Made by a program: the position numbers and the translations under genes. Below the pieces are notes generated by a model. It was not told the origin of the DNA. It worked only from the letters and a program-made list of their open reading frames with translations, and made no database searches. Shown here in pieces: positions 1 through 64,000 of a stretch of 64,000 nt of DNA. Position 1 is the first letter of the stretch. Every line of letters starts with the position of its first letter. Source of the DNA: Erythrobacter fulvus (GTDB lineage Bacteria; Pseudomonadota; Alphaproteobacteria; Sphingomonadales; Sphingomonadaceae); contig NZ_JAQQXQ010000001.1 in assembly GCF_028595285.1 (NCBI RefSeq), positions 270,308 to 334,307 of the forward strand. Direction: 5' to 3'.

Positions 1-931
1 TTGCGGCGTCGCCCACGAACACGATCTTGTAGTCGTGCCCGTATTTGTGGAGCACATCCCAGGTCGTGGTGCGTTCCTGCCAGCGGCGCTTGTTGTCCTT
101 CCACACACCTTCGTAGAGGCAGTTGTGGAAGTAGAAGAATTCTAGGTTCTTGAACTCCGCGGTGGCGGCGCTGAACAGCTCTTCGACCAGCTTGATGAAG
201 GGGTCCATCGATCCGCCGACATCGAGGAACAGCAGCAGTTTGACGGCATTGCGCCGTTCGGGGCGCATCCTGATGTCGAGCCAGCCCTGCTTGGCGGTGC
301 CTTCAATCGTGCCGGGAATGTCGAGCTCGTCCGCCGCGCCTTCGCGCGCGAAACGGCGCAGACGGCGTAGCGCCATCTTGATGTTGCGGGTGCCCAATTC
401 CTTGGTGTTGTCGAGGTTCTTGAACTCGCGCTTTTCCCACACCTTGATCGCACGGCGGTGCTTGCTCTCGCCGCCGATGCGCACGCCTTCGGGGTTGTAG
501 CCCGAATTGCCGAAGGGGCTGGTGCCCCCGGTGCCGATCCACTTGTTGCCGCCCTGGTGGCGCTTTTCCTGTTCCTCGAGCCGCTTTTTCAGCGTCTCCA
601 TGATCTCGTCCCAGTCGCCCAGCGACTTGATCTTCTCCATTTCCTCCGGGGTCAGGAATTTCTCGGCAACGGCCTTTAGCCAGTCTTCGGGAATGTCGAC
701 GGGGTTCTGGCCGTAATCGGTCATGATCCCCTTGAACACCTTGTGGAACACCTGGTCGAACCGGTCGAGCAGGCCTTCATCCTTCACGAAGGTGGCGCGG
801 GAGAGATAGTAGAACGCCTCGGGCGTCTGCTCGATCACGTCCTTGTCGAGCGCCTCCAGCAAGGTGAGGTGCTCTTTGAAACTGGCCCCGATACCCGCGG
901 CCCGCAGCTCGTCGACGAAATTGAAGAACAT
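1..931 (-). CDS. VWA domain-containing protein, CoxE family (3' end outside window)
   Basis: The reading frame opens with ATG at 931 and runs off the left edge, so 310 residues are visible. The N-terminal part (about 1-120) is mostly helical and charged. A Gly-rich stretch (GGNKWIGTGGTSPFGNSGYN) follows near residue 140, and a von Willebrand A fold starts near residue 235 with LLLFLDVGGSMDPF. This is a MIDAS-like motif in which the usual DxSxS reads DVGGS. CoxE-type VWA proteins normally work with a MoxR AAA+ ATPase as a chaperone or metal-insertion-like pair. A moxR gene lies on the same strand about 2.3 kb away, separated by two unrelated genes. Specific substrate unknown. Confidence 0.88.
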   Translation of the reverse strand, partial: MFFNFVDELRAAGIGASFKEHLTLLEALDKDVIEQTPEAFYYLSRATFVKDEGLLDRFDQVFHKVFKGIMTDYGQNPVDIPEDWLKAVAEKFLTPEEMEKIKSLGDWDEIMETLKKRLEEQEKRHQGGNKWIGTGGTSPFGNSGYNPEGVRIGGESKHRRAIKVWEKREFKNLDNTKELGTRNIKMALRRLRRFAREGAADELDIPGTIEGTAKQGWLDIRMRPERRNAVKLLLFLDVGGSMDPFIKLVEELFSAATAEFKNLEFFYFHNCLYEGVWKDNKRRWQERTTTWDVLHKYGHDYKIVFVGDAA

Positions 932-1064
932 GGGCCGACGCTTACCCCGCTCCTTCGCCCCTGACCAGTCCCCATTCTTGAGGGGTAAAAGGGCTTTCGC
1001 TTAACGCTTCGCTTACCATCGCGGGGCTACAGCGCTTGCGACAAATCAGGGGCCGCACACCACC

Positions 1065-2465
1065 ATGAAACAGATCGCGATCGACACCGCCAATGCCTAT
1101 GCTCTGGGAATGATTCCCGAGAGTTGCGGTGCGGTGACGGTGGGCTGCACCGACGTGGCGGGCGTGGTCGAAGCCGTGATCGCTTCATCCAAGACGCTGC
1201 GTTCCGAACACGAAGCGCTGGCGGAGACAGTTCGCGCGCTTGAGGCTGACCAGACCAAAGTTGCCGAAGCGAGCGACGAGGCGCGAATCCTCTCCGAACG
1301 CGCGATCGACCGGCTGAATGAAGGCACGGCGCTGATCCAGTCCTCGCTCGGGCAGATCGCCTCGCTGATCGAACTGGTCGAAACACTGGGCCAGCACGTC
1401 ACCAGCTTTTCTGCCGCGATGGAGCAGGTGCGCCGCAGTGCGCAGGACATCGACAATATCGCCGAGACGACCAATATCCTCGCGCTGAACGCCACGATCG
1501 AGGCGATGCGCGCAGGCGACGCGGGCCGCACCTTCGCGGTGGTGGCGAGCGAGGTGAAGAGCCTTGCCAGCGATACCCGCAAAGCGACCGAGGAAATCGC
1601 CCAGACCATCGATGCGCTGGGAGGCGAAGCGGAGATGGTGATCGGTCGCATCGAGGCGGGCGCCAAGGCAAGCGGCGAGGCCAAGGCATCGGTCGCACGG
1701 ATCGAAAGCACCATTGCCAGCGTCGGGGGGCTTGTCGAAGAGGTGGATAAGCAGAACGACGTCATCGCCCGTTCGACCGGCACGATCTCCGGCCATGTCG
1801 ACAAGGTGCAGCGCGTGCTGACCAGCTTCGATGCTGCCGCGCGCAGCAACGAGGACCGGCTCCACGGCGCGTATCGCAAGATGGAGGAGCTGGAATTTAC
1901 CGCCAGCGAGATGTTCGATCGGATCGTGCAGGCCGGGCTCAGCCCCGAAGACAGTGCGATGGTCGAACAGGCGCAGCAGATGATGCAGGAAGTGGCCGCA
2001 CATACCGAGGCGGCTCTGGCCTCCGGCGCGCTGACGATGACTGCGCTGTTCGATACCGATTACGTCCCCGTTCCCGGCACCAACCCGCAGCTGTTCCGCA
2101 CCCGGTTGACCGACTGGGCCCATGCCGAATGGCGTCCGTTCCTCGATCGGGCGAAGGCAGGTGACTCGCGGGTTTTAGCTGCGGCTTGCACCGACATGAA
2201 CGGCTTCCTGCCGACCCACCTGACAGAACGTTCGCGCACGCCGACGGGGGACATCAACCACGACACGCAGTTCTGCCGCAACGGGCGCATCATGCTCGAA
2301 GCGATCGACCGCAAGGCAAAGGAAAGCCGTGCCCCCTACATGATGGCGGTCTATCGTCAGGAAGGCGACGGCGACAGCTATGTGGTGGTTCGTAACGTCT
2401 ATGTCCCGCTGGTGATCGGCGGACGGCGCTGGGGCGATTTCGAGCTGGCTTACAGCTTCGACTGA
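1065..2465 (+). CDS. Soluble methyl-accepting chemotaxis-like protein
   Basis: 466 aa with no transmembrane segment, so it is probably a cytoplasmic chemoreceptor. Residues about 50-300 are a long coiled coil containing the signalling hairpin tip of MCPs ([20 protein letters not shown], then [12 protein letters not shown], about 134-170). This is the region that docks CheA/CheW. The N-terminus has a small Cys-containing segment ([10 protein letters not shown]). The C-terminal 130 residues (from [16 protein letters not shown]) form a separate globular domain seen at the end of some other soluble MCP-like proteins and probably a sensor. No che genes are nearby. It sits on the opposite strand between a MoxR operon and its likely VWA partner. 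The MCP identity is firm; the ligand is unknown. Confidence 0.85.
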
Positions 2466-2482
2466 GGACACGCCGATGGGGT

Positions 2483-2500
2483 GTGTTCCGCGTGGAACAC
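2483..2500. terminator. Perfect inverted repeat after the chemoreceptor gene
   Basis: GTGTTCC-gcgt-GGAACAC is a 7-bp stem with a 4-nt loop, 18 nt after the TGA of the MCP-like gene. There is no following T-run, so it could be a weak terminator, an RNA-processing stem or a protein-binding palindrome. It lies just before the 11-bp repeat array. Confidence 0.4.
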
Positions 2501-2511
2501 CGGCCTAAGGA

Positions 2512-2563
2512 GGGTCTAGCAGGGGTCTAGAGGGGGTCTAAGGGGAGTCTAACCGGGGTCTGG
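2512..2563. repeat. Five-copy 11-bp tandem repeat (GGGGTCTA core)
   Basis: The core GTCTA/G recurs at 2514, 2525, 2536, 2547 and 2558, exactly 11 bp apart, with G-rich flanks (consensus about AGGGGGTCTAN). The array lies in the convergent junction between the MCP-like gene and the minus-strand membrane protein, whose stop codon falls inside the fourth unit. Helical phasing suggests a protein-binding array, but simple tandem duplication is also possible. Confidence 0.75.
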
Positions 2564-3250
2564 ACTCGGTTGGGTCGCCTTGAGTCTGGTGGCAGCGTGC
2601 AGGGCCATCGCGATCCACCCGAGTGCGATTGTGCTCGTGGTGATGGGCGCAAGACCAAAGGGATCGAGCAGGCCGGGAACAAACAGCAGCGGAGCGGGAA
2701 GGCAGATCATCGCCAGCCAGAAGCGCCGCATGGTGAAGAACGCCCAGGCAGCCCCGCCGCAGGTGGCCGAGAGCAGCCCGAACTTGATCCACACCGGGTA
2801 GGGCAGGGCCAACATGGCCCCAGTGACATCGGTTCCCGCAACAAAGCTATCGACCATCGCAAACATGATCGCGTTTTCGATCCCGTCAGAAACTGCAGCC
2901 GCGATCCCCATCCAGCCGAATAGCCGCCAGAATCGCCCACCGGTTTCGCGTGCAATTCCGAAAAAGAAGCTCAGCGTCAGCAAGCCGTATGACGGCATGA
3001 GGAGGTAATCGAGCCGGTTCCCGACCGTCATTCCCGTAATGCGTGCTGCGCGTTGAGGATCGCCCGCCTCGCCAAAGATATTGACCAGATGCGACGGCGT
3101 GGACGCGAACTCCAGCAGCAGGACCGGCCGGATCTCGCTCCCCGCAAGCGGGATTGCGAGGTCGGGTGGGAAGTACCCTCGCATCACGCCCAGCATACCG
3201 AGCGTGAGGACGAAGAACAGCAATGTCAGGCGGTGATCGCCGAGCTTCAC
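2549..3250 (-). CDS. Six-helix integral membrane protein of unknown function
   Basis: Read from GTG at 3250 (233 aa); a TTG three codons upstream (3259) is also possible. About six hydrophobic helices are visible: LTLLFFVLTLGMLGVM, LMPSYGLLTLSFFFGI, the FWRLFGWMGIAAAVSDGI segment, FGLLSATCGGAAWAFF, FWLAMICLPAPLLFVPGL and STIALGWIAMALHAA. No family motif is recognised. It begins 11 nt after the MoxR stop and is probably co-transcribed with it. Its 3' end runs into an 11-bp tandem repeat. Confidence 0.7.
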   Translation of the reverse strand: MKLGDHRLTLLFFVLTLGMLGVMRGYFPPDLAIPLAGSEIRPVLLLEFASTPSHLVNIFGEAGDPQRAARITGMTVGNRLDYLLMPSYGLLTLSFFFGIARETGGRFWRLFGWMGIAAAVSDGIENAIMFAMVDSFVAGTDVTGAMLALPYPVWIKFGLLSATCGGAAWAFFTMRRFWLAMICLPAPLLFVPGLLDPFGLAPITTSTIALGWIAMALHAATRLKATQPSPDPG

Positions 3251-3261
3251 GCGTCCCAATG

Positions 3262-4122
3262 TCAGCTCGGATTGCGGCGCGCCATGAAGGCGAGGCGTTC
3301 GAACAGCATGATATCCTGTTCATTCTTCAGCAGCGCCCCGTGCAGCGGCGGAATCGCGCTGGCCGGGTTCTTGTCCTGCAACACCTCGAGCGGCATGTCT
3401 TCATTGAGCAGCAGCTTCAGCCAGTCCAGCAGCTCGCTGGTCGAAGGCTTTTTCTTAAGGCCCGGCACTTCGCGCAGGTCGTAGAAGATATCCATCGCCT
3501 TCTTCACCAGCGTCTTCTGGATGCCGGGGAAATGGACGTCGATGATTTCCTGCATGGTCTCGCGATCGGGGAACTTGATGTAGTGGAAGAAGCAGCGGCG
3601 CAGGAAGGCGTCGGGCAGCTCCTTTTCATTGTTCGAGGTGATGACGACGATCGGGCGTTCCTTGGCCTCGATCCGCTCCTGCGTTTCGTAGACGTCGAAG
3701 CTCATGCGATCGAGCTCCTGCAACAGATCGTTGGGAAACTCGATATCGGCCTTGTCGATCTCGTCGATCAGCAGGACGGGAAGCTGTGGCGCGGTGAAGG
3801 CCTCCCACAGCTTGCCCTTCTTGATGTAGTTGCGGATGTCATGGACGCGCTCGTCGCCCAGCTGGCCATCGCGCAGACGCGCGACCGCGTCGTATTCATA
3901 AAGGCCCTGATGCGCCTTGGTGGTGGACTTGATGTTCCACTCGATCAGCGGGGCATTGAGCGCCTTGGAGATTTCGTGGGCCAGCACGGTCTTGCCGGTG
4001 CCGGGTTCACCCTTGACCAGCAGCGGACGGCGCAGGGTGACGGCGGCATTCACCGCGACCTTCAGATCCTCGGTGGCAATATAGGATTGGGTGCCTTCGA
4101 AACGCTGCTGCTGTTCGGTCAT
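3262..4122 (-). CDS. MoxR family AAA+ ATPase
   Basis: 286 aa from ATG 4122, chosen because AGGA lies 6-9 nt upstream; an ATG at 4155 would add 11 residues without a good ribosome site. Walker A is GEPGTGKT (about residue 43) and Walker B is LLIDEIDKAD. The TSNNEKELPDAFLRRCFFHY segment holds sensor 1 and the arginine-finger region. MoxR ATPases act as chaperones for assembly of protein complexes with VWA-domain partners; here the candidate partner is the VWA protein at 1-931. Conserved in many Sphingomonadales. The substrate is unknown. Confidence 0.92.
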   Translation of the reverse strand: MTEQQQRFEGTQSYIATEDLKVAVNAAVTLRRPLLVKGEPGTGKTVLAHEISKALNAPLIEWNIKSTTKAHQGLYEYDAVARLRDGQLGDERVHDIRNYIKKGKLWEAFTAPQLPVLLIDEIDKADIEFPNDLLQELDRMSFDVYETQERIEAKERPIVVITSNNEKELPDAFLRRCFFHYIKFPDRETMQEIIDVHFPGIQKTLVKKAMDIFYDLREVPGLKKKPSTSELLDWLKLLLNEDMPLEVLQDKNPASAIPPLHGALLKNEQDIMLFERLAFMARRNPS

Positions 4123-4202
4123 GGGTTTTCCTGTGAGACTGATTTTCGTACGCACCGATAAGGGTCCGCTCGCGACGGCGCAAGGGCTGGCGGCCTCACA
4201 AA

Positions 4203-5510
4203 TCAGCGAGGCAGCAGCAGGATGCGCTGGGCAATCCCTTCCAGCGCGCCCTGATCTAGACTGGCGGCGGGATTGTTCCAGCCCAGCGTCAGGACGTGCC
4301 AGGCGCCAGCCTTGTCGCGCAGCAGCCAGGTGAGGTTGAGCACGCCCGGCTCGCTGCCCCCCTTGAAGCCGATATAGTCCCAGTTGGCCTTGATTGCGGG
4401 CGTGGCCGAGGGGTTGATCGCCATGATGCCGAACGCCTTGTCGTCACCGGTGCGCCGCATGCGGGACAAAAGCCCGGCAAGATCGGCAGGCGAGGCCAGC
4501 CATTCGACGTCGAGCGCCTTTGGCCCTCCGGCAAAGGCGGCGTTCAGTTCCTCCAGCGTGACCGGGTTCGCCTCGATATCGGCAAGGATCGCGGCGCGGG
4601 CAGCGCTGTCACCTGCTTGATAGGCAGCGAGCCGCGCCGCATCGCCGCCCTTGAGCAGAAACAACTCGCGCGTGGTCAGGAAGGGCTCGTTAGCGCCGGT
4701 GGCGGCGTGGCCGCTGTCGCGCATCAACCGCAGAATACGCTCCCGCCCGAGCAAGTCGATCAGCTGGTCGGTGGCGGTATTGTCGCTGATCGAGATCATC
4801 AGCGCGGCCAGCGTGTGCAGCGTCAGCGGTGCGCCTTGCGGCCAGTCCTGCAACCGGCCGCTGGGAAAGCTCTTTACCGAAAGCGGCACCACATCGCTCC
4901 ACTTGCGCTTGCCCGCCTTCACATCCTCGGCCAGCGCGGCGAGGATATAGAGCTTGAAAGTGGATCCGAGCGCGAGAGGGGTATCGGCCCCGATGCTGAT
5001 AACCGGCGCTCCGCCATCCAGCGGAGCAAACCGCGCGTTGACCGTGCCGGGCAGGGCGGCGAGATCGGCAGCGATCTTGTCCGGTGTATCGCCTTCTGGT
5101 GCGATCGAATCCACCTGAGTGATACGCAATTCGCTGACACGGTTTTCTGCGGCTGGATCAATTGCGATCCCGCCTTTGGCCAGCCCGCGCTCGAACCGGA
5201 TATGCAGCGCTGCGCGGGTGCCGTCGCGCGGGGTCAGCAGCGCCACGTCCACCGCCGCGCCGAACTGCGCGGTCAGGCTGGTGCTGAACGCCTTGATTTG
5301 CGCTGGAGGAAGCGCGGCGATGAAATCCGGGGTGAACACCTCGTCGGGTTCAAGCTCGCCATTCATTACCGCAACCACCTGCGCGCTACGCTGCTCCAGC
5401 GCGGTCTGTTCCGCAGTGGCCGCGGCTCCGGTCGGCTCCTGTGCCATCACTGGCAGGGCGAGGGCTGTCAAAGTGGCGCAGGCAAGCGCCATCACGCAGG
5501 GGCGGATCAT
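4203..5510 (-). CDS. Exported serine hydrolase, class A beta-lactamase / PBP fold
   Basis: 435 aa from ATG 5510 (AGGAG at a good distance upstream). There is a signal peptide with a VMAQE cleavage region near residue 23. After an N-terminal domain of about 150 residues comes the penicillin-recognising fold: S183TFK186 (SxxK nucleophile), S242-D-N244 (SDN) and K383GGS (KTG-like box). The long N-terminal extension and overall length exceed classic class A beta-lactamases (about 290 aa), so a role as a periplasmic hydrolase or PBP-like enzyme is as likely as resistance. It stands alone between moxR and the ECF sigma pair. Confidence 0.82.
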   Translation of the reverse strand: MIRPCVMALACATLTALALPVMAQEPTGAAATAEQTALEQRSAQVVAVMNGELEPDEVFTPDFIAALPPAQIKAFSTSLTAQFGAAVDVALLTPRDGTRAALHIRFERGLAKGGIAIDPAAENRVSELRITQVDSIAPEGDTPDKIAADLAALPGTVNARFAPLDGGAPVISIGADTPLALGSTFKLYILAALAEDVKAGKRKWSDVVPLSVKSFPSGRLQDWPQGAPLTLHTLAALMISISDNTATDQLIDLLGRERILRLMRDSGHAATGANEPFLTTRELFLLKGGDAARLAAYQAGDSAARAAILADIEANPVTLEELNAAFAGGPKALDVEWLASPADLAGLLSRMRRTGDDKAFGIMAINPSATPAIKANWDYIGFKGGSEPGVLNLTWLLRDKAGAWHVLTLGWNNPAASLDQGALEGIAQRILLLPR

Positions 5511-5555
5511 GATTGGACTCCTATGTCTTTGTTTCAATTAGGCCGGAACGGATCG

Positions 5556-6131
5556 TCAGGCCAGTCTCTCAAGCCGTTCGAGATCGCGCTTCAGGCGTCG
5601 TGCTCCGTACCAGTTGAGCAGCACGACGGCGCAAAAGACCAATCCGATAAAAAGGCCGCGGCGGGTCAGCTCGGCAAGCGCAGCGTCCCAGCCTTTGACC
5701 TCTGCGATGCCGCTGGTCACGGCCGCAAGGAAGGCGATCAAACCTGGCATGACCGGCCCGATATACCATAGCGGTACGGAGAGCAGCGCTTCGTATTGGC
5801 GGCGATACTGACGGACGAGATGATCGCGGCACGGCTCTTCCGGATGGCGATCAAGATTGTCCGCCCGCCGTGTCAGGTTGCGCAGGACAACCAGCACGCC
5901 GACGCCGATCATTATGGCGCTGAGAGCAAGCGGCACCTCGCCCACCCGGAGGTAAAACGCAGCCATGCCTCCCCAGACGGGCAGCTGGATCCAACCGGCG
6001 ATCCGTTCGATCCGATTGCGGCGGGCAATCCGGCGTTCGAATTCACCGGCATGCGCGGCGCAGGCGGCAGGATCGGTGAAGGTCGCATCGCTTGCGGCGG
6101 CGGCCCACAGGGAGAAGGGGGAATTGCTCAT
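5556..6131 (-). CDS. Multi-pass membrane protein encoded with an ECF sigma factor
   Basis: 191 aa. It has a soluble N-terminus of about 45 residues and then hydrophobic segments around LPVWGGMAAFYL, LALSAIMIGVGVLVVL, YIGPVMPGLIAFLAAVTSGI and FIGLVFCAVVLLNWYGA. The basic C-terminus ends in RRLKRDLERLERLA. Its ATG overlaps the sigma-factor stop by 4 bp (ATGA), so the two are translationally coupled. This suggests an anti-sigma or sensor role, but no zinc-binding anti-sigma motif (HxxxCxxC) is present. Function is inferred from context only. Confidence 0.72.
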   Translation of the reverse strand: MSNSPFSLWAAAASDATFTDPAACAAHAGEFERRIARRNRIERIAGWIQLPVWGGMAAFYLRVGEVPLALSAIMIGVGVLVVLRNLTRRADNLDRHPEEPCRDHLVRQYRRQYEALLSVPLWYIGPVMPGLIAFLAAVTSGIAEVKGWDAALAELTRRGLFIGLVFCAVVLLNWYGARRLKRDLERLERLA

Positions 6132-6652
6132 ACGGCAGTCTCCGCTTGGTCGGTTTCGGTAAAGTGGCTGGCGAGCAGGGTCTTGATCCGGTGCACCCGG
6201 ACATTGACCGCACCCGTTGAAAGCCCAGTAATTTCAGCGATGGCAGCGGCGCTTTCGCCTTCGAGCCACAGCACGATCACCTGCGTGTCCACAGGCGGCA
6301 GGCGGCGGATCAGTTCGGCAACCTGCGCCAGCACCAGCGCCTCGGCGGTGTCGGCTTCGACATTGGCAGGCGAGGGCAGGCAGTCGATATCCTCCAACGG
6401 CACCCGCTGCGGCCCGCGCATACTGCGCGCAACGTGATCGGCGGCGACATTATGCGCGACGCGGTAAACCCAGGTCTTGAGCGCACAGCGTCCGTCGAAA
6501 CGGGCAAGGCTGCTCCACAGCGCACAGTGCATTTCCTGTTCGAGATCGCGCGCCTTGTCGGCATCGCGCTCGACCGAGCGGGCGAGACGCGCAAGTGCGG
6601 GGGCGAATTGTTCGCCCGCCTGCCGGTAAAGCTGTTCGGTTTGCTCGGTCAT
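6128..6652 (-). CDS. ECF-type RNA polymerase sigma factor
   Basis: 174 aa. The region 2 helix pattern is LEQEMHCALWSSLARFDG followed by LKTWVYRVAHNVAADHVAR (-10 recognition, core binding). Region 4 is LPPVDTQVIVLWLEGESAAA with the helix-turn-helix ITGLSTGAVNVRVHRIKTLL. It is typical in size and domain order for sigma-70 family ECF factors. It overlaps the downstream membrane-protein gene by 4 bp. The DNA target cannot be named from this window. Confidence 0.9.
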   Translation of the reverse strand: MTEQTEQLYRQAGEQFAPALARLARSVERDADKARDLEQEMHCALWSSLARFDGRCALKTWVYRVAHNVAADHVARSMRGPQRVPLEDIDCLPSPANVEADTAEALVLAQVAELIRRLPPVDTQVIVLWLEGESAAAIAEITGLSTGAVNVRVHRIKTLLASHFTETDQAETAV

Positions 6653-6726
6653 GCCCCCCTTAGTCCGCGCCGCAGCGGATTTCTTACGAGGGGGCGCGAT
6701 TTTTCTCGCTCGCGACGGGATCCGCC

Positions 6727-8727
6727 TCAGGCGTCGATCAGGTCGCGGTCCACCTCGCCTGCGCGGTTCTGAATGAAGTTGAAACGGTGTTCGGGGTTGC
6801 GGCCCATCAGCTCGTCTACGAGCCGCGCCACGCCCGCGCGCTGTTCATATTCGGTCGGCAGGGTGATGCGGATCAGGCTGCGGGTTTCGGGCGCCATGGT
6901 GGTTTCGCGCAGTTGCTGGGGGTTCATCTCGCCAAGCCCCTTGAAGCGCGCAACCTCAACCTTCTTGCCCTTGAACACGGTCGCTTCCAGTTCGGCGCGG
7001 TGCGCATCGTCGCGGGCATAGCGGCTTTCCTTGCCCGCCGTCAGACGATAAAGCGGGGGCTGGGCAAGGAACAGGTGACCCTTCCTGACAAGGTCGGGCA
7101 TTTCCTGAAAGAAGAAGGTCATCAGCAGCGTCGCGATATGGGCGCCGTCGACGTCCGCGTCTGTCATGATGATGACGCGGTCGTAACGCAGGTTTTCCGC
7201 GTCACAATCCTTGCGGGTGCCGCAGCCCAGCGCCAGCGCGAGGTCGGCGATTTCGCTGTTGGCGCGGATTTTGTCGTTGGTGGCCGAAGCGACGTTAAGG
7301 ATCTTGCCGCGGATCGGCAGGATCGCCTGGCTCTTGCGATCGCGCGCCTGCTTGGCACTGCCGCCCGCGCTGTCGCCTTCGACGATGAACAGCTCGGTCT
7401 CGCGGCTACCTTCGCCCGAACAATCGGTGAGCTTGCCGGGCAGGCGCACCTTCTTGGCATTCGTCGCGGTCTTGCGCTTGATCTCGCGCTCCTGCTTGCG
7501 CTTGAGGCGCTCGTCCATGCGCTCCATCACCTCGCCCAGCAACGCCTTGCCGCGATCCATATTGTCGGTGAGGAAGTGGTCGAAATGGTCGCGCACCGCG
7601 TTTTCGACCAGCCTTGCAGCTTCGGGCGAGGTCAGGCGGTCCTTGGTCTGCGACTGGAATTGCGGATCGCGGATGAAGACGGAAAGCATCACTTCCGCGC
7701 CCGTCATCACGTCATCGGCGGTGATGTCCTTGGCCTTCTTCGCGCCCACCAGTTCGCCAAAGGCCCTAAGACCCCTTGTGAGCGCCATGCGAAGGCCTTG
7801 TTCGTGGGTGCCGCCGTCAGGAGTGGGGACGGTGTTGCAATACCAGCTCGTCGCCCCGTCGGAATAGAGCGGCCAGGCAATAGCCCATTCGACGCGGCCC
7901 TGTTCATCGGGGAAATCCTGCCGCCCGGTGAAGGGCTGCGCGGTAACGCATTCGCGCGCGCCGACCTGTTCGGCGAGGTGATCGGCAAGCCCGCCGGGAA
8001 ACTTAAACACGGCCTCAGCCGGCACATCCTCGCTGGAGAGGCTGGCCGCGCATTTCCAGCGAATCTCGACGCCCGCGAACAGATAGGCCTTGGAGCGCGC
8101 CAGTTTGAACAGGCGGGCGGGCTTGAACTGACGGTCGCCGAAAATCTCGGTGTCGGGGGTGAAGCTGACGGTGGTGCCGCGCCGGTTAGGCGCCGCGCCA
8201 AGGTTCTGGATCGCCCCTTGTGTGATCCCGCGCGAGAATTCTTGCGCGTAAAGCTGCCGGTCGCGCGCGACCTCTACGCGGGTGTGCGAGGACAGCGCAT
8301 TGACGACGCTGACGCCCACGCCGTGCAGGCCGCCGCTGGTGGCATAGGCTTTGCCCGAGAACTTGCCGCCCGAATGCAGCGTGGACAGGATCACCTCAAG
8401 CGTCGACTTGCCGGGAAACTTCGGGTGCTCGTCAACCGGAATGCCGCGCCCGTTATCGGCGATGGACAGGCGGTTGCCCTCTTCCAGACGCACTTCGATC
8501 CGGGTGGCATGGCCAGCGACCGCCTCGTCCATGGCATTGTCGAGCACCTCGGCGGCGAGGTGGTGCAGCGCGCGATCATCGGTGCCGCCGATATACATGC
8601 CGGGGCGGCGTCGCACCGGCTCCAGCCCTTCGAGCACTTCGATGGCGGAAGCGTTGTAATCGCCGCTCGAAGTCGGGGTGTTGGCGAAGAGATCGTCTGG
8701 GCCAGAGGCAGGGGCGTTGTCGGACAT
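6727..8727 (-). CDS. parE: DNA topoisomerase IV subunit B
   Basis: 666 aa, the usual length for alphaproteobacterial ParE. The GHKL ATPase domain has EVLDNAMDEA (N box), IADNGRGIPVDEHPKFPGKS (G1) and SGGLHGVGVSVVNALS. The Toprim domain has EGDSAGGSAKQARDRKSQAI and DADVDGAHI. The C-terminus contains the FKGLGEMNPQQLRETTM segment of type IIA topoisomerase B subunits. GyrB is the main alternative; the short length (GyrB about 800 aa or longer) and the FPGKSTLEVILSTLHSGGKF-type segment favour ParE. It decatenates daughter chromosomes together with ParC, which is not in the window. Confidence 0.93.
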   Translation of the reverse strand: MSDNAPASGPDDLFANTPTSSGDYNASAIEVLEGLEPVRRRPGMYIGGTDDRALHHLAAEVLDNAMDEAVAGHATRIEVRLEEGNRLSIADNGRGIPVDEHPKFPGKSTLEVILSTLHSGGKFSGKAYATSGGLHGVGVSVVNALSSHTRVEVARDRQLYAQEFSRGITQGAIQNLGAAPNRRGTTVSFTPDTEIFGDRQFKPARLFKLARSKAYLFAGVEIRWKCAASLSSEDVPAEAVFKFPGGLADHLAEQVGARECVTAQPFTGRQDFPDEQGRVEWAIAWPLYSDGATSWYCNTVPTPDGGTHEQGLRMALTRGLRAFGELVGAKKAKDITADDVMTGAEVMLSVFIRDPQFQSQTKDRLTSPEAARLVENAVRDHFDHFLTDNMDRGKALLGEVMERMDERLKRKQEREIKRKTATNAKKVRLPGKLTDCSGEGSRETELFIVEGDSAGGSAKQARDRKSQAILPIRGKILNVASATNDKIRANSEIADLALALGCGTRKDCDAENLRYDRVIIMTDADVDGAHIATLLMTFFFQEMPDLVRKGHLFLAQPPLYRLTAGKESRYARDDAHRAELEATVFKGKKVEVARFKGLGEMNPQQLRETTMAPETRSLIRITLPTEYEQRAGVARLVDELMGRNPEHRFNFIQNRAGEVDRDLIDA

Positions 8728-8783
8728 GCCTCTGCTATAAGCGTCCGCGCCGCCTGCTCACAAGCTGTGCGCTGAGGTTTTGC

Positions 8784-9992
8784 TCAACGACCGAAGCCGG
8801 TTGGCGCGGGGTCGACTTCCACCACTTCGCCGCTGCGCACCTCGCGCACTTCCAACGCGCGTTCGGCGATGCCGCTGCGGGCAAAGCGGAACGGCCCGTC
8901 AACCCCAAGGAACCCGCCGCGATCATAGAGTTCGCTTTTGGGGAAGGGGGTGCCCACCTTCCAGTCGCGGGCCACGCGCAAAGTCAGCAGCACGGCATCA
9001 TAACCGAGCGTCGCGACGCGATAGGGCTTGGCCCCGAAACGGGTTTCGTAGCTGTCCGAAAAGCGTTTGAAGCGCCTGTCGGACACGGCCGCAAAGATCG
9101 CGCCTTCCATTGATGCGGCGCGGGTCAGCACGGTCTCGCCGCTCCACAATTCGGTGCCAAGGATGCGCGCGCGCGGATCGGCCCCGCGCTGCAATTCGTC
9201 GGCAGCCTCCAGCCCCAACCGCGCGCTGTCGGCGATCAGCACAGTGTCGTATCCGCCCGCCGCGCGCAGGCGCTGGGCCGCACTGACGATCGAGGTATTT
9301 CCGCGTGCGTAGCTTTGGCGGCCGACCAGCGCGCCGCCGAAATCGCGCAGCGCGTTTTCCAGTGCCGAGGCCGAACGCTGGCCATAATCCCCTTCGGGCA
9401 GCAGCGCGACAAAGCGGTTTGCGCCCTGCAGTCGGGCATATTCGACGCTGCGGCGGATCGACTGTTCGGGATTGTGGCCCATCACGAACACGTCCGCTGC
9501 CGCAACGCTGGTGTCGTTTGAGAACGAGATGATCGGCACACCGGCCCCGCGCGCGGCGGATTGCACTGCGGGAATGCTGTCGCCCATCAGCGGGCCGAGG
9601 ATCAGGCGGTTGCCATCGGCGATCGCCTGACGCGCCGCCGCCGAGACGCCTGTCGCAGTGTCGTAGGTGGTGATGCGCAGGTTATCGGCACCGGTATCGA
9701 GCAGCGCCATGGTGGTGGCATTGGCAATCGCCTGTCCGACAGGGCCGGTTTCCCCGCTGACCGGAACAAGCAGCGCGATACGGTGGCGCCCGGAATCGGT
9801 CGGCAACGCAGTCGCCGAAGGCTCCGGCGTCGGGGCGGGCGGGGGCGGGGCGGTGGAAACATCGGTCTTGGGGATCACCTGACACCCGGCGGCCAGCATC
9901 GCCGCCCCTGCCAGCGCCAGATTGCGACGGGTAAACACCGCCGCCATGCCCGACAGCCAACCTGCCCATTTCGGCGATACCGTAAGCTTCAT
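8784..9992 (-). CDS. Penicillin-binding protein activator, LpoA-like lipoprotein
   Basis: 402 aa. An N-terminal signal ends in a lipobox (AAMLAAGC, Cys about 37), followed by a Pro-rich linker and a periplasmic-binding fold type I domain (RIALLVPVSGETGPVGQAIA; LILGPLMGDSIPAVQSAA; GVPIISFSND). Divergent rsmI and then yraN match the E. coli lpoA-rsmI-yraN neighbourhood, which supports an outer-membrane lipoprotein that activates peptidoglycan synthases. It is shorter than enterobacterial LpoA because the N-terminal TPR-like domain is absent. A shorter start at 9947 is possible. Confidence 0.85.
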   Translation of the reverse strand: MKLTVSPKWAGWLSGMAAVFTRRNLALAGAAMLAAGCQVIPKTDVSTAPPPPAPTPEPSATALPTDSGRHRIALLVPVSGETGPVGQAIANATTMALLDTGADNLRITTYDTATGVSAAARQAIADGNRLILGPLMGDSIPAVQSAARGAGVPIISFSNDTSVAAADVFVMGHNPEQSIRRSVEYARLQGANRFVALLPEGDYGQRSASALENALRDFGGALVGRQSYARGNTSIVSAAQRLRAAGGYDTVLIADSARLGLEAADELQRGADPRARILGTELWSGETVLTRAASMEGAIFAAVSDRRFKRFSDSYETRFGAKPYRVATLGYDAVLLTLRVARDWKVGTPFPKSELYDRGGFLGVDGPFRFARSGIAERALEVREVRSGEVVEVDPAPTGFGR

Positions 9993-10034
9993 CCTTGCCG
10001 ACCCCTCGCTGGTGCTTCAATGCTCTGCCCTGTA

Positions 10035-10892
10035 ATGACGAGCGAGCTTTTATCCATCCCGTCCGGAACACCCGAACCCGGCCTCTATATCGTTGCGACT
10101 CCGATTGGCAATCTTGCCGACATCACGCTGCGGGCGATCGGGGTGCTTTCGGGCTGCAGCGTCATCGCCTGCGAGGACACGCGGGTGACGGGCAAGCTGT
10201 TGAAACATCTTGGTATCAAGGCGCGGCTCCAGCGGCTTGACGATCACGCCGCGCCGCAAGTGCGCGCACGGGTGATCGACGAAGCGAGACATTCTCCCGT
10301 TGCGCTGGTGAGCGACGCGGGAACGCCGCTGATATCCGATCCCGGCTATCGTCTGGTGCGCGAGGCGCGGGCCGCAGGGGTGACGGTGACAAGCATTCCC
10401 GGCGCCTGCGCGGCGATTTCCGCGCTGGCGATGGCTGGCCTGCCGAGTGACCGTTTCCTGTTCGCAGGATTCCTGCCGGTGAAGGACAAGGCGCGCGAGG
10501 ATATGCTGGCGGGCCTTGCCGATATCGCCGCGACGCTGGTGTTCTACGAAACTGCTCCGCGGCTTGAACGCAGCTTGCGGGCGCTGGCGACGCTGTGGCC
10601 CGAACGCGAGGTGGCCGTGGCGCGCGAGCTTACCAAGCTGCACGAGGAATGCCGCACGGGAACGGCAGCCAGTCTGGCCGATCATTACGCCACGCACCCG
10701 CCCAAGGGCGAGATCGTGCTGCTGGTCGGCCCGCCGGCCGAGAGCGAGGCACCAGCAGTCGATGCCGACGCCCTGCTTCGTACGGTGCTGGGCGAGATGA
10801 GCCCGAGCAAGGCCGCAGGTCAGGTTGCCAAGGCGACGGGATTGGACCGGCAGGCGCTTTATGCCCGGGCGATGGAGATCAAGGGCGAATGA
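10035..10892 (+). CDS. rsmI: 16S rRNA 2'-O-ribose C1402 methyltransferase
   Basis: 285 aa from ATG 10035; an in-frame ATG at 10020 would add five residues. The tetrapyrrole-methylase fold is shown by LYIVATPIGNLADITLRA, CEDTRVTGKLL, LVSDAGTPLISDPGYRLV, IPGACAAISALAMAGLP and FYETAPRLERSL. These are signature segments of RsmI/YraL, which modifies C1402 in the ribosomal decoding centre using SAM. It is divergent from the lpoA-like gene with only about 42 bp between the starts, and overlaps yraN by 4 bp. Confidence 0.94.
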   Translation: MTSELLSIPSGTPEPGLYIVATPIGNLADITLRAIGVLSGCSVIACEDTRVTGKLLKHLGIKARLQRLDDHAAPQVRARVIDEARHSPVALVSDAGTPLISDPGYRLVREARAAGVTVTSIPGACAAISALAMAGLPSDRFLFAGFLPVKDKAREDMLAGLADIAATLVFYETAPRLERSLRALATLWPEREVAVARELTKLHEECRTGTAASLADHYATHPPKGEIVLLVGPPAESEAPAVDADALLRTVLGEMSPSKAAGQVAKATGLDRQALYARAMEIKGE

Positions 10893-11260
10893 CCGTGCAG
10901 CGCACCACCGATCAGCGGCGCGCGGCCGACAGGCGCGGACGCGAGGGCGAGGCGCAGGCGGCCATGTGGCTGACGCAACAGGGCTGGCGGATCGTGGCCG
11001 AGAGGGTCAAGACAAAGGCGGGAGAGATCGATCTGATCGCCCATCGGCCCGGTCTGGTTGCCTTTGTCGAGGTCAAATGGCGCGCGCGCAGCATTGCGCT
11101 GGGCGATGCAATCGACGAAAGGCGGCTCGCGCGGGTGGCCGCCGCCGTTGAATGTGTCGCGCACGAATATGCGACGCAGGGCGAGGATATCCGCATCGAC
11201 GTGATCCTGCTTGCGCCGGGCGTGAAGCCGACCCACATCGAAAACGCGTGGATGCCCTGA
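10889..11260 (+). CDS. yraN: YraN/UPF0102 family endonuclease-like protein
   Basis: 123 aa starting at the ATGA overlap with rsmI. It carries the UPF0102 pattern RRGREGEAQAAMWLTQQGW, then GEIDLIAHRPGLVAFVEVKW, matching the GExDLI...FVEVK restriction-endonuclease-like active site (D, E-x-K). The family is usually found beside rsmI. Its biological role is unsettled; it may be a Holliday-junction or DNA-processing nuclease. Confidence 0.9.
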   Translation: MTVQRTTDQRRAADRRGREGEAQAAMWLTQQGWRIVAERVKTKAGEIDLIAHRPGLVAFVEVKWRARSIALGDAIDERRLARVAAAVECVAHEYATQGEDIRIDVILLAPGVKPTHIENAWMP

Positions 11261-11275
11261 GTTGCGGAGTTGCCA

Positions 11276-12253
11276 GTGTCTCTGAAAATCGCGGTCCAGA
11301 TGGACCCCATCGACAAGATCAATATTGCCGGGGATTCCTCCTTCGCGCTGATGCTGGCGGCGCAGGAGCGCGGCTACACGATCTACGAATACCATGTCGA
11401 AAGCCTGACGCTGGACGAGGATGACCGGCTGTTCGCCCACGCCTGGCCGGTGACGGTGCAGCGGGTGGAGGGCGATCACTTTGCCCGCGGCGAACAGGTG
11501 CGGATCGATCTGGGGCGCGATGTCGATGTCGTGCTGATGCGGCAGGATCCACCGTTCCACATGGGCTATATCACCGCCACACACATGCTCGAACGGATCG
11601 CGGCGGAAACGCTGGTGGTCAATGATCCGGCCAATGTCCGCAATGCGCCGGAAAAGGTGATGGTGCTGAACTATCGCCGCTTCATGCCGCCGACGCTTGT
11701 GACGCGGTCGGTGGAAGAGGTGCGGCGCTTCATGGCCAAACACGGCGCGATCGTGGTCAAGCCGATCCACGGCAATGGCGGCAAGGCGATCTTCCGCGTG
11801 CCGGAAAACGGTGAGAACCTGACGGCGCTGTTCGAGGTATTCAACCAGACCTGGCCCGAACCGCACATGGTACAGCCCTTCCTTCCCGAAGTAGCCAAGG
11901 GCGACAAACGCATCGTGCTGGTCGACGGGGAAGTGGCGGGTGCGATCAACCGGCTGCCGGGCGAGGGCGAGTTCCGTTCCAACCTTGCGATGGGCGGTTC
12001 GGCGCAGGCGACCGAGCTGACGGCGCGCGAACAGGAAATCTGCGATGCACTCGGCCCGGATTTGAAACGGCTCGGCCTTACCTTCGTTGGCATCGACGTG
12101 ATCGGCGGTAAGTGGCTGACCGAGATCAACGTAACATCGCCCACGGGTATCGTTGCGATTGACCGGTTCAACAACACTGATACGGCGGGCATGATCTGGG
12201 ATGCGATCGAGCGGCGCCTGACAGAACGCCGCGCCGCGCCTGCGCAAGACTGA
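11276..12253 (+). CDS. gshB: Glutathione synthetase
   Basis: 325 aa. The GTG start at 11276 is preceded by GGAG at 11266-11269; a TTG at 11270 is less likely. It ligates gamma-glutamylcysteine and glycine with ATP. The family pattern is present: IAVQMDPIDKINIAGDSSFA, VVLMRQDPPFHMGYI, the ATP-grasp segments VVKPIHGNGGKAIF and FLPEVAKGDKRIVLVDGE, and the metal-binding end FVGIDVIGGKWLTEINVTSP. It is the third gene after rsmI-yraN, 15 nt from yraN, probably in the same operon. Confidence 0.95.
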   Translation: MSLKIAVQMDPIDKINIAGDSSFALMLAAQERGYTIYEYHVESLTLDEDDRLFAHAWPVTVQRVEGDHFARGEQVRIDLGRDVDVVLMRQDPPFHMGYITATHMLERIAAETLVVNDPANVRNAPEKVMVLNYRRFMPPTLVTRSVEEVRRFMAKHGAIVVKPIHGNGGKAIFRVPENGENLTALFEVFNQTWPEPHMVQPFLPEVAKGDKRIVLVDGEVAGAINRLPGEGEFRSNLAMGGSAQATELTAREQEICDALGPDLKRLGLTFVGIDVIGGKWLTEINVTSPTGIVAIDRFNNTDTAGMIWDAIERRLTERRAAPAQD

Positions 12254-12264
12254 CGGAAGGCCCG

Positions 12265-12885
12265 ATGACCGAATTTCTGCTCGAACTGCTCGACAAGGGC
12301 GGATATCCCGGCATTTTCCTGCTGATGATGGCGGAAAACGTGTTTCCGCCGATCCCGTCCGAGGTAATTATGGGCGCAGCCGGCGTGCTGGTTGCGCGCG
12401 GGCAGATGACTTTCGTCACGCTCTGGATCGTCGCCACCGCGGGCACCGTTGTGGGCAACCTGTTCTGGTACTGGCTTGGCGTGCGCTGGAGCGAGGAAAC
12501 CCTCAAGAAGGTGATCGACCGCTGGGGACGCTGGCTGACCTTCGAATGGGACGAGTTTCTGAAGGCGCGCGACACGTTCCGCAAATATGGCGACTGGATC
12601 GTGTTCCTGCTGCGCTTTTCGCCCTTGCTGCGCACCATCGTCTCGCTCCCGGCGGGGCTTGCGAAGATGAAGCTATGGCGCTTCGTTCTGTTCACAGCGC
12701 TGGGCTCTGCGATCTGGAACGGCATCCTGATCTTCGGTGGCAAGGCGATTGCCGGGCTGATTGATCGTTACGAAACGCTCGCAGGCTACGGCATTGTTGC
12801 TTTCGTGCTGCTGGGCGTGGCGGTTTATGTTTATCGCGTGGTGACGTGGGAACCGGTTGCCGCCTTCGAGAAGAAGGACGACTAG
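12265..12885 (+). CDS. DedA family (SNARE-associated/VTT domain) membrane protein
   Basis: 206 aa with GGAAGG upstream of ATG 12265. The DedA hallmarks are a re-entrant hydrophobic N-terminal region with the FPPIPSEVIMGAAGVL motif, a second half-repeat containing FLLRFSPLLRTIVSLPAGLA, and the G-x-x-x-W-x pattern GSAIWNGILIF. DedA proteins are inner-membrane transporters or scramblases implicated in undecaprenyl-phosphate and lipid recycling. It follows gshB by 11 nt. Its stop codon overlaps that of the convergent xerC gene. Confidence 0.92.
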   Translation: MTEFLLELLDKGGYPGIFLLMMAENVFPPIPSEVIMGAAGVLVARGQMTFVTLWIVATAGTVVGNLFWYWLGVRWSEETLKKVIDRWGRWLTFEWDEFLKARDTFRKYGDWIVFLLRFSPLLRTIVSLPAGLAKMKLWRFVLFTALGSAIWNGILIFGGKAIAGLIDRYETLAGYGIVAFVLLGVAVYVYRVVTWEPVAAFEKKDD

Positions 12886-13787
12886 TCGCCGCTCCGCCCG
12901 GCGCGCGGATGGGCGTTGCGGTAATTTTCCAGCAGGCTCGCCGCATCGACGCGGGTGTAGATCTGGGTCGATCCCAATGAGGCATGGCCGAGCAATTCCT
13001 GCAATGACCGCAAATCGGCCCCCGCACTCAGCAGATGCGTGGCGAAGGAATGGCGTAGCGCGTGCGGCGTGGCGGTGTCGGGCAGGCCGAGCGCGCGGCG
13101 CGCCTTCGCCATCGCCTTCTGCACCATGCCCGGCGACAGCGGCCCTCCCTTGGCGCCGCGAAACAGCGGCTCCCCTGGCCCGAGCGGCCACGGACATTGG
13201 CGCGCATAATCGGCCACCGCAGCGCGGGTGATCGGCAGCACCGGCACAATCCGCTGCTTGCCGCCTTTTCCGGTCACCTGCAGCACCTCGCCCAGCACCG
13301 CGTCGCGGCCGGTCAGCGACAGCGCCTCGGCAATGCGCAGGCCTGAACCATACATCAACAGCAGTACCGCCCGGTCGCGCGCGCCGATCCAGTCCTCTGC
13401 GGCAAGCCCGTCCACCAATTCGGTGACGTTCACCGCCTCGTCAGGGGTGACAGGGCGGGGCAGGCCCTTCTTCAACCGAGGGCCGCGCAGGCGCGGCGCG
13501 GCCGGGTCAGGGTCGCCTGCCTGTTCGCGCGCGAAGGCAATGAACGCCTTGAGCGCCGACAATTCGCGCGCGGTGCTGGCGTTGCCCAGCCCCTCGGCGC
13601 GCCGTGCGGCAAGATGCGCGCGCAAATGGTGGGCCTCGGTGCGGGCAACCGCGTTCCAGTCCTCCAGCGCATTGGCTGCGACCAGCCTTTGCGCCGCAGC
13701 GACATAGGCGCGCACCGTGTGCGGAGAGCGGCGGCGATTATCGGCAAGATAGGCGCGCCATGCCGCGATCAGATCGGCCGCGCTCAT
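12882..13787 (-). CDS. xerC: Tyrosine recombinase XerC
   Basis: 301 aa. An N-terminal SAM-like core-binding domain (AAWRAYLADNRRRSPHTVRA) precedes the catalytic domain, which has Arg in MYGSGLRIAEALSL, the HALRHSFATHLL box, LLGHASLGSTQIYT with the nucleophilic Tyr, and Lys in GKGGKQRIVP. It resolves chromosome dimers at dif with XerD. It is a chromosomal housekeeping recombinase with no attachment site nearby, and overlaps hemW by 4 bp. XerD is the alternative; the neighbourhood and sequence style fit XerC. Confidence 0.9.
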   Translation of the reverse strand: MSAADLIAAWRAYLADNRRRSPHTVRAYVAAAQRLVAANALEDWNAVARTEAHHLRAHLAARRAEGLGNASTARELSALKAFIAFAREQAGDPDPAAPRLRGPRLKKGLPRPVTPDEAVNVTELVDGLAAEDWIGARDRAVLLLMYGSGLRIAEALSLTGRDAVLGEVLQVTGKGGKQRIVPVLPITRAAVADYARQCPWPLGPGEPLFRGAKGGPLSPGMVQKAMAKARRALGLPDTATPHALRHSFATHLLSAGADLRSLQELLGHASLGSTQIYTRVDAASLLENYRNAHPRAGRSGD

Positions 13788-14935
13788 GCCTCAACCAGCG
13801 TATCGGCGACGACTTCGGCCAGCAATGCATCGAGCAGGCCGCGGCCGGGCGGGGCAACGCCGATCCGGCTTCCGTCGCGCCAGAGCAGCCCGAGCGCGGT
13901 AAGGCGATCAAGCGCGCTTTCGTCCACCAGCCCGGCAGACGGCAGGGCAAAGCGTGATGCCATAGCGGCAAGATCGACGCCCTCTGTCAGCCTCAGTCCC
14001 ATCAACAAGGCCTCGGCCGCTTGCTCGGAGCGGGAAAGGGCGCGCACCTCGGCAATGCCGTTGCCTTGACCGCTTACCGCTTTCAGGAAGTTTTCGGGCT
14101 TCTTGTGCCGCACCGTCGCCTTGCCGCCACGCCGTCCATGCGCGCCGGGGCCGATCCCGCAGTAATCGAGATAGCGCCAATAGGCGAGGTTGTGGCGGCT
14201 TTCCTCACCCGCGCGGGCATGGTTGCTGGTTTCGTAGGCGGGAAGGCCCGCGGCGGCGGTGGTGTCCTGCGTGATGTCGAACAGTTCGGCAGCTTCGTCA
14301 TCATCCAGCGGCATCAGACGCCCGCGGCGCACATCACTGGCAAACCGCGTGCCGGGTTCGATGGTGAGCTGATAAAGCGACATGTGCCCCGTGCCGAAGG
14401 CCAGCGCCCGTTCAAGCTGCCTGTGCCACAGCTCCGGCGTGTGACCGGGCAGGGCATAGATCATATCGAAACTGACCCGCGCGAAATGTGCCTGCGCTGT
14501 CTCCAGCGCTGCCAGCGCCTCGTTCGCGCCGTGCAGCCGTCCGAGAAAGCGCAGTTCGGCATCATCGAGCGACTGCACGCCGAGCGACACGCGGTTGATC
14601 CCCGCGCCCGCCAGCGCGGCAAAGTTCGCCGCCTCGACCGAGGAAGGATTGGCTTCCAGCGTGATTTCGATGCCGGGGGCAAAACCCCACAAGGTTTCGG
14701 CCTCGGTCAGCAGGGCGGCCACCAGCGCAGACGGCATGAGCGAAGGCGTGCCGCCGCCGAAGAAGATCGAGGTCAGCCTCTCGCCGCCCGCGACCTCCGC
14801 CTCGGCGCGCATGTCGGCGATCAGTGCTGCCTGCCAACCTTCGACATCGACGCTTGCCCGCACATGCGAGTTGAAGTCGCAATAGGGGCATTTCTTCGCG
14901 CAGAAGGGCCAGTGGATGTAAAGCGCGCGGGCCAT
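13784..14935 (-). CDS. hemW: HemW, radical SAM heme chaperone
   Basis: 383 aa. The radical-SAM cluster motif C12-x3-C16-x2-C19 sits in WPFCAKKCPYCDFNSH, followed by SIFFGGGTPSLMPS, ITLEANPSSVE, GINRVSLGVQSLDDAELRFL and the HemW-type C-terminal region. It resembles coproporphyrinogen dehydrogenase HemN, but HemW proteins lack the extra N-terminal residues and act as heme-binding chaperones. It lies in the operon rph-rdgB-hemW-xerC, a conserved order in alphaproteobacteria. Confidence 0.93.
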   Translation of the reverse strand: MARALYIHWPFCAKKCPYCDFNSHVRASVDVEGWQAALIADMRAEAEVAGGERLTSIFFGGGTPSLMPSALVAALLTEAETLWGFAPGIEITLEANPSSVEAANFAALAGAGINRVSLGVQSLDDAELRFLGRLHGANEALAALETAQAHFARVSFDMIYALPGHTPELWHRQLERALAFGTGHMSLYQLTIEPGTRFASDVRRGRLMPLDDDEAAELFDITQDTTAAAGLPAYETSNHARAGEESRHNLAYWRYLDYCGIGPGAHGRRGGKATVRHKKPENFLKAVSGQGNGIAEVRALSRSEQAAEALLMGLRLTEGVDLAAMASRFALPSAGLVDESALDRLTALGLLWRDGSRIGVAPPGRGLLDALLAEVVADTLVEA

Positions 14936-14947
14936 GACAGGGGTAGT

Positions 14948-15577
14948 CTAGCCTCCGAACTGCTCCGCGACCAGCTTCGCAAAGGCATCGGCCCGGTGAC
15001 TGATGGCGTGCTTTTCCTCCGGCGCGATCTCGGCAAAGGTCTGGGTGCGTCCCGCGGGCACGAACACAGGATCATAACCGAAGCCCAGCGTTCCCCGCGG
15101 TGGCCATGTCAGCGCGCCGTCGCAGCGGCCTTCGTAGATCGCGTATTCTCCGTCGGGCCACGCCAGCGCCAGCACGCAATGGAAGGCCGCTGTGCGATCT
15201 ACCTCCGTGCCCTTCTCGGCCAGCATCCCTTCGACCTTGCCCATCGCCATGTACCAGTCGCGGCCCGGCGCGCCTTCGAACCATTGCCGCTCGGCCCAGT
15301 CAGCGGTGTAGACGCCCGGACGCCCGTCGAGCGCAGCCACCGAAAGACCGCTGTCGTCGGCCAGCGCCGCCAGCCCCGAAGCCTCCGCCGCCGCGCGCGC
15401 CTTGATCAGGGCGTTCTGGGCAAAGGTGGTGCCGGTCTCGGCCGGTTCCGGCAGGCCAAGCGATCCGGCGGAGATGCACTTTACCCCGTGGGGTTCAAGC
15501 AGCGCACCGATCTCCTTCAGCTTGCCCGCATTGTGCGTGGCGATCACCAGCGTGCCGGAACCCAGACGGCGTGTCAT
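14948..15577 (-). CDS. rdgB: XTP/dITP pyrophosphatase (Ham1/RdgB)
   Basis: 209 aa. It removes non-canonical purine nucleoside triphosphates. Family motifs are [14 protein letters not shown] (substrate loop), [40 protein letters not shown] (metal-binding Asp), [12 protein letters not shown] and SHRADAF. Its start overlaps the end of rph by 4 bp, and it is followed by hemW after 12 nt. Confidence 0.95.
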
Positions 15578-16287
15578 TTCACCGCGTCCAGCTGAGCGGC
15601 GAAGATGCGGTCGGCGCCGATGCGGGCGAGGCGCAGCAGGCGCAGCAGGCCTTCCTCGTCATAGGTCGCACCTTCGGCGGTGGCCTGAACCTCGGCAATC
15701 TTGCCCCCCGAAAGCAGCACGAAATTGCCGTCGGCCTCGGCGTTCGAATCCTCGTCATAGTCGAGATCCAGGACAGGCGTGCCCTTGTAGATGCCGCAGG
15801 AGATACCCGCGACCTGTGCGGCAATCGGATCATGCTTGACGTCGCCCGAAGCCATCAGCCCGTTGACGGCCATACGCAGCGCGATCCACGCGCCGGAAAT
15901 GGCGGCGGTGCGGGTTCCGCCATCGGCTTGGATCACGTCGCAATCGAGCGTGATCTGCCGTTCGCCGAGCTTCTGGAGATCGACCACGGCGCGTAAGGAT
16001 CGACCGATAAGTCGCTGGATTTCCTGAGTGCGGCCCGATTGCTTGCCCTTCGCCGCCTCGCGCGCGCCGCGCGTGTGGGTGGCGCGCGGCAGCATCGAAT
16101 ATTCGCCAGTCACCCAGCCTTCGCCCTTGCCGCGCAGCCACGGCGGCACATTGCGTTCGACGCTGGCAGTGCACAGCACCTTGGTGTCACCGAAGCCGAT
16201 CAGGCACGATCCTTCCGCGTGCTTGGTGAAACCGGTTTCGATGGTGATGGCGCGCATTTCGTCGGGCGCGCGTCCTGAAGGGCGCAT
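15574..16287 (-). CDS. rph: Ribonuclease PH
   Basis: 237 aa, standard length. It trims tRNA 3' ends phosphorolytically. RNase PH motifs include [75 protein letters not shown] and [18 protein letters not shown]. It is divergent from hrcA across 110 bp and is the first gene of rph-rdgB-hemW-xerC. Confidence 0.96.
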
Positions 16288-16397
16288 GGGGTGTTCCTTT
16301 TCTGCTTGCCCGCCGCGCTAGAGGAAAGCGGGCGCATTCGACAAGCTTGCATCATGGGAAATTGAGTTTGGCGTAAAGTTTTCCTAGCTAATGAAGC

Positions 16398-17441
16398 ATG
16401 ACATCGCTTCCCGTCACCGAATTGACGACCCGCGCGCGAGAGATCTTCCGCCGCGTGGTCGAAGAATTTATCGAGAGCGGGCAGCCGGTCGGTTCCAAGA
16501 CGCTGGCAGCGGACGGCACACTGAACCTCTCGCCCGCCTCGATCCGGTCGGTATTGGCCGATCTGGAGGCGGCGGGGCTGCTGGCCGCGCCGCATACCAG
16601 CGCGGGGCGAATGCCGACCGATGCGGGACTCCGAATCTTCGTCGACGGGATGATGCGCGTGGCCGAGCCGACGCGCGAGGAACAGGCCGCGATCGAAGCG
16701 CGTCTGGCCGAGGCCGGTCCGGTCGAGGCTGCGTTGAAGCAGGCTTCCGCCATCCTTTCCGATCTGTCGGGCGCGGCGGGCATGGTGCTGGTGCCGCAGC
16801 GCGAACAGCGCCTTGCCCAGTTCAGCCTTGTCGATCTGGGGCAGGGCCGGGCGCTGGCTGTGCTGGTGGGCGAGGATGGCGGGGTGGAGAACCGCATTCT
16901 CGATCTTGGCGGCGCGCTTAATCCCGGTGCGCTTGACCGCGCGTCGAACTACATAACCGCGCGTCTTGCCGGCCGCACTCTGGGCGAAGCCGCGCAGGCG
17001 ATGCGGGTGGAGATTTCCACCGGCAAATCGCAGCTCGACGATGCCAGCCGCGATCTCGTCGAACGCGGGCTGGCCGTATGGAGCGAGGACGCGGCCCGCC
17101 GCCCGGTGCTGATCGTGCGCGGGGCGGCGAACCTGCTCGACGAAAGTACGCTGGGCGATATCGAGCGGGTGCGGATGCTGCTGGAAGATCTGGAGAACAA
17201 GCAGTCCGTCGCCGAGCTGCTCGATTCGGCGCGCGAGGCCGAGGCGACGCGCATTTTCATCGGTTCCGAGAACCGCCTTTTTGCCCTTTCGGGCTCGTCC
17301 GTTATCGCCTCGCCCTATCGCGATCGCGAGGGAAGGGTGGTCGGCGTGCTAGGGGTCATCGGTCCGACGCGGTTGAATTACGCGCGGGTTGTCCCCATGG
17401 TGGATCTGACCGCCCGTTCGCTGGGCAAGCTGATCGCTTGA
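16398..17441 (+). CDS. hrcA: Heat-inducible transcription repressor HrcA
   Basis: 347 aa. The N-terminal winged helix (LTTRAREIFRRVVEEFIESG, then GSKTLAADGTLNLSPASIRS) is followed by the HrcA pattern AAPHTSAGRMPTDAGLRIFV and a GAF-like C-terminal domain. It represses heat-shock genes by binding CIRCE; no CIRCE element is visible before dnaK here, so its target (often groESL) is probably elsewhere. grpE follows after 17 nt. Confidence 0.95.
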   Translation: MTSLPVTELTTRAREIFRRVVEEFIESGQPVGSKTLAADGTLNLSPASIRSVLADLEAAGLLAAPHTSAGRMPTDAGLRIFVDGMMRVAEPTREEQAAIEARLAEAGPVEAALKQASAILSDLSGAAGMVLVPQREQRLAQFSLVDLGQGRALAVLVGEDGGVENRILDLGGALNPGALDRASNYITARLAGRTLGEAAQAMRVEISTGKSQLDDASRDLVERGLAVWSEDAARRPVLIVRGAANLLDESTLGDIERVRMLLEDLENKQSVAELLDSAREAEATRIFIGSENRLFALSGSSVIASPYRDREGRVVGVLGVIGPTRLNYARVVPMVDLTARSLGKLIA

Positions 17442-17458
17442 ATGGAAAGCCACACAAC

Positions 17459-18034
17459 ATGACTGATAACGACAAGCCGCGGGATGATGCGGCCGAAGCC
17501 GAATTGAAGGGTGTGCCCGAAGAGTTCCTGGATGACGGGGAAGACGCGGGCGAAGACAGCTTGGGCGAGGCGCTGGCCGCGCTGCGGCGCGATCTCGAAG
17601 CGGCGAAGCAGGATATCCTCTATGCTCAGGCCGAAACGCAGAACGTGCGTCGCCGTCTGGAACGCGAGAAGGACGAGGCGCGCGCCTATGCCGCGACCGG
17701 TTTTGCCCGTGATATTCTTTCGGTGGCGGATAATCTTGCGCGCGCTGTGCAGGCGATCCCCGAACCCTTGCGCGCTGACGACAGCATGAAAGGCCTGGTG
17801 GTCGGCCTAGAGGCGACCCAGCGCGAGCTGGAGAAGGTCTTTGCCAGCCACGGCATTACCCGTATTGCGGCCATGGGCCTGCCGCTTGACCCGAACCAGC
17901 ATCAGGCGATGCTCGAAGTGCCGACAGCCGACGCCGAACCCGGCACGATCGTGCAAGAACTTCAGGCCGGATGGATGATCAAGGACCGCCTGCTGCGCGC
18001 CGCGATGGTGGCGGTGGCGAAGAAGCCGGATTAA
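17459..18034 (+). CDS. grpE: Nucleotide exchange factor GrpE
   Basis: 191 aa from ATG 17459. An acidic N-terminus leads to a long coiled coil (LRRDLEAAKQDILYAQAETQ, then NVRRRLEREKDEARAYA) and the beta-sheet head with DPNQHQAMLEVPTADAEPGT and the VQELQAGWMIKDRLLRAAMV signature. It promotes ADP release from DnaK. Its TAA overlaps the stop codon of the convergent gene at 18031 through the palindrome TTAA. Confidence 0.95.
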   Translation: MTDNDKPRDDAAEAELKGVPEEFLDDGEDAGEDSLGEALAALRRDLEAAKQDILYAQAETQNVRRRLEREKDEARAYAATGFARDILSVADNLARAVQAIPEPLRADDSMKGLVVGLEATQRELEKVFASHGITRIAAMGLPLDPNQHQAMLEVPTADAEPGTIVQELQAGWMIKDRLLRAAMVAVAKKPD

Positions 18035-18519
18035 GCGCTGCTAAAGGGCAGGATCGTCTCATAGGCTTCGAGCGGAGGCGATCCAGCCACCTTCACCTCT
18101 TGCCGCAGCAAAAAGGCATGCCGCACGATCTCGGCCTGCTGTTCGATTCCGTATTGCTCCAGTATCCAGCCCGGCTTGATCGCATAGTCGTAGCGGCACC
18201 ACGGGTGGCGGCGCAGAATCAGATACCAGCGGCCGCGCGTCTGGGCCTGCCAGACATGCGTCATCTCGTGAATGAAATGCGCCTGATGGTGCAGCGGTGC
18301 GACGGCGAAATCGTCGCAATAATGCTGGGCTTGCGGGTGAAAGTGCAGGTGGCCCATCGGGGCCATGGTCACGCGGCGCGGATGCAGGGGAAAGAACCGC
18401 CGCCGCCGGATAGTGACGCGGGCATAGTCGATTGCATCGCAGAACATGCTGTGCGCGAGAGCAGTCTCGCCCGCCGTCAGCTGTCTGATCCCGCCGACCG
18501 GACAGACCGTCGGCGGCAC
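18031..18519 (-). CDS. Putative HExxH metalloprotease-like protein (Vgr-related family)
   Basis: 162 aa from a GTG at 18519; the frame stays open about 18 codons upstream, so the start is uncertain. It has LTAGETALAHSMFCDAIDYA, which recalls eCIS/DUF4157-type zincin domains (the family is often labelled vgr related), and an intact zinc-protease motif H-E-M-T-H in FIHEMTHVWQAQ. The rest is rich in His, Arg and aromatic residues. No signal peptide. The gene lies between grpE and the copper chaperone, antisense to the heat-shock genes. Enzyme activity is inferred from the motif only. Confidence 0.72.
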   Translation of the reverse strand: MPPTVCPVGGIRQLTAGETALAHSMFCDAIDYARVTIRRRRFFPLHPRRVTMAPMGHLHFHPQAQHYCDDFAVAPLHHQAHFIHEMTHVWQAQTRGRWYLILRRHPWCRYDYAIKPGWILEQYGIEQQAEIVRHAFLLRQEVKVAGSPPLEAYETILPFSSA

Positions 18520-18563
18520 GTCGACCCGCGCCGCCGCCAGTTCATCTCCGGTCAGCCGGTCTT

Positions 18564-19076
18564 TCAGCGTTCTTCACCCGCGGCGCGGACTTCGGCTTCG
18601 AATTCCTGTGTCGCGCCGCCCGACATGGTAAGCGTCACCTTGACCTTGTCGCCCGGGGCAAGGTCGGCAGACGGCTCCATCGCCATAATGTGCAATCCGC
18701 CCGGCTCGAAGGAAACCTTGGAGCCTTTGGTCAGCGCGATCGGCAGGGCTTCCATCATCTGCACCTTGAAGTCGTATTCGCCGTAATCGTGCATCATCGT
18801 CATGCCCGCGCCTTCGACATCGGCCTTGCGGATGGTGAGGCCCTGATCGCCCTGATAGTCGAGGTCGAAATAGACTGCGGCCGGATTGCCCGCGACCGGT
18901 GCGAGTACGAGGCGCGCGTTGCTGATGGTCATGCCCGGAACCTGTCCAGCGACAGCCTCGGCCGCGGGAGCATCAGCCTCTCCGCCGCATGCCGAAAGAC
19001 CCAGCATCGCGGCTGCAATCCCCGCCGCCAGCGCACCCTTGCGCAGAACCCGAAGTGATCCCTTGTTGTTTTTCAC
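18564..19076 (-). CDS. Copper chaperone PCu(A)C family lipoprotein
   Basis: 170 aa. A lipoprotein signal ends at LGLSAC (Cys about 30). The cupredoxin-like PCu(A)C domain has [30 protein letters not shown] and the metal-binding series [15 protein letters not shown] and GLHIMAMEP. These match the H(M)x10Mx21HxM pattern that delivers Cu(I) to the CuA site of cytochrome oxidase or buffers periplasmic copper. It is transcribed divergently from dnaK. No cox gene is adjacent. Confidence 0.88.
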
Positions 19077-19124
19077 GTATTTTCGCTCCCTCTTGGAATG
19101 GGCGAAAACTAGGCGCTCACAAGT

Positions 19125-19152
19125 CTTGTGCCAAGCAAAACCGCACCTATAT
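19125..19152 (+). promoter_or_regulatory. RpoH (sigma-32)-type promoter of dnaK
   Basis: CTTG (19125-19128), a 17-bp spacer, then CCTATAT (19146-19152), about 94 nt before the dnaK ATG. This fits the alphaproteobacterial heat-shock promoter CTTG-N17/18-CYTATNT. No CIRCE inverted repeat is visible in the 19077-19245 intergenic stretch, so RpoH rather than HrcA control is inferred. Confidence 0.7.
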
Positions 19153-19245
19153 CGCGCTCACAAACGAGCTGCCGAAGCGCCTTGCCTCACACGGGGGAGA
19201 CGCAAAAGGCGGTGTCCAACAATCTTCCAGATGGATGGGGTAAAC

Positions 19246-21168
19246 ATGGGTAAAGTAATCGGTATCGACCTCGGCACCACCAACTCCTGCGTCGCTGTCA
19301 TGGACGGCGGCAAGCCCAAGGTGATCGAGAACGCGGAAGGCGCGCGCACCACGCCGTCGATTGTCGCCTTCACCAAGGATGGCGAACGCCTGATCGGCCA
19401 GCCGGCCAAGCGTCAGGCAGTGACCAATCCCGACAACACCCTGTTCGCGATCAAGCGTCTGATCGGTCGCCGGTTCGAAGACCCGCTGACCAAGAAAGAC
19501 ATGGAGCTTGTCCCCTACAAGATCACCAAGGGCAAGAACGGCGATGCCTGGGTGAATGCGGGCGGTGAGGATTACAGCCCCTCGCAGGTTTCGGCCTTCA
19601 TCCTCCAGAAGATGAAGGAAACCGCCGAAAGCTATCTCGGCGAAACCGTGACGCAGGCCGTGATCACCGTGCCCGCCTATTTCAACGACGCACAGCGTCA
19701 GGCGACCAAGGACGCAGGCCAGATCGCCGGTCTCGAAGTGCTGCGCATCATCAACGAACCGACTGCCGCGGCGCTCGCCTATGGCATGGACAAGGACGAC
19801 GGCAAGACCATCGCCGTCTATGACCTTGGCGGCGGCACCTTCGATGTCTCGATCCTCGAAATCGGGGACGGCGTGTTCGAAGTGAAGTCGACCAACGGCG
19901 ACACCTTCCTAGGCGGTGAGGATTTCGACAACGCGATCGTCGAGTTCCTGGCCGATTCCTTCAAGAAGAAGGAAGGGATGGACCTCAAGACCGACAAGCT
20001 TGCGCTGCAGCGCCTCAAGGAAGCTGCGGAAAAGGCCAAGATCGAACTGTCGAGTGCGGCCACGACCGAAATCAACCTGCCCTTCATCACCGCGCGCATG
20101 GAAGGTGGTAGCACCACTCCGCTGCACTTGGTGGAAACCATCACTCGTGCCGACCTTGAAAAGATGGTCGACGGGCTGATCCAGCGCACGCTTGATCCGT
20201 GCAAGAAGGCGCTGGCGGACGCCGGCATCAGCAAGGATCAGGTCGACGAGGTTATCCTCGTCGGCGGGATGACCCGCATGCCGAAGGTGCGCGAGGTCGT
20301 GGAGCAGTTCTTCGGTGCCAAGCCGCACACCGGCGTGAACCCCGATGAAGTCGTCGCGATGGGCGCAGCCATTCAGGCGGGAGTGCTGCAGGGCGACGTC
20401 AAGGACGTGCTGCTGCTCGACGTAACCCCGCTGTCGCTCGGTATCGAGACGCTGGGCGGCGTGTTCACCCGTATGATCGATCGCAACACCACCATCCCGA
20501 CCAAGAAGACCCAGACCTATTCGACGGCCGAGGACAACCAGAACGCGGTGACGATCAAGGTCTATCAGGGCGAGCGCGAGATGGCGGCGGACAACAAGCT
20601 GCTCGGCAATTTTGACCTGATCGGAATCCCGCCCGCACCGCGCGGCGTGCCGCAGATCGAAGTGACCTTCGATATCGACGCCAACGGCATCGTTTCGGTG
20701 TCGGCCAAGGACAAGGGCACGGGCAAGGAACAGACCATCAAGATCCAGGCTTCGGGCGGATTGTCGGACAACGACATCGACCAGATGGTGAAGGACGCCG
20801 AAAAGTTCGCCGAAGAGGACAAGAAGCGCCGGGCGGCCGCGGAAGCGCGCAACCAGGCCGACAGCCTCGTGCACGCGACCGAAAAGCAGCTGTCCGAGCA
20901 TGGCGACAAGATCGACGCCGCGACCAAGACTGCTGTCGAGGAAGCGATTGCTGCGACCAAGACCGCGCTTGAAGGCGGCGATGCCGATGACATCAACGCC
21001 AAGGCGCAGGCGCTTACCGAAGCGGCGATGAAGATGGGCCAGCAGATCTACGAACAGCAGCAGGCGGCGGGCGGTGATGCCGCAGCCGAACCTGAGGCCG
21101 AACAGGCAGCCGACGAAGACGTCGTCGATGCCGAGTTCTCCGAGGTCGACGAAGACAAGAAGGGCTAA
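19246..21168 (+). CDS. dnaK: Chaperone protein DnaK (Hsp70)
   Basis: 640 aa from ATG 19246. Hsp70 signatures are present: [17 protein letters not shown] at the N-terminus, [18 protein letters not shown] in the ATPase domain, [20 protein letters not shown], the linker [19 protein letters not shown], and the substrate-binding domain followed by a helical lid and acidic C-terminal tail. It refolds proteins with DnaJ (next gene) and GrpE (encoded 1.2 kb upstream). A RpoH-type promoter precedes it. Confidence 0.98.
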
Positions 21169-21188
21169 GGCCCCGATGCCATCACGTA

Positions 21189-21235
21189 CGTCGCCGATGT
21201 GTCCGGTACCCCTTTCCGGACCGTCGGCGGCGACG
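21189..21235 (+). promoter_or_regulatory. Large hairpin between dnaK and dnaJ
   Basis: The outer arms CGTCGCCGA (21189-21197) and TCGGCGGCGACG (21224-21235) pair almost fully, and the inner arms GTCCGG (21201-21206) and CCGGAC (21216-21221) pair perfectly around a 9-nt loop. There is no T-run, so an RNA stability or processing element, or a partial terminator setting the dnaK:dnaJ ratio, is more likely than a full stop. Confidence 0.6.
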
Positions 21236-21259
21236 GGTCACGGGGAATAGGTCAGACTC

Positions 21260-22414
21260 ATGTCCAGCGCCCAGATTGATTACTACCAGACGCTCGAAGT
21301 CGCGCGCGATGCCGACGGCGCGATGCTCAAGAGCGCATATCGCAAGCTCGCAATGAAATATCACCCGGATCGCAATCCGGGCGACACCGAGTGCGAAGCC
21401 AAGTTCAAGGCGATCAACGAGGCTTACGACTGCCTCAAGGACCCGCAGAAGCGCGCAGCCTATGATCGTTATGGCCATCAGGCCTTCACTCAAGGCATGA
21501 ATGGCGGCGGTGGCGGCTTTGGCGGCGGGCCGTTCGGCGGTGGTGGCCGCGGCGACTTTGCCGATATCGGCGACATCTTTGAAACGATATTCGGCAGCGC
21601 CTTCGGGGGCGGCGGCGCGGCACGCCAGCAGAACCGGCGCGGTGCGGATCTGCGCTATGATATGCAAATCAGCCTCGAGGAAGCCTTCGACGGCAAGACC
21701 ACCGAGATCGAGATCGAAGTCAGCCAGGTGTGCGACACCTGCGACGGCTCCGGCGCCACGCCCGGTACTAGCGAACGGCAGTGCAACCTGTGCCACGGCA
21801 TGGGCTCGGTGCGCGCCAAGCAGGGCCTGTTCGTGGTCGAGCGTCCGTGCCCGACATGCAGCGGACGCGGCAGCGTGATCGAGGATCCGTGCAAGGCCTG
21901 TCGCGGGGAGGGGCGGGTCGATCGTCCGCAGGCGCTTCAGGTCGAAATTCCGGCCGGTGTCGATACCGGCACCCGCATCCGGCTTGCCGGCAAAGGCGAG
22001 GCGGGCCAGCGCGGCGCGCCTCCGGGCGATCTCTATATTTTCCTCCATGTCAAACAGCACGCCGTGTTCGAGCGTGAAGGCACCACGCTGATGACCCGCC
22101 TGCCGGTAAGCTTCACCACTGCGGCGCTGGGAGGCAGCGTGGATATCCCCGATCTGGACGGATCGACCAACAAGCTCGACATCCCGGCCGGCATCCAGTC
22201 GGGCAAGCAGTTGCGCATCCGCGGGGCGGGCATGCCGGTGCTGCAAGGGCGCGGGCGCGGCGATCTGGTGGTGGAGATTGCGGTCGAAACGCCGACCAAA
22301 CTCACGCGTCGTCAGAAGGAAATCCTAGAGGAATTCCGCGCCACGGAAACGGGCGACGAATGTCCTGAAAGCCGCGGGTTCTTTGACAAGCTCAAGGATG
22401 TGTTCGGCGGCTAA
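21260..22414 (+). CDS. dnaJ: Chaperone protein DnaJ (type I Hsp40)
   Basis: 384 aa. The J domain (residues about 6-70) has the HPD motif in [11 protein letters not shown] Gly/Phe-rich linker follows (about 75-125). Four CxxCxGxG zinc repeats are [24 protein letters not shown] and CKACRGEG. The two substrate-binding beta domains contain [20 protein letters not shown]. It stimulates DnaK ATPase activity and delivers substrates. It lies 91 nt after dnaK with a strong hairpin in between. Confidence 0.97.
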
Positions 22415-22419
22415 ATGCT

Positions 22420-22806
22420 GTGCTGCCTTCGCTCATTATTATCGACGATTTCCTAAAGGACCGCTGGGCCGGGCGCCGTGCGGCACTGGCGCTGGACTAT
22501 GATCCGGCCCGCCAGCATGGCAATTTTCCCGGCCTCAATTCCGCCGCGCCGCTGGATACGACCGCGGTCGACAGTCGGTGTCGCGGCATCTCGGCATCAG
22601 GCTCGGTGCAGCGCCCGGGATGCAGCACGGCCATTGCCGCCTGACCTGCAAGGGCGATCGCGGCAAAAGCGGTGTGCATATCGACCGGAAGCCTATTCCG
22701 GCATCCTCTACTTTTCGCGGCCCGAGGATTGCGCGAGACCGTATGCATGCGGCACTGATTTCTTCCGCCACAAACGCACCGGCCTTGAAAGCGTGCCGCG
22801 TGTCTC
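22420..22806 (+). pseudogene. Frameshifted DUF6445-like / 2OG-Fe(II)-oxygenase-like gene
   Basis: Three consecutive pieces in three different frames form one protein-like sequence. From GTG 22420: LPSLIIIDDFLKDRWAGRRA to about TTAVDSR. From about 22578: VSRHLGIRLGAAPGMQHGHC to GKSGVHIDR. From about 22690: AYSGILYFSRPEDC and GTDFFRHKRTGLES. The order IDDF, HxD (VHIDR), GILY and GTDFF is what one expects of DUF6445-like putative iron oxygenases. Two frameshifts (near 22575 and 22687) break it, and the C-terminal part is lost before the convergent patatin gene. Family name from memory; the frame breaks are seen directly. Confidence 0.65.
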
Positions 22807-22836
22807 AACTGGGCTCGACACGAACGGGGTTGGGGC

Positions 22837-25152
22837 TCAACCCATCCGTTCGCGCACCTCCATCCGGATCTGGTCGATCAACCCGCGCTGGCAGCGTCCG
22901 GTGAGTTCCTCTTCCTCCAGAATGGCAAGGAACACTGCCCGTTTTGCCGCGCGCAGACGGGGTTCGGGCACCGGCGTGCCCACGGTCGAAGCGACAAGGT
23001 CGAGCATCCGTTCGGCGCCGTGCAGCCGGCCCCACAGGTAATCGTTCTCGCGGTAATCGCGGCTGAAGAAGGCGCCGAAATTGTAGAACTCGATGCCGCG
23101 CAAGGTGGCTATTGTTCCGCCCTCTCGGATGCTGCGCGCGTCATCGGGGGAAATGCGGTCGATCCGCGCCGGGTTGTATTCGTCCAGCCCTTCGCGCCGG
23201 GTCAGGGGCAGGGTGGCGACATCGTAGAAAGGAAAGCCGAGATAGGTCAGCAGCATCCGCCGCTTGAGGTTCTTGGGCATGTCCTCCAGCGCGTCGATCA
23301 GCAATTCCTCGGCGGCGAGATCGGTGGTCGGAAGCAGCCGTTCGGTGGCGAGGAAATCGAGCACGGTTCCAGGCTTGCGGCTCACCTGCGCTGCCAGATC
23401 GGCAAAGTGTGGGTTGCGCAGAACGTCATCGTCGGCTCGGTAATAGAGCGCCATGATCGCATAGAGCCGGTCGCGCGCGCGATCGAGCGCGTCGTCGGGA
23501 ATTTCGGGATCCAGTTCCCAGTCGCGCGACAGCTTGCGGGCAAGCATTTGCAGCCGGCGGATGCGGAACCCGGTATCATGGGCGCGGAAGAAGGCGATTG
23601 CCGCCGCACTCGCGCCGCCGCCAGCGTCGGTGAGCTTGTCCAGCCCGCGCGCGACAAGTTCGGCCCGCAAGGCGGCGGCAACGGGCGCCGGATCGGTCCG
23701 GCCCTCGCCTTCGGCCTTGAGCGTCAACCGCGCCAGCTGATCGAGGATCGTATCGAACTTGGCGAGAGCATAGGCACCGAAGGCATAGCCCGCCCGCTCG
23801 GCAGCGGCCTGCTGCGCTTTCGCCCGCCATCCCGCTAACCGCTTCGAAGTCGGACGATCGAGCAGGAAGGTGTAGCCGAACAGTTTTTCGACCGCGCGAT
23901 CAATGTCCCCCTGCAGGTCCATGATGATTTGCTTCAGACGCTCCGCATCGCGCGATTGCTGGGCGATCCGTTCCAGATCGTCGCGGATCGGCTGTTCGCG
24001 CGGAATCGTCGAAAGCGAACCGAAGATCGCGCCGAAAAACCCGATCTCGCGTGCCGGCATGTTCGCCCCGATCCCGCGGCTGTCGGGCCGCGGGTCGATA
24101 TAGACGAAGCGCCGGTCAACCTCGCGCTGGGCAGGGCGACCTCGCAGAGCCGCCAGCGCCGCGCCGAACGGAGCATTGACCAGCACCGCACCATCAATCA
24201 GCGCGGCCTCGTCAATCGTGCCTTCGCGCATGTGCACGGGCATGATCCGCCGAAGGAAATGATCGCGCGAGGCCCAGTCATGGCCTTCGCTGGCGGCCAG
24301 CTGATCGATCTCGGCGACGCCCAGCGGGGGAAAGGCGCCGGGAAAGCTTGCTGTCGCGCGCGCCGCCAGCACCAACTCAATCGGATCGGCGAGCGGCTGC
24401 GCCGGATCGGTGCCGACCCTGGCGTGAAAGCAGATCGGAAGGCGGTGTTCCAACTCTTCGACCTGTGGCGGAGAGTTGAGCCGCAGCGTCTGGGGATGGC
24501 CGCGAAAATCGGTTGCCGTCACGATCAGATCAATCGGATAACCGGGAGGCAGCAGGCTGATTTCGTCACCTTCGGCCTCCATCTTCTTCAGCGCTTCGAA
24601 AAGCATCGCCGAAAATCGCGAACCGGAAAACGGCGGGCTGAACCAGCGCCCGCGGACAAAGCGGGAAACCTTGTGACGCACCTCAGCACGGGTCTCGGGC
24701 GAGACCGTGGCGCTCACCGCATTGCCGGGACGGCTAAGGAACCATTCGGCGATCGGCTGCGCCCAGAACTTGGCATAGCGCCACATCGGCTCGGCATCGG
24801 GATCGGTAAGCTCGCTGACATCGGCATTTTCGAGCCACAGGTCGGTAAGCGGTTCGAGACTGTGGCCCGAATGGATCGCCTGCGCAAGGAACACCGCGTT
24901 GATTCCGCCGGCGCTGGCGCCGGTCAGGATGTCGGGCATGATGCGCAGCCGGAAGCCGTCCTTGCGCTCGATCTCTTCCAGAAATGCGCGATAGGCCTGT
25001 GCCACCCCATCAAGGTGGACAGCATGGGGATGGTGAAAGCCCCGGCTCGCACGGGCAAGGTGCCAGATTTCCTTGGTGATGCCGTGCATGTACACCGCTA
25101 GGCTGACGCCGCCATAGCAGACAAGGGCAAGGCGCAGTTCCTTCTGGCGCAT
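22837..25152 (-). CDS. Patatin-like phospholipase family protein (DUF3376 type)
   Basis: 771 aa from ATG 25152, so that the conserved start LRLALVCYGGVSLAVYMHGI is N-terminal; an ATG at 25182 adds ten residues. The patatin dyad is visible as G-A-S-A-G in LTGASAGGINAVFLAQAI and D-G-A in AALIDGAVLVNAPFG. The glycine-rich oxyanion loop is unusual (CYGGVSLAVY). The long C-terminal half is helical with no further recognised domain. Likely a cytoplasmic or membrane-associated acyl hydrolase; the substrate is unknown. It is divergent from radA. Confidence 0.87.
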   Translation of the reverse strand: MRQKELRLALVCYGGVSLAVYMHGITKEIWHLARASRGFHHPHAVHLDGVAQAYRAFLEEIERKDGFRLRIMPDILTGASAGGINAVFLAQAIHSGHSLEPLTDLWLENADVSELTDPDAEPMWRYAKFWAQPIAEWFLSRPGNAVSATVSPETRAEVRHKVSRFVRGRWFSPPFSGSRFSAMLFEALKKMEAEGDEISLLPPGYPIDLIVTATDFRGHPQTLRLNSPPQVEELEHRLPICFHARVGTDPAQPLADPIELVLAARATASFPGAFPPLGVAEIDQLAASEGHDWASRDHFLRRIMPVHMREGTIDEAALIDGAVLVNAPFGAALAALRGRPAQREVDRRFVYIDPRPDSRGIGANMPAREIGFFGAIFGSLSTIPREQPIRDDLERIAQQSRDAERLKQIIMDLQGDIDRAVEKLFGYTFLLDRPTSKRLAGWRAKAQQAAAERAGYAFGAYALAKFDTILDQLARLTLKAEGEGRTDPAPVAAALRAELVARGLDKLTDAGGGASAAAIAFFRAHDTGFRIRRLQMLARKLSRDWELDPEIPDDALDRARDRLYAIMALYYRADDDVLRNPHFADLAAQVSRKPGTVLDFLATERLLPTTDLAAEELLIDALEDMPKNLKRRMLLTYLGFPFYDVATLPLTRREGLDEYNPARIDRISPDDARSIREGGTIATLRGIEFYNFGAFFSRDYRENDYLWGRLHGAERMLDLVASTVGTPVPEPRLRAAKRAVFLAILEEEELTGRCQRGLIDQIRMEVRERMG

Positions 25153-25224
25153 GGCGTTTTGTGTACCGCAAAGCCGCGGCAATGCAATTGCGTTCTAATT
25201 CTGTTCCGTTTATGCGGGCGTTCT

Positions 25225-26592
25225 ATGGCAAAATCTAAACGCCGGTACGTGTGTCAAGCTTGCGGTGCGGTATCATCGCGCTGGCAGGGACAATGCACCG
25301 ATTGCGCGGAATGGAACACGCTGGTGGAGGATGCGCCGGCAACGGTGTTCTCGCAAAAGCACGATCTTTCGCGCGGCGGGCGGGCGCTGGCGTTCGAGCC
25401 CTTGAATGCGCCCACGCAGCTGCCGGAGCGCAAGTCGACCGGGCTTGCCGAGTTCGACCGTGCGCTTGGCGGCGGGCTGGTGCCGGGTTCGGCGGTGCTG
25501 ATGGGCGGCGATCCGGGGATCGGCAAGTCCACGCTGCTGCTCCAGACGGCGGCGACGATCGCGCGCGGCGGGAATGACGTGGTTTATGTCAGCGGTGAGG
25601 AAGCTGCAGGACAAGTGCGGCTGCGCGCTGCGCGCATGGGAGTGGCCGATGCGCCGATCCGGCTCGCCTCCGAAACGTCGGTGCGCGATATCCTGACGAC
25701 GCTGGGGCAGGCTGATCCGCCCGCCTTGCTGGTGATCGATTCGATCCAGACCATGCATTCCGACATGATCGAGGGTGCTCCGGGCACCGTATCGCAGGTG
25801 CGTGGCTGCGCGCTTGAACTTATCCGCTATGCCAAGGAAACCGGCTGCGCGGTAGTGCTCGTCGGCCATGTCACCAAGGACGGGACGATTGCCGGGCCGC
25901 GGGTGCTTGAACACATGGTTGACGTGGTGATGAGCTTCGAAGGAGAGCGCAGCCACCAGTACCGTATCCTTCGCGCCCTGAAGAACCGGTTTGGCGCCGT
26001 GGATGAGATCGGGGTCTTCGCCATGGCTTCCGAAGGGCTGGAAGAGGTCGCCAATCCTTCGCTGCTGTTCCTGTCCGGTCGCGAAACGCCGCTTGCGGGC
26101 AGCGCGGTTTTTCCGGCGCTGGAGGGCACACGGCCCGTCCTTGTGGAGATACAGGCGCTTATCGTCCGCCTGCAATCGGGCGCGACCCCGCGCCGCGCTG
26201 TGGTGGGCTGGGACAGCGGACGTATGGCGATGCTGCTGGCCGTGCTCGAATCGCGCTGCGGGCTGAATTTCAGCTCTGCCGAAGTCTATCTCAATATTGC
26301 CGGCGGCTACCGCCTGACCGATCCGGCGGCCGATCTGGCCGTTGCCGCCGCACTGGTTTCGGCACTGGCGGACAAGCCATTGCCCGACAAGGCGGCATGG
26401 TTCGGCGAGGTGAGTCTGGCCGGCGAAATTCGCCCGGTCGCGCACGCGCCCCTGCGGCTGCGTGAGGCGGCGAAGCTGGGCTTTTCGCGCTCCTATGGAC
26501 CGGTCGGCGGAGCGGCCGGGGAACGGGGCGACAACTATCGCGGGCTTGCTGCACTTTCGAACCTCGTTGACCAGGTGATGAGGGGCGCATAG
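25225..26592 (+). CDS. radA: DNA repair protein RadA
   Basis: 455 aa from ATG 25225 (MAKSKRRYVCQACG). It has the N-terminal C4 zinc finger (CQACG...CTDC), a RecA-like ATPase with Walker A GGDPGIGKST, the RadA-specific KNRFG motif in ALKNRFGAVDEIGVF, and a C-terminal Lon-protease-like domain. It promotes branch migration in homologous recombination. cvpA follows after 12 nt, a common pairing in alphaproteobacteria. Confidence 0.96.
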   Translation: MAKSKRRYVCQACGAVSSRWQGQCTDCAEWNTLVEDAPATVFSQKHDLSRGGRALAFEPLNAPTQLPERKSTGLAEFDRALGGGLVPGSAVLMGGDPGIGKSTLLLQTAATIARGGNDVVYVSGEEAAGQVRLRAARMGVADAPIRLASETSVRDILTTLGQADPPALLVIDSIQTMHSDMIEGAPGTVSQVRGCALELIRYAKETGCAVVLVGHVTKDGTIAGPRVLEHMVDVVMSFEGERSHQYRILRALKNRFGAVDEIGVFAMASEGLEEVANPSLLFLSGRETPLAGSAVFPALEGTRPVLVEIQALIVRLQSGATPRRAVVGWDSGRMAMLLAVLESRCGLNFSSAEVYLNIAGGYRLTDPAADLAVAAALVSALADKPLPDKAAWFGEVSLAGEIRPVAHAPLRLREAAKLGFSRSYGPVGGAAGERGDNYRGLAALSNLVDQVMRGA

Positions 26593-26604
26593 ACGCTACC
26601 GGTC

Positions 26605-27150
26605 ATGGCTGGTCTCGATATTGTCATTCTCGTCATCGTCGCTGTTGCAGCAATCGGCGGCTTCCTGCGCGGGCTTGTGCAAGAAGTCCTGTCGCTTGCA
26701 TCATGGATCTTTGCCGCGCTGGCGGTTCATTTCCTGCACCCGCAGCTGACCCCGGCGCTCAGCGACATGCTGAACTCCGCACGCATTACACCGGTATTTG
26801 CCTTCGTGCTGTTGCTGCTGATCCCCTACGCAGCGATGAAGCTGATTGCGGGCAATATCAGCGAAGCATCGGACGGTGCGATCCTCGGCCCGATCGACCG
26901 CGTGCTCGGCTTCGGTTTCGGCGCGGTCAAGGGGGCGCTGATTGCGGTCTTCGCTTTTTCGTTGCTGGTGCTCGGTTTCGATGAAGGCTGGGGATACAAA
27001 GGGCGGCCGACGTGGATCACCACGGCGCGGACCTATTCCGCGGCAGATGCCTTTTCGCGCGACCTAGTGCCGATGATTGCCGTGCGGCGCGATCAGTTGC
27101 GACGCGAATCCGAAGCGCGCGACCGTGCTGTGTCACGGATTGCCAAGTGA
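26605..27150 (+). CDS. CvpA family membrane protein
   Basis: 181 aa. Four hydrophobic segments: DIVILVIVAVAAIGGFLRGL, EVLSLASWIFAALAVHFL, ITPVFAFVLLLLIPYAAM and FGAVKGALIAVFAFSLLVLG. The GxxRGLVQEVLSLASW region and the R-V-L-G-F-G-F-G-A-V-K-G stretch are typical of CvpA (colicin V production) proteins. A charged C-terminal tail follows. The role in this organism is unknown. The next gene starts in a GTGA overlap with its stop. Confidence 0.9.
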   Translation: MAGLDIVILVIVAVAAIGGFLRGLVQEVLSLASWIFAALAVHFLHPQLTPALSDMLNSARITPVFAFVLLLLIPYAAMKLIAGNISEASDGAILGPIDRVLGFGFGAVKGALIAVFAFSLLVLGFDEGWGYKGRPTWITTARTYSAADAFSRDLVPMIAVRRDQLRRESEARDRAVSRIAK

Positions 27151-27596
27151 CGGAAGCGGTGGAAGCGCTTCCGCCGAAACTCTATTCTCCCGCGGTACTG
27201 GCGCTGGCGACCGAGCTGGCGGGATATCCGCTTGAAGACAGTCTCGATTTGCGCGGGGAGGCCCGCTCGCGCACATGCGGGAGCGAATTGGTAATCGGGC
27301 TTGCGCTGGCACCCGACGGTATGATCGACCGGGTCGGCATGCAGGTGCGCGCCTGCGCGATTGGACAGGCATCTGCCGCGCTGCTGGCCCGCGCGGCGCG
27401 CGGTCGCGGGGCAGCGCAGATCGCGTCCACTTGTGAGGCATTGGCACAATGGCTGGCAGGGGAGGGCGACTTGCCCGACTGGCCCGATCTGTCACTTCTT
27501 GCTCCGGCAAAACAGCACCCGGCGCGCCACGGTGCCTTGCTGTTGCCGTGGAAGGCCGCCAGCAAGGCGCTTTCAAGCTGCGCGGCGGCGGGTTAG
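27147..27596 (+). CDS. Iron-sulfur cluster assembly scaffold-like protein (IscU/NifU-N fold)
   Basis: 149 aa from a GTG that overlaps the cvpA stop (GTGA). The IscU-like layout is present: LYSPAVLALATELAGYP, first Cys in SRTCGSEL, second Cys in VRACAIGQASAALLARAA. The usual third Cys near the C-terminus is not present; the matching region reads HPARHGALLLPWKAA. It resembles the divergent scaffold proteins common next to cvpA/radA in Sphingomonadales. Cluster-assembly activity is plausible but the missing ligand makes it uncertain. Confidence 0.78.
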   Translation: MTEAVEALPPKLYSPAVLALATELAGYPLEDSLDLRGEARSRTCGSELVIGLALAPDGMIDRVGMQVRACAIGQASAALLARAARGRGAAQIASTCEALAQWLAGEGDLPDWPDLSLLAPAKQHPARHGALLLPWKAASKALSSCAAAG

Positions 27597-27654
27597 AGAC
27601 AGCGGCAAGAGAGGCGGCAGCCGCAACGCTGCAGCACCAAGGGGATTGAGATAA

Positions 27655-29286
27655 ATGGCAGAGGCGCAGGCACTCGCGGATCGCGAGCCGAGCGAGAAGG
27701 AAATCCGTCTGGTGATCGGCGCGTCGAGCGCGGGCACCATCTTCGAATGGTACGATTTCTTTATCTACGGTACGCTCGCCTACATCCTCAAGGATGCCTT
27801 CTACGCCACCGACAACGAGACGCTGGGTCTGCTGCTGGTATGGTCGACCTTCGCCGTTGGCTTCGCCTTCCGTCCGCTGGGCGCGGTTTTGTTCGGCTTT
27901 CTGGGCGACAGGCTGGGGCGCAAATATACCTTCCTTGTCACCGTCACACTGATGGGCATTGCGACGGCAGGCGTGGGGCTGATCCCGACGGTGGATACCA
28001 TCGGCATGGCTGCGCCGATCATCGTTATCCTGCTGCGGGTGATCCAGGGGCTGGCGCTGGGCGGCGAGTACGGGGGTGCGGCGATCTATGTCGCCGAGCA
28101 CGCGCCGCCGGAGAAACGCGGCTATTACACGAGCTTCATTCAGGCGAGTGTCGCGGGCGGTTTCGTGCTGTCGATCATCGTCGTATTGGCCTGTCGTGCC
28201 CTGATTCCGGCGGATGCCTTTGCGGCGTGGGGCTGGCGCGTTCCGTTCCTGCTGTCGATCGCTCTGCTCGCCATATCGCTGTGGATGCGGCTGAAGCTGT
28301 CCGAAAGCCCGGTCTTCCAGGCAATGAAGGCCGCCGGCGAAACGAGCGGCAATCCCTTTGTCGAAAGCATGACCTATCCCGGCAACCCCAAGCGGCTGTT
28401 TGTCGCTCTGTTCGGCATTACCGGCATTTTGACGACGATCTGGTACACCAGTTTCTTCTCCGCGATGAGTTTCCTGCGCGGGCCGATGCACGTGACTGAT
28501 CTGACGGTGGAACTGGTGCTGCTGGTGTCGGGCCTGATCGTGATGAGCTTCTATGTCATCGTCGGCAAATGGTCGGACAGGGTCGGACGCAAGAAACCCA
28601 TCATAATCGGTGCGGCGCTGACGCTGGCGCTGCTGTTTCCGCTGTTCTGGGCGATGGGCAGCCTTGCCAATCCGGGGCTTGCGGCCGCTGCCGAGCGCAC
28701 ACCGATTGTGGTCAGCGGCCCGCAATGCGAAACCGATCCGTTCGCCGAATTGTTCGCGCGCGATCAGACCGATTGCGGCAAGGTTCTAGAAACGCTAACC
28801 GCCTCGGGGGTGCCCTATACCCTGACTGAGGGCGATAGCCTGCGCCTGTCGGCGGGCGACAACGCCATTGCCATCGATCCGGCATGGTTCGAAACCCCCG
28901 CTGCGCGCACCGCTGGCATCCGCGCGGCCCTTTCGCATTACGGCTTCGATTTCACCAAGCAGCAGCCGTCGACGGCCAATATCATCGGCATCGTCGGCAT
29001 CCTACTGGCGCTGGGGGTGCTCTCGGCGCTTACTTATGGTTCGGTTGCAGCGCTGCTGTCGGAAATGTTCCCGCCCAAGATCCGCTATTCCTCGATGTCG
29101 ATCCCCTATCATATCGGCGCGGGCTATCTTGGCGGGTTCCTGCCGCTGATCGCAGGCGTGATCGTGGCCAGCACCGGGAATATCTATTCGGGCCTGTGGT
29201 ACACGTGGGTAATAGTCGCCTTCGGCCTGCTGGTCGCATGGTGGGGTATCCCCGACGGCCCGCCGAAAGACTTCGCCGATGAATGA
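27655..29286 (+). CDS. MHS-family MFS transporter with an inserted extracytoplasmic domain
   Basis: 543 aa. MHS (metabolite:H+ symporter) features are GTIFEWYDFFIYGTLAYIL in TM1, FRPLGAVLFGFLGDRLGRKY (loop 2-3 motif), LRVIQGLALGGEYGGAAIYV and EHAPPEKRGYYTSF. Twelve helices are expected. Between helices in the second half there is an insertion of about 95 residues (from about AAERTPIVVSGPQCETDPFA to TKQQPSTANIIG) with two Cys, probably a periplasmic domain. Relatives carry alpha-ketoglutarate, proline/betaine or citrate; the substrate is not determinable. It overlaps alr by 8 bp. Confidence 0.9.
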   Translation: MAEAQALADREPSEKEIRLVIGASSAGTIFEWYDFFIYGTLAYILKDAFYATDNETLGLLLVWSTFAVGFAFRPLGAVLFGFLGDRLGRKYTFLVTVTLMGIATAGVGLIPTVDTIGMAAPIIVILLRVIQGLALGGEYGGAAIYVAEHAPPEKRGYYTSFIQASVAGGFVLSIIVVLACRALIPADAFAAWGWRVPFLLSIALLAISLWMRLKLSESPVFQAMKAAGETSGNPFVESMTYPGNPKRLFVALFGITGILTTIWYTSFFSAMSFLRGPMHVTDLTVELVLLVSGLIVMSFYVIVGKWSDRVGRKKPIIIGAALTLALLFPLFWAMGSLANPGLAAAAERTPIVVSGPQCETDPFAELFARDQTDCGKVLETLTASGVPYTLTEGDSLRLSAGDNAIAIDPAWFETPAARTAGIRAALSHYGFDFTKQQPSTANIIGIVGILLALGVLSALTYGSVAALLSEMFPPKIRYSSMSIPYHIGAGYLGGFLPLIAGVIVASTGNIYSGLWYTWVIVAFGLLVAWWGIPDGPPKDFADE

Positions 29287-30325
29287 AGCTGCGCCGCCGC
29301 CGACCATGCGGCTGACGGTCGATCGCGAAGCGCTGGCCGCAAACTGGCGTGCGTTGGATGCGCTGTCGGGCGCGGCGAGCGCGGGCGCGGCAGTCAAGGC
29401 AGACTGCTACGGTCTCGGGGTGGATACCTGCGTGCCCCTGCTGCGCGATGCCGGGTGCGAGGCATTTTTCGTGGCGCACTGGAGCGAGGTTGCCGCAGTG
29501 GCGCGCCATGTGCCGCCTTCGCAGATCGCGGTGCTGCACGGCCCGTTGAGCCCTGCGGATTGTGCCTATGCGCACAGCACCGGTGCGCTGCCCGTTATCA
29601 ATTCGCGCGAACAGGCTGCCTTGTGGCTGGCGAGCGGGGGCGGGCGCTGCCACCTGATGGTCGATACCGGCATCAACCGTTTGGGCATCGCGCCTTCCGA
29701 AGCGAACGAACCGATTATCGCGGCGCTCGATATTGATATGCTGATGAGCCACCTGGCCAGTGCAGACGAGGACAGCGCGATGAACCCGCGCCAGCGCGAT
29801 GCCTTCACTACCGTCGCCGCCGTCATCCCGCACAGGCGCCGAAGCCTTGCCAATAGTGCCGGGATCGCTCTCGGCAAGGATTACGCTTTCGACCTCACAC
29901 GGCCCGGTATTGCGCTTTACGGAGGTGTGCCGCGCGCGGAATTGGCTGGCATCATTCGTCCGGTTGTGGGGATCGAGGCGGCGATCCTTCAATGCCGGAC
30001 GCTCGCGGCGGGCGACGGCGTGGGTTACAATTCGACCTTTACAGCCCCCGAGGCGATGCGGGTGGCCACAGTCTCGATCGGCTATGCCGACGGGTTCCTG
30101 CGCCTTCGCGGGCCGGGGAACGCACTGTTCCACAAGGACTGTCGCCTTCCGATATTGGGCAAGGTTTCGATGGACATGGTGGTAGTCGATCTTTCCGCAG
30201 CGCCCGATCTGGTAGCGGGTGACTGGCTTGGCGTTCCCTGGGATATCACCGATTGTGCGCAGCAAAATATTCTTTCGCCTTACGAATTGCTGACCACCAT
30301 TGGACAGCGCCTGCGCCCCGGATAG
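29279..30325 (+). CDS. alr: Alanine racemase
   Basis: 348 aa. The PLP-lysine is K40 in SAGAAVKADCYGLGVD, the second catalytic base Tyr is in GDGVGYNSTFTAP, and the family segments are HLMVDTGINRLGI, LANSAGIALG and GKVSMDMVVVDLS. It provides D-alanine for peptidoglycan. It is fairly short for Alr but covers both domains. Its start lies inside the 3' end of the transporter gene (8-bp overlap), which suggests translational coupling. Confidence 0.93.
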   Translation: MNEAAPPPTMRLTVDREALAANWRALDALSGAASAGAAVKADCYGLGVDTCVPLLRDAGCEAFFVAHWSEVAAVARHVPPSQIAVLHGPLSPADCAYAHSTGALPVINSREQAALWLASGGGRCHLMVDTGINRLGIAPSEANEPIIAALDIDMLMSHLASADEDSAMNPRQRDAFTTVAAVIPHRRRSLANSAGIALGKDYAFDLTRPGIALYGGVPRAELAGIIRPVVGIEAAILQCRTLAAGDGVGYNSTFTAPEAMRVATVSIGYADGFLRLRGPGNALFHKDCRLPILGKVSMDMVVVDLSAAPDLVAGDWLGVPWDITDCAQQNILSPYELLTTIGQRLRPG

Positions 30326-30343
30326 CATCGCAATGGCGCGATA

Positions 30344-30367
30344 TTGCACTGCAGCTTGTGCAGGTGC
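30344..30367. promoter_or_regulatory. TGC-rich element upstream of phaR, possible PhaR operator
   Basis: TGC occurs at 30345, 30350, 30359 and 30365, giving CTGC-N7-GCAG (30349-30363), about 40 nt before the phaR ATG. PhaR repressors of Paracoccus and Rhodobacter bind CTGC/GCAG-type TGC-rich sites and autoregulate. Binding here is inferred. Confidence 0.4.
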
Positions 30368-30402
30368 TAAGATGGTACGGGAACTATTAGCGGGATAAAA
30401 TA

Positions 30403-30978
30403 ATGGTCGGACGGTCCAAGGCAGCATCGGGCGAAGCGGGCGATGCGGTCATCATCAAGAAATACGCCAACCGGCGGCTCTACAACACCGCCTCGTCGAG
30501 CTATATCACACTGGAAGATCTCGCCCGGATGGTGCGCGAGAATATCGATTTCAAGGTGCTCGATGCCAAGACCGGCGACGACATCACCCATTCGATCCTG
30601 ACCCAGATCATCATGGATGAAGAAGCGAACGGCGGGCAGATGCTCCCCGTCAGCTTTCTGCGCCAGCTGATCGGGATGTATGGCAATTCGATGCAGGCGA
30701 TGATGCCGTCCTACCTCGAAGCCAGCATGGCCAATTTCCGGGATAACCAATCGAAGATCCGCGAAGCCTTTGAAAAAGGCATGAGCGCCAGCCCGTTTGC
30801 CGCGATCCACGAAACCAATATGGCGATGATGCGCGCTGCGGCTGATGTGTTCCTACCGGGCGTCACAAAGGGTAAGAGCAAGCCCGCTGAACCTGCCGCG
30901 GAAGCGAAGGACGAGATCGCCGCTCTGCGAGAACAGATGGCGACAATGCAAAAGAAGCTGGACGAATTGGGCAAATAG
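30403..30978 (+). CDS. phaR: Polyhydroxyalkanoate synthesis repressor PhaR
   Basis: 191 aa. The N-terminal PHA-accumulation DNA-binding domain is VIIKKYANRRLYNTASSSYI with TLEDLARMVRENIDFKVLDA, followed by the PHB-regulator region THSILTQIIMDEEANGGQML and PVSFLRQLIGMYGNSMQAMM. The Lys/Ala-rich tail ends in a coiled coil. It senses PHA granules and represses phasin and granule genes. No pha biosynthesis gene is in the window. A TGC-rich candidate operator precedes it. Confidence 0.93.
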   Translation: MVGRSKAASGEAGDAVIIKKYANRRLYNTASSSYITLEDLARMVRENIDFKVLDAKTGDDITHSILTQIIMDEEANGGQMLPVSFLRQLIGMYGNSMQAMMPSYLEASMANFRDNQSKIREAFEKGMSASPFAAIHETNMAMMRAAADVFLPGVTKGKSKPAEPAAEAKDEIAALREQMATMQKKLDELGK

Positions 30979-31045
30979 CGCAAAGCGCGGCGCGCACGCG
31001 GCGTTGGACCGCGGCCCATGTGCCAATCTTTCAGGAACAGCCTTC

Positions 31046-32590
31046 GTGTCACAGATCCGCCATGCCCTTTCGGTGAAGCGCCAGGACGACTTCGCCAAGT
31101 GGTACCAGGAAGTCATCGCCGCCGCCGACCTCGCCGAGGAATCAGGGGTGCGCGGCTGCATGGTGATCAAGCCATGGGGCTATGGCATCTGGGAGCGCAT
31201 CCAGCGCCTGATGGACGACCGGATCAAGGCGGCCGGCGTGCAGAACTGCTATTTCCCGCTGTTCATCCCGCTCGCGAACTTTACCCGAGAGGCCGAGCAT
31301 GTCGAAGGCTTTGCCAAGGAAATGGCGGTCGTCACGCATCACCGTCTGATTTCGGACGGGAAGGGCGGGTTGATGCCCGATCCCGCGGCCAAGCTGGAAG
31401 AGCCGCTTGTGGTGCGCCCGACATCGGAAACCATCATCGGCGATGCCATGGCGCGCTGGGTGCAGAGCTGGCGCGATCTGCCGCTACTGACCAACCAGTG
31501 GGCCAATGTGGTGCGGTGGGAAATGCGCACGCGGATGTTCCTGCGCACCAGCGAATTCCTCTGGCAGGAAGGCCACACCGCGCACGAGAACCGCGAACAG
31601 GCGCTTGAAGAAACCCACCGCGCGCTGGAAATGTACCGTGCCTGCGCCGAGGAAGATCTCGCGCTCCCCGTAATTGCGGGCGAGAAGCCCGAAAATGAGC
31701 GATTCCCCGGCGCGGTGGAGACCTGGTCGATCGAGGCGATGATGCAGGACGGCAAGGCGCTGCAGGCCGGCACCAGCCACTATCTCGGCACCAATTTCGC
31801 TCACGCTGCGGGCATCCAGTATCAGGACCGTGAGGGCAGCCAGCAATATTGCCACACCACCAGCTGGGGCGTTTCGACGCGCCTTATCGGCGGGGTCATC
31901 ATGACCCATGGCGACGACGATGGACTGCGCGTGCCGCCTGCCATCGCGCCGCAGCAGATCATCATCATCCCGATGCTGCGCGAAGCGCCCGAGGATGCCG
32001 AACTGCTCGCCTATTGCGAAGAACTGCGCGCCATGCTCGCCACGCAAACCGCGCTGGGCGAGCGTCTGCGCGTTCTGCTCGACAAGATCCCGGGCAAGGC
32101 TGCGGCCAAGCGTTGGGACTGGGTGCGCAAGGGCGCGCCTGTCATCCTCGAGGTCGGGCCGCGCGACATGGCCGAGGGCAAGGTCGCGATGCTGCGCCGC
32201 GATGCGCTGTGGAACGCTGAAAACGGCAAGCCCGCGATGCAGTTTGTGACCCGTGAAGACTTTGCTGCGCAGGCGGGCGCGCTGCTGGAGGAAATCCAGC
32301 GCAGCCTGTTCGAAGAAGCTCGCGTCCGCCGCGATGCCAACATCACGCGCGGTGTCACCCAGTGGCAGGCCGTGGTCGATCACTTCGAAAAGAGCGGGAA
32401 GTATCCCGGCTGGGTAGAGGTCGAATGGGCCAAGCCCACCGGCGCGGCGCTGGAAGCCGTGGTGGAAAAGCTCAAGGCGGTGAAGCTGACAATCCGCAAC
32501 GTGCCCCGCGAGGGCGAACCGGCGACCGGCACCTGCATCTTCACCGGCGAACCGGCGGCCGAGCGTATCCTGATCGCGCGCGCCTACTAG
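31046..32590 (+). CDS. proS: Prolyl-tRNA synthetase (eukaryote/archaeal-like ProRS)
   Basis: 514 aa from GTG 31046 (AGGA at 31033). Class II motifs are visible: IKPWGYGIWERIQRLMD (motif 1 area), VVRPTSETIIGDAMARW, VRWEMRTRMFLRTSEFLWQE (motif 2) and a motif 3-like region near GVSTRLIGGVIMTHGDDDGL. There is no bacterial-type editing insertion between motifs 2 and 3, and a C-terminal extension ends in LIARAY, as in the ProS family I type. It charges tRNA-Pro. Confidence 0.94.
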   Translation: MSQIRHALSVKRQDDFAKWYQEVIAAADLAEESGVRGCMVIKPWGYGIWERIQRLMDDRIKAAGVQNCYFPLFIPLANFTREAEHVEGFAKEMAVVTHHRLISDGKGGLMPDPAAKLEEPLVVRPTSETIIGDAMARWVQSWRDLPLLTNQWANVVRWEMRTRMFLRTSEFLWQEGHTAHENREQALEETHRALEMYRACAEEDLALPVIAGEKPENERFPGAVETWSIEAMMQDGKALQAGTSHYLGTNFAHAAGIQYQDREGSQQYCHTTSWGVSTRLIGGVIMTHGDDDGLRVPPAIAPQQIIIIPMLREAPEDAELLAYCEELRAMLATQTALGERLRVLLDKIPGKAAAKRWDWVRKGAPVILEVGPRDMAEGKVAMLRRDALWNAENGKPAMQFVTREDFAAQAGALLEEIQRSLFEEARVRRDANITRGVTQWQAVVDHFEKSGKYPGWVEVEWAKPTGAALEAVVEKLKAVKLTIRNVPREGEPATGTCIFTGEPAAERILIARAY

Positions 32591-32627
32591 ACTTGCATCC
32601 TCGGGGCAGTCGCGGCAGGGAAAGCGC

Positions 32628-33983
32628 ATGATCAAGCGCCTCACCCTCCTCGCCGCCATCGTTGCTGCCCCGCTCGCTGCCCAGAACCACCCTGCAGACA
32701 ACGTTTCGCAGGAACGCCTGCAAGCCGACGTCGAAACGCTGGTCGGCTTCGGCACACGCCACACCCTGTCGGCGCAGGACGATCCGGAGCGCGGCATCGG
32801 CGCGGCGGTGAATTGGGCGCTAGCCGAATTCAAACGCATCGGTGCAGGCTGCGGCGATTGCCTTGAAGTGCTGCCGGTGGGCGAGGTAATCCAGCCCGAC
32901 GGGCGCCGCATCCCCACGCCGACGCTGGTGCGCAATGCGGTCGCCATCCAGCGCGGCACCGAGCGCCCGAACGAAGTCGTGATCGTGCAGGGGCATATCG
33001 ACAGCCGCGTGTCCGATCCGCTCGACTTTACCAGTGATGCCCCCGGCGCGAATGATGACGGTTCGGGCTCTGCGCTGGTGCTCGAAGCCGCAAGGGCGCT
33101 CAGCGCTACGAAATATCCGAGCACGATCATCTACGCGCTGCTATCCGGCGAGGAACAGGGCCTGTTCGGCGGACGCATCCTTGCCGACTGGGCCGAGGCG
33201 CAGGGCTTTACCGTCAAGGCGGTGCTCAACAACGACATCGTCGGCAATTCCTGCGGCAAGGACGGCTATTGCGAACCCAAGGTCGTGCGTGTCTTTTCCG
33301 AAGGCCCTCGCGCCGATCTGACCGAACGTCTGCGCGCGGCTGCAACCCGCTTCGGCGGCGAGAACGACACGCCGTCGCGCAACCTGTCCCGCTGGGTCGC
33401 TGGTCTGTCGGAACAGCACCCCGACGAAATGCAGGTTCGCCAGATCTGGCGCACCGACCGCATGGGGCGGGGCGGGGATCAGGTGCCGTTCCTCCAGAAA
33501 GGCTATCCAGCGATCCGCTTTTCGGTGGGCGTGGAAGATTACGACCACCAGCATCAGGACCTGCGTACCGAAGACGGGGTGTTCTACGGCGATACCATCG
33601 ACGAGATGGATTTCGGTTACCTCGCAGGGGTGACGAAGCTGAACGTTCGCGCGCTCGACGCACTGGCTCGCGCCCCGATGCCGCCCAAGGTAACGGTGGA
33701 TGCAGCGGTGCGGGTAGATACCGAGATCAAGTGGAGCGCGATTCCGGGAGCAGAGGTTTATGCGATTGCCGCGCGCCGCACCGACAATCCAGGCTGGGGG
33801 GGCGATGTCACGCTGGTATCCCGCAATGATGCCGCTGCCGCCGATGGTGAAGCAATGAGCCACGTGCTCAAGCTGCGCGGCGACGATTGGATGTTCGGCG
33901 TTTCGGCCTGTGCAGGCGATTACTGCTCCCCTGTTTCCAGCGCGGTTCCGGGAGGCGCGTTCGAGCCCGTCACCAAGGAATAA
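32628..33983 (+). CDS. Secreted M28 family zinc aminopeptidase
   Basis: 451 aa. A signal peptide (LLAAIVAAPLAAQ) is cleaved near residue 21. M28 metal ligands are visible in VIVQGHIDSRVSD, APGANDDGSGSALVLEAARA, LLSGEEQGLFGGRILAD (Glu base) and the NNDIVGNSCG Asp; the last His ligand is probably in VGVEDYDHQHQDLRTE. A C-terminal beta-rich domain of about 100 residues follows. It probably degrades peptides in the periplasm. It sits between proS and rnr. Confidence 0.88.
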   Translation: MIKRLTLLAAIVAAPLAAQNHPADNVSQERLQADVETLVGFGTRHTLSAQDDPERGIGAAVNWALAEFKRIGAGCGDCLEVLPVGEVIQPDGRRIPTPTLVRNAVAIQRGTERPNEVVIVQGHIDSRVSDPLDFTSDAPGANDDGSGSALVLEAARALSATKYPSTIIYALLSGEEQGLFGGRILADWAEAQGFTVKAVLNNDIVGNSCGKDGYCEPKVVRVFSEGPRADLTERLRAAATRFGGENDTPSRNLSRWVAGLSEQHPDEMQVRQIWRTDRMGRGGDQVPFLQKGYPAIRFSVGVEDYDHQHQDLRTEDGVFYGDTIDEMDFGYLAGVTKLNVRALDALARAPMPPKVTVDAAVRVDTEIKWSAIPGAEVYAIAARRTDNPGWGGDVTLVSRNDAAAADGEAMSHVLKLRGDDWMFGVSACAGDYCSPVSSAVPGGAFEPVTKE

Positions 33984-34027
33984 TCCAAGCCTTCGACAAG
34001 TCCTCCGCGAACGGGTAAGGGGCGGCC

Positions 34028-36325
34028 ATGGCCAAACCCCCCAAGCGCCCACAGGGCATGCCCACGCCCGAGCAGGTGCTCGACTTCATCCAGTCCTCCG
34101 ACATTCCCGCCGGCAAGCGCGAGATCGCCAAGGCTTTTGGCCTCAAAGGGCAGGAAAAGATCAAGCTCAAGGCCCTGCTCAAGGACATGGCCGAGGAAGG
34201 CCTGATCGACGGATCGAAAAGCGCTTTCCACCGCATGGGCGGGGTACCCAAGGTCACGACCCTCAAGATCGTCGACGTGGACGAAGGCGAACTGATTGCC
34301 GAGCCCGACAACTGGGACCCCGAAGCCCCCGGCAAGCCGCCGCGCCTCATCATCCGTGAACCGAAGATGCGCGGCGCCAAGCGTCCGCCCGCACTGAAGC
34401 GCGGCGACCGCGTGCTCGCCCGCACGGAAGAAACCGAACGGGGCTGGATCGCGCATGTAATGAAAAAGCTGCCCTCGCGCACCGAGGGGCTGATGGGCGT
34501 GGTCGAGATCGACAAGGCCGGCAAGGCGTGGCTCGCGCCGGTGGACAAGCGCGTGCGCCAGTCCACCCCGATTGCCGATCGCGGCGAGGCCGAGGAAGGC
34601 CAGCTGGTGATTGCCGAGCGGGTGGGGCGTTCCGAACGTGCCGGCGTGAAGGTGGTCGAAGTGGTCGGCGATCCGCTCGCGCCCAAAAGCTTCAGTCTGA
34701 TTGCTATCGCCAAGCACGGCATTCCCCACATCTTCCCCGAAGAAGTGCTGGAGGAAGCGCCGCGCGCGGCGAAGCTCAAGCTGTCGGAAAAGGCGCGCGA
34801 GGATCTGCGGCATCTGCCCATCGTCGCAATCGACCCCGCCGACGCGCGCGATCATGACGACGCAATCTGGGCCGAGCCGGACGGACAGGGCGGGTTCAAT
34901 GCCGTCGTCGCGATTGCCGACGTGTCTTTCTACGTCCGTCCCGGCTCGGCGCTCGACCGCGAGGCGAGGAAGCGCGGCAATTCGGTCTATTTCCCCGACC
35001 GCGTGGTGCCGATGCTGCCCGAGGTGCTGTCCGCCGATGTCTGTTCGCTCAAGGAAGGCGAAGACCGCGCGGCGATGGCCTGCCACTTGCACATCGACGC
35101 GGAAGGCAAGGTCAACAAGTTCCGCTTTACCCGCGCGCTGGTGCGGATTGCGCACAACATCGCCTATGAGGACGCGCAGAAGGCAGTGGACGAAGGCAAT
35201 CCGCCAGAATTCCTCACCAACCTGTGGGCCGCCTGGAAAGCACTGGCAGATGCGCGTCACGCGCGTGATCCGCTCGAACTCGAACTGCCCGAACGGCGCG
35301 TGGTGCTGAACGAGAAGGGCCAGATCGCCGAAATCGCGATCCGCGAACGGCTCGATGCGCACCGCGTGGTCGAGGATTTCATGATCGCCGCCAACGTCGC
35401 CGCCGCCAAGGCGCTGGAGGCCAGGACCGCGCCCGTCGTCTACCGCATTCACGAACCGCCGAGCCGCGAGAAGCTGATCGCGCTGCGCGATTACCTTGCC
35501 ACCATGGGCAAGAAGCTGGCGCTGGGTCAGGTGGTGACCCCGGGCCTGTTCAACCGGATGCTCAAGGACATCAGCGACGAGGCGGAAAAGGCGCTGGTGA
35601 TGGAGGCGGTGCTGCGCAGCCAGACGCAGGCCTATTACGGCCCCGCCAATGCCGGACATTTCGGGCTGTCGCTGGGCAGCTATGCGCACTTCACCTCGCC
35701 GATACGGCGCTATTCCGATCTGCTGGTGCACCGCGCGCTGGTGGATGCCTACAAGCTGGAACAGCCCGCCCCGCCGGGCTCCATTCCGCCGACTTCGGGC
35801 CTGTCCGACCGTGACCGCGCCTCGCTGCAACAGGTCTCTGACGCGATCAGCCAGACCGAGCGGCGCGCGATGGAGGCCGAGCGCGACACCATCGATCGCT
35901 ACGTCGCGGCGTGGCTATCCGCGCGGGTGGGCGAGGTGTTCGACACCCGCATCACCGGCGTGCAGGCCTTCGGTTTCTTTGCCACCATCGTCGGGCTGGG
36001 CGGGGATGGTCTCGTCCCGATCTCGACGCTCGGCCGCGAATATTTCCGTCACGACGAAGCGGCGCAGGCGCTGGTCGGCAGCGATAGCGGCACGACATTT
36101 GCCTCTGGCGACCGGCTGAAATTGAAACTGGCCGAAGCCAACCCGCTAACCGGTGCGCTGAAGTTCGTGCTGCCCGATAGCGATGCCGGGGTGATCGAAC
36201 CGCGCGGCAATAGGCCCGATGGCCAACGCCGCAGCACCGGCGGGCCGCCAAAGAAAGCCGGCAAGTTCGTTGTCGGCAAGCGCGGGCGTCCGGGCAACAT
36301 CCGGCATCAGGGGCGCAGGAAATAG
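34028..36325 (+). CDS. rnr: Ribonuclease R
   Basis: 765 aa. An N-terminal helix-turn-helix-like region (EVLDF-like, AKAFGLKGQEKIKLKALLKD) and cold-shock domains precede the RNB catalytic domain with AIDPADARDHDDAIWAE (catalytic Asp cluster), SVYFPDRVVPMLPEVLS and AHFTSPIRRYSDLLVHRAL. An S1 domain follows (ARVGEVFDTRITGVQAFGFF), ending in a basic tail (GKRGRPGNIRHQGRRK). It is a processive 3'-5' exoribonuclease that degrades structured RNA. Confidence 0.95.
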   Translation: MAKPPKRPQGMPTPEQVLDFIQSSDIPAGKREIAKAFGLKGQEKIKLKALLKDMAEEGLIDGSKSAFHRMGGVPKVTTLKIVDVDEGELIAEPDNWDPEAPGKPPRLIIREPKMRGAKRPPALKRGDRVLARTEETERGWIAHVMKKLPSRTEGLMGVVEIDKAGKAWLAPVDKRVRQSTPIADRGEAEEGQLVIAERVGRSERAGVKVVEVVGDPLAPKSFSLIAIAKHGIPHIFPEEVLEEAPRAAKLKLSEKAREDLRHLPIVAIDPADARDHDDAIWAEPDGQGGFNAVVAIADVSFYVRPGSALDREARKRGNSVYFPDRVVPMLPEVLSADVCSLKEGEDRAAMACHLHIDAEGKVNKFRFTRALVRIAHNIAYEDAQKAVDEGNPPEFLTNLWAAWKALADARHARDPLELELPERRVVLNEKGQIAEIAIRERLDAHRVVEDFMIAANVAAAKALEARTAPVVYRIHEPPSREKLIALRDYLATMGKKLALGQVVTPGLFNRMLKDISDEAEKALVMEAVLRSQTQAYYGPANAGHFGLSLGSYAHFTSPIRRYSDLLVHRALVDAYKLEQPAPPGSIPPTSGLSDRDRASLQQVSDAISQTERRAMEAERDTIDRYVAAWLSARVGEVFDTRITGVQAFGFFATIVGLGGDGLVPISTLGREYFRHDEAAQALVGSDSGTTFASGDRLKLKLAEANPLTGALKFVLPDSDAGVIEPRGNRPDGQRRSTGGPPKKAGKFVVGKRGRPGNIRHQGRRK

Positions 36326-36329
36326 CGCC

Positions 36330-36782
36330 TCAGGCGTGGTGATCGCTCTTGGTCTCGTCGTAATCGGCAGGAATGATGTAGAGCGGGCAGGGCAGGGAGC
36401 CGGCCGCGGCCGAAAAGTGGGTAACCAGCGGGCCGGGCGCAGTTCCCTTGGCCGCGCCGAGCACCAGCGCGGCGACTTCGGCATGTTCGGCAAGAAATTC
36501 GCTGACGATCTTCTGTCCCTGACCGATCTTGACCGAAATGGTCGGCATGATGCCGCTTTCCGCCAGCAGATTGCCGGCGACACCATGGGCCAGCATTTCG
36601 GCGCGGTCGCGCGCCTCGGCCTCGATCGTGGCCTGCACCGCACCGAAGGCACTGAAATTCTGCTGCGGCACCAGTGCCAGCAGGTGCACCGCACCGCCCA
36701 CTGCCACAGCCCGGCGCGCGGCGTAGCGCAAGGCGGCCAGCGCCTCTTCGCTTTCGTCGATGATGACCAGGAATGTGCGCAT
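36330..36782 (-). CDS. Universal stress protein (UspA family)
   Basis: 150 aa from ATG 36782. A single Usp domain: [20 protein letters not shown] at the N-terminus, HLLALVPQQ, and [16 protein letters not shown]-type C-terminal strand. The ATP-binding G-2x-G-9x-GS motif is only partly conserved (VLGAAKG...SAAAGSLP). Convergent with rnr, 4 nt between stops; divergent from pdhC across 136 bp. Confidence 0.85.
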
Positions 36783-36918
36783 TTTCGTGCCCCGTGAGGC
36801 GCAAGCTATCAATGCATTCGTATGGTTTGGCAAGACCCCCACTTCTGACCCTTGCCCGCCGCGTCCGAATTGGCCAGAGACGAAAGCCGAAGATCGACTA
36901 CGGGAGTTTCAGCGGATC

Positions 36919-38361
36919 ATGGCCTTGGAAATCAAGATGCCGGCTTTGTCGCCCACCATGGAAGAGGGCACGCTTGCGCGTTGGCTGGTGAAGGTGGGGG
37001 ATACGATTTCCTCGGGCGACATCATGGCCGAGATCGAAACCGACAAGGCGACGATGGAGTTCGAGGCCGTCGATGAAGGCGTGCTGACCGAAATTGTCGT
37101 GCCCGAGGGTAGCGAAGGCGTGAAGGTTGGCGCGGTGATCGCGCGGCTTACGGTCGAGGGCGAGGATGCAACTCCTGCTCCTGCTCCTGCTGCAACCCCT
37201 GCGCCTGCACCTGCCGCCGCTGCGGAAGGCCCCGCCGCCACGCCGACCGCGCGCAATTTGGCTGAGCAGAACGGCATCGACCTTGCGAGCCTCACCGGCA
37301 CCGGCCCCAAGGGCAAGATAACCAAGGAAGACGTCGAGGCAGCGATCGGATCGGGCGGCGGTTCCGCCAGTCCGGCTCCGACACCTGCGCCCGCACCTGC
37401 GGCTGCACCGGCACCTGCCCCCGCTTCATCGGGCGACCGGATCATCGCCTCGCCGCTCGCGAAACGGATTGCGGCGGACAAGGGGATTGACCTTGCTCAG
37501 GTGAAGGGAACCGGCCCCAACGGTCGGATCGTCAAGGACGATGTCGAGAACTTCACTCCGGGTGCAGCGGCCGCATCGGCTCCGGCCCGTGCTGCGACAC
37601 CCGCACCGGCTCCGGCAGCATCCGCGCCAAGCGCGCCGGTCGCCGTCCCGACGCTTGGCGGCGATCTCGATGCGCCTTACGAAGCGCAAAAGCTTAACAA
37701 TGTCCGCAAGGTCATCGCGCGCCGTTTGACCGAGGCCAAGCAGACCATTCCGCACATCTACCTCACCGTAGACGTGCGGCTCGATCCGCTGCTCAAGCTG
37801 CGCGGCGAGCTGAACAAGAGCCTCGAGGCCGATGGGGTCAAGCTGTCGGTCAATGATCTGCTGATCAAGGCGCTGGCCCGTGCATTGCAGCGCGTGCCCA
37901 AGTGCAATGTCAGCTTCCAGGGCGATGCGCTCTTCCAGTTCTCGCGCGAGGATATTTCGGTCGCGGTCGCCGCGCCTTCGGGCCTTATCACTCCGGTGAT
38001 CCGTGATGCGGGCCGCAAGGGGCTGGCGCAGATCAGCACCGAAATGAAGGAGCTGGCGAACAAGGCGCGCGACGGCAAGCTGATGCCGCAGGAATATCAG
38101 GGCGGCACGGCCTCGCTGTCGAACCTAGGCATGTTCGGCACCAAGCAGTTCGACGCCGTGATCAACCCGCCGCAGGCGATGATCCTTGCGGTCGGCGCGG
38201 GCGAGCAGCGCCCCTATGTGATCGACGGCGCGCTAGGTGTCGCCACGGTGATGAGCGTGACCGGCAGCTTCGACCACCGCGCCATCGACGGTGCGGACGG
38301 CGCACAGCTGATGCAGGCGTTCCAGCAGCTCGTCGAAAACCCGATGGGGCTGGTGGTGTAA
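36919..38361 (+). CDS. pdhC: Pyruvate dehydrogenase E2 (dihydrolipoyllysine acetyltransferase) with two E3-binding domains
   Basis: 480 aa. One lipoyl domain (residues 1-80, lipoyl Lys43 in [11 protein letters not shown]), an Ala/Pro linker, a first peripheral-subunit-binding domain (about 107-143: [20 protein letters not shown]), a second linker, a second such domain (about 175-211: [20 protein letters not shown]), a third linker and the acetyltransferase core (about 250-480) with [15 protein letters not shown] holding the catalytic His and Asp. Two binding domains are unusual. It acts with lpdA, two genes downstream; E1 is not in the window. Confidence 0.94.
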
Positions 38362-38365
38362 ACCG

Positions 38366-38764
38366 ATGCCTTCCGGCGAGTTGACAATCAGGGCAACCGC
38401 CATGCCCGCCGACACCAACCCCTATGGCGGGGTGTTCGGCGGGTGGCTGATGGCGCAGATGGCGCTCGGCGCAGGCTCGCTCGCGAGCCGCGTGGGGCAG
38501 GGCAAGGCGGTGGTGGTCTCGGCGACCGACTTTGCCTTTCCGGGCGCGATGGCGGTGGGGGACGAGCTTTCGGTTTACTGCGACGTCCTCGCCACCGGCA
38601 CCACCTCGCTCACCATCGCCGCCGAGGCCATCGCGCGGGAGCGCAACGGCGAGGCGACCACGCTGGTCGCCAAGGGCACTTTCAAATTCGTCCTGATCGG
38701 TGATGACGGGCGCCCGCGCGCTGTCGGCGTCGATCCCACACTTCTCCTCCCCAAGGAAAATTGA
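38366..38764 (+). CDS. Hotdog-fold acyl-CoA thioesterase (YciA-like)
   Basis: 132 aa. The acyl-CoA hydrolase pattern is present: ELTIRATAMPADTNPYGGVF, GGWLMAQMALGAGSLASRV, VVSATDFAFPGAMAVGDELS and AKGTFKFVLIGDDGRPR. Asp/Asn-Pro-x-Gly-x-x-x-G-G-W is the YciA/BACH-type active-site segment. It lies 4 nt after pdhC and 2 nt before lpdA, so it is embedded in the pyruvate dehydrogenase operon, perhaps controlling acetyl-CoA or CoA supply. Confidence 0.88.
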   Translation: MPSGELTIRATAMPADTNPYGGVFGGWLMAQMALGAGSLASRVGQGKAVVVSATDFAFPGAMAVGDELSVYCDVLATGTTSLTIAAEAIARERNGEATTLVAKGTFKFVLIGDDGRPRAVGVDPTLLLPKEN

Positions 38765-38766
38765 AA

Positions 38767-40176
38767 ATGGCTACTGAATATGACGTGATCGTGCTCGGTT
38801 CCGGCCCCGGCGGCTATGTCGCGGCCATCCGCTGCGCGCAGCTGGGCCTGAAAACCGCCATTGTCGAGCGCGAGAACCTTGGCGGTATCTGCCTCAACTG
38901 GGGCTGCATCCCGACCAAGGCGATGCTGCGCTCTGCCGAGATCTATCACTACATGCAGCACGCGGGCGATTACGGCCTTGTTGCCAAGGGGATCGAGGCC
39001 GATCTGGCCGCGATCGTGAAGCGCAGCCGCGGGGTGGCAAAGCAGCTCAACCAAGGCGTCACGCACTTGATGAAGAAGAACAAGATCACCGTGCACATGG
39101 GCGAGGGGCGGCTGACCGGCGCGACCAGCCTTACGGTGAAATCCGACAAGGGCGAGGAAGCCCTTTCGGCCAAGCACATCATTGTCGCCACCGGTGCGCG
39201 TGCGCGCGACCTGCCTTTCGCTCCGGCAGACGGCAAGCGCGTGTGGACCTATCGCCACGCCATGACCCCTGCCGAACTTCCGGCAAAGCTGCTGGTGATC
39301 GGATCGGGTGCAATCGGGATTGAATTTGCCAGCTTCTACAATGATCTGGGCAGCGAAGTTACAGTGGTTGAAATGCTCGACCGGATCGTCCCGGTCGAGG
39401 ATGCGGACGTTTCGACCTTCCTTGAGAAGTCGCTGCGCAAGCAGGGCATCAACATCATGACCGGCGCGGGTGTCGAAGCGATCAAGGTTTCGGACAAAGG
39501 CATCACCGCGACCATCAAGGATAAGGCCGGCAATGCCGCGACCAGCGAATTCACCCATGTGATCGTCGCTATCGGCATCGTCCCCAATACCGAGAATATC
39601 GGGCTGGAAGGCCTTGCCGAGATGGACCGCGGTTTCATCCAGATCGATCCCTATGGTCGCACCAAGTCAAAGGGCCTGTGGGCGATCGGCGATTGCACGC
39701 CGGGGCCGTGGCTGGCGCACAAGGCGAGCCATGAAGGCGTCACCGCTGCCGAGGCGATCGCTCAGGAACTGGGCAACAAGGATGCGCATCCGCACCCGCT
39801 CAACCGCTCGGCAATCCCCGGCTGCACCTATTGCCACCCGCAGGTCGCCTCGGTCGGCATGACCGAAGCCAAAGCCAAGGAAGCCGGTTACGAAATCCGC
39901 GTCGGCAACTTCCCCTTCATTGGCAACGGCAAGGCGATTGCGCTGGGCGAGGCGGAAGGCTTTATCAAGACCGTGTTCGACGCGAAGACGGGCGAATTGC
40001 TGGGCGCACACATGGTCGGCGCGGAAGTGACCGAGCTGATTCAGGGCTACACTGTCGGCAAGACGCTCGAGACCACTGAAGCCGAGCTGATGCAGACGGT
40101 GTTCCCGCACCCGACGCTGAGCGAGATGATGCACGAAAGCGTGCTCGATGCTTACGGGCGGGCGATCCACTTCTAG
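38767..40176 (+). CDS. lpdA: Dihydrolipoyl dehydrogenase (E3)
   Basis: 469 aa from ATG 38767, with AAGGA at 38753. FAD-binding GSGPGGYVAAIRCAQLG, redox disulfide in GGICLNWGCIPTKAML, NAD-binding IGSGAIGIEFASFYNDLGSE, and the C-terminal dimer domain with His-Glu in TVFPHPTLSEMMHES. It reoxidises lipoate of the E2 protein. Part of the pdhC-thioesterase-lpdA operon. Confidence 0.96.
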   Translation: MATEYDVIVLGSGPGGYVAAIRCAQLGLKTAIVERENLGGICLNWGCIPTKAMLRSAEIYHYMQHAGDYGLVAKGIEADLAAIVKRSRGVAKQLNQGVTHLMKKNKITVHMGEGRLTGATSLTVKSDKGEEALSAKHIIVATGARARDLPFAPADGKRVWTYRHAMTPAELPAKLLVIGSGAIGIEFASFYNDLGSEVTVVEMLDRIVPVEDADVSTFLEKSLRKQGINIMTGAGVEAIKVSDKGITATIKDKAGNAATSEFTHVIVAIGIVPNTENIGLEGLAEMDRGFIQIDPYGRTKSKGLWAIGDCTPGPWLAHKASHEGVTAAEAIAQELGNKDAHPHPLNRSAIPGCTYCHPQVASVGMTEAKAKEAGYEIRVGNFPFIGNGKAIALGEAEGFIKTVFDAKTGELLGAHMVGAEVTELIQGYTVGKTLETTEAELMQTVFPHPTLSEMMHESVLDAYGRAIHF

Positions 40177-40188
40177 AAGGACAATCAC

Positions 40189-41043
40189 ATGACACAGACC
40201 GGCACCGAGGCGTTGAAGGGCGAAGACTGGGCGGGCGAGATGGGCGCGCGCTGGCTTGCCAGCCTCGACCGGTTTGAAGGCATGATCGCCCCCATCGGTG
40301 CGGCTTTGCTTGCGCAGGCCGATTACCGCCCCGGCGAGCGCGTGCTCGATCTCGGCTGCGGAGGTGGGGCGACCACGCTGGCGATTGCCGAGACCGTGGG
40401 ACCGACCGGTGCGGCGCTGGGCCTTGATGTCGCCCCGATGCTGGTCTCCAAGGCGCAGGAACGCGCCGCCGATCTGGACAGTCCAGCGCGTTTTGTCTGC
40501 GCCGATGCGGCAACAGCGACGCTTAATGAACCGCCTTTTGACCGGCTGTTCTCGCGCTTCGGCTCGATGTTCTTTGCCGAACCGGTTCCCGCCTTCAATA
40601 ACCTCAAGGCCATGCTGAAACCCAGCGCACGGATCGATCTTGCGGTCTGGGCCAACCCGCGCGACAACCTGTGGATGATGGAAGTCATGGGCGTGGTGCG
40701 CCAGCACATCGAAATTCCGCCCGCCGCGCCGCGCGCGCCCGGGCCGTTCTCCTTCGAGGACCTGACCTATCTTGAAGTGGTGCTGACCGGCGCGGGTTTC
40801 TCGGGCATGGAAGTTACGCCCTATGAGGGGCGCCAGTCCGTCGGCGGACCGGGCGCAGCGCCGCAAGAAGCGGTCGACTTCGTGCTGTCGTCGATGGCAG
40901 TTGGCCGCGTACTCGATGAAGCTGGAACGGCAATTCGCGATGCAGCGCGGACTGATCTCATCGAACTCTTCACGCAGCGGCATGTCGCAGGCGAGGGCGT
41001 GATGATGGGCTGCAAGGCCTGGCTGGTCAAAGCGCAGGCCTGA
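40189..41043 (+). CDS. SAM-dependent methyltransferase
   Basis: 284 aa. Class I fold with motif I VLDLGCGGGATTLAIAE, then GLDVAPMLVSKAQERA and the acidic loop FVCADAATATLNE. C-terminal half resembles UbiE/COQ5-like methyltransferases but the substrate is not identifiable. It follows lpdA by 12 nt. Just after its stop the attL repeat of the tRNA-Ser element begins. Confidence 0.86.
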   Translation: MTQTGTEALKGEDWAGEMGARWLASLDRFEGMIAPIGAALLAQADYRPGERVLDLGCGGGATTLAIAETVGPTGAALGLDVAPMLVSKAQERAADLDSPARFVCADAATATLNEPPFDRLFSRFGSMFFAEPVPAFNNLKAMLKPSARIDLAVWANPRDNLWMMEVMGVVRQHIEIPPAAPRAPGPFSFEDLTYLEVVLTGAGFSGMEVTPYEGRQSVGGPGAAPQEAVDFVLSSMAVGRVLDEAGTAIRDAARTDLIELFTQRHVAGEGVMMGCKAWLVKAQA

Positions 41044-41054
41044 AGCGCGAAGCT

Positions 41055-41069
41055 TTGGCGGACAGGGTG
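41055..41069. repeat. attL: duplicated tRNA-Ser 3' end
   Basis: TTGGCGGACAGGGTG, identical to 51237-51251. Only the last part of the tRNA is duplicated here; the sequence diverges at once after it (TCCTCC versus GGATTC). It lies 12 nt after the methyltransferase stop and 166 nt before the integrase ATG. Confidence 0.88.
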
Positions 41070-41176
41070 TCCTCCATACTACCGGCAAATGAGGGCCGGA
41101 GCGGACAATCAAAACCCTTGCTATCCCTAGGTTTCCTGCAGCTTTGCCTTGCAATCTTTCCGATGCTCGCCGATAC

Positions 41177-41223
41177 TGTTCCCATAAAAACACCGATCCA
41201 ATTGGGGAGCGGTTTTGGGAACA
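41177..41223. promoter_or_regulatory. Inverted repeat upstream of the integrase gene
   Basis: TGTTCCC (41177-41183, followed by an A-rich run) and GGGAACA (41217-41223, preceded by TTTT) are exact inverted arms, with CCAATTGG (41198-41205) between them. Position just before the integrase ATG suggests an integrase arm site or an autoregulatory operator. Confidence 0.55.
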
Positions 41224-41235
41224 GAGGCAAAATCT

Positions 41236-42483
41236 ATGCCGCGCAAACTGCACAACGCTCTCACCGCGCAATCGGTTAAGCACGCGAAGCCGGGTCGCCA
41301 TGCCGATGGAGGCGGGCTTTATTTGCTGGTGAAAGAGGGCGGGGCGCGCTCCTGGGTTTATCGCTTCATGCTCAAGGGCAAGTCGCGGGACATTGGCCTA
41401 GGTCCGGCTGGCCCCGGCGGTATATCGCTTGCCGAAGCCCGCGATCTGGCGACCGCGCTTCGTCTCAAGGTCAAGGCGGGCATTGATCCGCTGGAGGAAC
41501 GGCAACGCGCCGAGGCCGAGGCAAAGGCGGCGGAACAGGCGGCGAAGGTCGCTGGAATTACGTTCAGGGCCATGGCCGAAACCCATATCGCGGCGAACAA
41601 GGAAAGCTGGCGCAATGCCAAGCACCGCCAGCAATGGGAGAACACGCTCAAGACCTATGCCTATCCGGTGATTGGCGATCTGCCGGTTGCCGAGGTCGAT
41701 ACCCCACATGTGCTCAAGGTGCTGGAGCCGATCTGGCGCGAGGTTCCCGAAACCGCCAGCCGGTTGAGGGGCCGAATTGAAACCGTGCTCGATAGCGCCA
41801 AGGCGCGCGGATACCGCCAAGGCGAAAACCCCGCCCGCTGGCGGGGACACTTGGCGCAAATCCTCCCCGCCCGCACGAAGCTGTCACGCGGCCATCACAA
41901 GGCCATGCCGTATGACGCGATCCCCGCCTTCGTGGAGCAGTTGCAAGCGCGGGAGGCGGTTGCGGCGCTGGCGCTGGAGTTTGTCATTCTTACCGCCGCG
42001 CGGACTGGCGAGGTTATCGCCGCCGAGTGGAGCGAGGTAGATCTGGCCAAGGCTGTTTGGACGGTGCCAGCCGAGCGCATGAAGGCGGGCAAGGAGCACC
42101 GCGTTCCCTTATCCCCGCGCGCGGTTGAGATACTGGAGCAAACGAAGCAACTGGGCGGCAAGCACCTGTTTCCCGGCGCTGGGCGCGCCAAGCTGTCCAG
42201 CATGGCCATGGCGATGCTGCTTCGCCGCATGAAGCAGGACGTTACGGTTCACGGTTTCCGGTCCGCGTTCCGCGACTGGGCCGCGGAATGCACCGGCTAT
42301 TCTCACGAGGTCGCTGAAATGGCGCTGGCGCATACTATCGGCAACGCGGTGGAGCGGGCCTATCGGCGCGGCGATCTGTTCGAGAAGCGGCGGCGGCTGA
42401 TGGCTGATTGGGCGACCTATTGCGCGAGCGGCGCTCCTGCTGGCGGGAAGATCACTCCCATCAACGTTCAATCTGCCGCTTAG
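41236..42483 (+). CDS. P4-type tyrosine integrase (DUF4102 N-terminal domain)
   Basis: 415 aa from ATG 41236 (GAGG at 41223-41226). The N-terminal arm-binding domain (GRHADGGGLYLLVKEGGARS, then GLGPAGPGGISLAEARD) is the DUF4102 type found in islands that use tRNA genes. A core-binding domain (about 110-205) and the catalytic domain follow, with R256 in TAARTGEVIAAEW, H339-x-x-R342 in VHGFRSAFRDW, H366 and nucleophile Y376 in VERAYRRGDL. It catalyses integration at the 3' end of tRNA-Ser and sits beside attL. Confidence 0.95.
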   Translation: MPRKLHNALTAQSVKHAKPGRHADGGGLYLLVKEGGARSWVYRFMLKGKSRDIGLGPAGPGGISLAEARDLATALRLKVKAGIDPLEERQRAEAEAKAAEQAAKVAGITFRAMAETHIAANKESWRNAKHRQQWENTLKTYAYPVIGDLPVAEVDTPHVLKVLEPIWREVPETASRLRGRIETVLDSAKARGYRQGENPARWRGHLAQILPARTKLSRGHHKAMPYDAIPAFVEQLQAREAVAALALEFVILTAARTGEVIAAEWSEVDLAKAVWTVPAERMKAGKEHRVPLSPRAVEILEQTKQLGGKHLFPGAGRAKLSSMAMAMLLRRMKQDVTVHGFRSAFRDWAAECTGYSHEVAEMALAHTIGNAVERAYRRGDLFEKRRRLMADWATYCASGAPAGGKITPINVQSAA

Positions 42484-42508
42484 CGACAGCCATTAATTAC
42501 GGGCAAGC

Positions 42509-42820
42509 TTACTCGAAAACCGTTTGAGCCTCGCCTTTCGTAATTGCTTCACGAAGGCGTTTGCCTTGCCAAAACGCATATGCCCCTACGATAATTGCTG
42601 GCGCAGCATAGTCGCTGAACGCGCCCCAGTAATAGGGGCCTCCGTCAGCGCCGCCGAATCCCGCCAGCGTAGACCCCGTCATGTAGGCTGCTGCAACGCT
42701 TCCCACCTTTCCCTTTATTGGATCGTCGAAAACGCGTTTAAAAATTGCCCATTCGAGCAGGGCGTAAAGGAGGAAAATCCCAAACACCCCCCCAATGATT
42801 TGTCCAAAGAAATAAGCCAT
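42509..42820 (-). CDS. Small membrane protein of unknown function (island cargo)
   Basis: 103 aa. Three hydrophobic stretches: IIGGVFGIFLLYALLEWAIF, VGSVAAAYMTGSTLAGFGGA and APAIIVGAYAFWQG, with a charged C-terminus. No family recognised. Encoded on the minus strand just after the convergent integrase, in tandem with another membrane-anchored protein gene 58 bp upstream; the two may be an operon. Confidence 0.6.
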   Translation of the reverse strand: MAYFFGQIIGGVFGIFLLYALLEWAIFKRVFDDPIKGKVGSVAAAYMTGSTLAGFGGADGGPYYWGAFSDYAAPAIIVGAYAFWQGKRLREAITKGEAQTVFE

Positions 42821-42878
42821 ATATTTGGTTTCCGGTGATTAATCTCTAGATACTGAGGCCCAAAAGATCAGCAAAAAC

Positions 42879-43664
42879 CTAATCCTGGATCAGCACGTAG
42901 GCCGCCATTCGGGCAGCGCCCTCCGGGGGCAATGATGCCATTGCGCGGTAAAGGGCCTTCCCGACCTCACATTGGCGATCAACGGGAAGCGTTGAATAGG
43001 TTTGGTTCGCTAAGCTATTCAATTCCTCCTCCAAGGTGCCATATTCTAGCATGGCACTACCAACCTGCTCCCAATCAGAATCGCTGGGGGGCTGACGAGG
43101 AGCTGGACTGTCACGACCAGCCGCTGCGGCTTTTATTTGCAACGACACAACCTCAGCCATCGCTTCCAAAGTGGGCGTTGAAAGCTGTCGTCCGGGACCA
43201 AGTCCTGTCGTTACAAACTCAGCACAAATCGAAGAAGAATCCTTAGAAAGAGCATCTAAAAGCGGAACATGCTTTTCGAGGACCTCAATCAAATTTTGCT
43301 GAGGGGCAGCGGAAAAATCCTTCTTTGAGGATTTGGCGAACGATCGCATAAAACTATGCGCATATACATTTATTTCAGCCCCACTTGCCCCGCCTCTAAC
43401 CTTCTCACTAAACCCAGATATAAGTGCCTCATAATCAGAAGGATATTTCTCCTTTAGTACGTAGAACATAGAGGCTATTGATGGATTATCAGCAAAAGTA
43501 TTTTCCAGATCTGCCTCGATGGACGATGGGGACGACTGGGCATAGTTTATGGCCTCGCGAGTGCCTACGCGCGCAACGGCACCCGCGATAGCGACGATAA
43601 GGATCGTTAAGCCAAAGCCGACCAAGCCCTTCATCCAGCCATCACTCTCCGGTTTATAAGGCAT
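42879..43664 (-). CDS. Membrane-anchored protein of unknown function (island cargo)
   Basis: 261 aa from ATG 43664 (GGGGA upstream); ATG 43676 or 43748 are in frame. One N-terminal transmembrane helix (GLVGFGLTILIVAIAGAVARV) then about 220 soluble, helical residues with only two Cys (SICAEF, DRQCEVG). No family recognised. The coding sequence is visibly AT-richer than the core genes, which points to foreign origin. With the small membrane protein downstream it forms the minus-strand cargo of the element. Confidence 0.65.
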   Translation of the reverse strand: MPYKPESDGWMKGLVGFGLTILIVAIAGAVARVGTREAINYAQSSPSSIEADLENTFADNPSIASMFYVLKEKYPSDYEALISGFSEKVRGGASGAEINVYAHSFMRSFAKSSKKDFSAAPQQNLIEVLEKHVPLLDALSKDSSSICAEFVTTGLGPGRQLSTPTLEAMAEVVSLQIKAAAAGRDSPAPRQPPSDSDWEQVGSAMLEYGTLEEELNSLANQTYSTLPVDRQCEVGKALYRAMASLPPEGAARMAAYVLIQD

Positions 43665-43887
43665 GATTTTCCCCATGCTGCCAAATCCAAGGCTAAAGCG
43701 TTGTTTCACAAAGCCGTGACAGATTATCAGCGAATGATAGGCAAGCAAGTACGACCAATCATCGACACCTGTTGCTGATGCTCCAAAGGTTCAACTGCCG
43801 CCACTGAAGCAGACACGATGATGGATGAGAGCGAACTGATGCATGGGCAAGGATTGAGCTAAAAGCGCGCCATTGGCTCCATCGCGA

Positions 43888-44592
43888 TTATCTTCGTGGC
43901 AGGGGCTCACAAGCGATCCCGTCGCCATCTCCATCCATCTCCGGTCTGTAACCGGGCTGTCCCCTACGAAGTGGCGCAGCACCCGCCGCCCGTGCTTCCT
44001 TACAGTTGCGGAAATATGTTCCCGATCTGGCCGGGTTGGCAGGGCGATAAGGCACGGAGGTTTGCGCCCGCTCTCGCTGAAGTTGCCGTTCCAGCGACGC
44101 TACCTCGGCACGATAACCCGGATCGTTCGCGCGAAAATCTGCCGGAGCCTGAAACTCTCCCGACCAGATACCCAGCCGGCCAGACTTAGCCGCTTCCGCT
44201 GCTGGCACGTAATCCGAGCCGAACTGATCAAGCGCTACAGCATAGCCCGCTCGTGCGATTGCATCCGAGAGGTCCAGCCTTGCGACGGAACAGGTCGCCA
44301 CTGACCTGCCATACTTGTCGGTATCGCGCTGGCGGCAAGAAACGCGATTGTCGGCAACCAAGGCTTGCAGCAGGGCCTTTGCATCCTCGCCACATGCCCA
44401 TGCTTGACCGTCACGAGTGCAAGTCTGAGCACGCTCGGGCGCATCGATACCGAACAGACGGACGCGCTCGCCGCCGAAGTCCAAGGTATCGCCATCGACC
44501 ACTCTTGGATTGCCATAGATGATTTGCGCTTGGCTGGGCGCAGCAAGGCAACAGGCGATGGCAACGAAAAGCGCATGGGTCGATCCGCGCAT
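43888..44592 (-). CDS. Secreted thermonuclease-like protein with C-terminal Excalibur domain
   Basis: 234 aa from ATG 44592; signal peptide to about AAPSQAQ. The SNase core has VVDGDTLDFGGERVRLFGID and APER (Ca-binding Asp, catalytic Arg and Glu), DTDKYGRSVATC with the second Arg, and AIARAGYAVA. After a linker (about 140-190) comes an Excalibur Ca-binding domain: YFRNCKEARAAGAAPLRRGQ and the EF-hand-like DGDGDGIACE. Probably an exported DNA/RNA nuclease. Cargo of the tRNA-Ser element. Confidence 0.88.
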   Translation of the reverse strand: MRGSTHALFVAIACCLAAPSQAQIIYGNPRVVDGDTLDFGGERVRLFGIDAPERAQTCTRDGQAWACGEDAKALLQALVADNRVSCRQRDTDKYGRSVATCSVARLDLSDAIARAGYAVALDQFGSDYVPAAEAAKSGRLGIWSGEFQAPADFRANDPGYRAEVASLERQLQRERAQTSVPYRPANPARSGTYFRNCKEARAAGAAPLRRGQPGYRPEMDGDGDGIACEPLPRR

Positions 44593-44753
44593 AATTTTCT
44601 GCCCCACTACAACGGCGGATACAAAACCGCCTTCGGTTTCCAACTTCCTCGCACTTATAGTAGTTTAGCCGCCGGGGATAGGCAGGCCAGCCGACAAGCG
44701 CGCATCCCACGTGCTTCCCCGCTTCATCCTTGGGAACCGCGAAGGGACGCGGG

Positions 44754-45392
44754 ATGGCTCAAAATGCATTAGCTGGACTTGTAGATAAATATGATCTGGT
44801 CGGCCCCACGGTCGATGACGACGTTCGACGGATTATCGCGCGGTGGGGAGCCGAGGCGGTGAAAGAATCGGTGAAGGTGCAGACCAAGCCAAAGCGAGGT
44901 CGAAAACCCGAGAAAGATTGGCCGCTGCTTTGGCCATATATAGAGCGCGACGCGCGCGAATGGCTTGATGGCGGCGATCCCTACGAACGGTGGACCGACT
45001 ATTCTATCGCCAAGGACTATGCCGACAAACACCCCGGGCAAAGTCACCCTGCGGTAATGAAGCGAATCACGAAGCGGTTGAAGGCAAAGCGGAAGATTTT
45101 CGCACTGATCGAAGCCGAGCGGATAAGCACGACTGACTATCCGTATACCGCGCACCTGAGGGCTTTAGCGGAACTCACGCGGGCCGAACGTCATCCGGTT
45201 TGGGCCTCGATGTATGCGCGGGCGAAAAAGCAAATTGACGATTACACAGCCAAGTATGGTGCGCCGCCAGACGAAGATTTTCCGATGATGAAAGTGCAAA
45301 TGCTGGCAGAGATGCCTGTCTCTAAGCCTGAGGGCAGTCAACACCTCGGATTGCTGGAACGATATTCTAAGCAGCTTGATGCCAAGGACTAG
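44754..45392 (+). CDS. Hypothetical protein with AT-hook-like motif
   Basis: 212 aa from ATG 44754, AAGGGA upstream. The only recognisable feature is KPKRGRKPEK (about residues 45-54), an AT-hook-like RGRKP core, followed by helical, Lys/Glu/Tyr-rich sequence (AVMKRITKRLKAKRKIFALI could be part of a DNA-binding helix pair). It is the first plus-strand gene of the element's regulatory/replication side and ends in a hairpin. Likely DNA-binding, unproven. Confidence 0.62.
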   Translation: MAQNALAGLVDKYDLVGPTVDDDVRRIIARWGAEAVKESVKVQTKPKRGRKPEKDWPLLWPYIERDAREWLDGGDPYERWTDYSIAKDYADKHPGQSHPAVMKRITKRLKAKRKIFALIEAERISTTDYPYTAHLRALAELTRAERHPVWASMYARAKKQIDDYTAKYGAPPDEDFPMMKVQMLAEMPVSKPEGSQHLGLLERYSKQLDAKD

Positions 45393-45418
45393 GGAGAAAA
45401 AGCGACCGGATTTTCTCC
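45393..45418. terminator. Hairpin directly after the AT-hook-like gene
   Basis: GGAGAAAA (45393-45400), loop AGCGACCGGA, TTTTCTCC (45411-45418): a perfect 8-bp stem starting right after the TAG codon. It is followed by C residues rather than a T-run, although the 3' arm itself has TTTT. A related copy of CCGAT..TTTTTCTCC follows at 45428-45444, so a repeat-based binding site is the alternative. Confidence 0.5.
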
Positions 45419-45457
45419 CCCCAAAAACCGATCAGTTTTTCTCCACCCGAAACTGGT

Positions 45458-45471
45458 GCGATTTAAATCGC
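45458..45471. promoter_or_regulatory. Perfect 14-bp palindrome before the AlpA-like gene
   Basis: GCGATTTAAATCGC, 81 nt before the AlpA-like start, with a half-site-like GGCGATAAAT at 45490-45499. It is in the only sizeable gap before the regulator/replication operon and is a good candidate operator for one of the two small DNA-binding proteins encoded next. Confidence 0.55.
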
Positions 45472-45551
45472 CTACCTGCTATCCGTAAAGGCGATAAATA
45501 GTCTGCCCCATAAGCCCGAACAATCCCGTTCGCGCAACATGGGAGGTGCTA

Positions 45552-45740
45552 ATGCACCTGAATACAAACGACCCCCCGAAACTCGCCTATTCGATCCGCG
45601 AGGCGGTGGCAGCTACCAGCCTCAGCAAAACGACGCTCTACGCCAAGATTGCCGCGAATGAGTTGCGCGCTGTCCGCGTAGGCGGGCGGACCGTGATCCC
45701 GGCGGAATCGCTCCATGCGCTTATCCATGGGGAGGGCTGA
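45552..45740 (+). CDS. AlpA/excisionase-like helix-turn-helix protein
   Basis: 62 aa from ATG 45552, with GGGAGG five bases upstream. It is a MerR/excisionase-type winged helix: YSIREAVAATSLSKTTLYAK followed by IAANELRAVRVGGRTVIPAE. Such proteins (AlpA of P4-like elements, Xis) regulate integrase and excision. It opens a tight run of plus-strand genes leading to the primase and helicase. Confidence 0.85.
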   Translation: MHLNTNDPPKLAYSIREAVAATSLSKTTLYAKIAANELRAVRVGGRTVIPAESLHALIHGEG

Positions 45741-45743
45741 GCC

Positions 45744-45932
45744 ATGCCCGAAAAAAAGAAACCCCGGCAGGGTCGTGCCGAGGTCTCCTGCAATCAAGTT
45801 GGTGCCTGTTTGCAAGAGTCCCTTAGCCTTTCTGCTTATCGCGCTCAACACCTTATCGCCGAGCACGGCATTCGCCCGGACCTCGCTGTTATGGTGGCAA
45901 GCCTCGCATTCGGAGGGTATGGCCATGGCTAA
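45744..45932 (+). CDS. Small hypothetical protein
   Basis: 62 aa, starting 3 nt after the AlpA-like stop and ending 8 nt inside the next gene. Basic N-terminus (PEKKKPRQGR), then a helical middle (LSAYRAQHLIAEHGIRPDLA) and a Gly-rich end. No family recognised; the tight packing supports a real gene. Confidence 0.5.
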   Translation: MPEKKKPRQGRAEVSCNQVGACLQESLSLSAYRAQHLIAEHGIRPDLAVMVASLAFGGYGHG

Positions 45933-46236
45933 TCCCTATCCCGACGCACCCGGCGCGAAGGGGCCGGATGGCACCAGCCAAGAGGCGGCAGCTGCGATCC
46001 AACCGAGCGTGACGCGCCTTCGCCGCCTCGCCTTGCGGACGCTGGGCCAGCTGGGCGCTGCGACCGTGCTTGAAGCGGTCCCGGTCGCCGGAGTGCCGCG
46101 CGAAAGCCTCCAGCCGCGTTTCTCCGAACTCAGGGCCATGGGCCTTGTCGAAGCGACCGGCGAGCGGCGGCGCAACCCGAACGGCAAGAGCGCGGCTGTC
46201 CTGAGGCTGACGGATGAAGGGAGGGCAGCGCTATGA
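45925..46236 (+). CDS. Winged helix DNA-binding protein
   Basis: 103 aa from ATG 45925 (GGAGG at 45912-45916); ATG 45919 is also possible. The C-terminal 75 residues form a winged helix: SVTRLRRLALRTLGQLGAA, ESLQPRFSELRAMGLVEATG and a wing with basic residues before AAVLRLTDEGRAAL, like MarR-type or replication-associated wHTH proteins. It overlaps the primase-like gene by 4 bp (ATGA), suggesting a role in regulating or initiating element replication. Confidence 0.72.
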   Translation: MANPYPDAPGAKGPDGTSQEAAAAIQPSVTRLRRLALRTLGQLGAATVLEAVPVAGVPRESLQPRFSELRAMGLVEATGERRRNPNGKSAAVLRLTDEGRAAL

Positions 46237-47171
46237 GTGATCTTGTCTCCACCTTCATCGAAGCCATGCAAGCGGCTGGCATTCGCCCGCTGGAGCCTAT
46301 CGCGCACAAGCTGGCGGCGGGGCAACCTGTCCGGTTCCGTGCCGAGGGTGATAGGCCGGGGCGGCGCAACGGCTGGGCTGTGCTCCACTTGGACGGAGTG
46401 CCAGCCGGAGTCTTTCGCCATTACCGGCTGGGCATTCGATCGATCTGGCGCGCGGGGAGCGATCCTCGCGCGTTGGCACCAGCCGAGCGGCGCGCGATCA
46501 TGGCCAAGGCGAACGAAGCCGAGGCGCGGCGCAAGGCCGAGACGCGGGCGAAGCAGGATGCGGCGGCGAAGCAGGCTCAGGCGCTTTGGAAAGCGGCGAT
46601 AAGCGCGGAACCGGCCCATGGATACCTCACCGCCAAAAGCCTTGCCCCGTTCGGTATTCGGCAATCTGGCACGGCGCTGCTGGTGCCGATGTTCGATCCC
46701 GCTTTTAGGCTATGGAACCTCCAGCGCATTGCACCCGATGGCGGCAAGCGGTTCCTGTCTGGCGGGCGCATTGAGGGGCTGTTCTGGCCCCATGCGATGC
46801 ACCTCGCCGATGGCAGACCTTCGCCCGGTCCGCTGGTGATTGGCGAGGGCTTTGCAACCGTGGCGGCGATCCACGAGGCAACCGGCCATGCGGTCGCCGC
46901 CGCCATGTCCGCCCGCAACCTGGAGCCGGTCGCGCGGGCCATGCGCGGGCTGTTCCCGGCGCGGCAAATCATCATCGCGGCGGACAATGACTGTCACCTT
47001 GCCGAGAATATGGGCCTGAGACTCGCTAGGAAGGCCGCTGAGTCGATTGGCGGGCTTTTGGCTATTCCGAGACCTGAAACGTCCCGAGGTAATTCTGGGG
47101 CCGATTTTGCGGACCTCAGGCGCAATGAGGCGGCGGCGATCATCGCGGCAACCCTGAGAGGGGAGGCCTAG
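46233..47171 (+). CDS. Toprim domain protein, primase-like
   Basis: 312 aa. The N-terminal half has VRFRAEGDRPGRRNGWAVLH and a coiled, Ala/Lys-rich segment (about 88-120), then HGYLTAKSL as in plasmid/phage primase-helicase proteins. The Toprim fold follows: E205 in LVIGEGFATVAAIHEATG and D251-N-D253 in QIIIAADND. No N-terminal zinc finger is present. It probably primes or processes DNA for element replication with the helicase encoded 2 nt downstream. Confidence 0.85.
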   Translation: MSDLVSTFIEAMQAAGIRPLEPIAHKLAAGQPVRFRAEGDRPGRRNGWAVLHLDGVPAGVFRHYRLGIRSIWRAGSDPRALAPAERRAIMAKANEAEARRKAETRAKQDAAAKQAQALWKAAISAEPAHGYLTAKSLAPFGIRQSGTALLVPMFDPAFRLWNLQRIAPDGGKRFLSGGRIEGLFWPHAMHLADGRPSPGPLVIGEGFATVAAIHEATGHAVAAAMSARNLEPVARAMRGLFPARQIIIAADNDCHLAENMGLRLARKAAESIGGLLAIPRPETSRGNSGADFADLRRNEAAAIIAATLRGEA

Positions 47172-47173
47172 TC

Positions 47174-48310
47174 ATGGACGGAACAATACGCGCGCGCATG
47201 GACTTCGCGCAAATTGACCCCGGCGAGGCGAGTGAGGCCATAGCGGCGGCGGCTATCGAAACGCTCGATTGGGCGGCGCTGGCGAACGTCAAACCCGCGC
47301 CCAAGGCTTTCGTCATTCCCCTGCTGGCACCAGCCGGAGAGGTGACACTGTTCACCGGGCCGGGGAGCGCGGGCAAGTCGCTGCTGGCGCAACAGCTGGC
47401 AACCGCGCTGGCGGCTGGGGTGCCGACACTTCGTCTCGACATGGGGCAAGCCCCGGCGATCTATCTCACCTGCGAGGATGACGACGGGCAATTGCACTGG
47501 CGGCAAGCGCATATCTGCGAGGCGCTGGGCGTGCCGGTCGCCAGCCTAGCGGGCAGGCTGCACGTGGCGAGCCTGAGGGGCGCGCTCGATAACGCGCTAG
47601 GGACTGAGGGGCCGGACGGGGAGTTTACCCTGTCCCACGCCTATCATCGCCTCGCTGCCATGATCTGGCGCACCGGGGCCAAGCTGGTGGCGCTCGACAA
47701 CGTGGCGCACCTGTTCACCGGGAACGAGAACGACCGGGGCGCGGTGACGCGCTTCGTCAATGCGCTCAATCGGCTGGCAGGCGAGAGTGGGGCGGCCATC
47801 ATCCTGCTGGGCCATCCGAACAAGGCTGGGGACAGCTACTCAGGCTCCACGGCATGGCTAAACGCGGTCCGGTCGCAATTCGTGATCGAGCATGATCTGC
47901 AATCGGATATGCGGACGGTCACGGTCGGCAAGGCCAATTATTCCCGCAAGGGCGAGCAACTGCGCTTTGCTTGGGTGAATTGGGCCTTCGTGCTGGAGGA
48001 TGATCTACCGCCGGACGCGGCGCGCCAGCTGGCCGAAACCGCCAAGGCGCAAGCGGGGAATGATGCGTTCCTTAGATGCCTTGCGCTTTGCACTCAGCAA
48101 GGGCGGAACGTCTCACACAAGCCGGGAAGCAATTATGCTCCCAAGATATTCGCCGGAATGCCTGCGGCCAAGGCCATGAAGAAGCCCGAATTTGAAGCGG
48201 CAATGGAGCGGCTGCTGGGCCTCAATATCATCGAATGTGACGCGGATTTGTGGCGCGGCGATGATCGAAAGACCCGGCGTGGTATCCGGCTGGTGGAGGG
48301 CGGCGGATGA
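47174..48310 (+). CDS. RepA-like AAA/RecA-fold replicative helicase
   Basis: 378 aa. Walker A is TGPGSAGKSLLAQQLA (about 61-76), Walker B-like strands are AIYLTCEDDDGQLHWR and LVALDNVAHLFTGNENDRGA, and the later motif is GAAIILLGHPNKAGDSYSGS. This layout matches hexameric RepA (RSF1010-like) and phage/island AAA_25 ATPases. It follows the Toprim gene by 2 nt; the two make a mini replication module next to an iteron-like repeat cluster 350 bp downstream. Confidence 0.87.
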   Translation: MDGTIRARMDFAQIDPGEASEAIAAAAIETLDWAALANVKPAPKAFVIPLLAPAGEVTLFTGPGSAGKSLLAQQLATALAAGVPTLRLDMGQAPAIYLTCEDDDGQLHWRQAHICEALGVPVASLAGRLHVASLRGALDNALGTEGPDGEFTLSHAYHRLAAMIWRTGAKLVALDNVAHLFTGNENDRGAVTRFVNALNRLAGESGAAIILLGHPNKAGDSYSGSTAWLNAVRSQFVIEHDLQSDMRTVTVGKANYSRKGEQLRFAWVNWAFVLEDDLPPDAARQLAETAKAQAGNDAFLRCLALCTQQGRNVSHKPGSNYAPKIFAGMPAAKAMKKPEFEAAMERLLGLNIIECDADLWRGDDRKTRRGIRLVEGGG

Positions 48311-48357
48311 TGAAGCAGATTCAATGGAAGAGAACTTGCTGTGCAGGAGCAATTAAG

Positions 48358-48654
48358 ATGAGCCTTATCGAGCATACATTAGTCGCACTTGTGATTCTGG
48401 CACTTGTCGGATGGCTGACCAAAAACTGGTGGGCAGCTGCCGCTTTACCGTCTGGGTATTTCATCGGTCGGGAGGTGGCACAAGCTGAGTATCGTTGGAT
48501 TGAGACGTTTGGTGGTGGGCTGCGGGCAAATATGCCGTGGCACGCAGTATTCGATCTGCGTCTTTGGGAAAGCAGCGATCAGATTGCGGACTGGCTCGGA
48601 CCGGTTGCGGCATGCATCGCCGTTGCAGTTTGGGCCGACCGCTATCGCAAGTAG
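48358..48654 (+). CDS. Small phage-type membrane protein
   Basis: 98 aa from ATG 48358 (AGGAG at a good distance); an upstream ATG at 48307 overlaps the helicase stop. Hydrophobic segments are HTLVALVILALVGWLTKNWW, AAALPSGYFIGREVA and WLGPVAACIAVAVWA. The middle GREVAQAEYRWIETFGGGLR with ANMPWHAVFDLRLW resembles a conserved small membrane protein of phages and prophages. Function unknown; a holin-like role is only a guess. Confidence 0.65.
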   Translation: MSLIEHTLVALVILALVGWLTKNWWAAAALPSGYFIGREVAQAEYRWIETFGGGLRANMPWHAVFDLRLWESSDQIADWLGPVAACIAVAVWADRYRK

Positions 48655-48662
48655 GTATGCAA

Positions 48663-48784
48663 TGCGGCGACACCGAAGAGTGCGGCGACCCCCTTGCGGC
48701 GACCCCATGCGGCGAACGCGGCGACCCTTTCGCTTTTACCCTCGGCGATCTGTGCGGCGACCGTGCGGCAAAGGTGCGGCGACC
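48663..48784. repeat. Iteron-like cluster of TGCGGCGACC repeats
   Basis: Five copies of TGCGGCGAC(C/A) (48663, 48681, 48695, 48753, 48775) and four variants (48708, 48717, 48741, 48764), all in the same orientation, mostly 11-18 bp apart. They sit directly after the primase/helicase genes in a non-coding-looking gap, as origin iterons do. They could also encode a 48-aa Cys-Gly-Asp-repeat peptide from ATG 48657. Confidence 0.75.
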
Positions 48785-48852
48785 TCCCCCCTTACTAACG
48801 TAACGCGGGCGCGGCCTTGGGGGCCGCCGCGTCCCGCTAGAAAGGCTCAGAC

Positions 48853-49536
48853 ATGACGAAGGCAAAAGGCACTACCGGAGCGGCGAAGGCGAAACAGAAC
48901 GTTCTGGAGGCCGCGCCCATGGACGGCGAGAAGCGGGAGGCGACTTTAGCGCGGCTGGCGCTGGGGCCGGGGCCAAGGCACGCAACAGTCGGCAACAGCT
49001 ATGCTGCCAGCCTGTTCAGCGACAATCACCCGATGGACATTACCGCCAGCACCGGCGTTATCGGCGATGCCATGGAAAAGGCGAGACAAGGCGACAAGGC
49101 CTTTGCGAGCAACATTCTGGCCGCGCAAGCAGTGGCGCTCGATACGATGTTCACAGAACTGGCGCGCCGATCCGCCGTAAATATGGGCCAATATCTCGAT
49201 GCCAGCGAACGCTATATGCGGCTGGCGCTCAAGGCTCAGGCCAATTGCCGAGCGACACTGGAGGCGCTGGGCAAGCTGCACCAGCCGCGCGAGCAGACTG
49301 TGAAGCACGTTCACGTGAACGAAGGCGGGCAAGCGATTGTCGCCGATCAAATCAACCAGCACGCCGGGGGCAGGGAAAATGGAAAATCAAACGAACAATC
49401 CCTTGCAACCGGACCGGCTGGCGAAAGCCCCGCGATGCTTGGCGCGGACCCGCAAGGGAACGGAGTGCCAATCCCCGGCGGTGAAGGGCCGGAAGCGGTG
49501 CCGGATGCACGGTGGCACAAATCCCGGCGCGCCTAG
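48853..49536 (+). CDS. Conserved mobile-element protein of unknown function
   Basis: 227 aa. The middle (ALDTMFTELARRSAVNMGQY, LDASERYMRLALKAQANCRA, TLEALGKLHQPR) is a helical pattern common in island and prophage proteins that end in a low-complexity tail (here VHVNEGGQAIVADQINQHAG). Such genes are typically followed, as here, by a small HGG/GNRNA protein. The 3' end overlaps that gene in another frame over 158 bp. Function unknown. Confidence 0.75.
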   Translation: MTKAKGTTGAAKAKQNVLEAAPMDGEKREATLARLALGPGPRHATVGNSYAASLFSDNHPMDITASTGVIGDAMEKARQGDKAFASNILAAQAVALDTMFTELARRSAVNMGQYLDASERYMRLALKAQANCRATLEALGKLHQPREQTVKHVHVNEGGQAIVADQINQHAGGRENGKSNEQSLATGPAGESPAMLGADPQGNGVPIPGGEGPEAVPDARWHKSRRA

Positions 49537-49576
49537 GGGCAATCGCAATGCGTGGAAGCACGGCGCGCGATCTTGA
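49379..49576 (+). CDS. HGGxxPGxPxGNRNAxKHG-type small zinc-binding protein, probably C-terminally truncated
   Basis: 65 aa from ATG 49379, with AGGGA upstream. It has CLARTRKGTECQSPAV, then KRCRMHGGTNPGAPRGNRNA and WKHGARS, i.e. three Cys and a His likely to bind zinc and the signature common in prophage and island genes. It starts inside the preceding gene. Reading past the stop in another frame gives LKAVEAARILREIRMQ, similar to the usual C-terminal extension, so a frameshift near 49570 is likely. Confidence 0.75.
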   Translation: MENQTNNPLQPDRLAKAPRCLARTRKGTECQSPAVKGRKRCRMHGGTNPGAPRGNRNAWKHGARS

Positions 49577-49781
49577 AGGCTGTGGAAGCGGCCCGGATTC
49601 TCCGGGAGATTAGAATGCAGTTTCAGGCTTGAGAACTTTGCGTGCGAGTTGCCCCACGAAGGAGGCGGAAGCGTTAATGCCATAATTTGGGACGCACGAT
49701 TCTTAGATCTTGACGACAGCATCATCCTTAAGCCAATTCGCTCAAAGCGACCTGAGTAAATGTTGCTGAATTGGGGGCTCT
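49577..49781. other. Intergenic stretch with frameshifted tail and hairpin
   Basis: Contains the out-of-frame continuation of the upstream gene to about 49630, and the perfect stem CCCGGA-TTC-TCCGGG (49592-49606). The remainder is AT-richer and no gene is seen. GGGGG six bases before 49782 is the likely ribosome site of the next gene. Confidence 0.45.
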
Positions 49782-50330
49782 ATGAAGATTAAGAATGCTA
49801 TGCTCAGCGCAATGGCCCTCTATGCGGCCACGTTGTCCGCGCCAACATCCGCTGCCGTGTTGTATGAATGGTCCGGCGAGAGCACCATTGTTTTTGATGA
49901 TACAGTCCGTTTTGAGGCCTCTTTTTCATTCGAAAATGACGAGCCTATTGGAAATTTTCAGGTCCTCGATTTAAGTAAAGTGACTTGTGTTTTAAAGTTA
50001 AACGGAATCAATGTTGGTTGCTTGGAAGTGCGCATGGGCGAGGTCACCACTTTCGCTAATGGCAACGTCGTAGAAGTCGTTTCAAATTCGTTTGGGCGCG
50101 CAGGTTCAAGCTATAGTATGGGTAGTGTCTTTTCGCTTGATTCGCTCAGCATGACTGGGTCGTACGATGCGATTAGCTTCAATCCATCAAGATTGACTGT
50201 TACCAATACCAACTCGGCCCCTGCGGTGCCCGAGCCCGCAACTTGGGCTATGTTTATTCTCGGTCTTGGCTTGGTTGGTGGTGCCATGCGGCAACGAAAG
50301 GCTCTTACTGCGACGCTATCGAGCGCGTGA
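49782..50330 (+). CDS. PEPxxWA-CTERM sorting domain-containing protein
   Basis: 182 aa. A signal peptide (MALYAATLSAPTSAA) leads to a beta-rich secreted domain with two Cys (VTCVLK, VGCLEV). The C-terminal sorting signal is VPEPATWAMFILGLGLVGGA followed by the basic MRQRK, the PEPxxWA subtype of sphingomonads. Such proteins are processed by an exosortase (not in this window) and placed on the cell surface or in exopolysaccharide. Its codon and base use are AT-richer than core genes; it is cargo of the tRNA-Ser element. Confidence 0.9.
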   Translation: MKIKNAMLSAMALYAATLSAPTSAAVLYEWSGESTIVFDDTVRFEASFSFENDEPIGNFQVLDLSKVTCVLKLNGINVGCLEVRMGEVTTFANGNVVEVVSNSFGRAGSSYSMGSVFSLDSLSMTGSYDAISFNPSRLTVTNTNSAPAVPEPATWAMFILGLGLVGGAMRQRKALTATLSSA

Positions 50331-50510
50331 AGCGATCCGATATTTAAAGTTACGACCTCGCTGGAGAGATCTGGCACGGTTGTTGTTTGGAAGCGTTGAG
50401 GGCAGATGCATTTCAACGTAAAACGAACACCAGTAACAGTCCGAGATTATCTAAAGTCTGTCACAACCCAAAAAGTGCGATTTTGTAGGCCGAAGAAGCC
50501 ATGTTTCTTT

Positions 50511-50921
50511 TTAAGAGTTATAGCGGCGGTCGTGGCTAATCTCGAAAAGGGTGGAGGACTTCAGTCCTTGCCTTGCGGAACGAATAAACCCCCTCAATAT
50601 CTGTCCCTTTGACTTAGCCGGATGGCTCGTCAACCCCAGCAATTGTGATGGCGATTTGTTCATCAAACAATGCTCTGCGTGACGATAGCCGTCTGTCCAA
50701 ACCATATCTCGACGCGGAAACACCTCAGTCGCTTCTTTTTCTAGCACTTTGATGGCGGAGCCATGGACTCGCCGAGCAGCCCATTCGTAATTTTGAAGAC
50801 GTGTTTTGGAGAACGCTTTCGCGGAAAGCAGATCCCATTCCGCTTCGGGCGCCGCCTTTAGCAGAGCCAGCAATTCTGCTGCCGCTACGCGATCGACATC
50901 CCAAACATTGTCGTCACCCAT
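50511..50921 (-). CDS. Hypothetical protein (island)
   Basis: 136 aa from ATG 50921; an upstream start at 50990 is possible. The sequence is soluble and helical (VAAAELLALLKAAPEAEWDL, SKTRLQNYEWAARRVHGSAI) with a basic C-terminus. No family recognised. It lies alone on the minus strand between the PEP-CTERM gene and the right end of the element; the 180 bp between the two genes (50331-50510) shows no gene. Confidence 0.5.
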   Translation of the reverse strand: MGDDNVWDVDRVAAAELLALLKAAPEAEWDLLSAKAFSKTRLQNYEWAARRVHGSAIKVLEKEATEVFPRRDMVWTDGYRHAEHCLMNKSPSQLLGLTSHPAKSKGQILRGFIRSARQGLKSSTLFEISHDRRYNS

Positions 50922-50974
50922 AATGCCCCCGCTCTTGGTTTCGCTACCATGCTGATTGCCTGTCAGGGAAATGA

Positions 50975-51154
50975 AACTCAGATCGAACATTCGTCAAGTC
51001 TAGGCCCGAAAGCACCGACAAAGGACAAGCGATCATCGAGTGGGCCGTAAAGGCCAAGCTAAGGGCCATTGCCATGCTGCCGCTATTCGACGCGGCGTGG
51101 GCGATCGATGGAATCGAAGCGAAGATGAAGGAAGACGCGGAAAGATCTGAGTAA
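50975..51154 (+). pseudogene. Possible gene remnant near the right end of the element
   Basis: An open frame without a usable start encodes 59 residues ending IDGIEAKMKEDAERSE before TAA at 51152. The Glu/Lys-rich helical end and the lack of an N-terminus suggest the 3' end of a gene truncated by rearrangement near the right att site. Chance open frame is the alternative. Confidence 0.3.
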
Positions 51155-51236
51155 GAGCCTAGGCACAATCGGATTAGGGAACGCTTATGGGAATCGGGCC
51201 TTAGTTCAACATAAAGATCAATATTATCAGATGGTA

Positions 51237-51251
51237 TTGGCGGACAGGGTG
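51237..51251. repeat. attR: 3' end of the intact tRNA-Ser
   Basis: TTGGCGGACAGGGTG, identical to the left copy at 41055. On the minus strand it covers the CCA end, discriminator and 3' acceptor strand of the tRNA, so recombination restores an intact tRNA. Confidence 0.9.
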
Positions 51252-51327
51252 GGATTCGAACCCACGGTAGGCTTGCACCTACGGCGGTTTTCAAGACCGC
51301 TGCCTTAAACCACTCGGCCACCTGTCC
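51238..51327 (-). tRNA. tRNA-Ser (anticodon UGA)
   Basis: 90 nt including an encoded CCA. Acceptor GGACAGG pairs with CCTGTCC, G is the discriminator, the anticodon stem GCGGT/ACCGC encloses CTTGAAA (anticodon TGA), a long variable arm typical of serine tRNA follows (CGTAGGTGCAAGCCTACG-like stem), and the T loop is GTTCGAATC. The element at 41055-51251 is inserted at its 3' end. Confidence 0.97.
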
Positions 51328-51417
51328 GTACAATTTCGCCCTCTAGCGGGGTGATTTGTCCGAGTCACCATACTTCGGTTGTTGGGAATTCACCCAAGGT
51401 GTGACATCCCTAGGGAC

Positions 51418-52470
51418 ATGATTCCCCGTTTGCTTCCTGCCGCCTGCCTTGCCCTTGCCGCAGCCGTGCTGTTCGGCACCACACCGGCTCTGGCCCCAGC
51501 GACGGCACAGGCCCCTGCGCAGCCCGATCTTCCGTTCGACGCCTATCTCGAAGTGCTCAAGGCGCGGGCACGGGCCGAAGGCGTCAGCAGCGCCACCATC
51601 GATCGCATGACGGCCGGGCTCACCGCCAATGAACGGGTGATCCGGCTTGACCGAAACCAGCCCGGCAGCGCCACCGCAGCAGGCTATCCTCCGCTGGCCC
51701 CCTATATCGCCACCCATGTCAACGGCGAGAGGATCGGCAGCGGACGCCGGGTGTTTGCAGAGCACCGCGATCTGCTGGCCCGGATCGAGCGCGAAACCGG
51801 TGTGCCTGGGGGCATTATCATTGCGATCTTCGGACATGAAACCAGCTATGGCCGCATCAAGGGCGATTTCGATCTCGCCCGCAGCCTTGCCACGCTGGCC
51901 TGGGAGGGGCGTCGGCGCGAGTTGTTCGCTGGCGAGTTCGTCGCTCTGATGAAAATCGCCGACAAGGGCTATTCGCGGTCGCAGCTGGTGGGAAGCTATG
52001 CGGGGGCTTTCGGCAACCCGCAGTTCCTTCCGAGCGTCTATCTTCGCCTCGCCACCGATGGAGACGGCGACGGACGCGCCGATATCTTCACCAACCTCGC
52101 TGATACCTTCGCCTCGATCGCCAATTACTTCCGTGATGCCGGATGGCGGCCGGGTCAGCCCTGGGGCGTGCGCGCCTATGTGCCCTCTGGCTTCGACGTG
52201 GATGCCTACAGGACGCGGCTTGTCGCCCCGCTGTGCCCGCGCGTGCATGAACGCCACTCGGTCTGGAAAACCGTCGCCGAATGGCGCGCACTGGGCGTGG
52301 TGGCACAGGGCGGGCTGGCCGATGATGTCATGACGTCACTTTTTCAGCCCGATGGCCCCGGTGCGCCTGCATGGCTGCTGACCGGCAATTACCGCGCGAT
52401 CCTCGAATATAACTGCTCCAACTACTACGCTATGAGCGTGGGGCTGCTGGCTGACGAAATCGTGAACTGA
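51418..52470 (+). CDS. Lytic murein transglycosylase (MltB/SLT_2 family)
   Basis: 350 aa from ATG 51418 (AGGG upstream); a signal peptide (LLPAACLALAAAVLFG) precedes the catalytic domain. Catalytic Glu is in IIAIFGHETSYGRIKGDFDL, and the substrate groove shows AGAFGNPQFLPSVYLRLATD (AQFMPSS-like) and SIANYFRDAGWRPGQPWG. It cleaves peptidoglycan glycan strands. Adjacent to a D,D-carboxypeptidase gene, 2 nt downstream. Confidence 0.92.
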   Translation: MIPRLLPAACLALAAAVLFGTTPALAPATAQAPAQPDLPFDAYLEVLKARARAEGVSSATIDRMTAGLTANERVIRLDRNQPGSATAAGYPPLAPYIATHVNGERIGSGRRVFAEHRDLLARIERETGVPGGIIIAIFGHETSYGRIKGDFDLARSLATLAWEGRRRELFAGEFVALMKIADKGYSRSQLVGSYAGAFGNPQFLPSVYLRLATDGDGDGRADIFTNLADTFASIANYFRDAGWRPGQPWGVRAYVPSGFDVDAYRTRLVAPLCPRVHERHSVWKTVAEWRALGVVAQGGLADDVMTSLFQPDGPGAPAWLLTGNYRAILEYNCSNYYAMSVGLLADEIVN

Positions 52471-52472
52471 TC

Positions 52473-53696
52473 ATGCGCCATGCCTCGTCAAGCGCGGAGG
52501 GCATGGCTATAGCCGCGCGCGTGATGACTGCTCTCGTTCGCCGCTTTGTTCTGTTTCTTGTCCTGCTCGGGACGATCACGCTGCCTGTGCAGGCGCAACC
52601 GGCCGAGCGTGTCATTCCCGCTGTCCCGCGCGCGGACGAGGCACCCGTTGCGCTGCTGGTAGACATCACCACCGGACAGGTGCTCCACGCGCGCAATGCC
52701 GAGCGGCGCTTCATGCCCGCATCGGTCACCAAGGTGATGACGCTCTATCTGGCTTTTGAACTGATCGAACAGGGAAAGCTCGATCCGGCACAGGTTTTCA
52801 TGATGAGCCCCGAAGTGGCGCGCGAATGGCGACGCAAGGGTTCGACGATGTTCCTCGATCGCGGCGAACGCGTAACGGTTCACGATCTGCTGCTCGGCAT
52901 TGCCAATGTTTCGGCCAATGACGGCGCGGCGGTGCTGGCGGAGGGGCAGGCCGGGTCGGTAGCAGCATGGACCGCAGCGATGAGCGAGGCGGCACGCGGG
53001 CTCGGCATGAGCGGCAGCCATTTCGGCACTCCCAACGGCTTTCCCGACGAAGGGCGCACGTTCACCACAGCCAATGATCTGGCCAAGCTCGCACGGGCGC
53101 TGGTGACGCGCCATCCGGACAAGTTCGGTTATTACATCGGGCGTGCCGGGTTCGACTACAAAGGCATCGCGCAGGTCAATCATGATCCCATGATCGGACG
53201 GGTCGACGGGGCTGACGGGATCAAGACCGGTTTCACCAACGAATCCGGTTTCTCCTACCTCGGCACGGCGCGGCGCAACGGTCAGCGGCTGGTGCTGGTG
53301 CTCGCCGGCGTTGAAAACGGGCGGCTGCGCGGAAGGTTGGCGCTGGCCTATATGGAATGGGGCTTTTCCGCCTTCGACCGGCGGCGGCTGTTCGCACCTG
53401 ATGCGGTAATCGGCACGGCGCAGGTGCAGAACGGCGATGCACGCAGGGTGGCTTTGGTGGGCAAGGGGCCCGTCGCGATCAATCTCCCGCGCGGGAGCAA
53501 GGGCAGGATCAGCGCGAACATTCGTTACGACGGGCCGCTTCGGGCGCCAATCATGGCCGGCCAGCAGGTGGCGACGCTGGAAGTCACCGCGCCCGGCGTA
53601 GCTCCCGCACGCATCCCGCTTTACGCCGCCGAGGAAGTCGGTGTCGCCGGCCCGATCGACCGGATCGTCAATGCCATCGCGGGGCTGTTCGCATGA
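52473..53696 (+). CDS. D-alanyl-D-alanine carboxypeptidase (PBP5/6 type)
   Basis: 407 aa from ATG 52473; ATG 52503 and 52524 are in frame and would bring the signal peptide (RFVLFLVLLGTITLPVQAQ) closer to the N-terminus. Active-site motifs: S84VTK87 in RFMPASVTKVMTLYLAFELI, S147AN149 in IANVSANDGAAVLAE, and KTG in GADGIKTGFTNESGFS. The C-terminal beta domain and an amphipathic end (PIDRIVNAIAGLFA) suit membrane anchoring. It trims pentapeptides. tmk overlaps its end by 4 bp. Confidence 0.93.
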   Translation: MRHASSSAEGMAIAARVMTALVRRFVLFLVLLGTITLPVQAQPAERVIPAVPRADEAPVALLVDITTGQVLHARNAERRFMPASVTKVMTLYLAFELIEQGKLDPAQVFMMSPEVAREWRRKGSTMFLDRGERVTVHDLLLGIANVSANDGAAVLAEGQAGSVAAWTAAMSEAARGLGMSGSHFGTPNGFPDEGRTFTTANDLAKLARALVTRHPDKFGYYIGRAGFDYKGIAQVNHDPMIGRVDGADGIKTGFTNESGFSYLGTARRNGQRLVLVLAGVENGRLRGRLALAYMEWGFSAFDRRRLFAPDAVIGTAQVQNGDARRVALVGKGPVAINLPRGSKGRISANIRYDGPLRAPIMAGQQVATLEVTAPGVAPARIPLYAAEEVGVAGPIDRIVNAIAGLFA

Positions 53697-54340
53697 GCGC
53701 GGTACGCGGCCGCTTCATTGCCTTTGAAGGCGGGGAGGGCGCGGGCAAGTCTACCCAGGCGCGCCTGCTGGCCGAAGCCTTGCGCGCACGCGGGCTGACG
53801 GTCGTGACCACCCGCGAACCAGGCGGGACGCCGGGGGCAGAGGCGATCCGCAAACTCCTGCTCAATCCGCCCGGTGACACTGGCTGGACAGCCGAAGCCG
53901 AAGCCTTGCTGTTCGCCGCCGCCCGCGCCGATCATGTCGCACACCTGATCCGCCCGGCGCTCGCACGCGGGGAATGGGTGGTTTGCGACCGGTACGTCGA
54001 TTCGAGCCGCGCCTATCAGGGCGCTGCCGGAGAGCTGGGTGACGAAGCGGTTCTTGCGCTTCACGCCTTCGGCAGTGGCGGATTGCGGCCCGACCGGGTC
54101 ATCCTGCTCGAAGGCGACGAAGCCGCGCTGGTTGGCCGCCTCGCAGCGCGCGGAGCGGAAACGGACGCGATCGAAGGCCGGCCTGCCGCCTATCACCGTG
54201 CGGTCGCCGCCGCTTTCAGAGCCTTTGCCGAGGCCGATTCTTCCGGTTTTGCCCGGATCGACGGAATGGGCGCACCCGATGAAGTTCACCATCGCATCAT
54301 GGCGGCGCTCGGCGATCTGCTGGAGGGCGTGGGCACATGA
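53693..54340 (+). CDS. tmk: Thymidylate kinase
   Basis: 215 aa. P-loop in FIAFEGGEGAGKSTQARLLA, DRY motif in VVCDRYVDSSRAYQGA, and the Arg-containing TTREPGGTPGAEAIRKLLL. It phosphorylates dTMP to dTDP. Gene order dac-tmk-holB-metG-tatD with 4-8 bp overlaps is the conserved alphaproteobacterial arrangement. Confidence 0.96.
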   Translation: MSAVRGRFIAFEGGEGAGKSTQARLLAEALRARGLTVVTTREPGGTPGAEAIRKLLLNPPGDTGWTAEAEALLFAAARADHVAHLIRPALARGEWVVCDRYVDSSRAYQGAAGELGDEAVLALHAFGSGGLRPDRVILLEGDEAALVGRLAARGAETDAIEGRPAAYHRAVAAAFRAFAEADSSGFARIDGMGAPDEVHHRIMAALGDLLEGVGT

Positions 54341-55293
54341 CCCGCTGGCCCAATCACGGCGAAGCGTGGCGGCAATGGCGCGATGCGCTGGCGGGTGAAC
54401 GGATGCATCATGGCTGGCTGCTCGCGGGCAAGGCCGGGCTGGGCAAGCGTGATTTCGCCATGGCCGCGGCGCGCGAGCTGATGGCCGAACTCGGCGTTCC
54501 GCAGCCGCAGGGCGATCACCCCGATATTATCCTGCTGACCTATGGCCCCAAGGACGACAAGGCCGAACGCGCTGCTGCCGATGGGAAGCCTTACGAACTG
54601 GCTCGCAGCATTCGCATCAAGCAGATCCGCGCGATGCAGAAACGGCTGATTACCCGCCCGACGCTGGGTAGCCGGCGGGCAATCATTATCGATCCGGCCG
54701 ACGACATGGAGAAAGCCGCCGCCAACGCGCTGCTCAAGAGCCTTGAGGAACCGCCGGTGGGCACGTTTTTCCTGCTCGTGACCCACCGTCCGGCGCGCCT
54801 GCTGCCCACCATCCGTTCGCGTTGCCGCACCTTGCGGTTTCCGGTGCTGTCCGACAGCCAGCTGGGTGCGATGCTGGAGGAGGGCGGCATGCCCCACGAT
54901 CGCGCCGCCATCGCTGCCGCCGAAGGATCCTTCGGCGCCGCGCTGCGATTTGCCGCGCAGGATCTCGCGCCGCTGGCCAAGGTGATCGAGGCGTTGCTGG
55001 AACGCGGCGATGATGGGTTCACGGTTCGCGGAGAACTCGCCCGGCTTATCGGCCCACGCGCCGATCGCGAGCGCGTGCAGGCCGTGCTCGATCTCGCGCA
55101 GGCTCTTGCGGCGCGGGCTGCGCGGGAAACCGACGATATTGCCAGACGCGGGCGACTGATCGATACCCATGCCGCGCTGGTGAGCCTCGCCGCCGAGGCT
55201 CCGACGGCCAATTTCGATCCCGGGATGCTGCCCTTCGAGATCGGCAGCTTGCTTGTATCCGCCGCCCCCGCTAGCGAACCGGCCCATGGCTGA
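54337..55293 (+). CDS. holB: DNA polymerase III delta-prime subunit
   Basis: 318 aa. Clamp-loader AAA+ fold: HHGWLLAGKAGLGKRDFAMA, IKQIRAMQKRLITRP, IIIDPADDMEKAAANALLKS, LEEPPVGTFFLLVTHRPARL and the SRC motif in IRSRCRTLRFPVLSD. The P-loop region is degenerate, as in other delta-prime proteins. It loads the beta clamp. Overlaps tmk by 4 bp and metG by 8 bp. Confidence 0.93.
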   Translation: MTRWPNHGEAWRQWRDALAGERMHHGWLLAGKAGLGKRDFAMAAARELMAELGVPQPQGDHPDIILLTYGPKDDKAERAAADGKPYELARSIRIKQIRAMQKRLITRPTLGSRRAIIIDPADDMEKAAANALLKSLEEPPVGTFFLLVTHRPARLLPTIRSRCRTLRFPVLSDSQLGAMLEEGGMPHDRAAIAAAEGSFGAALRFAAQDLAPLAKVIEALLERGDDGFTVRGELARLIGPRADRERVQAVLDLAQALAARAARETDDIARRGRLIDTHAALVSLAAEAPTANFDPGMLPFEIGSLLVSAAPASEPAHG

Positions 55294-56854
55294 GACCGAC
55301 ACCACCCCTTTCTACATCACCACCGCCATCAGTTATCCCAACGGGCGGCCGCATATCGGCCACGCCTATGAGGCGATCGCGGCGGATGTCATCGCACGTT
55401 TCCAGCGCCTGCAAGGCCGATCCGTGCGGTTCCAGACCGGCACCGACGAACACGGGTTGAAAATGGCCCGCAAGGCCGAAGAGCAGGGCCGCAAGCCGCG
55501 TGACCTCGCCGATGAAATGTCCGGATATTTCCGGCAGATGTGCGATGCCCTTAACGTTTCCTATGATCGCTTCATTCGCACCTCCGAACCCGATCATCAT
55601 CGCGCCAGCCAGGCAATCTGGCAGGCGATGGAAGCCAGGGGGGATCTCTATCTCGATCGCTACGAAGGCTGGTACTCGGTCCGTGACGAGGCCTATTACG
55701 ACGAGAGCGAACTGGTCGAAGGCGAGGGCGGGGAAAAGCTGTCGCCGCAGGGCACTCCTGTCGAATGGACGATCGAGGAAAGCTGGTTCTTCCGTCTGTC
55801 GAAATATCAGCAACCGCTGCTGGAATTGCTGAAAACGCCGGGCTTTCTCGAACCGGCAAGCCGCCGCAACGAAATGATCGCCTTTGTCGAACAGGGCCTG
55901 CGCGACCTTTCGGTCAGCCGCACCAGTTTCGACTGGGGCGTGAAGGTGCCGGGCAGCGATGGTCACGTGATGTATGTCTGGGTCGATGCCCTGACCAATT
56001 ATCTCACGGGGCTCGGCTATCCCGACGATACCGCCCAGATGCGCGAATTCTGGCCTGCCAGCCTGCACCTGATCGGCAAGGACATCGTGCGGTTCCACAC
56101 GATATACTGGCCCGCCTTCCTGATGAGCGCGGATCTGCCGCTGCCGCAGAAGGTTTTCGGCCACGGCTTCCTGCTCAATCGAGGGCAGAAGGAATCAAAG
56201 TCGCTCGGCAACGTCACCGATCCGCTGGAGCTGGCAGAACGTTTCGGCGTGGATGCCTTGCGCTATTTCCTCATGCGCGAAGTCGCCTTCGGACAGGATG
56301 GCAGCTATTCACCTGAAGCCATTGTTTTGCGTGCCAATGCCGAGCTGGCCAACAGTTTCGGCAACCTAGCGCAGCGCACCCTGTCAATGATCGCGAAGAA
56401 CATGGACGGGAAGCTCGAGGCTTTCGAGCAGGCCGAGGCCGATACTGCCTTGCTGGCGACTGTCAGTCTTGCCTGCGAGACCGAACTTCCACGCGAATTC
56501 AACGCGTTGAACTTCTCAGTAGGGATCGAGGCATGGATGCGTGCGGTCTATGCCTGCAATCAATACGTCGACGAACAGGCACCCTGGGGCCTGAAAAAGA
56601 CCGATCCCGAACGGATGAAGGCGGTGCTGCAAACGCTGTTCGTGGCGCTGCGCGATCTCGCTATCGCGATCCAGCCCGTCGTACCGGAAAAGGCGGCATC
56701 GTTGCTCGACCAGCTGGGCATCCCCGCAGGCGAACGTTCCTTTTCCGCACTAGATGATCGGGAATGGTTCAACCGCCTCGTCGCCGGCGGCTATACTGTC
56801 GCTCCGCCGACACCGCTGTTCCCGCGGCTTGAATTGCCCGCAGAGGAGGGCTGA
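55286..56854 (+). CDS. metG: Methionyl-tRNA synthetase
   Basis: 522 aa from ATG 55286, inside the end of holB. Class I motifs: HIGH in PNGRPHIGHAYEAIAADVIA and KMSKS-like KESKSLGNV. The WYSVRDEAYYDESELVEGEG region covers the connective peptide; the zinc knuckle Cys set is absent, as in the shorter MetRS type. C-terminal anticodon-binding domain present, no extra dimerisation domain. Confidence 0.96.
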   Translation: MAETDTTPFYITTAISYPNGRPHIGHAYEAIAADVIARFQRLQGRSVRFQTGTDEHGLKMARKAEEQGRKPRDLADEMSGYFRQMCDALNVSYDRFIRTSEPDHHRASQAIWQAMEARGDLYLDRYEGWYSVRDEAYYDESELVEGEGGEKLSPQGTPVEWTIEESWFFRLSKYQQPLLELLKTPGFLEPASRRNEMIAFVEQGLRDLSVSRTSFDWGVKVPGSDGHVMYVWVDALTNYLTGLGYPDDTAQMREFWPASLHLIGKDIVRFHTIYWPAFLMSADLPLPQKVFGHGFLLNRGQKESKSLGNVTDPLELAERFGVDALRYFLMREVAFGQDGSYSPEAIVLRANAELANSFGNLAQRTLSMIAKNMDGKLEAFEQAEADTALLATVSLACETELPREFNALNFSVGIEAWMRAVYACNQYVDEQAPWGLKKTDPERMKAVLQTLFVALRDLAIAIQPVVPEKAASLLDQLGIPAGERSFSALDDREWFNRLVAGGYTVAPPTPLFPRLELPAEEG

Positions 56855-56862
56855 GGCAAGCG

Positions 56863-57639
56863 ATGCTGGTCGATAGCCATTGCCACCTGGAATATAAGGG
56901 CCTCGTCGAAGATCGCGAGGGCGTGCTTGAGCGGGCGCGAGAGGCCGGAGTAGGGGCTTTCCTCAATATCTCGACCCGCCAGAGCGAATGGGATCAGGTG
57001 GTCGGCACCGCCGCGCGTGAGCCGGATGTCTTCGCCAGCGTCGGTATCCACCCACACGAAGCCGATGCGCATCAGGACCTCGGCCGTGCCGCGCTGCTCG
57101 AAGCGACACGGCACCCGCGCGTCATCGCGATCGGCGAGACCGGGCTCGACTACTATTACGACAAGTCGGACAGGGAGGCGCAGAAGTCTCTGTTCCGCAT
57201 GCACATCGATGTCGCGCGCGAGACGCAGCTGCCGCTTATCATCCATACCCGCGATGCTGAGGAGGATACCTTCGCAATCCTCGCTGCGGAGATGGAGAAG
57301 GGGGCGTATCCCGCGCTGATCCACTGTTTCACCGCCTCGGCCAACTTTGCCGAAAAGGTGCTGGCGCTGGGGCTGACGATCTCGTTGTCGGGCATTGTGA
57401 CTTTCAAGAATGCCAAAGACTTGCAGGAGGTCGCGAAGATCATTCCTGAAGACCGGCTGCTGGTCGAGACAGATAGCCCCTTCCTCGCTCCGGTACCGCA
57501 TCGGGGCAGGGTGTGCGAACCGGCCTATGTCGCCGACACTGCCGCTTTTGTCGCAGGTTTGCGCGGAACAGATATGGAACGAATGACAGCCGTGACCACT
57601 GCGAATTTCTTCAACCTTTTCAAGAAAGCCGCCCTGTGA
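56863..57639 (+). CDS. tatD: TatD family hydrolase (DNase)
   Basis: 258 aa. Metal-binding motifs of the TIM-barrel amidohydrolase-like family: VDSHCHLEY at the N-terminus, ASVGIHPHEADAH, IAIGETGLDYYYD, LIIHTRDAEEDTF, ALIHCFTAS and LVETDSPFLAPVPHRG. It is a 3'-5' DNase or D-aminoacyl-type hydrolase. The next gene starts in a GTGA overlap. Confidence 0.94.
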   Translation: MLVDSHCHLEYKGLVEDREGVLERAREAGVGAFLNISTRQSEWDQVVGTAAREPDVFASVGIHPHEADAHQDLGRAALLEATRHPRVIAIGETGLDYYYDKSDREAQKSLFRMHIDVARETQLPLIIHTRDAEEDTFAILAAEMEKGAYPALIHCFTASANFAEKVLALGLTISLSGIVTFKNAKDLQEVAKIIPEDRLLVETDSPFLAPVPHRGRVCEPAYVADTAAFVAGLRGTDMERMTAVTTANFFNLFKKAAL

Positions 57640-58418
57640 AAGTAGTGATGCTCGGTTCGGGCACCTCGACCGGGGTGCCACGGCTGGGCGGGCCCGATGG
57701 CGCGGGCGACTGGGGCGACTGCGATCCGGAAGAACCGCGCAACCGCCGCACGCGGGTGTCGATTCTGGTCGAAAGCGATGACGGCCGCAGGCTGCTGGTC
57801 GATACCTCGTCGGATTGCCGCGCTCAGTTACTGGCGAACCGGATCGACGGCATCGATGCGGTGTTCTGGACGCATGATCATGCCGATCACTGCCATGGCA
57901 TCGATGATTTGCGCGTATTGCGTTACGGGCGCGCCGGGCCGATCCCGGGGTTTGCTTCGACTGAAACCGTCCGGCGGCTGCGGCAGCGGTTCGGCTACGT
58001 CTTTGCAGGACAGGACGGCTATCCGACAATCTGCACCATCGACACGCTTGACCGGCTGCGCATGATCGCCGGTTTCGGCGTCGAATGGTGCCAGATGGCG
58101 CATGGAACCGGCGAAACCACTGCATACCGCTTCGAAGCAGATGGCAAATCGATCGGCTATGCGACCGATTTCAGTGCGATTTCTGATGAGATGATCGAAC
58201 TGTTCGACGGCGTCGATATTCTTGTGTCCGATTGCCTACGCCGTGAACCTCATCCCACGCATGCAAATCTCGCCATGGCCATTGAACTTGGCGAGCGGTG
58301 CGGCGCGGGGCGCGTCGTGCTGAGCCATCTCGACAAGAGCATGGATTACCGGGCGCTCTGTTGCGAAGTGCCCGATTTCGTAACTGTCGGGTTCGATGGT
58401 CTGGTGGTTGTCGCATGA
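57636..58418 (+). CDS. Metallo-beta-lactamase fold hydrolase (PhnP-like)
   Basis: 260 aa from GTG 57636, overlapping the tatD stop. VVMLGSGTSTGVPRLGG begins the fold; HxHxDH is in FWTHDHADHCHGIDDLR, followed by MAHGTGETTAYRF, IGYATDFSAI and LVSDCLRREPHPTH, and VLSHLDKSMDYR. It is the gene that usually follows tatD. Probably a phosphodiesterase. Confidence 0.92.
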   Translation: MKVVMLGSGTSTGVPRLGGPDGAGDWGDCDPEEPRNRRTRVSILVESDDGRRLLVDTSSDCRAQLLANRIDGIDAVFWTHDHADHCHGIDDLRVLRYGRAGPIPGFASTETVRRLRQRFGYVFAGQDGYPTICTIDTLDRLRMIAGFGVEWCQMAHGTGETTAYRFEADGKSIGYATDFSAISDEMIELFDGVDILVSDCLRREPHPTHANLAMAIELGERCGAGRVVLSHLDKSMDYRALCCEVPDFVTVGFDGLVVVA

Positions 58419-58618
58419 CCCCTGAATTGATCATGCCTGTGATTGCCAGCATCGGCTGGCTGATTGTCGTTGGTGCAGCGCTGGCTTCACACCGTTTGAA
58501 GTGGAGCCAGGTTGCAAAGATGGCGCTTGTCTGGGCGGCCATTTTCGGTGGTCTTTATGTTCTGGTGGAGTGGTACCTGACGGTTCGGGATGCCGCCGGG
58601 TCAACATCTTCCATTTAA
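58415..58618 (+). CDS. Small two-helix membrane protein
   Basis: 67 aa, ATG overlapping the upstream TGA (ATGA). Two hydrophobic helices: ELIMPVIASIGWLIVVGAAL and VAKMALVWAAIFGGLYVLVE. Conserved position at the end of the tmk-tatD operon supports it being real; function unknown. Confidence 0.7.
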   Translation: MTPELIMPVIASIGWLIVVGAALASHRLKWSQVAKMALVWAAIFGGLYVLVEWYLTVRDAAGSTSSI

Positions 58619-58650
58619 CATAATATATATTATCCATTCAAAGGTCAGGC

Positions 58651-59418
58651 ATGAGCAAAGCGCCCCATACGTCCCCTATCAACCGGTTGCTCGACATCAT
58701 GGCCCGCCTGCGCGATCCCAAAGCCGGTTGTGAATGGGATCTCGCGCAAGACTTCGCGAGCATCGCGCCTTACACCATCGAAGAAGCCTACGAAGTCGCA
58801 GACGCGATCAACCGCAATGACATCGCCGACCTTCGCGACGAACTTGGCGATCTGTTGCTCCAGGTCGTCTTCCACGCCCGCATGGCCGAAGAAGCCGGAT
58901 ATTTCGCCTTCGCCGACGTTGCCAACGCGATCAACGAAAAGATGGAAACCCGCCATCCGCATATCTTCGCCAACGCTGGCGGAACCATGGACGAGGCGCG
59001 CTGGGAAAATCTCAAGGCAAACGAACGCGCAGCCAAGGGTGTGACCAGCGCGCTCGACGGTGTGGCATTGGCGCTTCCGGCCCTGATGCGCGCGCAGAAG
59101 CTTCAGAAACGCGCCGCGCGAACGGGCTTCGACTGGCCCGATCCTTCCGGTTCCGAAGCTAAAATTGCCGAGGAAATGGAGGAACTTAAGGTCGCAACTT
59201 CCGATCAGGAAAAATTCGAGGAAGCGGGCGATCTGCTGTTCGCCGTCGTCAATTTTGTCCGCGCGCACGGGATCAGCGCCGAGGATGCCTTGCGCGCCGC
59301 CAATGCCAAGTTCGAACGCCGCTTTCGCGCAATGGAAGATCTGGCCGATGGCGCGTTTCCATCGCTGTCTCTCGATGCGCAGGAAGAATTATGGCAGCAG
59401 GTAAAATCGGCCGAGTAA
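58651..59418 (+). CDS. mazG: Nucleoside triphosphate pyrophosphohydrolase MazG
   Basis: 255 aa with two MazG helical domains. First: CEWDLAQDFASIAPYTIEEA (the usual CPWD reads CEWD), EVADAINRNDIADLRDELGD with the E-x-x-E metal ligands. Second: AKIAEEMEELKVATSDQEKF and EAGDLLFAVVNFVRAHG. It hydrolyses NTPs, including (p)ppGpp-related control in E. coli. Convergent with hflX, 10 nt between. Confidence 0.93.
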   Translation: MSKAPHTSPINRLLDIMARLRDPKAGCEWDLAQDFASIAPYTIEEAYEVADAINRNDIADLRDELGDLLLQVVFHARMAEEAGYFAFADVANAINEKMETRHPHIFANAGGTMDEARWENLKANERAAKGVTSALDGVALALPALMRAQKLQKRAARTGFDWPDPSGSEAKIAEEMEELKVATSDQEKFEEAGDLLFAVVNFVRAHGISAEDALRAANAKFERRFRAMEDLADGAFPSLSLDAQEELWQQVKSAE

Positions 59419-59428
59419 CCGTTTTTAA

Positions 59429-60700
59429 TCAATTGCCTAGCGTGGAAAACTGGCCCAGTTCCTTGGGGTTGAGGCGGACAGTGACGCGGCGCATCGGGCC
59501 TGCCTCTCCTTCTCCGGCATCCTCCTCCGCCACCACGTCGCCATGCGCGTGCAGCCATGCCATGCGTCGCCCGTCGCTGAGCGGCAGCACAAAGCTGACT
59601 TCGCGTGCGGCACCGGTGAGCAAGGTGGAAAGCCGATCTTCCAGCCATGCCACGCCCTCACCCGTCGCCGCCGACACGATCACCGCATCGTGTCCTTCCG
59701 CCGCATCGTGCAATTCCTCAAGCGATTCAGCGTCCAAAAGGTCGCACTTGTTCCAGACTTCGAGAATCGGAATACTGCTTTCGCCGGTATCCTTGTCGAC
59801 CACGCCGAGATCGCCGAGCACGTCCAGCACCTGCTTCTTCTGCGCCGCATGGCTTGGATTCGCCATGTCGCGAACGTGGCAGATGACATCGGCCCCCGTG
59901 ACTTCTTCGAGCGTCGCACGAAATGCAGCCACAAGCTGGGTCGGCAGATCGGAAATGAAGCCCACCGTGTCCGAAAGGATCGCCTTTTCCACCCCCGGCA
60001 GACGGATCGCCCGCATGGTGGGATCGAGCGTGGCGAACAGCAAATCCTCCGCCATAACTTCCGCGCCGGTAAGGCGGTTGAACAGCGTCGATTTGCCCGC
60101 ATTGGTGTAGCCCACCAGCGCGATGACCGGCCAGGGTGCCCTTCCCCGCCGTTCGCGATGCAAGGCGCGGGTTTTGCGCACCTGTTCAAGCTCTCGCCGC
60201 AAGCGACCCATGCGCTGACGGATCATCCGGCGGTCGGCTTCGATCTGGGTTTCGCCCGGACCGCCGAGAAAGCCGAAGCCGCCGCGCTGGCGTTCGAGGT
60301 GGGTCCAGCTGCGCACCAAACGGCTTTGCTGGTAATCGAGATGCGCCAGTTCGACCTGCAGGCGCCCCTCGGCTGTTGCCGCACGTTCGCCGAAAATTTC
60401 CAGAATTAGACCGGTGCGGTCGATCACCTTGCGCTTCAGCCGGTCTTCGAGATTGCGCTGCTGGATCGGGGTCAGCGCGCCGTCCACGATCACCAATTCG
60501 GCCGCGTATTGTTCGCACCAGACGGCGATATTTTCGACCTGACCCGATCCGAACAGGGTGTTCGGCTGCATCTGGCGCACGGGAAGGATCGCGGAATGGG
60601 CAACAACCACCCCGATCGCGAGTGCGAGCCCTTCGGCTTCGGCCAGGCGCTCGGACGCATCGAGATCGTAACGCAGCGCCCGGATATCCGGACACAGCAC
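59429..60700 (-). CDS. hflX: GTPase HflX
   Basis: 423 aa from GTG 60700. The N-terminal HflX domain has SGQVENIAVWCEQYAAELVI and the glycine-rich GGFGFLGGPGETQIEADRRM; the G domain has ALVGYTNAGKSTLFNRL (G1), LFATLDPTMR (G2-like), LSDTVGFI (G3) and VWNKCDLLD (G4). It is a ribosome-splitting GTPase encoded after hfq. The frame stays open 18 codons upstream to a CTG overlapping the hfq stop, so the true start may be non-standard. Confidence 0.94.
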   Translation of the reverse strand: MLCPDIRALRYDLDASERLAEAEGLALAIGVVVAHSAILPVRQMQPNTLFGSGQVENIAVWCEQYAAELVIVDGALTPIQQRNLEDRLKRKVIDRTGLILEIFGERAATAEGRLQVELAHLDYQQSRLVRSWTHLERQRGGFGFLGGPGETQIEADRRMIRQRMGRLRRELEQVRKTRALHRERRGRAPWPVIALVGYTNAGKSTLFNRLTGAEVMAEDLLFATLDPTMRAIRLPGVEKAILSDTVGFISDLPTQLVAAFRATLEEVTGADVICHVRDMANPSHAAQKKQVLDVLGDLGVVDKDTGESSIPILEVWNKCDLLDAESLEELHDAAEGHDAVIVSAATGEGVAWLEDRLSTLLTGAAREVSFVLPLSDGRRMAWLHAHGDVVAEEDAGEGEAGPMRRVTVRLNPKELGQFSTLGN

Positions 60701-60750
60701 CAGCGCCCGCGCGCCGCGTGTAACCTCGTCGTCGAATTCGCTATCGAAGC

Positions 60751-61335
60751 TCAGTCTTCGGCCCCGTCGTCGTCATAATCGTCATCATCGTCACCGACGC
60801 TGAGATCGACCGGCCCGGCGGGCTGGATGGTGGACACGGCATGCTTGTATGCCAACTGCACCGCGCCGTCGCGTTCCAGCAGCATGCAGAACAGATCATA
60901 GGCAGCAATGCGTCCCTGCAACATCACGCCGTTCACGAGGAACATGGTCACCTGCACCTCGGCTTCGGCAACGCGGCTGAGGAACACGTCCTGAAGCAGT
61001 TTCTGCTTCTTGCCGCCGCCCCGGCTCTGGAATTGCATGTGGTCAAGCGACTGCCCGGGCATGATCGTCGAGATCGCGTGCTTGTAGACAAGCTGCGATT
61101 GCCCGTCGCGGCGGAGCAGGATCGAGAAATTGTCAAACCACGTGACAATGCCCTGAAGCTTCACGCCCTTCACAAGGAACATCGTCACCGGAATCTTGTT
61201 CTTGCGCAGCAGGTTTAGGAATGCATCCTGAAGATTGCCTTGCCGCCCGGCAGCACCGCCGCCGTCGCTGCGCTGTTCGACCGGCGCGGCACTGCGCGCA
61301 ACCGGACGGGGGGAGAGCGTTCGCCCGCTGGACAT
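60751..61335 (-). CDS. hfq: RNA chaperone Hfq with two Sm domains
   Basis: 194 aa from ATG 61335, with AGGAG at good spacing. Two Hfq-like Sm domains: residues about 34-93 ([20 protein letters not shown] ... [10 protein letters not shown]) and 112-172 ([20 protein letters not shown] ... [10 protein letters not shown]). Each keeps the proximal-face Gln and the YKHA segment. An acidic Asp-rich tail ends the protein. Normal Hfq has one domain (about 80-100 aa). It pairs small RNAs with mRNAs. In the ntrX-hfq-hflX operon. Confidence 0.96.
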
Positions 61336-61490
61336 GGTCTTGGCTCCTGTTCTTGGCGGCCGGTTTTGCGGTCCGCAGATATGGCTGACCGGACGCGTCA
61401 CATGGCCGCCGGCACCGCCTATATAATGGCGATTGGCGTGCCACCCGACAAGGCTTGATTTGCTATGCGCTTACGGCCTGAACCGACGAC

Positions 61491-62879
61491 CTATTCGCTG
61501 TCCCCGTCATCGCGCCGGTCGGCCATGCCGAGCAGCTTGAGCTTGCGGTGCAGCGCCGATCGTTCCATCCCGATAAAACTGGCGGTTTTCGAGATATTGC
61601 CCGAAAACCGGCGGATCTGGATCGCCAGATATTCGCGTTCGAAACTTTCGCGGGCCTCGCGCAGCGGCACCCCCATGATGGCCGAGAGATTGTCGCCTGC
61701 CATGCCGATCTGGCCGCCGGTGATTTCGGGTGGAAGCATGTCGGGCTCAACCGTGGTCAGCTTCTCGCGCGGGGTCATGATGATCGTGCGCTCGACCACA
61801 TTACGCAACTGGCGGACATTTCCGGGCCAGTCATAGGCCTGTAGCGCCGCCATCGCCTCGGACGAGATTTCGGGGGGTGAAAGGCCCTGATCATTGGAAT
61901 AGCGGGTGAAGAAATGTTCGGCCAGCGCAGGAATGTCCTCGCGCCGCTGCGAGAGCGAGGGGATTGCCACCGGCACGACGTTGAGGCGGTAGAACAAGTC
62001 CTCGCGGAAGCGCTTCTCGGCCATTTCCACGGTGAGATCGCGCGTGGTCGAGGATACGACGCGCACGTCCACCCCGATCTGCCTTGTGCCGCCGACCCGG
62101 ACAAAGCTCTGGTCAGTCAGAACCCGTAGGATTCGCGCCTGAGTCGAGAGCGGCATGTCAGCGATTTCGTCGAGGTAAAGCGTGCCGCCGTCGGCCAGTT
62201 CTAGAAGGCCCGGGCGCACCTGCTTGCCGTTGGCTTCCTCGCCGAACAGTTCCTGTTCGAAGCGTTCGGGCGTGATCCGTGCGGAATTGACCAGCACGAA
62301 GGCACTTTCGGAACGCCCGCTCCACGCGTGCAACAGGCGTGCAGCGACTTCCTTGCCCGCCCCCGGAGGACCCGAAATCAGCACGCGGCTGCCGGTATTG
62401 GCAACCCGCTTTAGCGTTGCACGCACGGCATTGATGGTGGGCGAATTCCCGGTGAACTCCGCACTGCTCCAGCTGCTTTCGCGCAACCGGCTGTTCTCGC
62501 GCCGCAACCTTTCGGTCTCGGTCGCGCGTTCAACCAGCAGCAGCAACCGCTCGGCCTCGAATGGCTTTTCGATGAAGTCCATCGCCCCCCGACCCACGGC
62601 AGCGACAGCGGTGTCGATATTGCCGTGTCCGGAAAAGATGATCACCGGCAAAGCCGGCTCGCGCGCCTTGATCGCATCGAGCAGTTCAAGACCGTCCATC
62701 TGGCTCCCGTGGAGCCATACGTCGAGCAGCACGAGGCTGGGGCGGCGTTCGTCGATCGCGGCCAAGGCCGCGGTGCTATCGGCGGCGGTGCGGCAGACAT
62801 AGCCTTCATCGCCAAGCACGCCCGCGACCAGCTCGCGGATATCGCGTTCGTCGTCGACGATCAGGATTTCGAGCGCCAT
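61491..62879 (-). CDS. ntrX: Response regulator NtrX (sigma-54 activator family)
   Basis: 462 aa. Receiver domain (Asp53 in LVLLDVWLHG, Lys in DFIEKPFEAE), AAA+ domain with Walker A GPPGAGKEVAARLL and Walker B GGTLYLDEIADMPLS, and a C-terminal Fis-type HTH (NISKTASFIGMERSALHRKL). The GAFTGA loop that contacts sigma-54 is missing: after ELFGEEA the sequence goes straight to NGKQVRPGLLELA. It regulates nitrogen and respiration/envelope genes in alphaproteobacteria. Downstream of ntrY. Confidence 0.93.
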   Translation of the reverse strand: MALEILIVDDERDIRELVAGVLGDEGYVCRTAADSTAALAAIDERRPSLVLLDVWLHGSQMDGLELLDAIKAREPALPVIIFSGHGNIDTAVAAVGRGAMDFIEKPFEAERLLLLVERATETERLRRENSRLRESSWSSAEFTGNSPTINAVRATLKRVANTGSRVLISGPPGAGKEVAARLLHAWSGRSESAFVLVNSARITPERFEQELFGEEANGKQVRPGLLELADGGTLYLDEIADMPLSTQARILRVLTDQSFVRVGGTRQIGVDVRVVSSTTRDLTVEMAEKRFREDLFYRLNVVPVAIPSLSQRREDIPALAEHFFTRYSNDQGLSPPEISSEAMAALQAYDWPGNVRQLRNVVERTIIMTPREKLTTVEPDMLPPEITGGQIGMAGDNLSAIMGVPLREARESFEREYLAIQIRRFSGNISKTASFIGMERSALHRKLKLLGMADRRDDGDSE

Positions 62880-62925
62880 GGGCGGGCTCCTTCGGCTGGG
62901 GTTCGGGGGTTGGAAGCGGACGGCG

Positions 62926-64000
62926 TCATGCCGGGATGCCCTCCAGCGGCTGGGGATTGCGCGCGAAGCGCAATGTCACACGCGTTCCCCCACCGGGGGT
63001 GCTGGCAAAGCTCATGTCGCCGCCATGTTCGTCGACAATCTTGTTGACGATGGCAAGGCCGAGCCCGGTGCCTTTCTCGCGTGTGGTGACATAGGGTTCG
63101 GTGATCCGCTCGCGGTCGGCGGGCAGGCCGATGCCATTATCCTCGATCGTGACCATGATCGCCTCACCCGCGTCGCTGATGGTGACGGCGATCTCGCCCG
63201 CAAATTCGCCGCGTGCCTCGCCAGCACGGGCCTCCACCGCCTCCACTGCGTTCTTGAGCACATTGGTCATCGCCTGGCCGAACTGGTGCCGATCGCAGCG
63301 CACCTCCCGTTCGAGCAGGCCAATGGAAGATACGCTAAACGCGATGCCCGAATGTGCGACTTCCTGCAGAAACACGGCCTGACGCACCAGATCGAGCGCA
63401 TCCTCGTCGCGGAACACCGGTTTGGGTAGCCGCGCGAAGGAGGAAAATTCGTCGACCATCTTTCGAAGATCACCCACCTGGCGCACGATGGTGCTGGTGA
63501 GTTCATCGAACAGTTCGCGATCCTCGTCGCCCACCTGCGTGCGGTAGCGCCGCTTGAGGCGTTCCGTGGCCAGTTGGATCGGGGTGAGAGGGTTCTTGAT
63601 CTCGTGCGCGATGCGGCGCGCAACGTCCGACCATGCCGCCTGCCGCTGATCGAGCAGCTGGCGGGTAATATCCTCGAAAGTGATCACGTGACCACTGGTG
63701 CCCGGCGCCACCTTGACGGCGAGCGTCAGCAGTTCGGTGCCCTTGGCATGGGAGACGATCGCGCGCTCCTTGCCTTCGGTAATCATGCGGCACAGTTCGG
63801 GCGCGAGGTCCTGGAGCGAGCGGCCGATCATGCCCTCCCCCTCCTGTCCCGGCGCCGATAGCAGCGCCTGCGCCGACGAATTCATCAGCATCACGCGGCT
63901 GTCGTTATCGACCGAAATCACCCCGGCAGTAACGGATTCCAGCACCGCTTCCATGAAGGCGCGACGGTCGTCGATCTGGCGGTTGGCGCTCACCAGTGCC
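62926..64000 (-). CDS. ntrY: Sensor histidine kinase NtrY (5' end outside window)
   Basis: At least 358 residues; the frame continues past the right edge, so the membrane-sensor and HAMP parts are missing. A PAS domain (AVLESVTAGVISVDNDSRVM) precedes HisKA with the phosphorylated His in RRIAHEIKNPLTPIQLATER, and HATPase_c with MTNVLKNAVEAVEA (N box), IEDNGIGLPADRERI (G1) and TTREKGTGLGLAIVNKIVDE (G2). It phosphorylates NtrX. Confidence 0.94.
   Translation of the reverse strand, partial: ALVSANRQIDDRRAFMEAVLESVTAGVISVDNDSRVMLMNSSAQALLSAPGQEGEGMIGRSLQDLAPELCRMITEGKERAIVSHAKGTELLTLAVKVAPGTSGHVITFEDITRQLLDQRQAAWSDVARRIAHEIKNPLTPIQLATERLKRRYRTQVGDEDRELFDELTSTIVRQVGDLRKMVDEFSSFARLPKPVFRDEDALDLVRQAVFLQEVAHSGIAFSVSSIGLLEREVRCDRHQFGQAMTNVLKNAVEAVEARAGEARGEFAGEIAVTISDAGEAIMVTIEDNGIGLPADRERITEPYVTTREKGTGLGLAIVNKIVDEHGGDMSFASTPGGGTRVTLRFARNPQPLEGIPA

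What the first reader, a model, noticed from the sequence alone, without database searches (positions are those of the whole stretch)
48657..48800. Nine directly repeated TGCGGCGACC units: origin iterons or a Cys-Gly-Asp repeat peptide
The repeats follow the helicase gene, as iterons follow rep genes in P4 and plasmids. But the same bases also read as an open frame from ATG 48657 (48 aa) with repeated CGD tripeptides, so there are two competing explanations.
Basis: partly seen in the sequence, partly recalled or inferred. Interest (0 to 1): 0.6.

Follow-up and report, generated by a model that had tools for sequence, protein, structure and literature searches.

The report
Self-recognised replication origin beside helicase gene
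The repeats are very probably docking sites for the DNA-unwinding enzyme whose gene lies just before them, forming a replication start site found, with different repeat sequences, beside related enzymes in many phages and mobile islands.

Summary
The repeats are real and read best as iterons, not a Cys-Gly-Asp peptide: in the two closest relatives that frame lacks a start or is interrupted. They lie in a 10.2-kb island in tRNA-Ser, after a RepA/AAA_25 helicase gene. Among the 44 closest helicase loci, 39 carry five or more short direct repeats at the same place, against 2 and 0 of 44 in two control stretches; 11 weaker homologues gave 1. Viral contigs gave 64 of 80, 52 of 62 after removing redundancy. 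Units differ between homologues. Arrays are usually followed by a hairpin with loop TAC/TAAA/TAAC and covarying stem. Unit sequence tracks the helicase's C-terminal winged helix rather than its motor; wing residue 364 separates unit classes: Asp with TGCGGG (18 of 19), Asn with TGC[A/G]CC (20 of 22). Best reading: the helicase recognises an origin 3' of its own gene, as PICI/SaPI Rep does, but with an RSF1010-RepA-type motor and a hairpin module. Binding and replication are inferred, not shown.

The parts
41055..41069 (.). left attachment repeat TTGGCGGACAGGGTG
   Evidence: 15-bp exact match to 51237-51251
41215..42483 (+). tyrosine integrase of the island
   Evidence: Pfam Phage_integrase, Phage_int_M, Arm-DNA-bind_3
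45546..45740 (+). small helix-turn-helix protein (AlpA-like; that name is recalled)
   Evidence: Pfam HTH_17 3.1e-8
45715..46236 (+). ORF whose C-terminal part matches phrog_1123 (unknown function); winged-helix look is my reading; a relative found near only 6 of 41 helicase homologues
46233..47171 (+). Toprim primase
   Evidence: Pfam Toprim_3 4.9e-13; PHROG DNA primase
47174..48310 (+). RepA/AAA_25-type helicase, proposed initiator
   Evidence: Pfam AAA_25 4.7e-32; profile match to RSF1010 RepA 1g8y, E 9.5e-21, profile positions 12-256 of 354
48011..48292 (+). codons 280-373: C-terminal winged-helix domain (my reading of the predicted secondary structure), proposed iteron reader
   Evidence: predicted structure, mean pLDDT 86.8; covaries with repeat unit
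48263..48265 (+). codon 364 (Asp) in the wing, the column that best tracks the repeat unit
   Evidence: partial r 0.49; table by class
48307..48654 (+). 115-aa ORF inserted between helicase and array; absent there in L031 and G041
   Evidence: phrog_1443
48663..48784 (+). iteron array, nine units TGCGGCGACC (48663, 48681, 48695, 48708, 48717, 48741, 48753, 48764, 48775)
   Evidence: same spacing without gaps in L031 and G041 from 48681 on
48725..48739 (.). spacer inside the array, possible melting site (inference)
   Evidence: 53% A+T against 40% in the last 400 bp of the helicase gene
48792..48803 (.). hairpin 1: TTAC-TAAC-GTAA (4-bp stem in this window)
48807..48834 (.). hairpin 2: GGGCGCGGC-10 nt-GCCGCGTCC (one mismatch)
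48853..49536 (+). downstream 227-aa ORF; a relative found near only 6 of 41 homologues (cluster 7)
49337..49576 (+). 79-aa HGG ORF, weak match to terminase small subunit families
   Evidence: E about 1e-4
51237..51251 (.). right attachment repeat at the 3' end of tRNA-Ser(TGA) 51238-51327 (-)

Best explanation
The array plus hairpins is the replication origin of a 10.2-kb integrated satellite-like island. The helicase encoded just upstream is also the initiator: its C-terminal winged helix binds the roughly 11-bp-spaced repeats, placing several helicase subunits at the 3' end of their own gene; melting follows, the helicase loads and unwinds, and the hairpins, once single-stranded, most likely serve as start or assembly sites for the island's Toprim primase. 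Shown by sequence: the array, hairpin 1, their position, their recurrence in many loci, and covariation of the unit with the winged helix. Inferred: binding, melting, priming, replication itself.
For: Array at the end of the helicase gene in 39 of the 44 closest homologues, controls 2 of 44 (one organism) and 0 of 44; 64 of 80 viral contigs, controls 0 of 80 and 1 of 78; 52 of 62 after removing viral loci at 90% or more helicase identity to the first set or to each other, control 0 of 62. Units differ between loci but are near-uniform within a locus. Reading frame not kept. Hairpin 1 with stem of 5 or more and loop TAC/TAAA/TAAC in 32 of 43 loci, 4 of 860 shuffles, 0 of 43 in each of two control stretches; inner five pairs 97.8% paired in 37 hand-anchored loci, 42.5% on average when arms are swapped between loci. 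Unit similarity tracks the C-terminal domain after correction for the motor domain: partial r 0.44, 0 of 5000 permutations (41 loci) and 0.38, 0 of 2000 (91 loci); the reverse partials are 0.15 and 0.09. Natural exchanges: L010 and L106 share 82% of the motor domain but 33% of the winged helix, and have different units; L007 and L098 share 43% and 88% and have the same unit. The array (one search count, five or more) is there with head genes nearby (14 of 14), with the 227-aa ORF (6 of 6) or with neither (19 of 21). One locus of another family of the class has seven TGGCGGAG units, a 9-bp TAC hairpin and, by eye, a second hairpin (L241).
Against: No binding or replication data. No clear A+T-rich melting stretch: spacers of 12 bp or more average 46% A+T against 40% in the gene, 26 loci. 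The window's own hairpin 1 has only 4 pairs and fails the strict rule. Array and winged-helix codons are neighbours, so joint transfer by recombination could by itself give part of the covariation, and a small motor effect may be real (reverse partial reached by 12 of 5000 permutations). In the three closest loci one other frame stays open to the same stop with most changes at its third positions, so a short peptide there is not excluded by these three alone. Distant homologues mostly lack an array: 10 of 11 weak loci, 13 of the 15 weakest viral loci and three of six class-level loci with enough sequence.
Confidence: 0.78

Rival explanations
1. The array and hairpins are a packaging start (cos or pac) site, with repeats bound by a small terminase.
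For: In 14 of 41 regions HNH, terminase, portal or capsid clusters lie within about 9 kb (one member of each named by Pfam), and the HGG ORF has a weak terminase-small-subunit match. Repeats in cosB are known (recalled).
Against: The array is present without such genes nearby almost as often (25 of 27 against 14 of 14; genes beyond 9 kb were not looked at), and the unit tracks the helicase's C-terminal domain.
Confidence: 0.08
2. A leader that controls the downstream gene: the hairpins hide its ribosome site or end transcription, and the repeats bind a regulator.
For: In the window and two relatives the hairpin region runs up to the ribosome site of the next ORF and is almost unchanged (0 and 3 differences of 54 bases, against 18 and 26 of 109 in the array). 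The + strand RNA can pair the ribosome site, and the minus strand folds better than shuffles (z -2.69).
Against: The sequence and genes after the array differ between loci. RNA folding of the + strand is not better than shuffles (z 1.68 for the whole; -1.06 for the hairpins). No terminator-like site found.
Confidence: 0.07
3. The repeats encode a Cys-Gly-Asp peptide.
For: 48-codon frame from ATG 48657.
Against: Stop next to the repeats and no start ahead of them in L031, internal stop in G041; unit spacing shifts the frame in homologues.
Confidence: 0.01
4. Array and winged helix only travel together by recombination, and the repeats have another or no role.
For: They are adjacent, and exchange between motor and C-terminal domain seems to have happened.
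Against: Units stay matched while the winged helix has drifted (for example L093 and L094, 70% identical there, same unit), and one wing residue in particular tracks the unit. Passive linkage does not explain a hairpin with covarying stem.
Confidence: 0.05

Closest known systems
PICI / SaPI pri-rep-ori (passages read: PMC6092414; PMC7581432)
   Same: Initiator helicase gene followed at once by an origin of short direct repeats; SaPI Rep reads the origin with its C-terminal domain; primase gene beside it; integrase-carrying island.
   Different: Here the motor is the RSF1010 RepA (AAA_25) type; SaPI Rep belongs to another helicase type (recalled). PICI origins are described as two iteron sets around an A+T-rich region; here usually one array, sometimes gapped, and hairpins after it.
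RSF1010 (IncQ) oriV with RepA, RepB', RepC (passage in PMC4234260)
   Same: RepA-type helicase, repeats, and stem-loops used for priming.
   Different: In RSF1010 a separate RepC reads the repeats; the RSF1010 RepA match stops at profile position 256 of 354, and here a further domain follows.
pRN1 plasmid origin (abstract and passages, PMC4234260)
   Same: Origin 3' of the gene for a replication protein that ends in a winged helix; stem-loop conserved in shape and not in sequence.
   Different: pRN1 has one large stem-loop and no iterons, an archaeo-eukaryotic primase domain and an SF3 helicase.
SCCmec Cch2 helicase (passages, PMC7581432)
   Same: Helicase binds direct repeats just 3' of its own gene.
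   Different: Only three iterons; different helicase family (D5 type in that text); staphylococcal cassette.
Phage P4 alpha / ori (helicase-primase fusion mentioned in a passage of PMC7145576; the rest recalled)
   Same: Satellite that brings its own primase, helicase and origin recognition.
   Different: Helicase and primase fused in one protein; other helicase family (recalled).

Membership tests
iteron-type replication origin | several near-identical direct repeats beside a replication gene | tested here: met
iteron-type replication origin | repeats bound by the cognate initiator | not testable with these tools
   covariation only
iteron-type replication origin | A+T-rich unwinding stretch | tested here: inconclusive
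   spacer 46% against 40% A+T, 18 of 26 above the gene
iteron-type replication origin | supports autonomous replication | not testable with these tools
   needs a plasmid assay
PICI | replication module of primase and initiator followed by ori | tested here: met
   layout by sequence; ori function untested
PICI | initiator of the PICI Rep family | tested here: inconclusive
   solved-structure searches return RSF1010 RepA and other RecA-type motors among the rows shown; no direct comparison with a PICI Rep was made. Not filed as a PICI
PICI | two iteron sets around an A+T-rich region | tested here: inconclusive
   a gap splits the window array 5 + 4; composition weak
PICI | induction and packaging by a helper phage | not testable with these tools
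   no helper identified
RSF1010-type replicon | RepA-type helicase core | tested here: met
RSF1010-type replicon | separate iteron-binding RepC | not tested
   no RepC profile was searched; the one other candidate ORF (45715-46236) has relatives near 6 of 41 homologues
RSF1010-type replicon | RepB' primase and ssi sites | tested here: inconclusive
   primase is of the Toprim kind; hairpins present but priming untested

The most novel reading that the evidence does not exclude
A widespread class of self-encoded origins in prophages and satellites of Alphaproteobacteria: a RepA-type helicase has gained a winged helix that reads 9-10-bp sites 3' of its own gene, with a simple recognition rule in the wing (364 Asp for TGCGGG, Asn for TGC[A/G]CC, mostly Glu for CCGNNRAC), domain exchange creating new origin specificities, and a shape-conserved hairpin element as priming site; Wolbachia phage WO may carry a diverged form.
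Probability: 0.55. Interest if true: 0.82.

Novelty: new variant of a known kind. Interest (0 to 1): 0.74.

Why it matters
It gives a candidate origin, and a candidate initiator with a predicted recognition residue, for many alphaproteobacterial prophages and islands; my ten searches of the open-paper library showed no description of it. Because natural proteins differ in the reading domain, origin specificity and incompatibility between elements can be predicted and tested directly. It also offers a case in which origin specificity seems to change by domain exchange and by a single residue in a helicase.

Tried and rejected
Cys-Gly-Asp peptide: rejected. Viral contigs found by a TGCGGCGACC pattern (13): I printed the repeats of all 13 and listed the ORFs of two (L062, L064), where the repeats lie in alanine-rich coding sequence; the other 11 were judged by eye only, and none was used. 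A viral contig sharing the exact hairpin core TTACTAACGTAACGCG: none. Rfam: nothing over the array or hairpins; at gathering level only tRNAs in 15 sources; at E up to 1 in the island a tRNA, an overlapping plastid family and a sub-threshold int-alpA hit. Search with the 198-bp region: 80 of 397 genomes have a match at E 0.01, but only the own genome, G041 and a partial match in G286 are convincing; the rest are short and near threshold. Separate winged-helix ORF as the general repeat reader: relatives near 6 of 41 homologues only. A+T-rich spacer as melting site: weak. MAFFT alignment of hairpins misplaced some stems, so pairing was counted on segments centred by hand-picked anchors; the objective scan is. 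Rhodoferax phage RepA (L236): printed, no array seen.

Rows dropped or left out: of the 30 loci the 11 weakest (L020-L030) were first left out and tested only at the end: 1 of 11 with an array, 0 of 11 with hairpin 1. L087 is the same record as L031, L095 has the array of L005, L019 has a short alignment; they are left out of some counts (one or more). In one search the 15 weakest viral loci were not used, 57 of the other 65 passed my length and array filters, and 7 of the resulting 98 proteins at 95% or more identity were dropped; that test therefore only sees loci with an array. In one search my word rules filed L107 and L013 under TGC[A/G]CC although their units belong elsewhere; they are counted as misses. 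The viral set is the best 80 of 352 relatives; five of its loci have helicases at 95% or more to the first set, and five others share one identical downstream sequence. The far control was placed slightly differently.

Full report
Observation. The window holds four exact TGCGGCGACC, seven with at most one mismatch and nine by a looser count between 48663 and 48784. No simulated window of the same composition gave more than two TGCGGCGA in 150 bp (100 simulations). The 48-codon frame exists as described.

Setting. The array is in an island bounded by a 15-bp repeat, one copy of which is the 3' end of tRNA-Ser. The island has an integrase, an HTH_17 protein, a Toprim primase and an AAA_25 helicase. 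Among the ten island ORFs scanned with PHROGs I saw no head or tail gene apart from weak terminase-small-subunit matches of the HGG ORF, so a phage satellite or mobile island is likely; its helper is unknown. The organism is a sphingomonad: a genome of the same genus (G450) has the helicase at the very contig coordinates of the Sphingomonadales MAG Ga0077531 locus L031.

Close relatives. L031 (helicase 86% identical) and G041 (73%) have the array without gaps and with the same spacing, directly after the helicase, without the 115-aa ORF that lies in between in the window. The stretch after the array is nearly unchanged (0 and 3 differences of 54), the array less so (18 and 26 of 109). The CGD frame is not kept. 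Against my reading: one other frame is open in all three to the same TAA, with changes at its first, second and third positions of 4, 5, 9 (window and L031), 6, 10, 13 (window and G041) and 4, 9, 14 (L031 and G041), though only G041 has an ATG there.

Wider homologues. From searches of 114 to 397 genomes each (overlapping sets) and one contig scan I first examined the 44 closest helicase loci. With one rule (8-mer, at most one mismatch, 130-bp span, from 150 bp before to 450 bp after the end of the alignment) 39 of 44 have five or more copies; the same rule gives 2 of 44 inside the helicase gene (L087 and L031, one record) and 0 of 44 farther downstream. Dinucleotide shuffles of 400 bp averaged about 2.4 to 3.4 copies with a maximum of 5 (20 per locus). 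Of the five failures, L102, L004 and L013 show diverged units and the hairpin when read by eye, L089 is one copy short, and L019 has a short alignment. Eleven weaker loci gave an array in 1 and hairpin 1 in 0, so the feature belongs to this branch of helicases and not to AAA_25 proteins at large. Units include CCGGAAACC, CCCGAAC, GCACAAC, GCACCAACC, TGCGGGAAAC, CCGATGACC, CCGCTGACC. Spacings of 16 bp or less average 11.5 bp; spacings fall evenly on multiples of three and not (79, 84, 71 of 234), and a run of 11, 13, 9 or 10 recurs in 13 of 41 loci with different units.

Hairpins. Within 9-39 bp after the last unit there is, in 37 hand-anchored loci (L013 apart, whose array was misplaced by the program), a hairpin whose loop is TAC (17), TAAA (12), TAAC (4), TATA (2), AAAT (1) or TTC (1); its inner five pairs are 97.8% Watson-Crick, against a mean of 42.5% and a maximum of 56.8% of 1000 trials when arms are exchanged between loci. 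This count uses anchors I chose, and the stem finder picks the best stem near them. The blind scan (stem of at least 5, loop TAC/TAAA/TAAC) finds it in 32 of 43 loci, 4 of 860 shuffles, and in 0 of 43 in each control; the window is among the 11 misses (4-bp stem). A second, G+C-rich hairpin follows in 35 of 37 (score 6 or more), but mononucleotide shuffles reach that score in 202 of 740, so it is less certain. As DNA the window hairpins fold no better than shuffles (z -1.03), those of L015 much better (z -5.10).

Second set. With the array and hairpin rules unchanged, 80 viral contigs (the best 80 of 352) gave arrays in 64, hairpin 1 in 42 and both in 41; controls 0 of 80 and 0 of 80 inside the helicase, 1 of 78 and 1 of 78 downstream. 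The set overlaps the first a little (5 helicases at 95% or more); without loci at 90% or more to the first set or to each other, 52 of 62 have arrays, 35 of 62 hairpin 1, controls 0 and 0. The 15 weakest homologues (L219-L233) have arrays in only 2. At class level, with a longer search stretch, three of six loci with enough downstream sequence have arrays (L241, L243, L244), L241 with a 9-bp TAC hairpin; L239, L240 and L246 do not, and L242 and L245 end too soon. An Azospirillum replicon shows CTACGAAC-type repeats (6 copies) and, by eye, both hairpins.

Who reads the repeats. The helicase model ends in helix 280-309, helix 322-327, helix 337-349, strand 353-361, wing, strand 367-373: a winged helix in my reading of the secondary structure. 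The profile match to RSF1010 RepA covers positions 12-256 of 354, and RSF1010 RepA chains are also the best fold matches. Unit similarity follows the winged helix: partial r 0.44 given motor identity (41 loci, 0 of 5000 permutations), 0.38 (91 loci, 0 of 2000), 0.38 in the 50 viral loci alone. The reverse partials are 0.15, 0.09 and 0.06; the reverse is reached by 12 of 5000 permutations, so a small motor effect may be real. Among single columns the wing residue 364 is best (0.49), then 365, 355, 366, 315, 320, 362. By class: TGCGGG Asp 18 of 19; TGCGGC Asp 2 of 3; TGC[A/G]CC Asn 20 of 22; TGCAC(A) Asn 8 of 9; CCGNNRAC Glu 16 of 21; YCCGAAC Lys 5 of 8; GCACAAC Ser 3 of 4; CCCCAAAC Lys 3 of 3; two loci unclassed. 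I set the classes after seeing the units, and related loci are not independent.

Context. In 41 regions of up to 19 kb, chosen because they hold the helicase, no other protein cluster is found in more than 19 (integrases); other integrases are in 8 (the integrase names rest on the match and on my reading). Arrays of five or more (count) are present in 14 of 14 regions with head-type clusters, 6 of 6 with the 227-aa ORF, 19 of 21 with neither. One member each of the HNH, terminase, portal and capsid clusters was confirmed by Pfam.

Mechanism. The best reading is an origin read by the helicase's own winged helix, with hairpins for priming. Layout and C-terminal specificity match the PICI/SaPI rule (passages); hairpins recall RSF1010 ssi sites and the pRN1 stem-loop (passages). 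No binding or replication was shown.

Literature. Ten searches of the open library showed no description of this origin type; I read passages of five papers and otherwise only listings with the start of abstracts. Most subscription papers are not in that library, so prior description is possible.

Noticed in passing
L111 4198-4440 (Wolbachia phage WO, KX522565.1) and L235: Around and after the RepA/ATPase stop lie eight TGGCAA/TTGCCA words in both orientations, then an A+T stretch holding TATATA-TAAA-TATATA (altered in L235) and a second hairpin (DNA fold z -1.75): a possible diverged form of the same origin. WOVitA2 (L234) does not show it.
   Followed up: partly
L034 1501-2000 (G286), minus strand: A copy of the 115-aa ORF followed by a degenerate hairpin core but no repeats, close to what reads like a tRNA gene (not run through a tRNA finder): a possible element remnant, suggesting the ORF and hairpin core can occur together.
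   Followed up: partly
window 45397-45452: A 26-bp tandem repeat (AAAAACCGACCAGATTTTCTCCACCC, 2.2 copies) just upstream of the HTH_17 gene; possible operator.
   Followed up: no
window 44671-44735: Sub-threshold Rfam match to int-alpA RNA (28.3 bits, gathering 35.8, E 0.015).
   Followed up: no
window 43888-44643 (-): Nuclease homologue with an Excalibur domain inside the island; a similar-looking ORF is in L031 at 818-1522 (-).
   Followed up: no
window 49337-49576: HGG-motif ORF overlapping the 227-aa ORF, weakly matching terminase small subunits; DNA of this stretch also matches other members of the genus.
   Followed up: partly
L064 5080-6603, L062 6711-7421: ORFs with long alanine-rich repeats whose DNA consists of TGCGGCGAC-like words; a look-alike of iterons that is coding.
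   Followed up: yes
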